A stretch of 64,000 bases of DNA from Acarospora socialis (taxonomy: Eukaryota > Ascomycota > Lecanoromycetes > Acarosporales > Acarosporaceae). Under the pieces are notes generated by a model that was not told the origin of the DNA, ran no database searches, and saw only the letters and a list, made by a program, of their open reading frames with translations. Below, in pieces: positions 1 to 64,000 of the stretch (its first letter is position 1; each line of letters starts with the position of its first letter). Location: positions 372,001 through 436,000 of the forward strand of contig JAMYGW020000007.1 in assembly GCA_025617375.2 (NCBI GenBank). The letters run 5' to 3'. Both the position numbers and the translations under genes were made by a program.

Positions 1-900
1 TAGAAAAATTACAACAGCACTAATATTGACATACACAATACTGAGAGAATTGATTAGCAATCATGAACTATTAAAAGAATTTATCACTGACAGAGACAAG
101 CTGTTTACAAGCAAGTTTTGAGAAATGCTTACAGCAGAACTCAAGATAAAACATAAAATGTCAATAACATATCACTTACAGATAAATGAACAAAGCAAAT
201 GAATGAATCAGACAGTAAAAACATACTTGAGACACTATGTTAACAAGAGTTAAGATGACTGAGTATGACTGTTGTTAACAACACAGTTTGCATACAACAA
301 TGCAAAGAACAAGATCACAAAAGAAATGTCTTTCTATGTGAACTATGACTACAACTCAGAGATATGACAAGATCTCAAAAGACACAAATCACAGAGTCAA
401 AAAGTAATTCTGAATATTGCACAGATAAAGAAACTGCATTAAGATCTGACAAAATAAATCAAACAACAGACAGAATAAACAACAGAAGCAAAATCATTCA
501 AAGAAGAAGAGAAGATATATCTAAGAATGAACAACATATAAACAAGAAAAAAAAGCAAGAAACTGAAGAACAAGAGCATTGAATCATTCAAGATCATATG
601 AAACATCAAGAAATTAAGTTATAAACTAAACTTACTCAAGAAAATGAAAATACACCTGATATTTCATGCATTCATACTACAACATTGCAATCAGTTCATA
701 CCACTTCAGATCATCAAAACATCTGTTGAACTTAATAAAGAATATGAAGTTGAGAACATTCTAGAAAAGAGAATGATTAGTGAGAAAACTCACTATTTTG
801 TCAAATAAAAAAATTATAATATCTCAGAAAATACCTGAGAATCAAGAGAGAATCTCAAGAACTGTGTGAGAACACTTCAATATTTTAAGAAAGAAAGTCA
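1..900 (+). mobile_element. Ty3/Gypsy chromovirus fossil, 3' end of pol
   Basis: The + strand shows, in order, a decayed integrase core (roughly 60-360) and a decayed chromodomain (roughly 735-890). This is the order found at the C-terminus of pol in chromoviruses, the fungal branch of Ty3/Gypsy (Metaviridae). Only the 3' part lies in the window; the rest would lie off the left edge. No LTR could be delimited. The copy is heavily broken with many lesions and cannot be active. The lesions match the CpG/CpC loss of the surrounding block, so most decay is probably hypermutation rather than slow drift, and age cannot be judged from divergence. Family assignment is by recognisable similarity only. 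Confidence 0.75.
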
Positions 901-3900
901 ATATTAGCTCAGAAGAATGACAATATCAAGTTAATAAGTTACAACATTGTTTGAGAATCTTCATTCTCAGTTTCATCATTATCACTATTAAGTTCAGCAG
1001 CAAGACAGTTAGTTTTCTGTGTGACACAACAATTTGTTTGATTCAAAGTCTTTTGAAAACATATCATCTTGACAGCAAAAACATCAAGAATCACATTCAC
1101 ATCACTTATTTTCTTTCAGAGAAAAAGACAAGTTCTGTTAAGAGACTTTCATGAAACTACAACATACAGATGACTGTGACAAGTATACTTATTGCATTTT
1201 GATTTTTTATCAGTCATGACAAAGCAATTGAGATCACAGACAGTACAGAATTCACAAGAAAATATGATGAGACTATCACTGAGTTGAATTTTCTTTGCAA
1301 TTCTTAGACAATTGAAATTTTTAGAAAGCATCATTGCTGATGATGAGATTGTTATATACTCTCACTTAAATAAACTCTAGAAAACTAGCACCTGAAGAGA
1401 AAAAATGATGTTATGATCATATCTGAAAAGAAAGAAACTCATGAGTCTGAGATCAGAAATTCACTCAAAGTGCATACAGAGAGAACTGCAGAACAGCAGT
1501 CACATAATAATGCAACAGCTCAATAACAAGCAGATAAGCTGAGAGCTCAACTTTTTAATGTCAAAACATTAAAATATCAAGAATGCTCAATGCAGAAGTG
1601 TCAAGCTCACTCTATATAGTAGAATCATTTTTCTTATGAAAATGACTGTGTTCAACTTCAGTAACTATCTAAGAGTTAAAGTTCAGAATCATTTCAGATC
1701 AGCTGTTATATTTATAAGCATAAACTTTTAGTTCTACATACTCAAGAAAGCTCAGGTTAGAATATTACAATATGTTTTAGATTTATCTTGATATTTTATG
1801 CAGCTGTAAGACAGAAAAAATCATAAAAATGTTGTATGACTGAAGAATGTTTAATTTCTGAAAAAATGTCACTTTATATGAAAGATAACAGATCATCAAT
1901 GAAATAATTATTCAACAAAAATGTACAGCATTGTTCTGTACAATATTAAAAGATTTGAGTTAAAAAAAGTTTATATGAATTGTGATGATGTCAGAATTCA
2001 AATTACTATATAATTTAAACTCTTTCAACTTTTTTTCATCATCAGAAGTTTATGAGAACTTTTTTTATGCAAGAGTGATGATTGTGTAATGTTTGAAAGC
2101 TTAACTGTTGATGATTACTGATGAAGAAATTGTATGACTGCTCAGAGCTGTTGTGTCAGTATAAGTTTTTTGATTTTTAACAGCATGAATTACTTAAAGT
2201 ACACAGTGATTTACAATTTATTAAACATCTTCTTTATGTCTGAAGAAAGAGTTTTGAGTTGTATAACTGAGAAAAAGAGCATTCAAATCAATGATGACAG
2301 AGAAATGAAAGTTAATAATGTCACAATTATGAGAACAGTATTTGTATTAAGTGAAGAGATATTCAGTAGAATGTACAACATCTTTAAGAGTGCAATGTGA
2401 ATTTTATAATGATAAAGAAATCATTTTGTATGATCTGAATTATTTAAAAAGAAAGAAGATTTGCAAGCAAAAAAATCACAATTTCTGAAAATAGACATTC
2501 AACATGTCTTCTGAGTTAACATCAGTAAGTATTTCATTTTTAACAAAACTTGCTTCACTGTTATTTCATACAAAATTCTCACTTAACTCATAATGTTCAT
2601 TATATTCAATCAGTTCTCTGTTTTAATATGCATAATCTTTATAAGATTTAGCAGATTCTATCAGAATTGAATGTATCTTGAAGACAATATGTGATTGTAT
2701 AATAATACATAATTGCTTGTACATCTCAACATGATGTCATGAATCATCAACAAGAACATCTTCTGTTTTTATATCTTTCAGAACTATGTTCAATGTTTGC
2801 AATTATGATGTAAATCACTTAAGAATTGCAGCAGAAGATATTCATCAATATTTTTTTAGTCAGTATCTGACATACAATTAATTGTGATGAAGACTTATCT
2901 CAGTCATTATATAATGCTCACATGATCATCATCACTTCTTCATTCACTTTCAACATATAATTCTCAGTGTTGATAATTTCTGAACAATGATATAACATTT
3001 ATGAATTACTCACTACTGAATTTGATTGATTAACTTGCTTTTATATGAGATGAACATTTCATAATTTCACATAGTCATGAACTTCTCATCAAATAATAAA
3101 CATATACAGTGTCACTAGTGTGATGCAATCTGCAAAACTGATATCATTTCAAAGATTTTGCTGTGTAAGATCTCTGAAAAATGTCTGTATAAGTTACTTA
3201 GTAAATTGTATGAAGTAATATCAACATAGAAATAACTTATCTGTCATCAAAACAGTTAACTTTTGATCAACTAACTTCATCAAGCTTCAATTTGTTGATT
3301 TGCAGTGCTGATATCAAAGAAATAAATCTTTGACAGTTGTGTATGTTCATTTGCAGTTATACAACTCAGTGCATAATGAACTTCTGCACATAATGATGTT
3401 TTTTTGTCTTAATCAGAGTGCAAAATTTGAGAATGTGCTTTCAGATTGCAAACAACATTCAGATACTAACAGAGCACATTGACTGTTGTATAATTTGATA
3501 CATCAACATAAATTCATAATAAGTATTTGAAATAAATATCAATTTCAACATAGATCTTGATGCTTCAACAGAACAGTTTGTCATGATCATTAATAGATCA
3601 TAGATAATTGAATTTCAATACAATATATTTTTCATGCTGATGTTGAAGATCTTTTGTATAATGAATGTGATCTTGAGAATTTAAATGTTTAATCATATTA
3701 AACAAACAATCTCTAATACAGCATGTTAGAAAGTGATCAGAAATAGAATCAGAATGATATATTGATAAATGTTAAATTCTTTTGTACAAAAGTGAATATG
3801 AAGCAATTCTCATTCATATTCATCAATGACATCAGTATTCAACTCTTTCAACACAAGCTGTATCATTTTTTCTTTTATTTCTTCAATGTTAAACAAAGAA

Positions 3901-4270
3901 TGTTGACAAATCATTTTTATCTCTTTTCATAATCATACAATTCTGTATAATTCAATTTCATGTTCTTTCTTCTGCAATATATGTAGTATTTGAACATCAT
4001 TGAGACATGCTTTATAAAACAAAGCAACAATCTTGATTTGTAGTTCAGAAATGTCAATGATTTTAATTTTCTTTGAGATTTATCATTCTTGCAATCTTCA
4101 CTCAATCATACAATAATTGCAAGTGATGTTCAACTCATCTTGAAATTTTCTGTTAATATCTTGACTAAAGTGATTTTCTTAAAATAACTATATGACATAG
4201 TCTTTACAGAAGTCAAGATTCACAGTTTGTGCTGACATTGTGAATAATGAATTCTATTTGTATGATTTAA

Positions 4271-4370
4271 AAATTAAAATTTGTGTGATTGTGACTGTGT
4301 ATATTATTATATAAGCAAGAAAATTGAAACTTGTGTGATTGAGATCATGTATATTTTCACATAAGCAAGA
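4271..4370. repeat. 50-bp tandem duplication in AT-rich block
   Basis: Two adjacent 50-bp copies (4271-4320 and 4321-4370) start with AAATT and end with ATAAGCAAGA; a third copy begins at 4371 and stops after about 7 bases. I count nine differences between the copies, seven of them transitions. The excess of transitions fits a duplication that was later hit by C-to-T/G-to-A mutation. It could be part of an LTR or untranslated region; I cannot tell. Confidence 0.7.
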
Positions 4371-6164
4371 AAATTGATTTTCTTTCTATAATATCAATGA
4401 ACTACAGTATCATACAAATTGAATACAATTATATTGATTATAAATTTAATCTACTGACTTACTTAACTTCATTATTAATATGACTACTAGTTCTGAGCAC
4501 TGCAAAGAAGTGCAAGTTTTGCTTAAATGTCATAACAATTTATATGACTAAATGAGAAGCAAAGAACAAAAATCAACAAGAAGATTAAAAAAAATTCATA
4601 TATATCTATCACAACACAATAACATTCTTCAGTGATAATTCATCTTTATATTCAGCAGACTCAGAGTTTAAACTTAAGTAATACTCTTCAACTATCACAA
4701 TATTATCATCATTCTCATCAACAACATTCTCATTGTCATTTTGTATGAAGCAGCAAGCTGCATGATCATATCATTTGCAATTTTCACATGCTTCATTAAA
4801 ATGTTCTGCAATGCAACAACATTCTGAAAAGAGTTTTAAAATTGACATGCACTGTGTGCATATTTATTTGATTTTTTCATGAGACTGAATGAAAATGTCA
4901 TTGATATACAAAGAACAGTATGTTGAAATCTGCTGTAAAATGATTGCATTTTATATAAACTTCACAGATTGTTCAGAAAGAATCAGAAATCTTTTACTTT
5001 GTGAACTGTAAACAAAAAGAACAAGCTGTTACTGTTTTATTAAGAGAACAGAATTCTGCTGAACAACAGTGACAGTAATGATTGCATTGTATATGACAAG
5101 AATTTTACATTGTATAATTTATTAACATCAATGTATCAAAACTATTTCTGTGTACTTACATGATGATTGTGATTGAAATTGTGATAGTAATGAATCTGAA
5201 AGTGAGAGTAAAAATAAAGTTAAATAAAAAGCAGAGCATCAGTTGTACAAAGAACTTCATTATTATTCATTTAATAAAACTGTACAGCTTGTAGAATCTA
5301 TGAACTAACTCAATGATCTATTATAATTTAAAGAATTACATTTCTTCTTGTTCTCTTTCTCACTAAAAAGATGTCAGTAGTGTTTAATGTAGTATATTAC
5401 TGTAGATTGTACAAATCAGAATTATATGATAACAGCTTTAATATTGAAAGTCTGCTGCAGTATTAAGATCATCATTTGATTTTTCTCTGATCATAACTTT
5501 ATTTTCTTTTCATCTTCTCACTTCTTCAGAATCTGTATCTGAATAATGTCAAATTAAAATTTACTGTCATATATCTTCATATGATCAGTTTTTCAGATCA
5601 GTCTCTATATTGAGAAGTATTTACTTCATTGTTCTGTGTTTACACTATATCATTGATCACTGAAATAGAAGTGGACATTTTTGTAGATGATTGATTTGTT
5701 TGTATGATGATAATAATGTTGATTACTTACTTACAGATCATCATTTCTCTATGTGTTTGTGAAAATTTGAAAAAAATTTGATGTGTCAGTAACCTCATTA
5801 TCGTCCACCATAATCTGAGCTCCAAGCTCCAAGCTCTGACGCGTGCTTTCTGGCTAATTACCCCTGGCAATGTGACGTTCGAGTTACGTAGTGTCACGTG
5901 CCATATCACGTCAATATCCGACAGGGGCAGCTCATTGATATGACAATCGTTACCGGGCTTACCATCTCTATGACGCCCATTCGCTGGAGTCCATAGCCGT
6001 TTTACCCTGTATAGTTAAGCCTACGGAAAGATAGGAACTGTGACGCCAGCTCTGCATGAACATTCACAGCAACAGAGACTCGATCACACCACTTCAGAGC
6101 TCCCACAACGAGTATAATACAAACTCCATTTCAACCACTCTGATAAGAATTTGAATTCTTCAGA

Positions 6165-6881
6165 ATGTCACTGTTCCGAGCCTCAAGGACGATCACAACT
6201 CGAGCTTTCCAAGCCAAACCAATAACGCGTTATTCTTTCGCTCCGTTCTCTTCGACCACTGTAGCTATGAGGACGATCTCAGATGCGGTCATGGAGGACC
6301 ACCGGGAGCTTGAGGAGTACTACCAGAACATCGTAAAGTCAAGCGATACGGACACTCAGACCCGTTATCAGAATCAATTTACCTGGGAACTTGCCAGACA
6401 CTCTGTTGCAGAAGAATTGGTGGTGTACCCGGCAATGGAGAAATATCTAGGAGCTGAGGGCAAGGCGAAGGCCGACCATGACCGCAAAGACCATCATAAG
6501 GTGAGTATGTCGATGGTAGTATACTCTGTACCGGAAGCTAACACTTTTCAGGTTAAAGAGCAATTGAAGAAGTTCCAGAATCTCAGCGCCAGTGACCCGG
6601 ACTTCCTGCCAACGCTGAAGAACTTGATGGCGGATCTGTCTGAACATATCAAGGATGAAGAAAAGCAGGACCTTCCGAGCCTGGAGAAAGCGCTTCAATC
6701 TCCAGAAACGGCCATGGATAGTGACGCGTTGGCAACATCTTTCGAACGCACCAAGATGTTCGTCCCGTCGCGCAGCCATCCATCGGCAGGAGAGAATCCA
6801 CCTTTCGAGACAGCCATGGGTCTGTTGGTAGCTCCTTTCGACAAAGTCGCTGATATGTTCCGCAAGTTTCCCACCAAATGA
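6165..6881 (+). CDS. Hemerythrin HHE-domain protein, probably mitochondrial
   Basis: Two exons, 6165-6500 and 6552-6881, give 221 residues. The intron (6501-6551, GTGAGT...TTTTCAG with a CTAAC branch site) is 51 nt with no stop, so retention would give a 238-residue form. The first ~35 residues are rich in Arg, Ser and Thr without acidic residues, as in a mitochondrial presequence. The body is a four-helix hemerythrin-like domain with the expected His/Glu clusters: MEDHRELEEYY, RHSVAEELVVYPAME, ADHDRKDHHK and LSEHIKDEEKQDLP. Such domains bind a di-iron or other metal centre; in fungi their roles (oxygen, NO or metal sensing) are mostly unproved. It is the first gene right of the mutated repeat block, about 360 bp from its edge. 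Confidence 0.85.
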   Translation: MSLFRASRTITTRAFQAKPITRYSFAPFSSTTVAMRTISDAVMEDHRELEEYYQNIVKSSDTDTQTRYQNQFTWELARHSVAEELVVYPAMEKYLGAEGKAKADHDRKDHHKVSMSMVVYSVPEANTFQVKEQLKKFQNLSASDPDFLPTLKNLMADLSEHIKDEEKQDLPSLEKALQSPETAMDSDALATSFERTKMFVPSRSHPSAGENPPFETAMGLLVAPFDKVADMFRKFPTK

Positions 6882-7894
6882 GTAAGTTCTTCCGTCCTAG
6901 TTCTTCTTCACCTTCAGCCGTTACTGCTTCTAAACTTATATCGAGCGACAGCTGACAACCTGAACTGCATAGACGGTGTAGTGGAGTTTGCCTACCAGTT
7001 CAAGCAGGGCCATCTAAACCCGCTTCTGGCCATCAAAGGACGTTTGCTGCCATTCCATCTTCGATCATATCCAGATTGATTCAAATAGCTCAGGCAATAT
7101 CAGCCCTGTGCACATGCTGAGCTTTCAATGAGTGCTGTGTCCGGCAGTGTGATGTTCTCTCCTTAGCTATCAGGTCATTGGAAACGCCTTCAGTAATGAA
7201 ATAATGTAAACTTATACGAGTAGAGCTGTGAGAATATTCCAGTGAGAGTTCTGCTGTGAACGGCCGAGGGCTTTAGCGGCTCCGCAGCACGAAATAGCCC
7301 CACCCAAGCGAAGAGTCTTGATTTGCGGGGCATCTCTTCCCAAACTCGGCGCCGGCTGGCAACCTATGGGTATCGAGAAGCGCCACCATCGCCGAAGGGC
7401 AAATCTCCCACGACATCGTACACCTACCTAACAGATTAATAATTATTGCCAACACATCACGCTTCGGTTCCTGCTGTACTATCAAACAACCCTCACCCTG
7501 CTCTGAATTGGCCAACAAATGGTGTTAGCCGGGAAGCTGCAGCGTCCTTCCTGTTAAGGTATCATAAAGATCCGACGGTAACTGGACTTCGAAGCGATTC
7601 GAGTGAAGCGGACTGTGGGCCCAGCATTCCCACCGATGTCTTATCGGTGCCGCTTCCTGTAGTGCGCAAAGGGACGATCTCTTGTACTTGCAGGATCTAG
7701 GTCCCTCCTTCGACCGGTAATCGTTTAGACTGCAAGAGATTCGCTATACTAAGAACCACTGGACCTGCTTCTTGAGCGAGCTGCTTTCAAACTCACCTTT
7801 CAACTACTAAAAGCTCTCAGGGAAGGCAGAAGAAGACGACAGCTCATTTCATGCTATTTACAGCATAGCACAAAGGCTGCCCATAATCGGCACA
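6882..7894. other. Intergenic, 1.0 kb
   Basis: Between the hemerythrin-like gene and the Ran-binding protein gene. An open frame at 7446-7700 (84 residues) has no recognisable domain and I do not accept it. I see no RNA gene or repeat; it should hold the 3' end of one gene and the promoter and leader of the next. Confidence 0.6.
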
Positions 7895-9971
7895 ATGACA
7901 CGGTCAACACAACGGCAGAGCTCCGCTCAGAACAATGGACCACAACGACCATCGAACGCTACCTCCATTCCTTCTACTTCTCCTACGACGCTCTCAGCCA
8001 AAGAAATAGAATCCGCCAGCGATAACGACACAGGCGAGAGGCCTGTGCGAGAAAAGCTAAAGAAGACATCCATCGCAACATTGCCCAAATATGGTGTGAC
8101 AGCTGCAGGCAACGAACTAGTGGACGATGACCATCATATGCCGGCTCTACCCACAGCTTCCAACGCAAGCTCTGATGTCCGACTTATTGACCACGATACA
8201 CGAGGGAGGCCTACAAGAAAGCGATCCTTTGATGATCTGGAGCCTACGGACGAATCATCTGCTGCAAATAAACCCACCACGAACAAGGATGGGAAGGAAA
8301 GCCATGAGGGCCATACACGCAAAAGATCAAGGGATATCCGTGCTGACGATTCTTCGAGAGAAAGTGGGCGAAGGAAGAGCTCGCGAGAGGAACCGGTGCT
8401 CGAGGAGGAGGCGAACGATGGAGACGACGATGAAAACATGAAGGTGTCTCAAGAGCCAAGCAGTACTCCACCCGGTCAACTGGAGACTATGGATGAGGAT
8501 GAGGGTCATGGTGTCCTTAGCCCAAGGAAGAAGCGGAGCTGGGAGCAGGTGGAGCAAGATGAGGATAAGAAGCAGAAGGTGGCAGCTACGGAAGAAGAGC
8601 GAGCCCGGAGAAACTCAGAGGAGGAGGAACAGGCAGCTCACGCACGACATCAAGATACGAGTCAGACTGCAGGCCAAGACTTGGAGAAAAAGAGGCATCG
8701 AGATCCGTCAGAAGGAAGCGGAGGTCAAGAGCAACCGGATCTACCAACGAAGAAAGTAAGTGATCATGGTTCCATCTTTCTCACAACGTTGTATTTGGCC
8801 TTAGCTAAATCTCCAACCCAGGTACTGCCAGCGAGTGGCTTTTCGGATACCTCAGACGTCTCGCCTTTTGGTACTTTGGCAAGTACCAAGTCAGAGTCGA
8901 ACCCTCCATCTGGCTTGCTCTCGGATGTTTCTGCGGCCGAGCCACAGACCTCTGCCTCTGCGTTTGCAGCATCCGGCTTCGCTGCCCTCTCCAAATCCGC
9001 CACGTCCCCGTTCGGCACCTTGGGTGCTACTCCAAGCACGTCTGGCGCAAGCCCTTTCGGCAGCCTAGGAACTGCCATCAAACCAACAGCATTATCCTCC
9101 ACGCCAGGTTCTTCGAATAAAGCTAGCTTGGACACCAATAGTATCTTCGGCGCGGGTGCCGCACCTGCCTCGGGTGGCTTCGGATCTGCTGCAGGATCTA
9201 CCTTTGGCACTTCAACCACGTCAGCTTTCGGTGCTCTGGGTGGATCCAGGCTTGGCATGGGTTTTGGAAGCAGCTTTGGAGGTATGGGCGTTGGTGGCCT
9301 CAAGACCTTCGCTGCCCCGAATGGTCCAAGTGCCCTCGGTGCTGGAGCCTCGTCCTCACGAGCATTCGGTTCTCCTGCAGTGGACGACGAGGAAGAAGAG
9401 GACGGTGATGAGGACGGCCACCCAAGCGGAGAAGCTAGGTACGGCGAGGCACTGGATCATGAGGACAAGAGATTTCATGAACAGGACGGTGAGTGGCTTT
9501 TCGGTGCAGAGACGATGTTCACCAAACGCTTATTTAATTTATAACAGTCGAAACCGGCGAAGAAGGCGAATCAACGTTGTTCTCATGCAAGGCGAAATTG
9601 TACCACTTCACCGGCAAAGAGTGGAAAGAACGGGGCATTGGCACATTCAAGTTGAATCTTACAGACGATGGAGATGAATCGAAGAAGACCGCACGCCTCA
9701 TCATGCGTACCGTGGGAGTATTCCGGGTCGTCCTGAATACACCAGTTTTCAAGGGTATGAAGATCGGTGACAATGCAGGCAAGGAACCGACGGGCAAGAT
9801 GATCAATCTGGCGGGGGTGGAGAATGGCAAACCCGTGCCTCTCATGCTCAAGGTTAGTCCTATATCCTCGAGTGGCTTAACAAAGGGCTTACGCTGGCAT
9901 GCCAGGTCGGAGCAGCTGAAGTTGCGAAAGAACTATATCGTAAGATCCAGGAAGTGCAACAACAGTTATGA
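7895..9971 (+). CDS. YRB2: Yrb2/Nup50-type Ran-binding protein (FG repeats + RanBD)
   Basis: Four exons: 7895-8755, 8822-9488, 9548-9852 and 9906-9971, giving 632 residues. The N-terminal ~285 residues are charged, Lys/Glu-rich and probably disordered, with nuclear-localisation-like KKRSWEQ and KRSR clusters. The second exon opens with ASGFSDTSDVSPFGTL and carries several FG-type repeats (SPFGTL, SPFGSLG, STFGTS, SAFGALG), then an acidic stretch. The last exons encode a Ran-binding domain (GEEGESTLFSCKAKLYHF, KEWKERGIGTFK, GKEPTGKMINLAGVENGKP, then VAKELYRKIQEV). Yrb2/Hba1/Nup50 proteins sit at the nuclear pore and help Crm1/Ran-dependent export. The first intron (8756-8821) is 66 nt with no stop, so its retention would keep the frame. 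The other introns are 59 and 53 nt and phase fits at each joint. Confidence 0.88.
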
Positions 9972-10630
9972 AATCAACCAAAGCATTCAGAACCCCTGAA
10001 AACAAATCGTTCATTTTCGCGAGAGAACAAGCTGCACTATACTTGCGTGGAACAAATCACCTGCGCTTTATTAGATGAGGCCATGTGCCTTGTTAGATCA
10101 TCAGGACGCCAAAGCGTCAATCAACCCATCACTACACACGCTACAACGCTCCGAAGACGGAACAGCGCGCTCCATTTTGGGAGATTTATGGAACTCAATG
10201 GCTTGGGGTGACAGATTGTTCTGGAGTTCATTGAAGCTTGGGCGGCATTAGAAGAGCGTCTTTTGTACATATCTGGTCTGGTAGTGGCCATGAACTCATC
10301 CAGTGTAGAATATTGATTCAATTGAGAAGGCCAACTCAACACATTCCATCTAGAATCTACAGAGGGCTGTGGCTATCCGCTGGGTGTACACAGGAGCATT
10401 TTCGATTCTTGCGTGTCTACAAGTTACTCGTAGGGATAAGGGCATGTGAACTAGGGAGCGGAGATCAGCTGGCTACGCGCCTCGCTAAGCACTTTACGCG
10501 TAGGTAGTCGTCCCTACCTTACGTCACGATTTGAGGTCACTTTAGTGGCACATAGATTAGCGCATAGAAGTGGTGATATGCATTGGCAATGGAGCAATCT
10601 TCGGAGCAATGATCAATCCTAGAGGGACCA
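9972..10630. other. Intergenic, 0.66 kb
   Basis: Between the Ran-binding protein gene and HRQ1, both on the + strand. Short open frames on both strands (10121-10342, 10238-10507) show no domain. No RNA gene or repeat recognised. Confidence 0.6.
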
Positions 10631-13600
10631 ATGGCAAAGCTACAAGCAGCCACCGTGTCGAACCAGATTGTTCGGAAGAGAAAGAGGACCACTCCAGCAG
10701 AACACGTTTCAGAGGTGACAGAATTAAATAGTGGGACGCCACCAACTACAACGACGACGATACCTACTAAGACTCACGATGGAGGGAAGAAGCCTCGCCG
10801 GACACCCAACAGCAAAGCCGGAAACACCAAACCGCCTCTTCTCCGCCGGAATTCTTCTACCCTCGTAGAGAGTACCATTCCATGGCCGGCGCATTTCACG
10901 AAGCTCGCGCAAACACACCGCGCCCTGAACCTGGTCTACACGTTCTGCTGCACACGCAAGCACCTTGCCACTACCTTCGAGACCATCAAGAAAGCGGTTG
11001 AAGGACATATCAAGCGGGAACTGTTGATCGAGGATGTGGCGCAAATCAAGGCTCTGGTGCCGAGGGCCGTCAATTTTGCCTATGTGGACGAGGCCTTGTT
11101 ACAGGTCGCGGTGCTCGGGGAGGAGGACGGGATCAAGGGTGGGAAGGCTAAGGAGTTCAGGTCTTTAGATTTGTCACGGGGTGTGGACCAGGGTCAACAA
11201 CGGGAGACGAAGAAGGGGAAGGAGTTGCTACTGTTCGAATTTATAGACGGGGATCTGAAGCGGCAGGTCACCCATGCCAAGACAGGGGAGCCGACGAAGC
11301 CTTTCCGCAAGTTGAGGGAAGAGGACTTGAAGATGCCCGTATTTAGTCAGAAGCAAATGATGAAGCTCATTGAAAAGAGAAATGCAAAGTTTACTTCCGC
11401 AGTCAATGCTTTCCTCAATCAATGTGCCGCCGACGGTGTTGATGCACTGGAAGCGATTCAAAGGGAAGAGAAGCCGTTCGTGCCTGTCCCCTCCGACAGC
11501 AGGGGCACAACCCCTGCTCCAGAGCAGACAGCGAGTCTGCCCCCTTCAATACCCAAGGAGCGGAAAACCGTGGCCGAGATACTCACAGAGATTAAGACAA
11601 TGGAGTGGTACACTGGGCAGATCGTTCCGGATGGCCACCGAGTCTTTGATCCCCAGCAGCCAATATTTGGCGACCTCAACTTCCAACTTTCACAGAATAT
11701 GGTCAATGCATTGTATAATACTCGAGGAATCACGCAGCTTTACTCCCACCAGGCAGAAGCCATCAACAATCTTCACGAAGGCCATAACGTCATCGTTGCG
11801 ACCTCTACCAGCTCTGGCAAATCATTGATTTACCAGATCCCCATGCTGCACCAGCTCGAACAAGACCCAAACAGTCGCGGCATGTATATCTTCCCCACCA
11901 AAGCCCTCGCACAAGATCAACGGCGAAGCATGAAAGAGTTACTACGTTTTATGGAAGGTCTAGAGAATATAGTTGTCGAGACCTTTGATGGAGACACCGC
12001 AATGTCAGATCGCAACCTCATCCGGGACGAGGGCCGAATAATCTTCACCAATCCAGATATGTTACACATCACCATCTTGCCACAGGAAGACAAGTGGCGG
12101 ACATTCTTGCAGAATCTGAAGTATGTCGTCGTTGACGAACTGCACGTCTACAATGGTCTCTTCGGCTCACATGTTGCCTTCATCATGCGGCGGCTCCGGA
12201 GGATATGTGCAGCGGTGGGAAACCGCCATGTCAAGTTCATCTCCTGCTCCGCGACAGTGGCCAATCCAGAAGAGCATATGAAGACCATCTTTGGCGTGGA
12301 CAACGTCAAACTGACGGACTATGACGGTTCTCCCTCAGGTCGTAAAGAGTTTGTTTGCTGGAATACCCCGTTCAAGGACCCTGGAGATCCGTCCTCGGGA
12401 AGAGGGGATGCCATGGCCGAATCGGCGCGACTGTTCTGTCAGCTGATATTACGAGGGGTGAGAGTCATTGCTTTTTGTCGGATACGAAAACAATGCGAGG
12501 TTCTTATCACCGCAGTCCGGCATGAACTCACTACTTTGGAGAGGACGGAAGTCATAGGGCGTGTAATGGGCTACAGAGGCGGATACGCACCCCAAGATAG
12601 GAGGAAGATCGAGAAGGAGATGTTTGAGGGGAAGTTGATGGGTATCATCGCTACCAATGCCCTAGAGCTAGGTATCGATATAGGCTCCCTCGATGCAGTT
12701 CTAACCATAGGCTTTCCTTACACCATTGCCAACCTCCGCCAGCAAAGCGGTCGAGCCGGTCGGCGTAATAAAGACTCGCTCTCCGTGCTGGTGGGCGACT
12801 GCTTTCCTACAGACCAGTACTATATGGAAAACCCGGACGAAATCTTCACCAGACCTAACTGCGAGCTGCAGGTTGACTTGCAAAACATGCTTGTTCTCGA
12901 AGGCCACGTTCAATGTGCCGCTTTCGAGATGCCCATCCGGCCAGATGAGGACAAGGCATACTTTGGGAAGCAGCTGCCGGAGGTAGCAGAAGAGCGTATG
13001 GTCAAAGATCCCTTGGGCTTCTACCACTGCAATGAGCGCTTCCGACCATATCCTTCGAAGTTTGTGGCCATTCGAGACACAGAGGATGGACACTTTGCCG
13101 TGGTCGACATAACTAATGGACGAAATATCGTCCTTGAGGAAGTCGAACCCTCACGTGCCTTCTTCACCATCTACGAAGGCGGAATCTTCCTGCACCAGGG
13201 CTACACATACCTCGTCAAAGAGTTCTCCCCCGAGCGGAAAATCGCCAAGGTCGAGCTGGTGAAAGTCGACTGGACGACGCAGCAGCGCGACTACACTGAC
13301 ATCGACCCCATCGAAACCGAAGCGATCCGGCGCATCCCGAACTCCCTCTCGCGCGCCTTCTATGGCGCCATCAAAGTCCGCGCCGTCATCTTCGGCTTCT
13401 TCAAAGTCGACAAGAAGCGCCGCATCCTCGACGCCGTGCAGGTCGACAACCCTCCCATCGAGATCTTCAGCAAGGGCATGTGGCTCGACGTGCCGAAGCA
13501 GGCCCTCGAGATCCTCAACGCCCGCCGTCTCAACGTCGCGGGCGCCATCCACGCCGCCGAACACGCGATTCTGTCCTTGATGCCCAACTTCGTCATCTCG

Positions 13601-14134
13601 ATGCCCGGCGATGTCCGCACGGAATGCAAGAACGCCATCAAAGAGCTCGCCAAGAAGGAGACCTCGCGCAAACGTCCGGCTCGCCTGACCTTCTACGATG
13701 CGAAAGGCGGCGCGGGCGGCTCGGGTATCAGCACGAAGGCGTTTGAGTTTATAGACCTGCTGTTACGCCAGGCATGCGAACGGGTCGCGGCGTGCCACTG
13801 TCACGAGGGCTGCGTAGAGTGTGTGTGCAGTGAGCGGTGCAGGGAGCAGAATGTGGTCATGAGCAAGGCGGGCTCGGAGGTTATTCTGAAAAGCCTCTTG
13901 AACCTTCACATCGACGTCGATGCATTGCCATGGGGACCGGAAGAGCAAACTCCCGCTGGCATCGAGACCGTGGTCGCTGCTACTGAGATCAGGCCTGCCA
14001 GAGGCAAGAGGATTGAGGTCGTTGAGATCAAGCGCGAAGAGGGTGGGACGAGGCGCATTGTTATCGATGAGGTTGACGGAGCATTGGAAGGAGAGGAAGA
14101 GGCAGTTCATATCAAAGACGAGCCCGTGGACTAA
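10631..14134 (+). CDS. HRQ1: Hrq1, RecQ4-like DNA helicase
   Basis: One uninterrupted exon encodes 1167 residues, within the usual size range for fungal Hrq1. The N-terminal ~330 residues are basic and variable. The helicase core follows: Walker A TSTSSGKS (G396 K397 S398), FPTKALAQDQRRSM, the DExH box DELH at 502-505, motif III SCSATVANP, then motifs IV-VI ending QQSGRAGRRNKDSL. The C-terminal DUF1998-type region ends with a Cys-rich cluster near 1052-1070 (ACHCHEGCVECVCSERC), the likely metal site shared with bacterial MrfA. Hrq1 is a 3'-5' helicase of the RecQ family acting in interstrand cross-link repair and telomere maintenance in the nucleus. The start gives a basic N-terminus and no better upstream ATG is seen. 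Confidence 0.95.
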   Translation: MAKLQAATVSNQIVRKRKRTTPAEHVSEVTELNSGTPPTTTTTIPTKTHDGGKKPRRTPNSKAGNTKPPLLRRNSSTLVESTIPWPAHFTKLAQTHRALNLVYTFCCTRKHLATTFETIKKAVEGHIKRELLIEDVAQIKALVPRAVNFAYVDEALLQVAVLGEEDGIKGGKAKEFRSLDLSRGVDQGQQRETKKGKELLLFEFIDGDLKRQVTHAKTGEPTKPFRKLREEDLKMPVFSQKQMMKLIEKRNAKFTSAVNAFLNQCAADGVDALEAIQREEKPFVPVPSDSRGTTPAPEQTASLPPSIPKERKTVAEILTEIKTMEWYTGQIVPDGHRVFDPQQPIFGDLNFQLSQNMVNALYNTRGITQLYSHQAEAINNLHEGHNVIVATSTSSGKSLIYQIPMLHQLEQDPNSRGMYIFPTKALAQDQRRSMKELLRFMEGLENIVVETFDGDTAMSDRNLIRDEGRIIFTNPDMLHITILPQEDKWRTFLQNLKYVVVDELHVYNGLFGSHVAFIMRRLRRICAAVGNRHVKFISCSATVANPEEHMKTIFGVDNVKLTDYDGSPSGRKEFVCWNTPFKDPGDPSSGRGDAMAESARLFCQLILRGVRVIAFCRIRKQCEVLITAVRHELTTLERTEVIGRVMGYRGGYAPQDRRKIEKEMFEGKLMGIIATNALELGIDIGSLDAVLTIGFPYTIANLRQQSGRAGRRNKDSLSVLVGDCFPTDQYYMENPDEIFTRPNCELQVDLQNMLVLEGHVQCAAFEMPIRPDEDKAYFGKQLPEVAEERMVKDPLGFYHCNERFRPYPSKFVAIRDTEDGHFAVVDITNGRNIVLEEVEPSRAFFTIYEGGIFLHQGYTYLVKEFSPERKIAKVELVKVDWTTQQRDYTDIDPIETEAIRRIPNSLSRAFYGAIKVRAVIFGFFKVDKKRRILDAVQVDNPPIEIFSKGMWLDVPKQALEILNARRLNVAGAIHAAEHAILSLMPNFVISMPGDVRTECKNAIKELAKKETSRKRPARLTFYDAKGGAGGSGISTKAFEFIDLLLRQACERVAACHCHEGCVECVCSERCREQNVVMSKAGSEVILKSLLNLHIDVDALPWGPEEQTPAGIETVVAATEIRPARGKRIEVVEIKREEGGTRRIVIDEVDGALEGEEEAVHIKDEPVD

Positions 14135-14675
14135 GAGAACCCTTCCATCGTCCTGTATCAGACATTAGAAAGTCCAGAATACGTATTCCTGCAAGTCTCC
14201 AAGACCAGCCATTGATAGATGGATGAATCAGGTAACGCTACAGTTAAGCCCCAGGTAAGTAGGTCAGGGGAGCTATAAATGTTGGCCGGACTGGTTGGGC
14301 TGCACGGTTATCTTAGAGCATCTCATGTGCATTCCCCTAATTCGCTGATGACGGACTCCTTCTCTATGCCGCTTGCGGTGTGCGCGTCGTCGATGTGGAG
14401 CCTTTCGGTTTGGAATTCCCGCACAAACACCTACTGCTTTTCGTGTAGGCGGAGAAGCTAAACCTTTTGGAATGAATAAATTCCCTACCTACAACTGTGA
14501 CTAGCAAGACTTGAGAGCGATACACGATGCTTGGATAGGGTGCAATTGCACCTTCTCGTCTTAGAAGGTGCCTGTAGTTGACGTCGCCGATTTGCGAGAC
14601 AGTGGGAATGGTGCTTGCAGCACCACCTTACCTAGTCGCTGCAGAACTGTGGCATGCGGTACCTTACTGAACTAC
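14135..14675. other. Convergent intergenic region, 0.54 kb
   Basis: Lies between the 3' ends of HRQ1 (+) and the secreted propeller gene (-). It contains several short CCTTAC/CTACCTAGG-like motifs near 14625-14680, part of a motif family scattered through the non-coding parts of the window. No gene recognised. Confidence 0.6.
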
Positions 14676-16097
14676 CTAGGAAGCCTTCAACTGCAGAGTG
14701 ATGGTGTCGACATCATAAACATTGAAAAACCGCAGGAAGCTCAGAACCTGCGGCGCCACAGCACAGCCCATGTGACCGACCTCAGGCGTGTCCGCTTTGA
14801 ACTCGACAATCGGGACCGCAGCTCCGTTGCACGTCCTGCACACGGCCCGTGCCACGTACGTTTGGTTGAGCTCCAGATTGCGGCCGATGATCTGGAACAT
14901 GTCGAGGCCGACCAACTCGCGGACGGTGAAGAGTGCTGTCGCCTTGGTCGAGTTGGTGACGGCAACCAGCCGGTTCTCGACCCGTTTGTCCAGCCCCTCG
15001 CGAGTCAAGTTCTCGGTGCCGTTGCCGGAGGGCACCGCGCCGGCGACGTAGACGAGCGCTTGGCTTTCTTGACCGACCTTCAGGGTGTGGATGACGGCGA
15101 GGGACTGCGTGTCGATGACGTCGACCGTGTCGCTGTGCTCGTTCACCGTGTACATGCGTGTGTTGTCGGGGCTTCCCCAGATGCCGTGAGGCTCGACGCC
15201 GCTGGCTCGGACATTTTTGACCACGACCGGAATCGAGCTAGGCGCGCCTTGCCGGTAGACCATGGTCTCGTTCATCGCGGCGCTAGTGATGAAGCCGTGC
15301 AGAGTACCGTTGATGATAGCAAAGTTGGGATGGTTGGTTTCCGGCCCGGTGTCGAGGACGGTGACGATGGTGCGCGTTGTCAGGTCGATGACGGAGGTCT
15401 TCCCGGCTTTCTTGTGCGCCACCCAAAGAGTCTTGCCGTCGGCGGACTGCATCATGTCGGAGGAGAACTTGTCGGCGAGGCCCGTGATGGTGTCGATGAC
15501 CTTGCGCTGCTGAACGTCGATGATGTCCAGCGTCGGCGAGAGGATGTGGTTGACATATGCCGTTTGGCCGTCCGGGCTGAACAGGACCTTGCTAGGGCCT
15601 TCGGTGGGAGTCTCGATCCTCCCGATGACTCCTCCTTTCAAGCCGTCGACGATGTCCACGAACTTGGTGCCGCGGCATGCCACCCAGACGGTCTGGTTGT
15701 CGTGGGCGAAGAAACCTTCGTGAGATGCGCGATCGACCGACGTCTGAGAAACGATGCTGTTGTCGAGCGTGCGGATGACGGTGAGGGTGTTGGTCGTCGT
15801 TGCGACGGAGTTGATGTATTTCCCATCAAGAGAGAAACCGAGTCCATGGCTGTTGACCACCCTGAGATACTGGGGAGATAGAACGTCGGTCAATCGAGAG
15901 TCGCCGAGACTGATGGTTCCGAGCACCTCGTTCGTAAGGGGTTTGATGACGGTGATGGTGTTGGAGGTCTGGTCGCCGGTATAAACCCTGTCCTCTGGAC
16001 CGATGGCTTGGGCTCCGGGAAGAGCTGGAGCCTGGATCTGGGCGACAGCGCCGACGATGAGCAAAGGGCATGCGATTGGCAAGAGTGGGAGCCTCAT
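14676..16097 (-). CDS. Secreted YVTN-family beta-propeller protein
   Basis: Single exon, 473 residues from the ATG at 16097. An upstream in-frame ATG at 16196 would bury the signal peptide, so I chose the later start: MRLPLLPIACPLLIVGAVAQ is a typical secretion signal. The rest is built of ~45-residue repeats of YVTN/cytochrome d1 propeller type, for example SNTITVIKPLTNEVLGTI, VDIVDGLKGGVIGRIETP, LDIIDVQQRKVIDTI, KTSVIDLTTRTIVTVLD and VDVIDTQSLAVIHTL, with SPDGQTAYV-type turns. Several N-x-S/T sites suggest glycosylation. The C-terminus has a CRTCNG motif and one further Cys. Fungal members are extracellular and of unknown substrate; no enzymatic residues can be named. Confidence 0.8.
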   Translation of the reverse strand: MRLPLLPIACPLLIVGAVAQIQAPALPGAQAIGPEDRVYTGDQTSNTITVIKPLTNEVLGTISLGDSRLTDVLSPQYLRVVNSHGLGFSLDGKYINSVATTTNTLTVIRTLDNSIVSQTSVDRASHEGFFAHDNQTVWVACRGTKFVDIVDGLKGGVIGRIETPTEGPSKVLFSPDGQTAYVNHILSPTLDIIDVQQRKVIDTITGLADKFSSDMMQSADGKTLWVAHKKAGKTSVIDLTTRTIVTVLDTGPETNHPNFAIINGTLHGFITSAAMNETMVYRQGAPSSIPVVVKNVRASGVEPHGIWGSPDNTRMYTVNEHSDTVDVIDTQSLAVIHTLKVGQESQALVYVAGAVPSGNGTENLTREGLDKRVENRLVAVTNSTKATALFTVRELVGLDMFQIIGRNLELNQTYVARAVCRTCNGAAVPIVEFKADTPEVGHMGCAVAPQVLSFLRFFNVYDVDTITLQLKAS

Positions 16098-17068
16098 TAT
16101 GTCAATTGGGGATGGTTGAAGGTCCTGAGTTAATACATCTACAGCATCACTACTACAAGTGCCAACGTCCTCTTCTACCACCTTATAGTATATCACTTCA
16201 TCTTCACGCTTTTGGAATTTGGAATTATGTCCAAACCCTTACTCTGGGGTAACTACCTAGGTACTATGGTACCTTGCCAGGTTCCAAGAAACTGTCGCGC
16301 TACTTTCGAATTGGGAGTCCTTAAGGTAGTTGTACGCCACATTACCTCGCTGTACTGGTTACGGTGCGATTGTTGACTCTAGAAATTACCATATCAGTAC
16401 TAGCAACCCGCATCCGTCTTACGGGCAGCTGCAAAGGCCACTACGGGAATGTACCGTTGAAGGCTATTTCTAAGGTAGACGCTTGACGATATTATTACAT
16501 CCCTATTCTCACGACGATATCCGCGTAACTGCACACTACTTGCAGTGGAAGCTTTTTGAGTGTGACTTCGAAAGGAAAGATTGCCCTAATTCCTAAATAA
16601 CTTACTGCTAAACCATGTCCATCGACGGGAACAATGACAGGGAGATCGACGATTACCTTATCTAGGCTTCCCTTCACAGTGACGTTTCTACTGTTCAGAA
16701 ATGAAATGTGCAGAGACGTTTGTTCAGAGCACTGAAGAGGGGTAACTACCTTAAGTGGTGCACTATTGGCAGTCAGTACCTTAACAATGGCAAGGACTTG
16801 AGCAAGGTGGTAGAGGACCGGGACTTAAGGTCCCCAAGTCACGGAACAGCATCAGTCCGTCCAATTTGGTGACCAGCTCAATTCCACTGTCCTGCTTCTG
16901 GTCTGGTGTTGAATGCGCGGAAAGCTAGCGAGTAAAGAGTGTTCTACTGCTTTTGACAATACTAATGGAGCTTTATACATGTATTTAGTCCATGTGTGTG
17001 CCGGTGGAGTTGGTTGAACTTATTCCCACCTAAATTCCATCATTCATTGCATCCTTAACAGCTTTACG
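16098..17068. other. Divergent promoter region, 0.97 kb
   Basis: Between two divergently read secreted-protein genes. It includes ACTACCTAGGTACTATGGTACCTT near 16250 (given here only as a local cluster of the TAGGTA/ACCTTA motif). No open frame or RNA gene that I would accept; it must hold both promoters. Confidence 0.55.
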
Positions 17069-18577
17069 ATGAAGTCCTCCACTCTCGCTCTCGGCACTGT
17101 TGCTGTTGCGGCCCACTCGACTCTGGCTTCCCCGCAATATGGCTCGGCTTATTCTTCAGCTATGTCGATGAGCTCCGGGTACTCGTCGGTCACGGCAATG
17201 GCGAACTCCGCTTATCCGTCCATGATGTCGACCTCTATGTCAACCTCCATGTCAACGAAGTCGGGTAGTATGTGCGGTTCTGGGCTCATGACTTGTCAAG
17301 TCATTGATCCGACGAGAAATGAAGCACCATGGGCTGGCTCGACCAATGCCTAACCCCAGTGTTATGATCCGGCCCGCTACACCTGCACTTCCAATTTTCT
17401 GTGCCCTATGAACGCCTCCAAGATCTCCAGCCAATATGCTTGCGGACCTATGATGGCATCCCAGGCTTCGACGAGCTCAATGGATGGGTTGTCACCGTCA
17501 GGCACCTCCTCCGCGCCGAACTCCCAGCTCAGTATCACCGTCAACGCTCCCGGGGTTGGCGACATCGATGGCATCAAGGGCTTCAATTTCATTGTTGACC
17601 TCACCATCGATGCGACTTCCACGGCTTCGAATGGCCTCATTCCCTTCAAGCCACTCTATCAGGATGCCAACAGCTCCACGTTTGGAGCTGGTGCGAATGC
17701 CGCCTTCCCTGGCTTGGTTGTCTTGCAAAATACGACAATGACCAAAGGCCCACTCACGGGACCAAACACCAACCTGGCCGGACTGTTTCAGCTCAATGGA
17801 GTCTCCAATGTCAACGGCCTGAATCAATATAACACCATCTGGGACGCCGGCGCAGCATTGTTCGGTATCGGTGCTTCTGAGCTAGTCGTTTACTATGTCA
17901 AAGATAAAGCTGGAAAAAACATGACCTTCACACCGGGAGCTTCAGACGGCCTTGTTTCCAATGTTGTCAAAGTCCCATTCACCATCTCCAATAAGTCCAC
18001 CAACGCGATTCCCTCGACAACGCCGCAATGCATGAATGGCGCAATGTTCATGCAAGACATGGCAACCACTCCTGCCGGCATGCCTCCGGTCTCTGCTCAG
18101 ATCCTCCACCCCAACAATGGCGACGTAGTCGGAGTGAACGGTTCAGGTTGGATCCTCGACCTCATCTTCGACGCCAGCTCGGCCATGGCCAACTCCTTGA
18201 TCAGCCAGAATGCCGGGTACACCTCTGGATTCGTGAACCAATCGTCACCCGCCTTTAAACCGGGCCACAACTCGCTCATCCCAGGGCTCGTCGTCCTTCT
18301 GAATACAACCATGACTGGAGCGCCCTTATCAGGACCAGGCACCAATTTGGCCGGTCTGTTCCAGATCAATAATTTCCGGACCGTCAACTGCAATACCGTC
18401 ATCGAGATCTGGGCCGAGTGGCTTGTGGGGAAACCTATCGCCGGACATGGACCTTCTCAGATCAATGTTTTCCTTGTGAACGGCACAGCGCCTGATATGA
18501 TCACCAACACTTCAAATCTTGCTGGTCGCCCTGATCTGATTTCCGGTGTTTCTACTGTGGATATGATCCTTTCCTGA
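17069..18577 (+). CDS. Secreted protein with two internal repeat domains
   Basis: Two exons, 17069-17299 and 17360-18577, give 482 residues. The 60-nt intron has a weak donor (GTCATT), an in-frame stop and CCTAACCCCAG at its 3' end. A signal peptide (MKSSTLALGTVAVAAHSTLA) is followed by a Ser/Met/Thr-rich segment and a Cys-rich motif across the splice joint ending CYDPARYTC, resembling the YDP..YxC motif common in secreted fungal proteins. Two related domains follow at about 150-260 and 340-450. Each contains FPGLVVLQNTTMTKGPL- or IPGLVVLLNTTMTGAPL-type and TNLAGLFQLN/TNLAGLFQIN segments, so the protein arose by internal duplication. I do not recognise the domain family; a cell-wall or secreted surface role is likely, but no catalytic site is visible. 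Confidence 0.72.
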
Positions 18578-21187
18578 GAGAGATGAACGGAGATAATGGC
18601 TGAAGAAAGAACTTCTAATATTAATGCCTTAATCCTACTTGTACGATACATCTTATTTCAAAGCTTGATCTCAGAGATGGAATAATATGTAGGACTCTGG
18701 TACTTTCTTGTCCCAGCATAACACAATGCCTCGACCAAGTTGTGGGGGAGCTTGTGGGCTTATATGCGTAGATCCAATCTCAAGCTCAACCCTCCTTCCT
18801 GACCACCCAAGCCAGCAAAACAAGACATAACCCAAAACACCAGACAGGAAGAGAAAAGGACACGGAACCCGTCAACCAGAAGTTCAAGGACAAATCAGGG
18901 GTACCCAAAGAGAAAAGTACTAGTGGTCAGCTAAGTCCCCCATAAGGTAGTCCAAACGAGTTACTCTAAGTGTAGCTTCGAGACACATCTGGGAACAGGA
19001 AACACATAGGGTTTATGATGACGTACATAAGGGAAATCAGGGTCAACCTGCCACGCTACCCAAGTAGTTGTACACAAGGCACGGGAGTCGGATGAACATC
19101 CGCTATCTTTATTTGGCTTCCCCCTAAGGTAGATAGACTGCCCGAACAATCCGGATCAAGGAATATCCCCATGCTAAGCACTCTCTAAAAGGAGGGCTGT
19201 GCTGCTGTTGCCGTGTGCCGGGCCGAATTGCCGGAGAGCTGGGAAGATTAGCACGGAAACCTGAAAGAAGATATGGGGTCAAGATGAAGCAATCGGACAC
19301 CGGGATCCTTGTGAAAGATCATCTCGTCATACCCTCACAGAGTGAAGCCCAGCGTCGGGCGAATCAGCGTTGTACATAAGAGCCTCGGTATGATTATTCA
19401 GCCTCTGCCGTGCCAGTGGCTGACGGCCGACCCAAAGTGCTGCTTCGGGCGCAACGGTCGGACAACGTTGATATAGGCGGCATTGATAATGTCTTATCAA
19501 CCCTTTCAACGCCGAGCGCAAGCTGGTGTGCCTATGACTTCCGGATTCTCACCCGTTCGAGATCAAGAATGCAGTTTGGATGACCCGAATCCTTTGTTCC
19601 AACTCGATGTGACGGACATCAGCAGGATATCTCACCATTCAGCCAACCTTCACCCCTTGTCCCTCAGAGACCGAGCTGCTCCTTGCATTCAGATCTGCAG
19701 GCTCTCAAGTCTATTCATCGGTTGTAACCAGTTCGGAAATTCCTCTTTGCGCTTCTTTTGTGCTTAACTTCCATAAGCCTTGGCCCAGATACCCTGGAGG
19801 CCGGGCCGTCTCTTTCCTTCGTGCACGTCAGCATAAAGCTTTCTTCCCGGTCATTCCAGTGTGTAGGAGTCCTCCCTAGGTGCTTGTTGCCTCTCCATAT
19901 ACTCTGTACTTTGAGAGCATCTATCAAGCTTCCCTTCATTACAGCGCAATCTGAAGAAATCCTAACTTCCGACTGAGAGCTGGATCGCTGCTCTTGACGG
20001 TTCAAGAGGGACTCTAATGCCTTCCCTCTCGTCACCAGTGCTTTGTCCAGTCTTCCGACACCCGGAAGATTCCGAGTTTCTCTACTCTGGAGGACTTCAG
20101 TAGAAGGTCCCACGCTCCTCCAAACATCATTACCTGGGTCACAGGCTTGGTGTCGAGGTTTTATGCGGTGCTGATTTCTTTAGTCTTGGAGGATCTCAGT
20201 CCGCCTCAAACCTCCTGAAGAGATCATCGCTGGTTGATGGGGTGAGTTATGGATGCTCACACAAAGCAAGGGGCCACCGTTTCTTTGGAACGCGGACAGT
20301 GCTGTTGAGATTTCGCAAAGACATTAGCTTATAGTACCTCGAATCATCGCTGAGGAATGCGTTAAGCATAACCTGGGCTCCTCTCAACTTCTTCTTTACT
20401 GAATTTCACTGCTGGCTCGGCCCTCTCGTACTCCCTTTTTGGCGATCTTCTATGAACGTCCAGTTCGGTTGCCCAATGTTCACACTATCGTGTTAAGAGG
20501 TATGTCAAACTCAACCTAGAGGTCTTCCGGCTCATTATGCGAACCACTACTTATCTGGGTCAGTAGTACAGCGGCAGGATCAAACATCACCGCATAGTCG
20601 ACCATACGCCGGGGGCATAGTGGCGCCCGCTGATATGCTGGGTAAGAGGGTTTTGTGTTCGATTTGAACAGAAGTGCTATGATAGTAGTGGTGCTGGGTC
20701 GGTCATCCAATTGGCTTCTCCTATAGACTAATGAAACTCAGCTATCCACCGTTTATAGCTGTGTCGAGCCATAGAGGGTATTATTATCGGCATGCAGTCA
20801 ACAATTGAGGCAGTCTCCTTCTTTCGGGCCAGGGTGTTGCCCTTATATTTGCTCTACGAGGAGTGAAGTGCACACATGGAACACCATGCCGTTAAAACGC
20901 TCAACGACACCTGGCAGGTCCCCTCACCAAGACTCGGATTGCTCATTTCCATCTCCCGGAGGCGGAGGTTCCTCAATGGGTTTCTTGTATCTCGCTGACT
21001 GCGCCGATCATCAGGACCGTCTTTCCGCTGCACAGCAGTTATCAACATTTGGCATCCTTCTGGGGAGTCCGCCCTTGTACTACGACCAGAATCACGTGAG
21101 TTTGTCAGGGGGACATCTTTCTGGACAATTTAGCATTCTATAACTACCTAAGCTATTAACTCCTAATCAACATCAACTACAAACAGT
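18578..21187. other. Intergenic, 2.6 kb, no accepted gene
   Basis: Short open frames on both strands (for example 19327-19521, 19483-19767, 19715-20113, 20805-21143) lack domains, start context or splice support. Base composition is ordinary and CpG is present, unlike 1-5801. It could contain a non-coding RNA or a decayed gene, but I see nothing that supports either. Confidence 0.5.
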
Positions 21188-22128
21188 CTAAACATCAATC
21201 TCCACCACAGTCCAGTGGTGCTCCTCGAAGAACGTCTCGTCCTCCATCATCGCCGACATGCAATCGGCCGTGCTCTCGAATCCCTCCTCCTCCTCCAGGA
21301 AGGCCGCCCACGGGTTCTCGTCGATGGCTAGCACGTGTTAGTCTTCAAGCAACGACGGTGAGCATGAACCGCCAGTATCATCACTTACCCAGTTCGGCCA
21401 CCAACCCCTCGACCGGCGCACCGGCGGACTCCGGCAGGGTCGTATACGTTGGGTAGTATACGCCACTGGATTGAGGAGTGGCCCCAATCGCCATCGTATG
21501 GCGGGATTGGTCCTCGAATTTAAACAGGCCGAGGCCCGACGCGGCGACATCGGTGGCTGGAGCACGTCAGCAACTTCAGAGCAGGGCAACCCTCGACAGA
21601 ACGAGACGCACCGAAATGAGCCATGGGGCTCGGCACCACCCACCACTCTCTACCCCCCGCCTGGACGACGGCCTCGCACGCCGCGTCGACGTCCGCCTTC
21701 ACCGCCAGCAAGCACACGACGAGGGCCTCCAGCTGGTCGTTGCTGATGTCCGAGTCGAATTCGCGGACCTTCCGCCCCTCCATCCACGTGCCCTTCGTCG
21801 TCGCGCCGCGCCCCGCGTTGACGTAGCGGTCCATGAGCGTCTCGAACTGGGTCCAGGCGACGGTGCGCGCGGGTTCGAGGAGCGGGTGGTCGACGAAGAA
21901 ACTCATGACGGCGTTGCTCAGGTTGTGGGTGCCGGTACCGTAGATGCGCTTCGCTTGGATGGGGAACTGCGCGGACCAGTGGTAGGCTTGGAGACGGTCG
22001 AGCACGTTTTGGAGTTCGGCGCGGAGAGTCTCGAGCTGGATGGGTGCGTGAGTCGGGAGGGCGGGCGCGGAAACGGTGGCGATGAGATGCTGGACGACGG
22101 CCTGTGCGGCGGAGCTGATGGTTGCCAT
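21188..22128 (-). CDS. Uncharacterised fungal protein, three exons
   Basis: Exons 22128-21612, 21556-21389 and 21327-21188 give 274 residues. Introns of 55 and 61 nt have good sites (GTGCGT...CTCCAG and GTAAGTG...GTGCTAG) and phase fits at both. The protein starts MATISSAAQAVVQHLIATVS, is mostly helical to about residue 170 (with ETLMDRYVNAGRG and SDISNDQLEALVVCLLAVKA) and ends in an acidic tail (AAFLEEEEGFES, MMEDETFFEEHHW). No signal peptide or membrane segment. I do not recognise the family. The conserved-looking splice structure and the absence of stops over 825 nt argue that it is a real gene. Its upstream region carries a 145-bp tandem duplication. Confidence 0.65.
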
Positions 22129-22198
22129 TCTTGCTTCGGATGTGTGACTTCGCTGTGAAAGATGTGAGGCGTGTAAAGGTAAGTGACGGTAACGTGTG

Positions 22199-22485
22199 TT
22201 GAATCGAGAGAAAAGCCGATGAAGCAGCCGGACGCAACGCAGTAAAGTGACTTTTGCCTCGCACGCGTGCTATCGAATCTGAGAACTCAATGCCTGTCGG
22301 ACTCTGTCGTTGTGTATGATCAGAGAGGAGCAGACTAAGCTTGTTGAATCGAGAAAAAGTCGGATGAGAAAGCGGACGCAACGCAGTAAAGTGACTTTGC
22401 CTGGCGCAAGTGTTATCGAGTCTGAAAAGCGAATGCCCGTCGAACGCTGTCGTTGTGTATGATCGAGGAGCAGAAAGAAGCTTGT
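22199..22485. repeat. Tandem duplication (~145 bp x 2) upstream of the 21.2-22.1 kb gene
   Basis: Copy 1 is about 22199-22343 and copy 2 about 22344-22485. Both begin TTGAATCGAGA and share GCGGACGCAACGCAGTAAAG or its close variant, a GTCGTTGTGTATGATC segment and GAGGAGCAGA near the end. Differences are scattered substitutions and small indels, so the duplication is not recent. It begins about 70 bp upstream of the ATG of the - strand gene and so probably lies in its promoter or leader. Confidence 0.85.
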
Positions 22486-24498
22486 AAGTCAAAAGAATCT
22501 GCGGTAAGTCAAGGAGCAAGAAGAGGATGTAGGAGGAAGGAAGAAGAGGACGGAAAGTGGGTGGTGGCTCGAGTTTTGGTCAGCGGAAAAGGGGGAGGTT
22601 GGTCGTTTTCGGAGCCCAAATGTCTACAACGGAGCACAATAGGATTGGCAGCATTATCTTCGGGCTGGATTACGCTCGCGATGTTTCTGGAGAGATAAAG
22701 GGGGGAGGTTGGTCTTTTCTGTTCGTCGAATGGTTATTCTGGTGGTTGGTTTTGGTCAAGAGGATTAGGGCTTGGTCGAATCGCTCACAAGACGAACGCT
22801 CGCACATTGCACGCTGGCCATACAGTTCGATGATTAACGATCAATCATTTCAGGAGGTCGGTCAATCTCCGTTTGGTCGTCATGTCTTCTCATCATGTAG
22901 TCTCCGAGGCCGACAGTGACGGCTTGCGGCCCCTAACGCTTGCTCCATCAACACCGATTCGCAACCTCTGGTATGGCGGATTCACTCTTCTACGCGAGAG
23001 ATGTCCAGCATGTCCCACCAGCTTTCTGTAACGCTGTATTCGAGTTAATTGTTTCCGTACAGCATTGGTGAAGACCTATTCTGAGTCCGAGAATGGGTAA
23101 ATATATACGGCTCATCCTACTTGTATAAGCAGAAAGAGGAGGTTGGTCGTCTTTCGCACACATTCACTCGAGTACGATGAGCGTACTAAGTGCAGCATTG
23201 ACTCTTCAAGACGTGAGCTTAGCTCAAGGGAGATATGGTGAATTGCTCCTATCTCAACACTCTTGGCCGATTTCCCTATCGAAGCAAGTGATGCTCGAGT
23301 CGCAAACCGTAACCTTACATACCACACCTTAAGCCACAGCCAGATCTCATTGCTCTCCCAGAACCCTCCAAGGACTCAGCCCCAGCTACGATGTTGCCAG
23401 AAGGGGTGTGTTTCTGCTCTACCGACGAGCAAGACACGTCATTTGACATAGTAACCGGGTCAGATACTGCATGACTTCTAGCTACCTTAACAAGCCCAGA
23501 AACGTCTCGTTTCTGGAAAAATGTTCAAGGTTCTCAGCTAGCTTGCTAACACTGTCCTCCATATACAGGATGCACTACTCCCCGAACTCCACACGGAAAC
23601 GGACTCAAGGCATGCATGCGATGGACCTCGTGCACCTTCATCTTCTCTCCCTACGATCGGCCGCAATGCAAGAGCATTTACAGCAGCTTTAGGGACAGAC
23701 TTAGGATTGATGGTCGCTGGGAGAGCGGTGGGGCGTTGAGGGGAGCGTGGTGTTGCGCCTCGAGATAGACGGGTAGAGGTGGGGGAAGTGATGGAATGGA
23801 GACGTGGAAGTGGATGGTAAGGAAGGTTCAGAGAGTATGCGGGGAAAAGATCAGGATGAGAGCGTAAGTGTAAGGAGGCGAGGGCGACATGGTGGGGGGT
23901 TTCTGAGATAGGGGAGGTAGATTGCGCGGGGGGCGGAGGAACAGATTTGTGGGTTGGTAGCTTGCGGGATGTTGAAGTTGAGGGATCGTGACGTGTATGT
24001 CTGCTCTACGGTACAGAGCGCAAAGTGAAGTTGACGCAAGTGGTCACAGACGGACATACATGCATTGGTAGAACGAACCGCATGTATTTTTCTGATGGCA
24101 TAGCACGTGCAAGCGTGCTAGCGGACGTATAAAGGTCGATGGCACCGATCAGATAAGTACAAGAACTGACAGAAGCTACAGAAATCTTTTTCTACAACCA
24201 TCGACATCAGACATAACACATGGTAAAAGAGGATTCTCCAAGAAAGCCCCAACATCGCCTATTTGCCCAATCCAGTCTCATCCAATCCGCTCCGGTTCGG
24301 TCCGCTCCGCCGTACGTAACGTGACTCCATGCCCACCCCTCAACTCAGCCACTCCTCCCTTCCGAAATCTAAGCGAGAACGAAGGTGGTCCTCATTCATG
24401 TCGTTAGCCGCGGCGAAGTCTTCGTTCCGCAGTTCTTTGAAAACTCCGCATGAGCACAGAAAAAAAAACGATACACGCTATGTTACCCGAGACTCCTC
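22486..24498. other. Intergenic, 2.0 kb
   Basis: Apart from the repeated element listed separately, I see only short open frames without domains (22557-22919, 23471-23692, 23851-24057 on -). A TATAAAGG sequence near 24130 is not followed by an obvious gene. The region holds the 3' flank of the Zn2Cys6 gene. Confidence 0.5.
22585..23155. repeat. Three dispersed copies of an AGGTTGGTC element
   Basis: A short element of form AAAgggGGAGGTTGGTCgttttc occurs at about 22587-22610, 22697-22720 and 23131-23155, all in the same orientation. The spacing is irregular (about 110 and 435 bp), so this is not a simple tandem array. It may be a repeated regulatory site or the remains of a larger duplication. 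Confidence 0.6.
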
Positions 24499-27116
24499 TC
24501 ATCTCCGCCCAGGAGGTGAGTAGAACTCCGAGCCCCGCCCCACCCCATACTCTTCCCAAGAAGCGGCGCTGTTCTGGTTTAGCGAATTCGCATCCAACAC
24601 CGTACGGCCACCGAAATTGTGATCCGAGCTGTAGGAAGGTGCCCGGCCGCGAGCGCCTCCAACCGAATGGTTGGATGTCTGAGAATAGGCATACTCCGTG
24701 CTCGCCACGCTTTCCGGCGAGTGGTGCGGGCTGTCGTCGAGGTTGACCTTCTGGAGGATGTTCTTGATGTCGCGGAGGTCTTCGCCGGGTTGATCCTTGG
24801 GCGTCATGGTGCGGTCCTCGATGAAGGAGCGGATGGAGCGGATGATGGGCGGATAACCTTGGTCGTCGGGCAGCCACCAGTGGTGGAGTTCGGGGATGTT
24901 CCAGAGTTCCGACAGCTTGGTGCGCAAAGTTGGCGGGTAAATGTACCTTTTACGCACAACGCGTCGCGGTTAGCGCCCCGGCAGATACAGATTCCCCAAA
25001 TCCCCATGAATGAGAGCCCATCGGCAATACTACAGGGAGATGCAATCAGGCGAGAAATTACGATAACGTACCCCATACTCTCGATCGTCGCCAGCTTCTT
25101 CCGGCACCACATTATATGCCTCTCATCTTTCGGTAAGAACAGGCTCGCCATGCCCAGACTCGCTTGAGCCGCCAGTACCGCACCACTGGGGCTTCCAGGC
25201 CAGTATTCGATTGCTTCAAACAGCCGCAACTGTTCTAGCGCCAGTGCGCCAAGCTCGTCGGACGGTAGTTGCTGGAGGATGAAAGCGGTTTGGTGTTTAT
25301 GCATCAAGCTGACGGCGCACCAATCGATAAGCAGGTAATTCATCGTCCAAAGGGGGCCTTGGTATAGTCCTCCAGGCAGATACGGATCTACAATATCGTC
25401 AGGGTCTCGCTCCCTGGCCCCGGCGAAAGACGTTACGGCGTAAGATGGGTCGGTAAGTTCAGGGTCCAAGGTGTGGCGCCAGTCGTTGATGCGCTCGGAT
25501 ATATCGAGGTTTTGCTTCATAAAATCCTCGAAACTGATAGTACCGCGAGCCAACTTGGCGAAAAGCGTGGACATGTCCAACGCTGTTAATCGGTGGTCTG
25601 CAATGGCTCGTTCGATCTTGCAATCAAGGTTGTCGGGATGTAACTGCAACTGCTGCCGATGGTATTGCTGGCAGACGTAAAACCATTCCCGTGCCAGTAC
25701 CGTTTCGTAACCTGACATCAACCCTGCGAAAAGGTCGAAGCGCGCGTACCAATTCAAGATCTTCCTTCGGACGTCAGATAACATAATCGTCTTAGGGTTG
25801 TAAAGCTCGATGAGCATCTCGTAAGCGGCTCTCTGGTGGCCCAGCAGATTGACCCAGTCACCCAAGTACTCCTGCCCTGCTGCTCAGTATCTGATCAAAA
25901 CTGTGAGAAGGGTCGAACATACTTCAAAAGTAGCAAGCTGCAGGATAGTTAGCAGAGTCGCATCGGTGTTCTTCTTGCCGCTTTGCAAAGACTTTCGTAA
26001 CAAGGAAACGGATTTGTTGTAGTAATGCAAGAAATCCTGGATTTTGCCGTTCTGTTTGCGTAACGTATGGTGGAACGCTGCGAATCCCACCACCGCATAA
26101 AGCAGCGGATCAGACTTGATAGCGATCTCAAGGAAGGTGGTATGGAGAAAGCGCCCCGAGTCGTGCTTGAAGAAGTAATGGTGATGGGTGAGGTAATTTT
26201 GATGGTAGTCAAGGAAGAACTGGACATCTCGTGGCAAGTGTGAGAAGTCTAACTTGCTCGGACTGCCCTCTTTCGAAGTGCAGGATGAGTTCGAGGTCAC
26301 TTTCCCCATCTTCCTCGACGAGACTGACGCGGGATAGGAACCGGAGAAAGTGCTTGAGGCATCGGTCGAAGGGGAAAGACTTTTGTCTGTGAAAAGTGAC
26401 GAAGGCTTTGAAGGAGTTTTCGTTTTGCCGGGTGATCTGTGGCTATGTCTTCTGGACGCTGCTGCACCACTGTGCCTGGCCACGGCGACGTTTGCGTAAG
26501 CGCCTTGAATAGCAACATTGCCTGATTCGTCATCTGGAATGGTCTCCAATCCTTCAAACTGTTCATCGTCAGATTCCCCGGACGATGAACAACTTTCCTG
26601 GATAGGCGGTCGATTCCGTGCGGCCTTGGAATTGCTGCCACTGGCTTTTGATGCTGAGGGTTCCGGGTAAACACACTCCCTATTGCCTTTCTTACATCCT
26701 AGACGATGATCAAAATTCCAACTCTAATCTGGTCCGCGACACCTGGATACTCACGTTCGCATATCGGACTTGTCTCGTCGCACTGAGTACATTGAGATGA
26801 GCTCGTGGCAGAGGAGTTGGCCACGGAACCAACGTACCTTTACTCTCCGAGTTCTACAGGTATAACATCCACTTCTCGTTCTCCGATGTTTGACGTGATC
26901 GCTTCCTGGGGGAGGCCTGCGTCGTGCCCTCGCTGCTCCCTTCGGCCCGAACATTGAACTGTTCCCGTCTGGATCAAACCAATGTCCGATAGTCTGGGCA
27001 GATAGGTGTTGGAATGCGTCGCCCGTACTGCTGTGATCATAGTACAGTAAGGGCGAATTGCTATCCTGTAGAGGTCGCGGCGGTGGCGATGACGCTGCGT
27101 GATATAGACCAGACAT
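24499..27116 (-). CDS. Zn2Cys6 fungal transcription factor
   Basis: Five exons on the - strand: 27116-26838, 26782-26755, 26698-25923, 25871-25072 and 24946-24499; 776 residues. Phase fits at all four joints (introns 55, 56, 51 and 125 nt). The binuclear zinc cluster is C84-x2-C87-x6-C94-x6-C101-x2-C104-x6-C111 and is split over three exons. The 28-nt second exon encodes C94 to Glu102 and the first base of Arg103. After a Ser-rich linker (about 115-240) comes the fungal-specific regulatory region with the helical segments RDVQFFLDYHQNYLTHHHYF, HTTFLEIAIKSDPLLYAVVG and WCRKKLATIESMGYIYPPT. Family members are nuclear regulators that bind CGG-containing sites; the target pathway cannot be read from this sequence, and no metabolic cluster adjoins it. 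Confidence 0.88.
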
Positions 27117-30100
27117 AGCTCTTCTTTATGTTCTCACTCCGCTCTTGCTCATATTCGCGCACGACTCGGGGTATTCCAGACCGACTTCGATCTCGAGGTC
27201 GGCGCAACGAGACACGCAATCGAATGCATATACGACGTTATGCTCCCACTGAGTATTCTGACAAACGATGTCGTTTCATGCAGGTGGAGAGGCTGATGTA
27301 GGGCACAGTGCAGACGCGGGCCGGGGTTCGAGAGCTTCTGACATAAACAGGGCTGTAATCGGGGGGTCGGTAGACGCTGAGTAGGCCGCTTGACACCGTT
27401 GCCGTTTGCGTCGGAGTGGCAGTGCGAGAGGCGCCTGTGTGTGGATACGTACGTATCTGTATTCTTGACCGAGACTCCTGCTTCAGGCGGAGAGTTGTGC
27501 TGTGCAATGTACAAAGACGAGGACGAATAGCTTTGAAAGCGCAGCTCTGAAAGCGCCGGACTGAGGTCTGGATTCGGGGGTATACGGTTTTCCTCCCAAC
27601 ACGTCTCTTACGGAGTATATGTATGGCTGACAGACCGATTGGATCAGGTAAGGTTCAACCCATTAGATAAGTCAAGACCAAGGTACGGTAGGGTCACAGC
27701 GGTAGGTAGGTAAGAGTAAGGTCGGACTCGTAGCAGGTGGAGGCTTACCCTACTCGATAGCCTGGAGTAAGTGTACGAGTAGTGCCCGCCTACTGCCTGG
27801 TAGGTATGTACTACTTACTCGTTGGCGGAACTCTGTACCTGGACCTCTTTCGCTGACAGGTTCTGAGTCGGGTCCATGTGACTTATATAGCTCCGTCTTT
27901 GAACTCGGACAACCTGGAGGTCGTCAAACACCAAGTAGTGTTGGCAGTTTCAGGTCATTGAGAACGGACCGACCCTAACGTTACCTGGCATACATGTGAA
28001 GCCACTCCTGTTCTCGAACGGGTAGAGCCGGGAATTGACCGGGGCGGCTTGTTGGTATGGATTCATCTACCGTCAATGGACCAGGTTGAGGCACCTCCTG
28101 TCCTCTTCTAAGACCCACTGACGTATGGCTGCGTGGACTACTATCCCAGCTGAGGTGCGTTTGGGATGTAGAGCACTGGGGGACTGCGCGGGTCCCAACG
28201 GGAATGACTCCAGCAAATGACAGCATCCAATGTTGATTACAGACGCAGCAGGATCCGGCAAGGACAGTCCAAATAAGGTGGAGAAGAGAATGACAGCTTG
28301 ACCGAACAAATGCGCACAGTTTAACCGATCTCGACGACAGTGATGGCGTCGCTCAGTGCAGCAGTTCCTCCCTTGTTCTGTACTTCTCTCTCTTTTCCCG
28401 TTACACTGCGGAAGGGATGTGCTGCTACTGCTCTACACTCTGATTGCGAGGAAGCCGAATAGGGAATAAGGGCAAAAACGATCGCAATCACAATCGATAA
28501 TGCGCCGCAAGCTATCGAGTATGTGTAGAGCATGTCTGGAGTCGGAGAGGCGCCTGCGCGTGGATGCAATCAATATGCAATCAATATGCAGCCAAGGGGG
28601 TACCCCAAGTGCCTTGGATGGATGCCTACTGGGGGATAAGGCCCCGACAGGCAAGGGTCCCTGCATGCACCCCGTCGCCCGGCATAAACTCAAAGCGTGC
28701 GCAGGTGAGGTACCAAGTTTAATGGTATGGCCCCAGAGCAAGAACAACCGGCTGGAAACCTGTACAGCAGGCTAGACAATTTCCACGTTGGGGAGACAAT
28801 CGGCTATGGCCCATTGGCCATCATCGAGATGGTCGCTGCATGCTCTAAAGAACTCGATAGCAAAGCCATCTGTTGTGGTAGAGATTGATCCAATGCGGCC
28901 ATGGCATTTACAGGGGTGAGTGCCGGGCGCCAAAGAAATCTACGATTACGGTAAGGTTCCTTCCTCTGGGTCATATCTCGTATCACTGATCAAAAGCAAC
29001 CATATAAATATCCCGGTATGCAATACAACAGGTCGAGAAGTCAGTCGGGCTAGGGTGAAGTCTCACCACGGGGGTGACATGCACGTCCCGAGAGTTTCTC
29101 AACATTCGGCACAACTGGAGAACGTCCGGAGATCTCAACACAAATCCGATTGTCGGTACTACCTTAGAGTTCACTGTGATAGTACGAGTAAATGAATGAC
29201 TCGAAGCACGAAGCATTTTGGCTGCATGGGCAGTATCACGTATGCGGACCTCTGCACGGACGAAAGAAGTCGAGCTCAGGGACAATGCAAGAAGCCTACA
29301 ACGACAGCTGTAGGCAAACAGACTGGTAACACAATCGAAAGGGCTGAAACTGACGGCGCCTGTCGGAGGCACATAAGAGATGCATATAGCAACGGGAGGG
29401 AGAGTCAGATCCCTTTCGAGTATCATCGACGGAGCAACACGCGGTGATCATATTTTCCCTTGGTGTCCCAAAACACCATGAAAAGCAAATAGGTCTTACG
29501 CCACACACCCTTTACTTATCACCAACATACATCTCAGATGCAAGTAGCCGTCGCCGATCCTGACTCCGACCCTAGGGACGCACCCTACACCCACGCTCCA
29601 GAGCGCCATCGAAGGGCGGGCCGAGGAACACCTTTCAGTTCACGTCGTACGGGGCTTGCAATGTGTGATTAGATAATTCAGGTCGGACCGGAAGGATTTG
29701 TATACGAGGTTTCGTACAGTACAGCGAGGGTTATGACGCCAGCATGGCGAGTTCTCCGCTGAGAGAAGATCTGCAACGTACCGGCTCTTTCGGCAGATCA
29801 AACTTCACTTTCCCCTAACGTACTGGGGTTACACAGGCCTCCCATATCTGGTCAAGAGGCAAGAGCTCAACTGTTAAATGATTTCTCTCTCGGCGATACC
29901 CCCATAATGAATATTGTTCATGAATCACGAGTCAAGGCCGGCTGAAACTAATGCTTTTTGACTCGATGGGACTGCACCGGGTGCCATCTGCATCCATACA
30001 GATCCATGTACTCCATACCTTAGCAAATCCTCTCAAGACCTGTTTCCCTAGATCACAGCTGCAGGATCGTGGTAGGTAAGGAATTGACTGGATCTGGCTG

Positions 30101-32706
30101 TGATTGGCTTCACCCTCTGGCAAAAGGAGCAAGAGGATGGAATGATGGTTGGAATAGTCCCACAGTTCCACTGCCGATCGATCATGCCCTGGAAGGCTTG
30201 TAGATCTCCCGATCTCCGTTCTGGTGGGACGAAGATATCAAATCATGATTATCCACAAGAAATGCCACGTTAGTCCCCAAGTGCGAGTCCTACCATCATA
30301 ACTCCAACCATCCATCCCAACCCTCAATCATCCAGTCTTTTGATTCGATCATGAAATAGGCGAAAGGAAATTGGAAGGGGCTCTGCAATGTAAAGATGAT
30401 GAGTGGATGATGAAGTGCAGCGCAGTGCAGTGCAGCAGTGCATACATGATCGATGTCGACCTATGTATGCTGTGATGCATCATCATGTACAATAACCGTA
30501 TTTTGTACGAATGAAAGATGTCCATGAGGGATCTGCCAAAGATTCAAGATTCTGCGCATTGTACTCGAATACTCTGTGGAGCCTGGACAAACGACTCAGC
30601 TAGCAAAGAAGTTGTCGGCAATCTCCATCCCATCGTCAGTTGTCTCAGATACGCCCTCTCTCTCTTCTTCATCCTTTAGATCTTACTCACCTTGACATTC
30701 CCACATCTCAACAAACGAACGATCGTCGCACACAATGCAGCCATCGCCGTCAACACTATCATCGGCTCCACAACCGCGTCGAGGCGTCTTCTGCGACGGT
30801 GTGTGTGGGGTATGACAGTAAACAAGAAAGCCTTGGAGGCGCACACCTGAAACCCTCGGAGGCTTCACCTGCTCATATCACATGTACGACACCTCCTCTC
30901 CTCTGCAGTTACGAATTGCATCATCTCTGACACCCTCAACGATGCACAGCTCCAAACGGCTCGCATTTCCCTACAACGAAAGCCCAGGGCAAGCCCTTCA
31001 TGCAACCACATCTCTCGAACCCGCTTCATGTTCGCATTTTCGGCCTTCGGAAGCCTTTCAAGGGCGACAGCGATAAAGATGAGGCGTTGAAAGTTTCCAC
31101 CATCATCCAAATTTGCACTGCATCCGCAGTTGGCGCAGAATATCTGCCATTCCCCCGCAGCCTGCCTCTGGCAAGTGCTGTAGCGAGCCTAGTAGCAAGC
31201 CAACGCCACTCACCTGACATGACGGAGCGCAGGAAAAACACGTACGCATCAGCATGTCGCCCTCAGCAAGAGGGTCGACCAGAGTCAAACTGGACTACTT
31301 GAGCACATGAACTCAGCAGTTCCACCACCTGCACGCATAAGGGAGGGTGAAAGGGTTTTTCCTTCCTCGAAGTCGCACAGCATCGACCACGTCTGAGTGC
31401 AGAGGTCTCAAGATCTTTGCATGATCGATACTGGTGGGATGTCAGTTCCACCGCGTTCGTCTGATCTGCCGAGTTGCAAAACAAAACTTACCTACACCTG
31501 TCATCTTTCAGATAGGTGCCGGTGCAAAGTCACCGCAGCCGGATGAATCAGGATCTGCATAAAGAAAACGTTGCCCGCCGCTAACCATTTCTAAAGTGTT
31601 GTTCCATTTACACATACATCAGGGCTATAGCATGCTGAGGCCCACTTTTTTTTATCAACAAGATGGAAAAGCCCTGTACTCTTACCACTGCAGGACTTCT
31701 AAGACAGCTCTGCATGTGGTTGGCAAAGCAAAGAAGCACCTCTCTTCCTTTTATCGTTCTGCTCCCGAATATCCTCTGCATGCAAAGAAGATCTTCTCGT
31801 AACCGTTGTACTCTGACATTCTTGCTTTTCTCCACCCGGCCGGTTCCGTCTCTTTGACTTTATCTCCCATTCCGTGTCTTGGATGTGTCATTCAAGCCAC
31901 ATCCGTGCCTTCCTTTATGTTGACTTGGCAGCATTCCTGGATTTGTAAATCAACGAAAGTCTGCTCCCTTCCTCGACTCATGCTTCTGCGCCGTCCGCAG
32001 ACGAGCCTTTCTACAGACATCTACTCTCCCCTGAAAAATCCCCTCTAATCAGTCCTACTGGACGCATTTAAGATATGCATTTACTCTCATGTAGGCTACT
32101 TAATGCGCTTACGTGTATCTCTTCCCCTGTACGAGTTATGCTCCCTCATTCATCTCTATTTCCACAGCCCCCATGAAAGTACGTACTTAATCTCCTAACA
32201 ATCCTAAAGCTTCAACTCAGACCTTTCACATCAGAGACCACACAACCGTTCAACGTACTCATGCAACAAACTACAAGACAGGATCAGCCAAGTTGGCAGT
32301 GTATCTGCTAGCACGGACTAAAAGGTGTTTGCCTAGCGACACCCTCGGGAACCCGTTTCATGCTCAATTCCCGCATTTTCTGGGCATACCCGGATCTTCG
32401 AAAACGGTTGGGCAGCTACGGAAGATCCGATCGAACCAATACCGTCTATGAGCCATCTACGAACCACGAACAAGATCTGGCACTTGGACTCGATCAAGAG
32501 CCTAAGACCTCTTACCCATATACACTACCTCCGCTCTCCATCCACACGCTCAACAATCAAATCTCCTGCTCTCAACAACAACTAATCTCGCACTTCTCAC
32601 CTCTCTTTTGCTGATCGCTATCTCATCCCTCCCATTTCCAACACCCCCTCACAAATCCTCTCCTCACTTTCCAGGCAACGAAGTCACTCCTCTCCGACTT
32701 AATCAC

Positions 32707-32790
32707 CCTCCTCCTCCTCCTCCTCCTCCTCCTCCTCCTCCTCCTCCTCCTCCTCCTCCTCCTCCTCCTCCTCCTCCTCCTCCTCCTCCT
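32707..32790. repeat. (CTC)n microsatellite, about 28 units
   Basis: An almost pure CTC/CCT run of about 84 bp. It creates long poly-Pro and poly-Glu/Arg open frames on both strands (32608-33030 + and 32623-32997 -), which I regard as artefacts of the repeat. A short CCTTC run follows near 32925-32950. Confidence 0.95.
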
Positions 32791-33276
32791 CTCTCTCCTT
32801 CCAATCATCATAAACCAACATACGCAGACAAATATCAGACAGACAAACCAGCAACAGCAACCAACAACCAACAACCCCGTCCATTCAAATCCACCCTCGC
32901 CCACAAAACCCTGCCTCCGTCCCTCCCTTCCCTTCCCTTCCCTTCCTTCCCGCCAGCGTCCCAAGCCGATACGTACGTACCCGCATATAGACCCCACCTA
33001 CATATCCCTTCACTTCACCCGCCAACATAGCTCCTCTACCTTGGGCATTCTTCCCGATATCTGTTTGCTCGAACAGTATAACGTAAGACTACCATGAAGA
33101 GCATCCCACCGAGCCGCCTGCTGCCCGGGCCGGAAAAAAATTCAAGGTACTGTAGTAGCGAGCTTCGCCTGCCGCCCCTGCTATCTACTCGTTACTCGTT
33201 ACTCTGATTTCCCATGGTGTATATGGTAGGTGGACGATAAATGGCATCGCTTGTAAATGAAGGCGCAAGGCTTTTT

Positions 33277-33301
33277 TGTGTGTGTGTGTGTGTGTGTGTG
33301 T
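33277..33301. repeat. (TG)n microsatellite
   Basis: About 12 TG units following a T-run. No gene association is visible. Confidence 0.95.
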
Positions 33302-33524
33302 TAGATAAAAGACGGATCCGAAGTGGTGAGAGGGGATTCCAAGCGACCTACCTACCGTCCAGGACGCGCCCGGATGCGGTAGAGTACCGTTGCGCTGGTC
33401 TGGCGGATTAGGATCGAGCATGGAGTATAAGGTGATTGGATGGCGTAGAAGGGAAAGGAGCCAGTGAGCTGGAGCGGAGGAGAGGAGACGACTGATGGCG
33501 TTGGAGGTGTTGGATGTTGTCGGG

Positions 33525-33591
33525 AGGGAGGGATAGGAGAGAGGAGAGGAGAGGAGAGATAGGAGAGAGGACAGGAGAGGAGAGGAGAGGA
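33525..33591. repeat. (GAGGA)n purine-rich minisatellite
   Basis: An imperfect GGAGA/GAGGA array with a short interruption, all purine on the + strand. Such polypurine tracts can form triplex or R-loop structures; nothing in the sequence shows that this one does. Confidence 0.85.
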
Positions 33592-34372
33592 CTGCTATGT
33601 TCCTTACTCGATGGTCCGCGATACAGCAGCTAGATACATGCGGGTCACATCGCTCGTGTTCGGCTTTGTCAGTGATTGGGTTCTCGGTGCTTGCAAATCA
33701 CTACTCATGGTCTCGAAAGACAACACCCCTGAACAGGTTTGAAATGTCCATTTGCATCCATATCATATCATACCTGGCATAATGAGATGACATGTCGAAA
33801 ACACGCTTAAAGCACGCACGCACGCTAAACCACACACGCCAGGGATCCATAGCTAGGGCGAGTACGTGGAGGTTGTAAACTCAGCTAGGGTAGGTAGATA
33901 GGAAATTGCGCGCGAAGCTCGGCGAAGAGAGAAAAAAAAGATGAAAACGAGATGTGATGTCTGTATCGCTTAATGGTTGATCAATCTGGGGTAGATGTTG
34001 GGCTGTGGTGTGCACCATAAGATTGCTGAGAACGAAAGTCGCTATGGCGGGGAGAGCTCGAAAGATATGATTTGGCTCGAAAAGGAGAGCGAGAAGAAAA
34101 ATCACACAGAGATGAGCCAAATAGTGGCATGGATGGAAATCATGTACAATTTGTGGCCCTCGTCCTCATAGCGATATCCGAATATCGATTTCCCCGTAAC
34201 ATGGCGACGTGATAGGAGAGCGGCAAAGTAGATTCGTCGTGGTCGTAGGCACCGAATATTGTTTGAAAAGAAAGGCGTGTTCTTTCTGGGACTCCGTGGG
34301 TATCGTTGTCGAGTGCGTAAATAAGCTGTGTAGGTCCTATGCGAAATTGGTTGAGGTCGGATGTAGCATGCA

Positions 34373-37362
34373 TTACAGTGCTTGAGGTATGGTATTCGGA
34401 GAGGGGTCGATATGGGGTTCGGTCTTCTCGTCCACGCCCTGACCTCTGCACAGTGGACATGAGTTGCGGCCTGTGGTCAACCACTGTGTTTGATATGATT
34501 AGCATACGTGCCTTTGTATTGGAGAGCATCGAGTCTGGGAGTAATATACCTCGTCAATGCATTCACGATGGTAGAGATGTCCACATTTGGCCAGTTGTCG
34601 GACCTCCTCTTTCAGCCCGTAATCACAAAGACAGACCAAACACCGTTCGGCAGATCCGATCACGATCCGAGTTCCATTCGAATCTTCGGCCACTAGAGCT
34701 TCGCTCGTCCCTTGGATCAGGAACACGCCGGGGGCAGAAGCGACATCCTCTCTACTCGCCACAGGAGGCTTCGCGGGACCAAGTAGAGACGATAAGAGCA
34801 GCATATCCTCGTAAGTGGGAGACTAAAACGTCAGAGGTCAGTAAAAGCTTGTCTCGGTTTGGTAAGTTGTAAACTTACATCTGTGAAGAGGCTCGGGGTA
34901 GCGAAAGCAGGATGATCCTCGGAAAGGTTGGTGCCAACCACGTAAATGAGCCAGCTTCGGCCCCCTTGTGCCGGAGCATCATCAGGTCCAACCACGCCGT
35001 TGCGTCTAGCGGCCCCGGAGCCGAGTTCGCGATGGCGAGCAAATTCGGAGTCACTCCGACGACGCTGACGAGCTGATTGAAATGCTGCATCTTCTGCGGT
35101 TGGCTCGAGACCTGCCCCTATCGATCTCCTCGCAAAGCTTTCGCGACGAGTTGGCGCGCCAGGCGGTGGTATAGCAGAGGCGGACGATGGTCTTCGGCTT
35201 GGCGTTGTGGTGCCCGAGGAATATGCCGACATATTAGGATCAGCCGGCGTGGATGGTGGGGGATGAGGACCAGGCGGGGATTCTGAGAGGACAGTCGGCA
35301 AAGATGAGCCAGTTACAGGTGTTGCTTCTCCCGACTGCGATCTACTTGAGCCCTGGGTCCGCTGATGGCGTTGGCTGTCATAACCCGCCGGGAAAGAGTT
35401 GAGCCCTCCCATCGACGCCCGTCTACGGTGACGGAATCTGGATCTTCCATCGGCACGCCGCAGAAGGCCTCCAGCACCGGCCTGAAGTATATTTGTCGTC
35501 GGTACAATAGGAAGGCTCAACAAAGCATCCAAGCTGGGTCCAGCTGCACCAAGATCTTCGTTTCCGCTTGTGCCATTTGCTGGTACCGAACGAACTCCGA
35601 CAACGACCAAGGTCACTGTCCGCCCATCAGAAGCATCGTCGCCGTCGGTTGCGCTGCCCTCTAAGCTCTCTCCCATCTCCTGCTGCTGCGCTCGAGCAAC
35701 ACTAGGCGTAGACGCACCACTGGTCTGCCTACTTTGTTCGTTCGAGTTTACGAACCGGAAGACCCGCAAAAAGTTGACTGGAGGGAGGGATCCATCTGTT
35801 TGGGTGGTGTTGTCGCCACTGTCCGAACCGGATCCGTTATTTCCGACAGAGGCTGCGTGTTGCAACGTTTGAAAGAAATTGTCTAGGCTGCCATCCAAAC
35901 CCTCAGAACCAACGGCCTGCATATTAGTAATTGGTTGCGTAGGAGTTCCGGACAATTGAGCAGCTATGGCAGCGGCGGCGAGCTGCAGGACTTGAGACAA
36001 CGGAGCTTGATTTTCTCGGCGCCCTAACCCCCTGCTTTCACCCCTGAGGATGTTGTTGATAGAACGGGTCCGTCTTCTGGTTGTAGATGGGTGAGGCGGA
36101 CTTGCAGCTGCACGCGAGTTATCAGCCCTTGGGTTTGTGCTGAACCAGGAAGAATCCAATGAAGGATCCTCTATATCTATGCCCGGATCCGCTGTTGAGA
36201 GGGGAGGTAGCAGGTAGTCTGCATCTTCAGCAAATGCGACCCTTGAAGGACGCCGCGGCGGTGTTTGGGGGTATTGCGTCTCACTCGGTTGTAGCGATGG
36301 CTGAGAAAACAATCGTGGGAGTGGCATTGAGAACGAGTTTCGAACCCTTGATAACCGAGAAGTCCTTCGTAAGAATGGAAGGCTGTTGCCTGATGTAGAC
36401 GGTCCACTCGCGGACGTCATGGGCTCAACAGGATCAAGACTAGGCGTTGAAGATGATCCAACTCCGTGGGGAGAGATAGACCTATCAGCAGAGATAGGTA
36501 ATGGCGGTGAAATGACAGGTGGAAGGTCTCTGCGTCTCCTCTGCCTCGGAGAGGATGTATATCTTGATCTAAGTGAGCTCATAGTCGAGAAACGGTTGCT
36601 GCTCGGCCGCGTTCCTCCTTCTTCTGAAGCAGGCTCCAATCTGTCCGATAGTCTTCTCCGCAAAGCACGATCGTTGTCCAACGGATCTACGCTTGAACTG
36701 GCAGACGCAGAACTGGCGTACCGTGGCAAAAGCCGCGAGCTTATTCGTGATATTACAGACTGCCGCCGAGGCATGGGGGATGCTGTAATGTGCGTAATCG
36801 GTGCATCACGCATCCTGAGATCTTCCATATTGACCAGCGGTCTTTCTGGCTCTTCAAAGAGAACTTGGTCGCTCCGTTCTACCTCCCCATTTGTGTTGTC
36901 ATCTGACTGAGCAGGAATAGATTGCGCAGAGACTTGTCTTCGAAAGGTTGCGAATGGTGGTTGAGATTCTAGCATAGATTCAGTTGGCGAGCCACCGCTG
37001 CGGACGTGAGCAGGTCCCGGGAATAGTTCACGATACGTCGGGCCACCCGAGCCGCCAGAGATCCGCTCATGCCGAGTATCGCGACTTTGGACCAACTGAG
37101 AGAAACGTCGGGAATCCCTTCGGTTGAACTCTTCACGTTGTGAGGACGCGCTCTGCCCCATATCTCTTACAGCAAATGTGTTTGGTGTTTGTGAATATGT
37201 AGGTCCGACCAGGTCCGGAAAATTCACAGGCCCATCAGGCGGGATGTCGAGTGATAACGAGTCTCGAGGTGTGGTGTGGTCAAGAGTGGTCGAGTGAGTC
37301 CTCTTCAAGGCTGTCGAAGATTTGCTTGAAGCTAAAGGAGGCTGCGGGTGTCTGGAGGACAT
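34373..37362 (-). CDS. Large RING-H2 E3 ubiquitin ligase, mostly disordered
   Basis: Three exons: 37362-34879, 34822-34550 and 34483-34373; 955 residues. Introns are 56 nt (GTAAGT...TTTTAG) and 66 nt (GTATAT...CACAG, with GCTAAT branch); the second falls inside the RING. I start at ATG 37362 (MSSRHPQPPLASSKSS) because the frame upstream has no ATG. The first ~800 residues are Ser/Arg/Pro-rich and low in complexity, with many possible phosphosites. The C-terminus carries the RING: C889-L-V-C892, then the segment LAKCGHLYHRECIDEW, then C928-P-L-C931. It should transfer ubiquitin from an E2; the substrate is unknown and no membrane segment is seen. The RING pattern itself is unambiguous. Confidence 0.85.
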
Positions 37363-38508
37363 GTAAGTTAGACGCGCTGCGGCCAAGGCTCTTTGAAGGT
37401 TGGAGGCTCAAGAACGCCACAACAGTGAGAGGTCGCGAACAAATTCTGCCGTTGGAAGGCAAGGCAACTTCGACAAATGGTAGAAAGGCAAGCTCTTTGC
37501 ACTTCAGCCGAAGTTCACGGACAGTTGATCTTGGCCGAAGCTTCTGAACCAAGCGCTTGTTGCCGCCGGGGTGTGAAGGCAGTAAGCTGAATGAGGAATG
37601 AATCGATAACTTACGAGTCCGGACTTCAGGTAGTACGAGTAATCTCACTTCTAGCGAGGTCGAGCTGTAGAGTAGAAGGTGAAAAGGTAGTTTCGTAACT
37701 GAGCTGACTGTTCATAGGTAAGGTAGGTAAGCAGCGAGGCGATTAAGGCGAGTAAGGTAGCTGGTCTGAATTCGGAGTTGGTTGATGGTAGAATCGGGTT
37801 ACATGCTCCGTACAAACCTTACAAAGACAGCTACCTAACTTAGCCGGTTCAAGGCCGCGGTGTTAAGTGCTCTTGGTCGACATGATCTGATTCTGCATGT
37901 GCAATCACGCATCTAAAGTCGTCATGGCCTTATTCACAACTGAAACACCCCAGGTAATGTAAGTAAGGTGTTGTTGAAGAGCGTTGATGCAGCACTACTG
38001 TAAGGCACTCAGAAATTTGTGTTCTTTCTCAGCCTCGGCGGCGCCGTTTGTTTAGCGGTGTAGATATTTACACTCACAAACCTCACAGATTGCTTTCTGA
38101 CCAGCAAGGAACTTTCCAACTACGGTGTTATCGTCATGGTTTGCAATAATTTCAAGCTTCTGGGCACAACCTTCCTTCATCAGATGATTGTGGATACAAG
38201 TTAGTTCTGTGCTGTTTGTTGATATCACGTGTATCATTTATAAGCTACCTACATGTACGAGGGCTTTTTATAACCTCGGATACCTGCGCATCGCGTGTCG
38301 AAAGTAAGGTAAGCAGAGCCAGGCATACCTCTTGAGGCACATTGCATCATGCCTTACCTTTACACGTGACCGAACTACTTTTCTTGTTGCTGGTGAGGAT
38401 TGAAGAGCGGGGAACTGAGCCGGGATAGGCATCAGAAATCTAGTGGACGATTACGTGGTGTTGAGGGAACTTTCACCGGGAAAAATATACCTGAGCATTA
38501 CAATACAT
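37363..38508. other. Divergent promoter region, 1.1 kb
   Basis: Between the RING gene (-) and RRN11 (+). It contains TAGGTAAGGTAGGTAAG-like clusters at about 37715-37760 and 38305. No accepted coding frame. Confidence 0.55.
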
Positions 38509-39915
38509 ATGGCGTCAATATTTTCCCTACCGCTGAAGCCGAGCCAGCAGCCTCCGAGTTTTCGAACCTCTTTCCAGAAGCCGTCCAAGAAACGAAAGCG
38601 CGAGCAAGAAGACTCAGACACCCAAGTAGATCTTTCCGAAGCGGGGCCATCCCAAGGGGCGTCTAAACCAGGCTCTTTTACAGCACCGGTGCTCTCTCCA
38701 GACGACGAGTATCAATACCGTGTCGCCGGCCAACCCGTCGACGAAGACTTACCGGGCGGTCACTTTCCACATGCGCCCGCCCCAGTAGCAGGCATCGACA
38801 GATTACGGTCTGACGGAGAGACGGCGGAGGCGAGACTGCGTCGAGAGCTGGCAGGGCTGTCACCCCCACTGTACCCCTCCCACCAATCCCTGACAGCTGC
38901 CGTGGGGGAGCAGTTGCAGTCAGGAGTCGGACTCCGTCTCCGCCATCTGGCCGTGCTGAATACGATCCTGCACCGATGTCTGCTCGAAGGTGACTTCATC
39001 CGGGCGGGGAGAGCGTGGGGTATGCTGTTGAGGAGTGAGGTGCAGGGGAGGCCGATCGATCTGCGAGCGAAAGGGGTGTGGGGTATAGGGGCGGAGATCC
39101 TCATGAGGCGGGATGCGCAGGTAGCGGCGGAGAGGAGGGAGAAAAGGAGGCCAGATGACTCCAGGGGCGATGAAAATAACGAAGGTGGCAGAGGCGGCCG
39201 AATGGACGAGTTGTGGTTCAGCAGAGAGGGCTTTGACAAAGCGCGGCTATATTATGAGCGTTTGATCCTCCAATATCCCTACCGCCGAACTGCTCCCCAC
39301 TCCGTCAGCTCACTGGATTTTTACCCCGTCATGTTCGGGCTGTGGATATTCTCCATCCAAGAGGAATTCCGCATCGCCAAATCCAGACTCGAAGCCAAAG
39401 GAGAAGAGTCCGGAATTGATGACGAAGAGCAGATGTATGACATCCACGACGAGCACGACGAGCAGGGTTCAGTTCGACCGGTAACGCGGGAGCAACGGGA
39501 AGCGTTACGACAGTACGAGCGGCTTGAAGAGCTACGGAAAAGCCAACTGGAGCAAGCAGAACAAGCAGCGGCTCGGCTGGATGAACTCTTGTTGTCACCA
39601 CCTTATTCTGATAGCGACCAGCTGTTAAGAATCAGAGGGATGATGGCTCTGTGGATTGGGGACTTGAGCGTAGTCAGTCTCACGAACGATCAGGTAGCTG
39701 ACGGGCTACACTCCTGGTCTGTTGAAACTTTCGATCAGCTCATGAACTCAGACCAAATAAGAGACGACTACAACAGAGGTCTAACGAAGAAAAGCATCCA
39801 AATCGATAAGGCGCGGTCGATCTTCGTGAAGCTAGTGAACAAAGGTGCCAGTATTCCGCGTGAAGTCGAGCACCTCCTTGATCAGGAAGTTGTGGATCTC
39901 CGCGAACCTGGCTGA
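38509..39915 (+). CDS. RRN11: RNA polymerase I initiation factor Rrn11-like
   Basis: Single exon, 468 residues from ATG 38509 (MASIFSLPLKPSQ); the longer upstream frame has no ATG. The N-terminus is basic and Ser/Pro-rich (PSKKRKREQE looks like a nuclear signal). The family-typical helical repeat region follows near 140-205: LRLRHLAVLNTILHRC, EGDFIRAGRAWGMLLRSE and DLRAKGVWGIGAEILMRR. In fungi this defines the Rrn11 subunit of core factor, which with Rrn6/Rrn7 recruits Pol I to the rDNA promoter. Then come Arg/Asp-rich linkers, a second helical part (FDKARLYYERLILQYPYRR) and a coiled-coil-like segment (REALRQYERLEELRKSQLEQ). Size fits filamentous fungal members. The call rests on remembered family features. 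Confidence 0.75.
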   Translation: MASIFSLPLKPSQQPPSFRTSFQKPSKKRKREQEDSDTQVDLSEAGPSQGASKPGSFTAPVLSPDDEYQYRVAGQPVDEDLPGGHFPHAPAPVAGIDRLRSDGETAEARLRRELAGLSPPLYPSHQSLTAAVGEQLQSGVGLRLRHLAVLNTILHRCLLEGDFIRAGRAWGMLLRSEVQGRPIDLRAKGVWGIGAEILMRRDAQVAAERREKRRPDDSRGDENNEGGRGGRMDELWFSREGFDKARLYYERLILQYPYRRTAPHSVSSLDFYPVMFGLWIFSIQEEFRIAKSRLEAKGEESGIDDEEQMYDIHDEHDEQGSVRPVTREQREALRQYERLEELRKSQLEQAEQAAARLDELLLSPPYSDSDQLLRIRGMMALWIGDLSVVSLTNDQVADGLHSWSVETFDQLMNSDQIRDDYNRGLTKKSIQIDKARSIFVKLVNKGASIPREVEHLLDQEVVDLREPG

Positions 39916-40042
39916 GCGCCCAGCAAATGTACTCTAATACTCCAGCTCGGGTACAAGTTTCAGATGTGCTCGAGATTGAGTATCTTGTATTATAACTGGC
40001 TGAAATTGAAGTGCTCCCTAGACGGTAACGAGAATGGGACAC

Positions 40043-40396
40043 CTAGTTATGCCCTCCTATAGATAGGCCGAAGATGGTTCTAGAACCTAGATCCATCACT
40101 ACCATGTTTACGCAGACCTTACTGGTCAGTTCGTTTCCATAACCGCGGACGGGTTGAAGGAAGGTTGTAAGATGGGATGAAACTTGGGTGGACGCCAGTT
40201 GCAGAACCCATGAGTTCCACAGACTTATCGCTTCAGCAAGATGACACATAGCTGCTTCGCCGTTTAAGGAAGGAGGTACAAAGGTGGTGGGATGATGATC
40301 TGCTGGTGGTAAATTGAGTGGGGCTTGCGTTGCTTGCATCTCGTGTTGAATGTCGGCCAAGGTGCGGCTGATCCTCCTCAAGTCGTTGATGGCCAT
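40043..40396 (-). CDS. Small helical open frame or extra EED C-terminal exon
   Basis: A 117-residue frame starts 45 bases beyond the EED stop, on the same strand. It begins MAINDLRRISRTLADIQHEM, which looks like a real amphipathic helix. Reading back, the same frame runs WQQRN directly after a possible splice acceptor. A 33-nt excision (40407-40439) would fuse it in phase to the EED C-terminus as ...AAFHRWQQRNMAIND. A 33-nt intron is shorter than any other here, so this is only a possibility. It may also be an unrelated small gene or no gene. Confidence 0.3.
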   Translation of the reverse strand: MAINDLRRISRTLADIQHEMQATQAPLNLPPADHHPTTFVPPSLNGEAAMCHLAEAISLWNSWVLQLASTQVSSHLTTFLQPVRGYGNELTSKVCVNMVVMDLGSRTIFGLSIGGHN

Positions 40397-40441
40397 GTTG
40401 CGCTGTTGCCACCTCGGTTCTGGTAGCTTTCAGGAAACCAT

Positions 40442-42232
40442 TCACCGGTGAAAGGCCGCAATCATGCCTTGATCACCAACCACTACCAGCCAATCCCCTC
40501 CTACACTCCAGGCTGCCCGGCGAGCTGCGAATTCGATTTTGGGAACAGTCAGCGATTTGTGCGGTTTGATTGCCTTGAACGGATCTTCTACCCCGTATCT
40601 TTCCTTAGACCGAGGGAAGCCGGAGCCTGCTGACGATTGGGAGTCATTGCTTCCTGGATGGATACTACTTGACATGGTTGACGCCACACTTACCTCCCGC
40701 AATCCAACCGAAGGTTGCTTGCTGCTCTTCTTAGCTGGAAACCGCGGGCGGACGTCGTCTTTTTCGGTCCATGTTTCGAGGCGTTGCAGGTCCCAGAAGA
40801 AGACTTTGCTCTTCTCGTTGCCGATGACAAGGATAGGCGCCATGAATGGCTGGGAGAAGAGACTGAACCGCATGTAGAACGGAGTCGTGTCTACGGTCTC
40901 GAATTGGAGGAGACGCTGGTATCCACCGCCGAATGCAGAACGTGTCTCACGGAACACGTGGGTCGACGGTGCTGCATCCGAGGATGGAACAGGTGCTGAT
41001 GAATCAAACCCTTCAATCCTCCAGAGAACTATCTTGCACTCCATAGCACACTTAGATAGTATAAGGTCGTTATGGAAAGCCACACTACGATTGTCAGTTT
41101 CTCCTGCATGACAAATGGGCAGCTCAGATGAGAATGGGGCTGCTAACCAGTCCACAAAATTTGAATGCACTGCAGAGGTTGAGAAATGCGGGTAATGAAG
41201 GACCGTAACCCTGTCCGTGCCGGAATTTTGGTCCGGGAGCTGCGGCAAGCACCAAAGGTTGACTATGCAGTCTAGCCCGCCGGACAGTAAATATCGACCA
41301 GTGTGGTGAAAAGCCTAGATCACGGTCAGAGCGCTGGCGCGTGGGTGTGGCACGAGGCACATGCGATTGTCAACACTCCTTCTTTATGGCCCTCACCAGC
41401 ACAGATAAGCATGCACGGATGAGTACTCTGTGCTGGGTCCAAGTTCCACAGCCGTAGGGAGTGATCCATAGACGCAGACGCTAGTATCGATGGTGACATT
41501 GGTGACACAGCCAGATCCTCAATCTCCTGCATACGGTAGCCAGGTGAGTTGTGAATTTCGAACTGGGCTCGATAGCGCCCATACCTGACCATGTCCGATC
41601 AACGTCTAAATGCACGTTAATTCCCAACAGTTCGAGGATACTGCACCTAGATCGTAACAGACTGCAGTCAGGAGGGGAGACTCACTTTGACGAGAGCCCC
41701 CGTTTTGACATTCAGAATCTTGATCTTCGGTTCTGTACCAGAGACACAAATCAATGGGTCCCCGGTTTCGATGTCTTGTGTCCAAGCGCAGCTATTCAGT
41801 CTCGCATCCGGCTAGTCTCGGTCAGTGGTGTCTTGGGTACTGCGGCCTGTTCAGGCTTCATGTACATTGCTGTCTTGAAACCATCGTATCACCTCGACTC
41901 CATTGTCCTTTTCTCTGGATGGCCGACATATGATCGTCTATGAGGGAAGGATCAGTTGGTCTTACTCAGCATAGGATTGAAGAGATTCCCTACCTCGCGG
42001 TTCCCTACTACAGCAAAAACCGGGTCAATGCCCGGTAGGGTGTAAGGGTAAGCCTGAACATCGTAGAAGCTTGTCGTGACAGTGTTCTGTCCAAGAGACT
42101 GGACAGATATTCAGTCAAGATTAGTCCATGCCAGTTATCACTTTCGTAAAGATGCAAAAGAACAAGAAGCCCCACCCCAAGGCGAGCGGTCGACTTCAGG
42201 TAGGGGAGATCCCACTCTGGCAGTATTGCCAT
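40442..42232 (-). CDS. EED: EED/ESC Polycomb group WD40 protein (PRC2 subunit)
   Basis: Eight exons on the - strand: 42232-42176, 42098-41994, 41937-41866, 41811-41686, 41606-41586, 41526-41365, 41314-41148 and 41084-40442; 450 residues with phase correct at every joint. EED signatures appear in order: SFYDVQAYPYTLPGIDPVFA, VGNRETIICRP, SCAWTQDIETGDPLICVSG, TLIGHGQEIEDLAVSP, ILASASMDHSLRLWNLD, GRYLLSGGLDCIVNLW, HYPHFSTSAVHSNFVDC and FHNDLILSKCAMECKIVLW. EED is the propeller that binds H3K27me3 and activates the PRC2 methyltransferase, so the fungus should have facultative heterochromatin. The fifth exon is only 21 nt and the sixth intron (41315-41364) begins with GCATGT, a GC-AG intron. The start at 42232 is the least certain point. 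Confidence 0.88.
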
Positions 42233-45200
42233 TGGTAGGCAATCCTCCTCAGGCAAGAAGCGGACCCCAGCAACAACTCAGCCGTAAGACAGAGGAAAGA
42301 TATCTGTTGTAGGGAGCAAGCAGAAATGTCAAGTCTGAGCTTGAGATACGCCTCGGAGATTTGATGATGCAGGTTGAGACGGTGGAAACAAGGATGAACT
42401 ACACGTCAAAGCGGCAATGTACGCCACAAACGGTTTTAGCAGAGCCAAACACGCTGCATCAGGAACCGAATCTGGACCGGAAGGAAGAGTGTTGTGGTTG
42501 CGTTCTTGGCTCTTTCTCCGATGTCATGTGGAGAATACTAAGTATTATAGGTGCGCAGAAGTTGACGACCTCACCTTGGGTAGATAGTCATATGAGCTCC
42601 TTGAACGTCCACAGACATACAAATATAACGAATCTCATTTCAGAGCATATTTCAGGTTTTCAATTCATTTTGGGTTACTGTTGTTGATCTGCAACATCGG
42701 CTGTGAAGTGTCTACCTCGGAAACATTATATCGATGGCCTGGGAACGAGGTGGTTTCTTACTTTGTAGAGCATGTCATGGTCATCTGGTCCGACAGGCAG
42801 AGTGAACCTGAGGCTGGCTTGGCCTATAAATCATCATTACCACGCATAAAGGCTTACCTTATGTCGCTAGGATACATGGGTAAATTCGAGCTCTCCCTCC
42901 GCGCGCCGTGTTTGAATCCCGCAGCCCTCTCCTATTTTCAGCTGTCCCTCGCGTAGCCTGGAAATGATAGCACGGTCACCTCTGTGGTTAACGATGTCTA
43001 CGAAGACAGTAGTGCCTCTTGATTGCCGACAATTGCTCGCTTTCCCGCTGGTCTCTTTCATAATATTAGCCCTTTGACGAAGACTCTGAGCTCAAGACTA
43101 CCAACCAGCTCATAACGGAAGGTTTTTAAAATTCCGTTCGGATGCTTACTCGGTGCTCCGTATCAATCCCTTGCAGCCCTGCTTGGGTCAGTATTGCTGT
43201 TTCGATGCTACATATAAGCGTCACTCTGTGAATCGGCGTTGACCCGCACTGTTCAACGTGCATAGCTTGCTCCCTTCTGTAGAGACAGCTCGAGGAACCC
43301 ATAGCTTGGGTGGATGACCGCTGCAACTGAGAAATGCAACTTCGTCAATGTCGGAGTGGTTTATATCCGCAAGCTCGTGAAGCAGATGTTCGCCAACTTG
43401 ACATGATTGCACCCGGCAACAGGAGAACCTCCACAAAGGTTTCAACATCAACAGAGACGCCTGAATCATGAGTGGTCTGAGAGAGAGGCTGCATTTCCAC
43501 GATGGCCAAATAGTGACTCTTGTCGGTTATTCGAAACATGATTTGACCTCAGTGAGACCGCATTGAGATCGCTGGGTTCAAGAAAATCTTCAGACAACCT
43601 GTCAGGCGCATCGCGGAAGCCATGCATCTCAAGCAAATCTCGGCCTTGACAGAAGCGCTGTATCCCTAAAGCGGATCAGAGTCCATAACCTGGCTGCCAA
43701 ACGAATCATCCACGGTAAGAGAACAAAATTCCAATAGGTACGTTGACAGATGAATTGAACACCCATCATCACGACTCGAGAAGTCGTATGAGACCACAGA
43801 CAGCATGTCCGGAAACGTCCTTGAGGTGTCAAGGAGCCGCCCCCGCCAAAAAAAAGCACCCTAAGAAGCATCCAGACAGTCCCTATAGTAGTACAGGTAT
43901 AGGTACCTACAAGTAGGTAGGCTCAAGCCTAGAGATACGGTAGTGACACCTTGCACATGATCCAGAGCCGCTTGGACCCTGAGCAGCTACCTCTACGGAT
44001 TACCTAGGTATAGGCGTGAGCGATCGCCCCACTCGCTTCGGCAAAGGGGTGTGTAGTCGTATGGCGTCACGTCTGCATTTCATAAGACACCTTACCTTAC
44101 CTTACCTCAGGAGACTGCCGTTTGCGATTGATATGAGCAGATCTCCCAGATACATCCGATGCAGTGGGCAATGATTGAGTCGTTTCTGGGTCCTCTCATC
44201 GTAGGTACCTTATGGGTACGATGGTAAGGGAGAGGGCCCACTTGTCAGGAGCAATCTATCATCGGGTCTGGGACTCGACGCTGAGACGCAGAATGTATAC
44301 GTAGATACGCCCGTCTGGTAAGATACAATCCATACAGAGAAAGGTTACCATCATTCTTCAGCAGACGATCGGTCGATGAGTCTTCGGCAAGGGATTTATC
44401 CGTCGGTCCAGACTCAAATGCCTCGTTCCTGTTGATTTTACTTTTGCTCACGAGTTACTCGCGTTGGAAGAGAGTGCCATGCATTTTTGAAAGGAAGTGC
44501 CATCCGATAGAAAACTTGCATGCATGTGATTTCGATACCGAAAAATACGGTATCGTTGCAAGGTATCATTTAATACTCGCCTCAAACGGGCGTGATCGAA
44601 CATTCGCCATAAATGAGTCTGTCTTTCATCGACAACCTCACATACCCGTACCAGTGCCCCAGCATTCCGCCTCGAGACCTCGATCGTCTCCCTGCCACCT
44701 ACGATCACGGTCTGCTGAAGTACAAATATTGGTCTACTCCTCCTCACCGATCCCGCCTTCGTATCCTCAAGTTGCTCGGCTCGACTCGTGCTGCCTCCAA
44801 CGACGACCGCTGTTGTCCGAGTCATCCTCTGTTGCCGTGCGCTCTGCTGTCCAGCCAGAAAAGATTATTGACCTGGCCCTGCAAGGTTGCAACGACGATT
44901 CGACAGACTTGTCCCACGTACTATACAACTACCAGTCGCTCAGAGTCTACTCATTTACGTCGTTGCCGAGATTACTGAGACCACAGTAATCCTTTAGTTG
45001 TCCGGATCATCTGGGGGAGGTTTGAGGTCAGGAAGTTGTCACAAGTACGGTCGACGGGTAAACCTGTACGACGGATTCCGGCAGGTAGGCTACATTCCGC
45101 GGCCTTATCTAAGGGCGCATCTTCTGCAACTTCAAAAGGGGCAGTGCGACAGGCTTACTGCATAACAATCTGTTCGCCCACTACATCTCTCTAGGGTTGG

Positions 45201-45810
45201 CCATGCTGACTTGAAAGCGCTTGAGCAGTTGATCACCTACAATCAATACAACGCCCTCGAGGTTCATAGATCCCTAGATCCTGAGGCGGCGCACCTGGCA
45301 ACTTAGGCTGGCTGAAGGAGCTCTGCCGGTAGTTCATCCACGCATTCCGCTTTGATCTTGCCGGAAAAGTGGCTTCTCATTTGGAAATCCTTTGGCCACG
45401 GGGCCTGGTTCCACAACCTGGGTAATTTGACCCAACTCCTATTGACCACACGGCTGCCACCACACGAACGCCCTGTACATCGGCGCCGTTGGCTACTTGC
45501 GTACCACGATCCTCAGAACGGACTTATTCGCCAGTTCACGCTATCACTCAAGTATTGAGCCAGCACAGCCCATTCGCTGATTGATTGACGGATTACCGGG
45601 TTTCCTCCCCTCCTCGAGGATTTAGGATCAGCCATCACGGCTAAATGCATTTGGAATAGTGTTGATCTGCGATTGAGGATTGACGTCTCCCTCACTTGAA
45701 CCGTTACAGCCTCTCCCTAAGAGACCGGAGCTCAGACATAACCAATCCACAGAGCAATCCTACGTATAACGCATTTTCCCAGATCGTCACAGTTACCACA
45801 TTTCATTATC
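42233..45810. other. Intergenic, 3.6 kb, possible decayed coding pieces
   Basis: No gene that I can support. Open frames at 43221-43539 (-), 44432-44989 (+) and 45352-45558 (+) look more protein-like than random but overlap in different frames without usable splice sites, and I recognise no family. A cluster of TAGGTA/CCTTAC motifs lies at 43900-44110, including three CTTAC units in tandem near 44092. It includes the promoter of the PAS-domain gene. Confidence 0.45.
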
Positions 45811-47617
45811 ATGGAGACTACCTTCATTTCGATTCACGGTAAGCTTTCATTTGGTTACTTGTCCCTATCAGTCTCTTGATCTCTTCTCAGCAAACATCTG
45901 ATCGCATGTGGTGCAGACCTTTCTCTTGACGCTAGATTACTCTACGTTTCTGACTCCATTGTGGATATCCTTGGCTATCTGCCTCACGAGGTGGTTGGAC
46001 GATCATGTTGGGAGTATTTTCATCCAGACGAGGTTCCATTTGCGAGAGCTATCCATGGTCGTGGCGTACAGCTTGACAAGGCTGCTGTTCTCAATTATTG
46101 CCAAATCAAAAGCAAGGATTCACGTTGGATCGGTTGTGAATGTGTCTTCACGATCGTGTACGATGTCCTGGTGGCTGCTACTAGCATCTATCGAAGAGGA
46201 CTTAAAAGCCAAAGTAAGCATCCCGATGCTGCAGTACTCATCTTGGCCGTGCTTTTGGCGCAACGGAGAGCTAAAGCAAGACTCACTAGAGCGAGCCGTG
46301 GAGGCTCCTATCATACGACGGCTATTCTCCTCATCACCGCGGGATCCGCGTTATCATATGCTTTCGTATATCTCAAGCAAGTTCACGACCACACCAAAGC
46401 CACAGGTGCATGAACCACGCGCAGCACTTTTCCTTAACCGGTTCACCCGTACTCTGACGATCATGTATGCCACTAATGGGCTGGCGGATATACTCGGTCT
46501 CACCGCGGACCAGCTGAAAGGGAGGAGTTTCTACTACTGTATCGAAGAAGACTGTCTGCAAGAAGCGGTGAGGTGTCTAGAAGGTGCAAAGGCGAACGAC
46601 TCCATCGCGTACCTGCGGTTCTGGTTCCGTGACCCCCGTCGAGACGACCAGAGGAGCGAAGACGAGCACATGGAAGATGCTCACAGCAGCGAGGAAGATG
46701 AAGACGATGGAGGTGTGCACCTGAATGGGCATGCACCTGACCACGATATGGAGCCAGATGACAATCGGGTCAGCCCAGATTCCATTCCACACTATTCAAA
46801 TGCCGGGAGCGCGGACTGGGATGGCCAGTATGACTCGGATCGTCACAATTCGACGCAAACATGTTCGCGAACTTCTTCTGGCAACAGCACCGACCTTGAA
46901 AGCAACGCTCATGATGCAATATTCGATCAACCCCGGACAGCTCAATCGTCTATATCATCCATGCCTCTTACGTCTCCGGATCAGGAGCGTTCAGCCGAAC
47001 AATTTGCTGCACCTCCGCAGCGAGATCGAATTGAAGTAGAAGCCGTTGTCTCTTGTACTTCCGATGGACTGGTGGTCGTCCTGAGGCGCGCAAGAGCCCT
47101 AATCCCCCAGCACGTGCCGCAACCTGCTGCGCTCCCTTACGCCAACGGGCTTTTCGCTTCTCCGTGGGCGGCCGACCCGATCATGCCCAGGTCACAGCAG
47201 TGGCAGCAGCCACATTACGCCTACAACAATAATCCGTTTCCACCCAACCAAGCGTCGATGCATCCAAGTATGTCGCAGGCGCATGTTTCCGCAGGTGGAG
47301 GGCCTGCAACCGTGGACTTTATGAACTCGATCCGCGAGGTGGCTGTGTTTGCCTGGTCTCTTACCGGTATCAATGGTTCATTAGCCCAGTATAGCCGCGG
47401 CACGCCCACGGGCGAATCTGTGCCGTCTGAAGGTGTTCCAATATGGGATCCTAATTTCACCGGAGGCGAAAACAATGGTCATGACCGCCTCCAAGGGAAT
47501 CAGCGGACGACTGGTACTAACAACTACAGCCATCCGCATGCGGAAAGGGGCTACTCCGAAGATCCTGACGGAGGCTTTTGGAACCGGTCGCCGGCGCAGA
47601 AGACATGGAGCGGCTAA
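45811..47617 (+). CDS. PAS-domain protein (two PAS modules)
   Basis: Three exons, 45811-45838, 45917-46213 and 46290-47617, give 550 residues; introns are 78 and 76 nt and phase fits. PAS module 1 spans about 10-105 (LLYVSDSIVDILGYLPHEVV, SCWEYFHPDEVPFARAIHGR, WIGCECVFTIVYDVLV). After PRDPRYHMLSYISSKF comes module 2, about 145-210 (FLNRFTRTLTIMYATNGLAD, GLTADQLKGRSFYYCIEEDC). A long acidic, Ser-rich linker follows, then VVSCTSDGLVVVLRRARALI, Gln/Pro/Asn-rich sequence and a conserved-looking tail. No GATA finger or kinase is present, so it is not WC-1 itself. The first module could bind a cofactor, but no photocycle Cys motif (NCRFLQ) is visible. A signalling or transcription-adaptor role is inference. 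Confidence 0.82.
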
Positions 47618-48184
47618 TCAAAGCCCAGGAAGCAGAAGTGGGATGCGATAGGGAGATATCATAAGCTTTCACGGGTATTGTTGAATTCAGCGTGTATCTG
47701 CTTGATGAGCTCTATGCATAGGAAGGCTGACGCTCGGTAAATGGTACATGAGGCGTATTGGGTATGGTCATACCTGGCAAAGGAATGATACAGGCGTTAT
47801 AGCTTGCTCATTGCTATTGTTATGGCGTCTCAGTGCTTGTCACAGTAGCATCTAATTGAAGTTGCATTAGCTGGTGATGTGGTGGTCTTCCAAGGGCCAA
47901 CATAACTGGGAGCAGCTCTCGGTACATTTAATTCAGTAGACCACATCTTGACACCTTCCTTATGTGCATGAATGCTTGCGGAGCCAATAATACATTGAAC
48001 AAGTAATCAATGAAGCCCTACTCACCAATATCGCAACCGTCATAGCAGAAATCCCAAGTCTCAAAAAGCGAACGTGGCAAGCGGGACCTCTGCATACCAC
48101 AATCCTACCACCGCTTCTCACAACCGCGATCAAGGTCGAGTACCACCCCTTCAGCCTCTACAAGTCCCAACCCACAGCACATCG
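47618..48184. other. Intergenic, 0.57 kb
   Basis: Between the PAS-domain gene and ARV1, both on +. The frame upstream of the ARV1 ATG stays open for about 110 bases but lacks an ATG. Nothing else seen. Confidence 0.55.
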
Positions 48185-49315
48185 ATGCCCATCTGCATCG
48201 AATGCCGCTACCCCGTGCAACGGCTCTACGACGAATACAGTAAAGCCGACGACCGCAGTCTCGGCAAGGGCGTGCGACTGACGCAGTGTCCGCGCTGCAA
48301 GCGCTTCGCAGACAAATATGTCGAGCATGACTTTGTGGTGCTCTTTATCGATCTGGTGTTGATCAAGCCGCAGGTCAGTCATTCCCCTCTGCACTCTCGT
48401 GGACGGACAGGATACCCCAGGACCAGGGTCTCTATAAAGAGGGAGAGGGGGTAAAGGGATAAATATAGTTGGGGACGCTTGATGACATGATTACGAGGAG
48501 GTTAGGTGTATAGACATTTGTTGTTCAACCGGCTAGGGAGGGAGGATGACCGGTTCGATGTATGTTCTGTCCACGCCCAAGCCCGCACGGAACAGAACAG
48601 AACAGAATACCTGACCCGGGCCCCGGCGCGTCACCTACAGCCGTCCATCATCCGCCTTGGCGTTCTCCTCCTCCTCTTCGACGTCTACCTAACCTGGGCG
48701 CGCGTCGAAAAAGCCACGCCACCACTCCCGACCTTGACGCCCTCGTCGTCCCTCTCCCGCTCCCCCTCCATCCACCCACTCACGCCCTCAACCTCGACCA
48801 CGACCACGACCCCCTCCCCCTCCCCAACACTCAACATCACCACCCTCCCCCTCATAACCCAATACCTCTTCTTCCTAACCCTCAACACCCTCAGCACCCT
48901 CCTCCACCACCTCACCATCCGCCTCCTCGCCACCCACGTGCTTCCACACCTCCCCTTTACACGCTTCCCCCGCCCCCGCGCCCCCAACAGCATCAGCACC
49001 GCCCTCCTCGTCTCCTCCTGCACCAAGCTCTTCCCCATCCTCATGGTCATCTGGGACTACGACGTGCCCGCCGCCGCGCGCAGCGTCGGTTGGGCGGTGG
49101 TGGTCAACAATGTCGAGGCGCTGAATATTCTGCTCGATTGCGGGTATGGTGTCGCGGGCCTGCTGGCGGGTGCGGGGGCGGCGGTCAGGTGGGTGGTGGC
49201 GAGGAGGGTGTTGGGGTGGGTGGGGTTGGATGGGGAGGGGGGCAGCGTGGTGGGGGATTTGAGGGCGTTGGTGGTGGGGGGAAGGGAGGTGTTGGGGCGG
49301 GTGGGGCTGGGGTAG
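48185..49315 (+). CDS. ARV1: Arv1, ER lipid/GPI homeostasis membrane protein
   Basis: Three exons, 48185-48373, 48506-48559 and 48641-49315, give 305 residues; introns are 132 and 81 nt and all junctions are phase 0. The N-terminus is the Arv1 homology domain: MPICIECRYPV with C4 and C7, RLTQCPRCKRFADKYVEHD with C35 and C38 as the second half of the zinc site, then FVVLFIDLVLIKPQ and VYRHLLFNRLG. Membrane segments follow (IIRLGVLLLLFDVYLTW; ITQYLFFLTLNTLSTLLHHL; a further segment near 215-240). Arv1 acts in the ER in sterol distribution and delivery of GPI intermediates. Exon 3 is very GC-rich, which produces a long overlapping frame (48562-49356) that I reject. Its C-terminal half is Gly/Val-rich and poorly conserved. 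Confidence 0.92.
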
Positions 49316-49750
49316 AGGGTTGTGTGTGGGGGCGAGTTGGTGGTTGCTGGGTTTGAGTCGAGATGGTATATAGAAAAGGTTAAGGTATCACAGGAGGGTT
49401 GTCTACTCGTGTCATGTCAAACCACGCACTTTTCCAACTCGGATCCGTGTCTAATTCGTAGTCCCTCGTACGGAAACACTGCTCTGCAAACACCGCCTAG
49501 GCAATATCTTCCCGTTCGGAATACACCTCGTAACGCCTTACAGATGCAACGACACGAAAGGACGTCAACTGAACAAGTGTAGACCGTAACCAGCCCTGCC
49601 GCACCAGCAAGGATATTACTCCCCTTGCCCAATGGTCCACTTGGGCCCCAGCTTATCAACCCATCGAGCACGGCTTGAAATCAGCAAGCTTCTCCTCTTC
49701 GCATGCCTCCCTTACTGCCCCGCAAAACCAAGCCCCCAACCTCCAACTAG
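49316..49750. other. Convergent intergenic region, 0.43 kb
   Basis: Between the 3' ends of ARV1 (+) and VMA9 (-). Short frames only; no feature recognised. Confidence 0.55.
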
Positions 49751-50511
49751 CTATGAATGATGACCAGGCATGGCTCCCGGCCGCAAATCCTTCCGTATCG
49801 GGTGGATGAGAGGATGCCATTGCGCGAGGAAGGTGATGGCTATACGAGCCCGGTTGTCAGAATCAGTCCGCCAGGCCGACGATATGAAGTCCGGGGAGGC
49901 GAGGGGGGAGAGAAACGGAAGAGAAACGGAAAGGGAAGGTAAGTGGAGAGGAAGAAAGCACGAGGAGGGAGGATGTGGGCTGGAGGTTTGGATGTTGGCC
50001 AGCAAGTGTTAGGCGGAAGTAAGAGCGGAGCGCAGAAAGGGGAGAGAAAGGACAGGACGTACCCCACATGATATAGCAGCTCGCGAACGAGAGGATCAGG
50101 GTACTGCGCCAGATCCTGTGTTGTGTTGCAAGTCAGCACAGCCCTATTCTAACTCCCATCCATCCTTCTATCGGTGACTAGATAGATCCTCTCGGTCGTC
50201 CTTGATCACGATCCATCCATCCCTCCCTCCCTTCTGTTCCAACACCTCGCCACACTCCGCTGTTCCCAGACGATGTAACCTATCTACCTTTTATGCCCCA
50301 CGAGGAAGAGAGATGGGGCCCGAGGAACAGAGAAAGAGAGAAGGGACGTACGTCCTGTTCTCGCCCTTGGGCGCAAAGAACCAAGCCACGATCGAGGCGA
50401 CGGTCACGAAGATGAGGCCGATGATCACGCTCCAGCTGTGGTTTGCGAGTCAAAGGAGTTAGTTTATTCGTCGTCCGGGGAGTGAAAGGATTTTGCGTAC
50501 CCGTTTGCCAT
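49751..50511 (-). CDS. VMA9: Vma9, V-type ATPase subunit e
   Basis: Four short exons: 50511-50501, 50435-50352, 50115-50063 and 49839-49751; 78 residues, in the usual 70-80 range. Splice sites are canonical (three GTACG-type donors) and phase fits throughout; introns are 65, 236 and 223 nt, so introns outweigh coding sequence. The protein has two membrane helices (WSVIIGLIFVTVASIVAWFF and TLILSFASCYIMWAITFLAQ) and the family-typical PKGENRTIWRS loop and LHPLI-like QWHPLIHP end. Subunit e belongs to the V0 sector of the vacuolar proton pump. The first coding exon has only 11 bases. Simple frame searching cannot find this gene; it is supported by near-full-length family similarity. Confidence 0.9.
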
Positions 50512-50864
50512 CGTACAGAGGTGAGTCGGTGATTATGCGGTTTGTTGAGAGCGCTGCGAATCGTCTGGGTTTCGACTTCGGAACCGTGGTAGCCCTTATA
50601 GAGTTACTCACAGACGATAAGGTTAGCGGCAAGTTCCGGAGGATGAAGATGATCGCTCGTTACTTCGACAGAATGGCCCCCAACTCCTGTGGGAGTTCAA
50701 TGCCTTCCTATGGGTACATAGACGCGCTCTTCGCTAGTATCTTTCCTGTTTTGACCTCTGGGTTGCTTTTTCTGCCTCATGCCAATGCAAAAGGTCAGGT
50801 TTCTAGCTCGAACAGTTCGAGGCAAATGAAATAGATACAGTATTGCAGCAGCCAGCCTCGCAGA
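50512..50864. other. Divergent promoter, 0.35 kb
   Basis: Between VMA9 (-) and the AIM9-family gene (+). An open frame at 50493-50834 overlaps the VMA9 start and has no domain; rejected. The short distance suggests a shared promoter. Confidence 0.55.
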
Positions 50865-52863
50865 ATGCGCCTTCTGTCCAAGAAAGCCTGCAACGATTGC
50901 TCGTTCCTTTTCTACAGATCAAGTCTGAAGTTTCGTTCAGTTGCTCGCCTTCCGTTGTCGCCCCTTTCCTTGGGCAACTTTAGCACCACTGTTATTACTC
51001 CTCAAGAGAAACCCTATGAATCCTTCTTCCGCCATGATTCTGGTCGATGGCTGTAAGAATCGCGTTGTTAATTATCTCGCCGTCCTCTACAGGTATTCAG
51101 TGATGCTCATGGGGATCTAGCTATAACGAGGATCTCCGTCTTGCGGAGACATACCAGGAGTTTGATGTCCAGGCATTGAAACGCGTCGCTGCCAGGGCGA
51201 TCAATCAGAAGGAATCAGACGTCAGTTCCATTGTTAAATCATACGAGGATGATCTCAGTGGCACCTTTACTATTACCTTGCGTAACGAAAGCCGAGTTAT
51301 TGCTCGAGTTCCACATCCTGGGACCATGCACAAGCGGTATTCGACTGCCAGTGAGGTTGCAACGATGGACTTCGCCCGTAAGCATAAAGTGGCGACGCCA
51401 AAGGTACTGGCCTATGATATTACGGCTGATAACGAGGTTGGTACGCAATATATTCTCATGGAAGCAGCGGGGGGCCAGAACCTTGGAGAACGATGGGACT
51501 CCATTGACGAGGACGCACGGCGGCAAATAGTCATGGCAGTCGCTTATCAGAAGGCTAAACTCATGAATCTCAGGCTGCCTGCGTCTGGAAGCATATATTA
51601 CAAACGGGACCTTGAGCCTGGAATCAAGACTGTGGAAATCTCGCGAGACCTTGACGAAAAGTTCGGGGCAGCATCTGGTGATGGTTTCTGTATTGGCCCA
51701 AGTGTGAACAACGATTGGTGGCTTGACGAGCGCGCCGAGATGGGTGAGATATCTCGCGGACCATGTCAGTTAACCTAAGCCTGGGGCTCAAGACTTAGCT
51801 AACTCGGAGTTACGGCTTGGAAGGGCAATCGTCAGAAGACTACTTACGATCAGTCGCTGAGCGAGAATTGGCTTGGATGAAGCAATACGCCCGCCCTCGA
51901 TACCCTAGTCCAGTCGAATATCGACGGTTCTTCCGCTATGAGCAAGTACCTCCGGAAGGTCACATCAACAGTCTAGAAGAATTCCTTCGGATTGTCCAAC
52001 ATTTGATTCCGCGACAGCTGAGTAGATTCAATGATGTGCCTATCCTTCAACAGAACAACATGCAGCTCCGCGATTTGTTCGTCAGTTCCACCAAGGCTAT
52101 GGAGAAAGAATCCGACCCGATGATTGAGATCGTCAGCACGACGAATTGGGGGCAAGCAAGCGTCTTACCTCGATTTATACAAGCTGGAGTTCCACCTTCA
52201 CTTTCAGACATGAGCGAGTTTTACATCCAAGCCACACGGAGTTTAGATTTAGCGCACACCATCGCATTGCAAGACATAACCACGCCAGCGGGCCGCCTCA
52301 CGCGCTCGCTCTACAGAGCGGTCGCCACGCCCTGGAACGGAAACAGCGTGATGCTGAAAGCACTTCTCCTCCTAGCGGTCCGAAAGTGGCCAGAGCTCAC
52401 CGGCGTCACCGGCGCCACTGTCCTCGCAACCGAGATATTGAAATCGGGCGTCAAGGAAGGAAAACTTCCGACGAAGACAATTGGAGAGGTCGAGAAGCTC
52501 TTAAACCCAGAGATTCCGGCGTGTCCTCTCTCGTACTCATCCGAGGAGGTCGAAAGAATCGACTACTTTGTTGACAAGTTTTCGCGGGTTGATGAGCTGT
52601 TTGATAGACTCAGAAAGGGGATGCAGTTAGGTCCGGATGGCTTCGTCTCACATGATAACTATGAGAATGCCGAATTGCTGAGTGAGTGGACGAAGAAGCG
52701 TCTGATCGAGATTGCGGAGGACAAGCACGTTGAGAAGTATGAGTATTGGGTTATGTGGCCTTTCGACGACCATGATGAGAGTGGGCAGTTCTGTCCGATT
52801 ACTTTTGATGATGACGGCCAGCTGCGCGTCTGGGAGAAAGAAGAACCTGAAAAAGATGGCTGA
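50865..52863 (+). CDS. APH/AIM9-family protein, likely mitochondrial, catalytically degenerate
   Basis: Three exons, 50865-51052, 51121-51764 and 51824-52863, give 623 residues. The second intron (59 nt, GTCAGT donor, GCTAAC branch) joins SRGP to WQSSEDYL, restoring the family motif RGPW. The N-terminus (MRLLSKKACNDCSFLFYRSS, then many Arg/Ser) looks mitochondrial. The N-lobe is well kept: RHDSGRWLYNEDLR, VIARVPHPG, TASEVATMDFARK, TQYILMEAAGGQNLGERW. In the C-lobe the usual HPDLQPNNIF-type catalytic loop reads QNNMQLRDLF (354-363), with Asn356 at the catalytic Asp position and Asp361 at the metal-binding Asn. The metal-binding Asp of the later IDW motif is Asn385 (TNW). It therefore looks like a pseudokinase of the aminoglycoside-phosphotransferase fold. 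Function is unknown; the reading frame is intact. Confidence 0.8.
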
Positions 52864-53729
52864 GATAGCATTTCTTGCAGCCGTGCTCATTCACATGTCA
52901 GGGTTTTGGTTGTCTATTGATCTGGTTATGTTCAGCGGCACTAACACAACAACAGAAACACTTTCGGTTGGCTAGAACGTCCCGTTTGGTAGTGACTAGG
53001 ATATCTTCACGTCTGCCATGTAGCTTTCGCCGCGGGGGACTTGCAGCACTATAATAAAGATCCCTATTATACCGAAGTACATGGCTCAATACGATATGTA
53101 CCCAGTCTTACTGGCAAAGAGCTTGTTGCACGCCTACGCTTCCGGGCTCTGGATCGTACATGTTGCCAGTTAAGCACCCCACCGGCATAAGCCACATAAG
53201 CCTATAGAGCTTCGTAGCAGATTCGGATACGCATAGGTCTCAAGCAAGCTGACTGCTTAGTGGCATGCAGACTAGCTTAGCCCTAGACATCTGGTTCGAT
53301 GTTAATGTGCACCTTCGTGTTCTTGAGACATGGAAGTACTCCAGACTCGGACTCAGCATGGAAACGAGGCCTACTTCAGTTGTTTAAACCATCATAGCAT
53401 AGAGGGAGGAACAACTGGAGTACATCAGACATGTAATCATATCCTCTGTTGGCGGTTTAAATTACCTAGACGGACTTCTACATAGCTCTAAGTTTGAGAT
53501 GGTTCAATGAATGCTTCTTTTATGTTCCCCGCATCAAACATCGAATAGATGTGTGTATGTTACAAGCTCTCTCTATCTCCAGACCATACTTATAAGCATC
53601 AAGATCGAATCACACGAGGAATACTTATGTAGGGCTAAGTGATCATTTCATCCATGGCTTGGGAGCAGCTCGACGGCATTATCCGTCAAATCGATTATTA
53701 TTTCCTTTAAGCGACCGACTCTTCAAACT
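52864..53729. other. Intergenic, 0.87 kb
   Basis: Between the AIM9-family gene and the tRNA gene. No accepted frame, no repeat. It should contain the 3' flank of the upstream gene. Confidence 0.55.
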
Positions 53730-53886
53730 GGCTCAATGGTCTAGTGGTATGATTGTCGCTTCGGGATATTAAAGCCTGGACATCGGAGATGTCTATATAT
53801 GTGACAGGCCCCGGGTTCAAAGTACGTCCGTGATCAAATCGTTTCCCACTTATTTATTAACAATAATGGTAGTCCCGGTTGAGCCC
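53730..53886 (+). tRNA. tRNA-Pro(CGG) with anticodon-loop intron and T-loop insertion
   Basis: The acceptor 5' strand GGCTCAA (53730-53736) pairs perfectly with TTGAGCC (53879-53885). The A box reads TGGTCTAGTGG (53737-53747). The anticodon stem is GTCGC (53755-53759) with GTGAC (53801-53805), allowing one G-U pair. Loop TTCGGG gives anticodon CGG, proline. A normal 34-nt tRNA intron (53766-53799) follows position 37. The T stem is CCGGG (53811-53815) with CCCGG (53874-53878), but the loop is split after TTCAAA by a 51-bp insertion (53822-53872). Without it the loop is the normal seven bases. The insertion breaks the 3' end of the B box. CCA is not a guide in eukaryotes; base 53886 is the discriminator. 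A run of five T follows at 53894. Confidence 0.85.
53822..53872 (+). other. Spliceosomal-intron-like insertion in the tRNA T-loop
   Basis: 51 bp beginning GTACGT, with TTATTAAC about 10-17 bases before the end and terminating GGTAG. Donor, branch-like site, acceptor and length all match the spliceosomal introns of the protein genes in this window (mostly 47-80 nt, several GTACG donors). Its excision leaves an exactly paired T arm and acceptor stem. It may be a transposed intron (introner-like), an ectopic tRNA intron cut by the tRNA endonuclease, or an insertion that silenced the gene. Confidence 0.7.
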
Positions 53887-53893
53887 CAGAATC

Positions 53894-53898
53894 TTTTT
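53894..53898 (+). terminator. Pol III T-run terminator
   Basis: TTTTT begins eight bases after the tRNA discriminator base, with a second T5 run about 6 bases further on. This is the usual RNA polymerase III stop and shows that the transcription unit downstream of the insertion is still arranged as a tRNA gene. Confidence 0.75.
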
Positions 53899-54068
53899 GT
53901 TGTTTTTGTTCTTCTGGTAAGGCCGGAGTGGTATCGGGATTGTGGGTTTAACATTTCGCGCCACTGGTGCGAGAGCTGCGCTTTAAGTATGCGAGTTTGA
54001 ACAAAGCACCATTTATGAGTTACAGACAAGAATAGCAACTAAACTACGTTACATGAAAGCACTCTATC

Positions 54069-57000
54069 TCACAACTTGGCCTTCCCCGATCCCTCCAAAA
54101 GATCGGCCCCACCCCCCGCAATACACAATTTGCCCGTCTCAACCACCTTTGTCTGAAACACGACCTTCCCTCCTTCCCTCCACATCTCCGTCCGCAGCGT
54201 CTGCCCCGGCAACACCGTGCCCGCAAACCTTACCTTGATGTTCTTGAACGGCCCATAAGTCTGATAAACGTGCTTGCCTGAGATCCCAAAGAAGCACAAC
54301 CCATGCAAGATGGGCGTCTTGAAGCCGCCGACCTTCGCAAACTCCGGGTCGATGTGCAGAGGATTCCGGTCACCGTTGAGGCGGTAGAGGGCCGCCTGCT
54401 CTTCGGTCGTCTTTTCCTCGACTGCGGCGTCCGGGTTACGCTGAGGGGGCTTGTTGGCGGCCGTGGCGGCGCCGCGGTCAGATCCCTTCTTGGGGCCGCC
54501 GAAGCCGCCAGAACCGCGGATGAAGAGAGACATCTCGTTGTAAAAGAGGTCGCGGCCCGTTTTGGCGTCGGTGGTGGTGGTGCCGTAGACTTGGATGGCG
54601 GCGTTGCCTTTGTCGAGGACCTCAATGAGTTTGGGCTGGTTGATGACGCGAGCGGAGGTCGGGATGGGGTATTGGCGGATTTCGAGGTATTGTTCGCCGT
54701 GTAGGAGCATCATGGGTGAGAAATTGGGGACGAGCTCGGACATGTCCCAAGGGGTTGTACCGCTGAAGCAGGGTATCACGCCGTAGGTGGGGAGCACTTG
54801 GAAGTTGTCGGAGTTTTCGTAGACGAGGGGGAGTTCGGTGCGCTTGGCGCCTATTCCGAGATCTGAATATCGTGGTCAGTAGAGATTCTGAGAAGACGAA
54901 CGTGAGTCGTACTGTAGAGAATAACATCCTTGTCGTCATATGAGAATTCAGTCTCTTCCGTTTTGGCCTTCTTTGCCTTGTCGATATTGTCTAGGTATTT
55001 CTGATTGTCATTGCCCTCCTGTTTTGAACCGCCACTGCTCCTGTTCTGCATGTTGTTCATGATACTCTTCAAACCATCTTGAGCATCCTCGGGGTGATCA
55101 GCTCGACCGTCATCAAAATTGATGATATCTGTCCAAGCCTTGGCGACTGCTTCGGGTGTCAATTTGACATCGATTGGGAAGCCGTGACCGCCGCTTCTTT
55201 GCCAGCGTGTCCGCGCATGCCAGCCACTGCCGACCTCGAATAAGCCACCAGTTGCGGGATTCGGCACTTTGTCGGAGCTTAGAAGAACGACCATAGGGGC
55301 GACCTGATCTGGCTTGAATGCTTGGACCATTTCTTCAGGCATGATACTGCGGGTCATGTTTGTACCGGCGTTGGGTGCGATTGTATTGACGTAAATGTTA
55401 TACTTGGCACCTTCACGAGCAAGGGCGCGAGAGAAGCCAAGGATGCCGAGTTTCTACACGCCAATCAGTCATGCTGCAAGTACTGATGACACTTATAGGA
55501 CTCACCGCTGCCGCGTAGTTCGCTTGACCGAAGTTACCGTATATACCGCTGGTGCTGGTAGTATTGACGATCCTGCCGTACTTCTGCTTCAAGAAATACG
55601 GCCATGCGGCTTTGGTAACCTTGTAAGTCCCCCGTAGATGAACCGCAATGACCTGATCCCACATCTTATCGTCCATATTTGTGAAAGCCTTATCCCGAAG
55701 AATACCCGCGTTATTGATGACGATGTCGATACGACCATATGCGTCAATAGCAGCCTTCACAACCGCATCACCATCTTCCGCTGATGCTTTGTTGCCGACG
55801 GCCTGACCCCCATTCTTCTGTATCTCCTGAACGACGTCATCTGGGCTGACAAGATCGTTGACGACAACAGCCGCACCGTATTTGGCGAACAGTAAAGCAT
55901 AAGCCCGTCCAAGACTGTTACTCGTTAGTACCTCCACTGCCTCATGTCGAAACGTCTGCACTCACCCTGCACCAGCTCCAGTGATAAGAGCGACCTTGCC
56001 CTTGAAATCTGGCTGCTCGGTAGCCTGATTGTCCCCCAGCTTCTGGGCCTCTTCCAGCAGAGTCATGAAGTCTGCAACACCGGTAGGGTAACTAGGCTTG
56101 GAGAAGTCGTTCACATCGCTCCACTTCTTCAGAATAGCCCCTGGCGTCAACGTAGGCCCAGTCTTGAGCAGAGCACCTTTTGCACGCTCCCATCTCAGTT
56201 TCGCCATGTGACCACCACCGACCTCAAAGATGGAGCCCGTCTCCTGTTTATTTGACGGGTGAACAAGCACAGCCACGAGTGGCACGACCCAGTCTGGTTT
56301 GAGGTTTTCGAGGATGTCCGGGGGCATGACAGTTTGGGTCATACGGCTGGCGGCTGGAAGAAATGTCAGCCCGCTGTATTACTTATGCCTACTGGAAAGG
56401 CATGAGTTTTAAGCTCACCTATTGGTGCAATGACGTTGCATAGGATGTTGTATTTGAAGCCTTCCTTAGCCAGAGTTTCTGTGAACCCGACTTGAGATAA
56501 TTTGGCAGCTACAATCTTCAGTAACCAAGCCACTCTTTGTTCGAATCAAGCCTACCTGAGTAGTTGGTCTGTCCAAAGCTACCAAAAAGCCCAGCAGCAG
56601 AGGCAGTGTTGATTATCCGTCCATACTTTTGCTTCCTAAAATGCGGCCACGCAGCCCTCGCACACTATCGCAGCACTCCCAGTCAGCCAACAAGACTATT
56701 ATTCCAAACGTTGGGAATCTAGGTTCACCTTGAAAGCACCCTTCACATGGACCTTGATAATCAGATCCCAGTCCTCATCCTTCATATTCTTGAAGCTAAC
56801 ATCCCTCAGAATCCCCGCATTATTGATAAGCACATCGATCCTCCCGAACGCCTGAATGGCCGTCTCGATAATCTTCTCCCCGTTCTCGACACTGTCGTAG
56901 TTCGCGACCGCTTTGCCGCCCGCGGCTTTGATCTCGTCGACGACTACATCGGCGGCCTAGACACATGTTCAGCATTACGTAGAATATGGCGCGACGGAAA

Positions 57001-57173
57001 TGAGCGGTCCGCTGTACCTTCGATGATTGTCCTTCTCCTTTGAACGAGCCCCCGAGATCATTAACGACGACGTTGGCGCCCCGAGAGCCGAAGAAGGTGG
57101 CATATGCCTTTCCCAGCCCTCCGCCGGCGCCGGTGACGACGACAGTCTGATTGTCGAAGCGTAGTTCTGACAT
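54069..57173 (-). CDS. FOX2: FOX2, peroxisomal multifunctional beta-oxidation enzyme
   Basis: Eight exons on -: 57173-57018, 56956-56729, 56664-56556, 56508-56419, 56353-55966, 55914-55506, 55453-54913 and 54862-54069. They give 904 residues, the normal length, with phase correct at all seven introns (47-65 nt). Two short-chain dehydrogenase units: unit 1 has TGAGGGLG (14-21), Ser150 and Tyr163/Lys167; unit 2 has ITGAGAGLG (about 317-326) and Tyr457/Lys461. The C-terminal hot-dog domain is enoyl-CoA hydratase 2, with [14 protein letters not shown] carrying Asp805, Asn807 and His810. The C-terminus GKAKL ends in AKL, an acceptable PTS1 peroxisome signal. The enzyme hydrates trans-2-enoyl-CoA and oxidises (3R)-hydroxyacyl-CoA. 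It is head to head with the glycerate kinase gene. Confidence 0.96.
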
Positions 57174-57694
57174 TGTGCAACTAAAATGTGGTGCAACAAA
57201 CCAATGTAACGTAGTGAATGATGGGAGTTCTCTAGTCAAAGAGGATATTCATGAGGTTGCGAGAGAGTTACCATTATGGATGTCTATAGAGGTTGATATG
57301 CTGACCCGCCATGACTTGCCTCGGCATCGGCGCTGCAGCTTCCCATTGGCGGAGACGGGAAGGGATTTGCCGTCACCGAGAACTTCACATGCTCACCCCG
57401 TTCACATGCAATTGTGGGGTAAACAGCGACCACTGTAACGAATTCTAACAGCATGCGCATCTCGTTATGGACAGCATAAGCTCTATCTACGAGTAAACAG
57501 ACCTCTCAACTCCGTAGACTGAACATTTCGAAGCCTTCCCGTCCACCCCAAGCTAATCTCTTATCCCCGAAACTCCGCAATCCCACTTCCCCGTAACCCC
57601 TTCCTAGAACTTCGTGCCAAAAGAGACCGAGCATCAACCACCATGCTGAAAGACACCTCACTACCCATTTCCAGTGGTCAATTACCTCCCCACG
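57174..57694. promoter_or_regulatory. Bidirectional promoter with a CCTCGG element
   Basis: 521 bp separate the ATGs of FOX2 (-) and the glycerate kinase gene (+). CCTCGG at 57319-57324 lies about 146 bp upstream of the FOX2 start. CCTCGG is the core of the FarA/FarB fatty-acid response element described in Aspergillus and related fungi. One copy of a six-base motif can occur by chance, so the assignment is tentative. Confidence 0.4.
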
Positions 57695-59226
57695 ATGCCA
57701 GAGTTCGTTGACGACAAGTCCGAGCACTGTATACCATTTCTGCTCGAACGGCTGCGAGTCCATCGCGAACGCCATGTGGGGAATACCGAACCACCTCCCT
57801 TCTTTCTTGGGCTGAATGGGGTGCAGGGAGCTGGGAAGACGACTTTGGTACGTTACGAGCTGTGAGAGTACGTGAGCATATTTCTCTGCGAGGAATTGCG
57901 GCGTGCTTTGTGTTCAGCAATGCTACCTGTTTGCGGACCTTGAGTCTCACAGTGGTCTCGAATTTGATCCAGGTCAATGCTTCGAGAAAAGTATCTGGGC
58001 TTGGCTAGAGTTACACACTTCGAATCAGCAGATCCAAGACGCTTCAAGCGCCTTCAATCAACAGTCACTGTTCCATAAGCGTCAAGCGGTCACTCTACAT
58101 ATAAGAAATCTACTCACTTCCTCCCGCTTCAAGTCAATATACTATTCTCTAACCACCCTGATACAAACAGGTCCGCGCCCTCTGCCGCACGCTACGCTCC
58201 GCACCCTACAACCTCCCCACCGCCATCATCTCCATCGACGACCTCTACCTTCCCCACGCCCAACTCCTCGCCCTAGCCTCCCAAAACCCTCAGAATCCCC
58301 TCGTCCAGCACCGCGGCCAACCCTCGACACACGACCTCCCGCTCGCCATCCGCACCTTCTCCTCCCTGCGCCAGGGTCTCCCGACCAAGATCCCTGCGTT
58401 CGACAAGTCCGCGTTCCATGGCCAGGGCGAGCGGATGCCGGAATCGGAGTGGGAGGAAGTCAATAAGGCCGACGATGGGGAGGAGGGTAGGATCAAGGTA
58501 GTTATTTATGAGGGTTGGTGTGTTGGGTTTCGGGCGCTGGATGAGAAGACGTTGAGGGAGAAGTGGGAGAACGCGGTTCGGCGGAAAGAAGAGGGAGGCT
58601 ATTCCGGGCGGCTGGGGCATAGTAGATTCGAAGATGTACGGTTCGTGAATGAGGCGTTGAGAGGCTATGATGCTTTGGCGGAGTACGTTTTCTTCCTTCC
58701 TATCTTCGATCGATGTTTCATCTGTTTCTTGGCTAGTCATACAGCAGTCTGTGATTCGTAGACTGACTTCTATCTGGTGCATCCTCGTAGTCAACTCGAT
58801 GCTCTTATTCACATGTACGTCCCTGGTGTCCGACTTGCCCTATCCATACTCGCGCCGTTACCGCTTTAGCCCGCGGACTGATTGACTCTCCCATGACTAG
58901 CGACGCCGTCCACATGACCGACGTCTACGCCTGGCGTCAGGACCAAGAGACCGCACTCCGAGCTTCGAAAGGAATGGGCATGAGCAACGAGCAAGTTATC
59001 AGATTTGTTGAGGGCTGTAAGTTTTTCCAATTCATCCAATTCTGCTAGATGGAAGAACAATGAGACGGTCAGACAAGCTAAAATAGAAGGCATAGATTAT
59101 CCGAGCTACGAACTCTTCACGGAGTCGTTGAGAGAAGGCGTATTTCGCGGCCCTGATGCGAGGGGAAGACAGCTCCGGTTGGTTGTTGGGACGGATAGGA
59201 AGGTGCAGGAGGTCTACAGAATGTAA
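57695..59226 (+). CDS. TDA10: Tda10/D-glycerate 3-kinase-like P-loop kinase
   Basis: Five exons: 57695-57847, 58171-58682, 58791-58814, 58901-59016 and 59096-59226; 311 residues with consistent phase. Walker A is GVQGAGKT (42-49). Then come SIDDLYLPHAQL (the Asp-containing second motif), GQPSTHDLPLAIRTF, IPAFDKSAFHGQGER, VVIYEGWCVGF, and after the splice joints DQLDALIHIDAVHMTDVYAW, KGMGMSNEQVIRFVEGYYPS and YELF. This order matches fungal Tda10 (yeast YGR205W) and plant glycerate kinase, which phosphorylates D-glycerate. The third exon has only 24 nt (SQLDALIH region without its first base). The first intron, 323 nt, is several times longer than its neighbours and contains an open stretch that I do not take as coding. 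Confidence 0.88.
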
Positions 59227-59326
59227 CTCCGTCACCTCATGCAAAATTCGATCCCAAAGACTCTAGCTGCGTTCACGATTGTGGCTCTCGAATTGACCGA
59301 TGGTTCCATTTGATTCACCTCGTGTT

Positions 59327-62300
59327 TCACCCTGTCGGTTTCTGAGTCGCCATCTCACGTACTAACGCAGCGGATCGACTTTCCAAGGAGTCCCCTTGCG
59401 AAGAGTCTTCATATGATGCCCACTCCTCGTATGTTTCCGTGACGACTGCAAAGGAAATCTCCTCCATATGTCGCCCAACGTGTCGAGCCAGGTTGTTCCT
59501 TCCGGACTTTATCCGTTCGCCACAGAATAGACAGTCTGAGCTCTCAACCGGGTTCCGTGTCATTAGGGGTAATGGGGGCATCGGCCCTAAATTATGATTC
59601 TTAACATGCTGTACCTGCGACTTCGTGTCCCGGAAGGTTTCCTGGCACCCGGCGGAGGGACAATGAACTATCCAGCGACCACGATGCGCATTCAACTCGT
59701 GCCATACAAATCTCTGTCGAGTCCTATAGGTTTTGGTTGAATCTTCGCAGTCCGCAAATGTACACATGTAAGGCTGAAAATCGGCAAAAACGTGACGCCT
59801 GGAGCTGAAATCAGCGATGCAAGCATGTAGGTAAATCAATGGTACATCACTTACTGCCAGTCACGAGGGCTCGTGACTTTGACGGGTCCGCCACAAATAT
59901 CGCAGTCAAATGAGGCTTTGGGATTTCTCTCCAAGTCAATTGGAGGGGGTGGCAGAGTGGATGGGCCGTCGACGGATCCACCAAACTCATTTGGGTTCAT
60001 CTCAACACAAGGTGGATGAGGAGGAGAAAGTGTGGTGTTATATCTAGAAGTCTTCTGTGAGCGTGGTCGGCGTGGTCGGCGCAACGGTACAAACACAGGA
60101 TGTTGCTCTTCTGGGTCGAATGTTGGGGTTCCATGTAAAGAGCTGTTCATACTGGACGAGCGTGATCGCATCGAAGGAGGACGGTAATTCTGATCTCCAC
60201 CAGTCCAGAACGATGTTTCAGAATGTCCCCAACGATTGTGATTGCCATCCGATTCAATTTCTAAGGAACTTTCATGTAGAAAGCTGTACATACTGGGCAG
60301 GCGTGATCGCGTCGAAGGAGGACGGTAATTTTGACTTCCATCTGTCCAGGAAGAAGTTTCAGGATCCCTCCCATCATTGCAATTGTCATGTGATTCGCTT
60401 TCGATGGAGACGGGGTGTGTATCGGGATCATCGTGCTCATCTCCTGGTAGGTTCAAATAGCTGACTGGATTGGCACTAAGGAGCTGGTCTTGCAGTATCT
60501 GAAGTTTCAAATTCAAATCCTCTTTATTAGCTTCACTTTCCCCCCCCGTATGAGCCTTAGACTGACTCCTCCTTTGCCACTTGGCCTTACACCCACTGAT
60601 GGCGGCAGGGCTCCTAAGGTTGGATCCAATCTGGTAATCTTTGGCCAAGCTCTTCAAATGGGTTTCTTTCTGAGGCATCCGCTGCTTGATCCTTTCCATA
60701 ACATACTTGACATATTTAATGTCGTTGGACAACTTCCTCTCAGCTCCGTGGTTCCTAAACACCTTCACTCTGCAGTGACATAGCTCGGCAGCCTCTTCCA
60801 GCATCATGCCACGAAACAGCTGCACCGTTTGTGTCTTGATACAAAGTCGAACTGGGACATCTACAGAACCCCGAGGGTCACTGAAATCCGTGGAAAGAAA
60901 CTTGAGCTTGACCGGGATCTTGCACTCAAGGCCGCCATGGCCTCGTGCCATCCACTTAACTGAGAACCCGTCGACATAAGCTGTCTCAAGACTCTCAAGA
61001 GTCGCATGGCTCTGCAATCCAGTGTAGGTAGACTCCACAGCTTCGATGACGCATTCTACTGCTTGAAGCTTTCCTCCACATTGTGAAGCCCCATTTGGGC
61101 CACGTCTTTCCTTCCAGAGTTGCCAGAATTCCGTAGGGTTATGTCGATGTCGTTCATGCTCAAAAGTAATACGGACAGATGTCCGATACATGATTGATTT
61201 TGCCGTTGACGGCGGTGTTGTATCTACAATGGAAATCCAGTATAATTGTTCCATGTTCAGGTATGTTATTGGGACTTCGTCCTCATGCTTAACCATGGCT
61301 GTTGGCGCATTGAGCGTGACGCGATAGCGACAACTATGAAAGTTTTAGTCTCACGCGTATGTAGCCAACAGTTCCCAAGCGACAAGGAGAGCGGGTCTCT
61401 ACTAATAATACGCAAATACCGCGTAGTTCACGTGGAGGCTCTTACCTTTCCCGTGCAGTTGCCTTAACGGCCTTGAGGTTTTGCGAAGATTCAGCACCTC
61501 CATTACCCCCAAGAAGTGTGTTCTGACATTCCCTCATGCCCTTGGGTTGAGACGTCTGCTTTTCATGTTTTGCTTGAACACGTTGACATCGTAGCCTCTC
61601 CGCGCGGTGAAAGTTGGCCTCTGCAAGCCGACGGGCCAGATATGCTGGAATAATGGGGTATCTATCGACAATATTCCGATAATATATTCGAGCTCCGAAA
61701 TCGATGCCACCAGCGCCATTATCATCCATGGCTTCCTTCTCTTGACGTACGCTGTCTGATGCAGATATATGTACGTTGCGGAAGAACTCGATTTCCTTCA
61801 TTTCCCGCGCGGTAGCCTCTCGATCCCGGATTTCTTTCTCTTCGAGCTCAGGCTCCAACGGTAGTATTGCAGATGGAACAGCGCTCTGGTTAAGCCATGC
61901 GTCAAGTGGAGACTTCCCATTGTTCCAATCGATAGCCGTGACGATGTTGTTAGGGCTCGCTTGTTCTCCCCGATCTGATGATTGTATTGCAGATCGACGG
62001 CCTGAATCATCCTCTTTGCGTGTCTTCAATGGGCGTTCTATCTCGTTAGCTTGCACTTCGGACGCCGTTCGCTTTCGCGTTCGTGCCGGAGGATCCAGTT
62101 CCATTGGGTCTATTATGGAGGCGTACATTTCCTCCGGGTCCTGCGGCTTCGGTCGGCTACCGTGCAGTAATAGATCTTCTTTGGCTTGGCGCTGGGCAAT
62201 CTCATCCTCCTCTTCCAAGACTGTAACACGCTCGAAGCCCAGATCGAGGTCACTCGAGCTCGTATAGTAGTTTAGGCCGCATTCCGGGCTTATGGTTGTT

Positions 62301-63752
62301 AGCACCACGCAACAGTAGTCGATATAACAATGAGAAGCTTGTTCATACCATATTAGCAGATCTGGTTGTCCTGTAGGGTGACCCTGTTCTCCTTTACAAC
62401 TGGGTCGAGGGCAAAGATTACCCTCTCTTCGAAGGAGAGAGATAATCATTGACATTGAGATGGTGGATCCAGGGAAAACCGATCGACTCCAATCTTCCTT
62501 CTTGATTAGAGATCCGCGTCTCTTTATATCGACAATGTGATAGTGACCATCAAGCACGTTTGTTTCGCCGGGGACATCCTTGAAGTCGGCCCGTAGTAAC
62601 CCTTCAAACGCCTATGACACGAAATCAGAATCAACAGGCAAGGCCTGGGCAAAGGATGGGTATCTGTACTACCTCCCAATGACGAAACCACTCGAACGGC
62701 AACCCTTTGACTCTACCCAACGCATCCTCAAACTGGATGTTCGACTGGCACAGTAAGGAAGGTGATGCCGAAACACTATTCTGTGATCGAAGGAGCAGCC
62801 AGTAGATCTGTAAATTCGTCCGCAATATCTTCTGCAGCAAGTCTCGAACCTCGGTTGGAAAGGTAGATATGAACTTCGTCACCTGCTCGCCGAGGCCTCT
62901 TAGGCTCATGACAGATGACTGTATTGAGCTCATTGCAGATGAGATACCATCCAAGCGACTGGTGCTACAAGCAGTGTTGTTACTGAGGGCATTGACCTCG
63001 TCCCTCAGCTCAGAAGTCATGTTTAACTGTCTCAAGGCATTGTCGTTTGTTTCCCGCTGCGCTTGGAGTGTCCCATGCTGAAGCCTTTGAACACCTTCCT
63101 GAATATGACCCAGTCCGGCTCGATGTTGGATAATCATCGCCATCAGTTCACTGTGTTGTCTCTTCCCTCGCGATTCCATCTTTGAAAGCGTTTGCCTGGA
63201 AGACTTACGTTAGCGACAGCCTCAGGAAAGCAGGGAAGAGGCTTCAGCAGGACTTACGAAGAATGCGTTCCAAGCAAGAGATTAATGCTGAGCACTTTTG
63301 CGGCGATTAACGCTCGCAGTTTCTCCACGTCCGCTGCTAGGGCCACCGCCCATTTGGCTTTGCGCCCTGCACCACGGAACGAGTGTTTAGGAGCGAACGG
63401 GCCCATTGAGGACTCGTACCTCTCGAGTTTCGTGAGGAATTCCCGCAGCGGTAACTGGCACGCGAGTGCCATCCCACGTATGGCGTTGACATGACTGGCA
63501 TTGTCTTCCGTAGGTTCGAGTGCTTCGAGATGGCGTAAGGCGTTCTTGAGGCCCTTGAGCTCAATCACTACCTGTTGGTATTCTGAAGATGCGCCGCCTG
63601 CATCTTTCAAGGCCTTGCTGACCTTCTTCACCAAGTCTGGCGGTGAGAGTCTTAAGGTTAGCTTTGGCGGATGTGCAACAGGCTGGGACGTCGAACTGAC
63701 TTATCGCGCTGATGAAGTCTCCAACGGAGAAGCCAAACGCCGGCGTCACCAT
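59327..63752 (-). CDS. STAND-N / ubiquitin-like / CP2 (Grainyhead) / C2H2 fusion protein
   Basis: Seven exons on -: 63752-63701, 63636-63258, 63195-62673, 62611-62349, 62288-61446, 61333-59855 and 59804-59327; 1338 residues, phase correct at six introns. Parts in order: (1) residues 1-~310, MVTPAFGFSVGDFISAIN start and helical region of the kind found at the N-terminus of fungal STAND proteins; (2) ~315-380 ubiquitin-like fold with LDGHYHIVDIKRRGSL and WSRSVFPGSTISMSMI; (3) C385-x4-C390...C406-x2-C409 ribbon; (4) near 630, IYYRNIVDRYPIIPAYLARR; (5) ~687-905 CP2 domain with YRVTLNAPTAMVKHEDEVP, QLWKERRGPNGASQ, GGKLQAVE, FLSTDFSDPRGSVDVPVRLC and KVFRNHGAERKLSNDIKYVK; (6) Ser-rich duplicated linker; (7) ~1165-1300 C2H2-like fingers (FDCDICGG, FADFQPYMCTF, LARHVGRHMEEISFAVV). 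Likely a nuclear DNA-binding regulator. Joining of part 4 to CP2 rests on intron 61334-61445. Confidence 0.75.
60129..60410. repeat. 141-bp in-frame tandem duplication inside the CP2 fusion gene
   Basis: Two copies with a 141-bp period (60129-60269 and 60270-60410). Both carry CGTGATCGC(A/G)TCGAAGGAGG and encode about 47 residues containing SQNYRPPSTRSR and DQNYRPPSMRSR. The period is a multiple of three, so the reading frame is kept. It lies in the linker between the CP2 domain and the fingers. Copies have diverged by scattered substitutions. Confidence 0.85.
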
Positions 63753-64000
63753 CACGGTTTCATAGCAGTTTCAGCGATCTGTGAAAGCCACAGTATGTAA
63801 CTGTAGAGTTATTAAATCTCTCAGGAGATTCGCTCCACGACATTGAGATGTATGAGGCTATCGCCATCATATGTGACGTACTTCCAGACAAGGCTGGATT
63901 GTGGCTCAGCAGGCTGCTGCAGACCATATAGCCCAGGCATCATATGTCGACCCAAATATTGCTGCAAAGAGAATGCCCATGGCCGCTGAGAAGGAGCAAT
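63753..64000. other. Upstream region of the fusion gene, window edge
   Basis: About 250 bp that should hold the promoter and leader of the - strand fusion gene. No other feature recognised before the window ends. Confidence 0.5.

What the first reader, a model, noticed from the sequence alone, without database searches (positions are those of the whole stretch)
53730..53886. tRNA-Pro gene interrupted in the T-loop by a spliceosomal-type intron
Besides the ordinary anticodon-loop intron, a 51-bp insertion sits after TTCAAA of the T-loop. It starts GTACGT, has TTATTAAC near its end and finishes GGTAG, the hallmarks and size of this genome's mRNA introns. Taking it out leaves a perfect 7-base T-loop, a 5-bp T stem and a 7-bp acceptor stem, and the T-run terminator follows. 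All stems are undamaged, so the insertion is either recent or removed from the RNA. It also cuts the B box. T-loop introns are known from archaea and some red algae, spliced by the tRNA endonuclease; a GT-AG intron inside a nuclear tRNA gene is, to my knowledge, not described. Fungi of this class are known for mobile introner-like elements, a possible source.
Basis: partly seen in the sequence, partly recalled or inferred. Interest (0 to 1): 0.92.

Follow-up and report, generated by a model that had tools for sequence, protein, structure and literature searches.

The report
mRNA-type introns inside tRNA genes
In what is most likely a lichen-forming fungus, at least 13 tRNA genes, including the only copies found for phenylalanine and tryptophan, are interrupted by introns that look like those of messenger RNAs, so the cell probably needs its spliceosome, besides the usual tRNA-cutting enzyme, to make these tRNAs.

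Summary
Window 53730-53886 is a tRNA-Pro(CGG) gene with an ordinary 34-nt anticodon-loop intron and a 51-nt GT...TTAAC...AG insertion at T-loop position 59/60. In its genome (31 Mb; by protein similarity a Lecanoromycete, i.e. lichen-type, fungus) I identified 45 nuclear tRNA genes. Thirteen carry 15 such insertions: D arm 7, anticodon arm 6, variable loop 1, T loop 1. Thirteen are 50-57 nt, two 86-87 nt. All 15 can be placed as GT-AG; 12 have CTRAY with its A 9-14 nt from the 3' end (shuffles: mean 0.55, maximum 4). The 30 ordinary anticodon introns measured are 9-40 nt, 0 of 30 GT-AG. Removal restores cloverleaves. Seven protein-supported mRNA introns of the neighbouring gene look alike (47-65 nt). 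Searches with spliced tRNA-Phe, -Trp and -Pro(CGG) found no other close copy. Best explanation: U2-type spliceosomal introns in Pol III tRNA genes, removed by the spliceosome; 8 of the 13 genes also have an endonuclease-type intron. Splicing is inferred; no RNA data were available. The open-access papers searched do not describe this.

The parts
53730..53765 (+). tRNA-Pro(CGG) exon 1: acceptor 5' strand, D arm, anticodon stem 5' strand, anticodon loop to position 37
53737..53747 (+). A box TGGTCTAGTGG (internal Pol III promoter)
   Evidence: matches TRGYNNARNNG (consensus recalled)
53766..53799 (+). ordinary anticodon-loop intron, 34 nt, position 37/38 (tRNA-endonuclease type)
   Evidence: one of 30 such introns measured, 9-40 nt, none GT-AG
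53800..53821 (+). tRNA-Pro(CGG) exon 2: position 38 to T-loop A59
53822..53872 (+). spliceosomal-type intron, 51 nt, GTACGT...TTATTAAC...GGTAG, at tRNA position 59/60 in the T loop
53857..53861 (+). branch-point-like TTAAC; inferred branch A at 53860, 12 nt before the intron's end (YTNAY, not the stricter CTRAY)
53873..53886 (+). tRNA-Pro(CGG) exon 3: T60, T stem 3' strand, acceptor 3' strand, discriminator C
53814..53821 (+). first 8 positions of the B box (GGTTCAAA); its last 3 (TCC) lie after the intron at 53873-53875
53894..53898 (+). Pol III terminator TTTTT
54863..57017 (-). comparison set: seven spliceosomal introns (47-65 nt) of a peroxisomal multifunctional enzyme (MFE-2) gene; window 57017-56957, 56728-56665, 56555-56509, 56418-56354, 55965-55915, 55505-55454, 54912-54863
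   Evidence: the spliced protein aligns to PDB 2et6 and 3oml without a gap at the junctions

Best explanation
The 51-nt insertion is a U2-type spliceosomal intron sitting in a Pol III-transcribed tRNA gene, one of at least 15 in 13 nuclear tRNA genes of this (most likely lichen-forming) ascomycete. The pre-tRNA is transcribed from its internal promoter with all introns; the spliceosome recognises a 5' GU site, a YUNAY branch 9-14 nt before the end and a 3' AG, and removes them as it does short mRNA introns. The tRNA endonuclease removes the ordinary 37/38 intron, present in 8 of these 13 genes. Shown: the insertions, their signals, restored cloverleaves, and no other close copy for three tRNAs. 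Inferred: transcription by Pol III, removal by the spliceosome, the order of events, and that the tRNAs are used.
For: 15 introns in 13 of 45 identified genes. All placeable as GT-AG; the best GT-AG removal ties the best cloverleaf in 12 of 15, 11 if Thr(AGT), where a different GT-AG segment ties, is not counted; shuffled inserts predict 0.40 of 15 (60 shuffles each). CTRAY with A 9-14 nt from the end in 12 of 15 (2000 shuffles: mean 0.55, max 4), YTNAY in 15 of 15 (mean 3.0, max 9). Length 50-57 nt in 13 of 15. The 30 ordinary introns measured in the same gene set are 9-40 nt, 0 of 30 GT-AG also within 3 nt either way, 0 of 30 with CTRAY (most are too short for a fair CTRAY test). Seven mRNA introns of the neighbouring gene: 47-65 nt, GT-AG, CTRAY in 5 of 7. 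After removal ARAGORN gives the expected anticodon in 10 of 13 genes, unspliced in 0 of 13. Spliced tRNA-Phe, tRNA-Trp and tRNA-Pro(CGG) each match one locus in the genome at E<=10. The two Leu(AAG) genes keep acceptor, anticodon and T stems through compensatory changes, and one has an extra 50-nt GT-AG intron absent from the other. Precedents: spliceosomal introns in lichen rRNA genes (PMC8527467) and in the Pol III transcript U6 of fission yeast (PMC8917221).
Against: No RNA data. GT-AG registers were chosen where several fit. Four of 15 are weaker: Ser(AGA)-2 (best GT-AG 1 point below the best removal), eMet (2 below), Arg first intron (3 below), Thr(AGT) (proposed removal scores 42, unspliced 41.9, other segments 47; it rests on tRNA identity). 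Lys(CTT)-2 scores 48.9 even unspliced, read as another anticodon with a 67-nt ordinary intron, against 54 spliced. GTRNG at the 5' site holds for only 9 of 15 (counted by hand). The YTNAY relaxation is post hoc, and 2 of 7 mRNA introns lack YTNAY 6-30 nt from the end. The copy search is narrow: with Pro(CGG) it did not return Pro(TGG). Strict BHB is absent, but also from the ordinary introns. One genome only. A spliceosome acting on folded pre-tRNA is unusual.
Confidence: 0.88

Rival explanations
1. Ectopic tRNA introns cut by the tRNA splicing endonuclease at bulge-helix-bulge motifs, as in Cyanidioschyzon, cryptophyte nucleomorphs and Crenarchaeota.
For: D-, anticodon-, variable- and T-arm positions and several introns per gene are known there (PMC4090602, PMC3978253 passages). 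Many nucleomorph introns lack a defined BHB.
Against: No junction has a 4/4 central BHB helix in any equivalent register (0 of 15; best 3 of 4), though relaxed forms were not tested and 0 of 30 ordinary introns pass either. GT, branch and AG signals and the ~51-nt size are not expected of such introns; 0 of 30 anticodon introns of this genome are GT-AG.
Confidence: 0.06
2. The interrupted genes are pseudogenes, and intact copies elsewhere do the work.
For: Eukaryotic tRNA genes with D- or T-arm insertions are usually taken as pseudogenes (PMC4090602). Six decoding types were not found, so the inventory is incomplete. Arg(ACG), Leu(AAG), Ser(AGA) and Lys(CTT) have two genes each.
Against: Stems intact or compensated; terminators present; one locus each for Phe, Trp, Pro(CGG). 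Random decay would not give inserts with splice signals far above shuffles.
Confidence: 0.04
3. The inserts are recent mobile introners spreading through the genome.
For: Positions differ between paralogues of Lys(CTT) and Ser(AGA); one Leu(AAG) gene has an intron the other lacks.
Against: The window insert has no second copy at E<=1e-3; by BLAST the 15 introns share only 9-10-nt words. The other 14 were not searched against the genome. This concerns origin, not how they are removed.
Confidence: 0.05

Closest known systems
Spliceosomal introns in nuclear rRNA genes of lichen fungi (Bhattacharya et al. 2000 as cited in PMC8527467; passages read)
   Same: Short mRNA-type introns, ectopic, in a non-coding RNA of lichen ascomycetes; a 57-bp one is removed by yeast from a Pol I transcript.
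   Different: Those are in Pol I rRNA; the words tRNA and Polymerase III do not occur in that paper's main text. Here many Pol III tRNA genes are hit.
mRNA-type intron of U6 snRNA in Schizosaccharomyces pombe (PMC8917221 passage)
   Same: A Pol III transcript with an intron removed by the spliceosome.
   Different: One snRNA gene, against 13 tRNA genes. The U6 match in this genome spans the whole model without an insert.
Ectopic tRNA introns of Cyanidioschyzon merolae and cryptophyte nucleomorphs (PMC4090602, PMC3978253, PMC9602550; passages)
   Same: Introns in D, anticodon and T arms of tRNA genes, up to three per gene.
   Different: Ascribed to the tRNA endonuclease and BHB-like folds; no GT-AG or branch signals are described in the passages read.
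Canonical eukaryotic 37/38 tRNA introns
   Same: 30 of the 45 genes here were measured to have one (Asn, mis-bounded, has one too), including 8 of the 13.
   Different: 9-40 nt, fixed position, no GT-AG.

Membership tests
U2-type spliceosomal intron | GT at the 5' end and AG at the 3' end | tested here: met
   15 of 15 by a permitted register; ties the best structure in 12 of 15 (11 without Thr), 0.40 expected
U2-type spliceosomal intron | branch-point sequence near the 3' end | tested here: met
   CTRAY 12 of 15, YTNAY 15 of 15 (looser, post hoc), A 9-14 nt from the end
U2-type spliceosomal intron | size and signals like the host's mRNA introns | tested here: met
   50-57 nt (13 of 15), 86, 87 against 47-65 nt in 7 mRNA introns of one gene; small comparison set, in which GT-AG was imposed and reading frame and homology fixed the choice; one (F) has a second in-frame solution of 65 nt
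U2-type spliceosomal intron | removed by the spliceosome through a lariat | not testable with these tools
   needs RNA
BHB / endonuclease ectopic tRNA intron | bulge-helix-bulge at the exon-intron junctions | tested here: inconclusive
   strict 4-bp central helix in 0 of 15, but also 0 of 30 ordinary introns; relaxed forms not tested
canonical 37/38 tRNA intron | position 37/38 | tested here: not met
   none of the 15 lies at 37/38 (positions by hand)
introner | many near-identical copies in one genome | tested here: not met
   window insert single at E<=1e-3; the 15 introns show no shared sequence beyond 9-10-nt words; the other 14 not searched genome-wide
functional nuclear tRNA gene | internal promoter, terminator and complete cloverleaf after splicing | tested here: met
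   A box consensus in 10 of 13 interrupted genes, T-run starting within 14 nt in 45 of 45 (partly by search design), cloverleaf scores 42-56 spliced; B box split in Pro(CGG)

The most novel reading that the evidence does not exclude
In a lineage of lichen-forming fungi the spliceosome is a tRNA-processing machine: spliceosomal introns have settled in a large part (at least 13 of 45 identified) of the Pol III tRNA genes, among them the only copies found of essential ones. Translation in this organism therefore depends on two unrelated splicing machineries, often working on the same pre-tRNA.
Probability: 0.85. Interest if true: 0.95.

Novelty: new variant of a known kind. Interest (0 to 1): 0.93.

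Why it matters
[quoted passage not shown] If these introns are spliced as they look, the spliceosome acts widely on Pol III transcripts and on short, tightly folded RNAs. It would also make tRNA supply depend on spliceosome activity in a group already known for spliceosomal introns in rRNA, and would mean that standard tRNA finders miss or misname such genes (ARAGORN names 0 of 13 rightly unspliced). The claim could be tested directly with RNA from lichen fungi.

Tried and rejected
Pseudogene, introner and endonuclease-intron readings were weighed and put below (see rivals). The T-loop pattern GGTTCRANGTRNGT gave 16 hits against 15 in the control; of the 15 outside this tRNA two were read (L126, L127) and show no tRNA-like sequence by eye; the other 13 were not read. 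Six tRNA-like 3' ends (L057, L069, L070, L096, L097, L103) could not be resolved into genes and were left out of the count, as were a decayed Leu copy (L094), tRNA-like tandem units (L106, L121), a mitochondrial-like Met at a contig end (L041), a bacterial-looking Ser gene (C35), other pattern matches judged not to be tRNAs by eye and all organelle-type tRNAs. Asp, Cys, Pro(AGG), Arg(TCG), Thr(CGT) and Ala(CGC) tRNAs were not found. The Asn gene was bounded one base off, so its score (13) is an artefact and it was dropped from the ordinary-intron count. The T-run depletion in the introns (1 of 15 with T>=4, shuffles 4.76, P 0.014) was not used as evidence for Pol III, because 0 of 7 mRNA introns have T>=4 as well. 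The B-box patterns are blind to most T-arm introns; the listings for TGTTC (190 matches) and AGTTC (108) were cut short, and I fetched 20 places picked by eye. So all counts are lower bounds. This genome's rDNA was not examined.

Full report
The site. Window 53730-53886 holds a tRNA-Pro(CGG) gene with a 34-nt anticodon-loop intron (53766-53799) and a 51-nt insert (53822-53872) after A59 of the T loop. The insert starts GTACGT, has TTATTAAC with its A 12 nt from the end, and finishes GGTAG. Among all removals of 30-110 nt the best cloverleaf comes from removing 51 nt here, in four neighbouring registers, of which one is GT-AG. With shuffled inserts a GT-AG is among the best in a fraction of 0.02 of 60 shuffles. 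Neither ARAGORN nor Rfam at gathering threshold reports the gene unspliced.

The organism. The genome G000 (31.1 Mb, 38 contigs) is held without a name. A HRQ1-type helicase of the window is 91% identical to an unnamed protein and 85% to Hypocenomyce scalaris, followed among named ones by Lignoscripta and Pycnora; a hemerythrin-like protein is closest to Acarospora, at 69%. H. scalaris is in Lecanoromycetes, Umbilicariales. So the host is most likely a lichen-forming Lecanoromycete; the species is unknown.

It is not alone. An Rfam tRNA search of the genome listed 61 matches, most of them on AT-rich, organelle-type contigs. B-box plus terminator patterns and reading of the loci brought the identified nuclear tRNA genes to 45. 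Thirteen of the 45 have extra inserts, 15 in all: Pro(CGG) 59/60; Pro(TGG) 24/25; Lys(CTT)-1 46/47; Lys(CTT)-2 30/31; Arg(ACG) 18/19 and 32/33; Ser(AGA)-1 24/25; Ser(AGA)-2 15/16; Leu(AAG)-1 16/17 and 30/31; Leu(AAG)-2 16/17; elongator Met 29/30; Trp 28/29; Thr(AGT) 33/34; Phe 18/19 (positions assigned by hand). In the other 32 I saw none. Counts are lower bounds, and six decoding types were not found.

Signals. All 15 can be written as GT-AG. Because the register was chosen, I tested it: for each insert every removal within 15 nt of its length was scored as a cloverleaf, and the best GT-AG removal ties the overall best in 12 of 15; for Thr(AGT) the tying segment is not the one I propose, so 11. 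With shuffled inserts 0.40 of 15 is expected. The misses are Ser(AGA)-2 (1 point short), elongator Met (2) and the first Arg intron (3). CTRAY with its A 9-14 nt from the end occurs in 12 of 15 (2000 shuffles: mean 0.55, maximum 4), and the looser YTNAY, chosen after seeing the data, in 15 of 15 (mean 3.0, maximum 9). Thirteen are 50-57 nt, two are 86 and 87. GTRNG at the 5' site holds for 9 of 15 (counted by hand). As an internal control, 30 ordinary anticodon introns of these genes (Asn dropped) are 9-40 nt; 0 of 30 are GT-AG, also within 3 nt either way, and 0 of 30 have CTRAY, though most are too short to test that fairly.

mRNA introns next door. An MFE-2 gene (introns at 54863-57017, minus strand) gives seven introns of 47-65 nt, found by reading frame, homology and GT-AG ends; five have CTRAY 10-18 nt from the end and two have no YTNAY 6-30 nt from it. 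One of them (47 nt) has a second in-frame solution of 65 nt; the shorter keeps NYSAAK, like the NYAAAK of the second domain copy. The spliced protein aligns with PDB 2et6 and 3oml without gaps at the junctions.

Are the genes in use? After removal ARAGORN gives the expected anticodon in 10 of 13; for Pro(CGG) and both Lys genes it finds a tRNA but another anticodon. Unspliced, 9 of 13 are called with a wrong anticodon and 4 not at all. Spliced tRNA-Phe, -Trp and -Pro(CGG) match a single locus each in the genome; for Trp the two matched blocks meet at the proposed exon junction. That search finds close copies only: with Pro(CGG) it did not return Pro(TGG). The two Leu(AAG) genes differ by compensatory changes in acceptor, anticodon and T stems; their D-loop introns differ in length (51 and 86) and align only with many gaps (37 of 51 positions alike), and Leu(AAG)-1 has a 50-nt GT-AG intron absent from Leu(AAG)-2. 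All 45 genes have a T-run starting within 14 nt downstream, which the search partly required; the A-box consensus is present in 10 of 13. In Pro(CGG) the B box is cut after 8 of 11 positions.

How it would work. Inferred: Pol III transcribes the whole gene; the spliceosome removes the GT-AG introns; the tRNA endonuclease removes the 37/38 intron, present in 8 of the 13. The order is unknown. The endonuclease alone is less likely: no junction has a full 4-bp BHB centre (0 of 15), though 0 of 30 ordinary introns have one either, so this test alone decides little. The U6 gene of this genome matches the whole U6 model without an insert, so the introns are not a feature of every Pol III gene.

Literature. 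Ten full-text searches of open PubMed Central papers listed no report of spliceosomal introns in tRNA genes; subscription papers and preprints are not covered, and only passages of ten papers were read: PMC8527467 (spliceosomal introns in lichen rRNA), PMC8917221 (U6 intron), PMC4090602, PMC3978253 and PMC9602550 (ectopic tRNA introns), PMC13149111 (review), PMC4033280, PMC8393795, PMC11782384, PMC12730881. Bhattacharya et al. 2000 was not read; it is cited through PMC8527467.

Limits. One genome, no RNA, an incomplete tRNA list, a small mRNA intron set, Lys(CTT)-2 that scores nearly as well unspliced under another anticodon (48.9 against 54), and Thr(AGT) resting on identity with the Thr(TGT) acceptor stem rather than on the scan.

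Noticed in passing
L089 (C6) and L091 (C7): Two Leu(AAG) paralogues share a D-loop intron position, with introns of 51 and 86 nt, but only one has a second spliceosomal-type intron at 30/31: a natural presence/absence pair.
   Followed up: yes
L106 and L121 (C2:3139540-3140100): At least three tandem tRNA-like units (TAGCCTGGCTCAGTGG ... GTTCGANYCC ... T-run), possibly a SINE-like or decayed tRNA array.
   Followed up: no
L054 (C1:1-9000): The start of the largest contig listed is 29.7% GC, and C1:2658-3142 carries Val and Asp tRNAs like those of C38: chimeric assembly end or nuclear mitochondrial DNA.
   Followed up: no
G000 C15, C16, C33, C38: AT-rich contigs with several different organelle-type tRNA sets; many C15 tRNAs recur at about 131 kb offset.
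   Followed up: no
L070 (about C2:2068228-2068377): tRNA-like sequence with perfect acceptor, D and T arms but an anticodon region holding a GC-rich hairpin; could not be resolved by hand into a GT-AG removal.
   Followed up: partly
L096, L097, L069, L057: tRNA-like 3' ends with T-runs but no 5' half recognised by eye within about 500 nt; possibly genes with several introns, decayed copies or chance.
   Followed up: partly
L044, L100, L035/L095, L048: Ordinary 37/38 introns occur in both Ala genes and in one of two Gly(GCC) genes; L048 is an intronless but diverged second Arg(ACG) gene.
   Followed up: no
L125 (C5:1983605-1983704): The one U6 snRNA match at E<=1, without insert, with a B-box-like GGTTCGATTCTC beside it, as in yeast (recalled).
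   Followed up: partly
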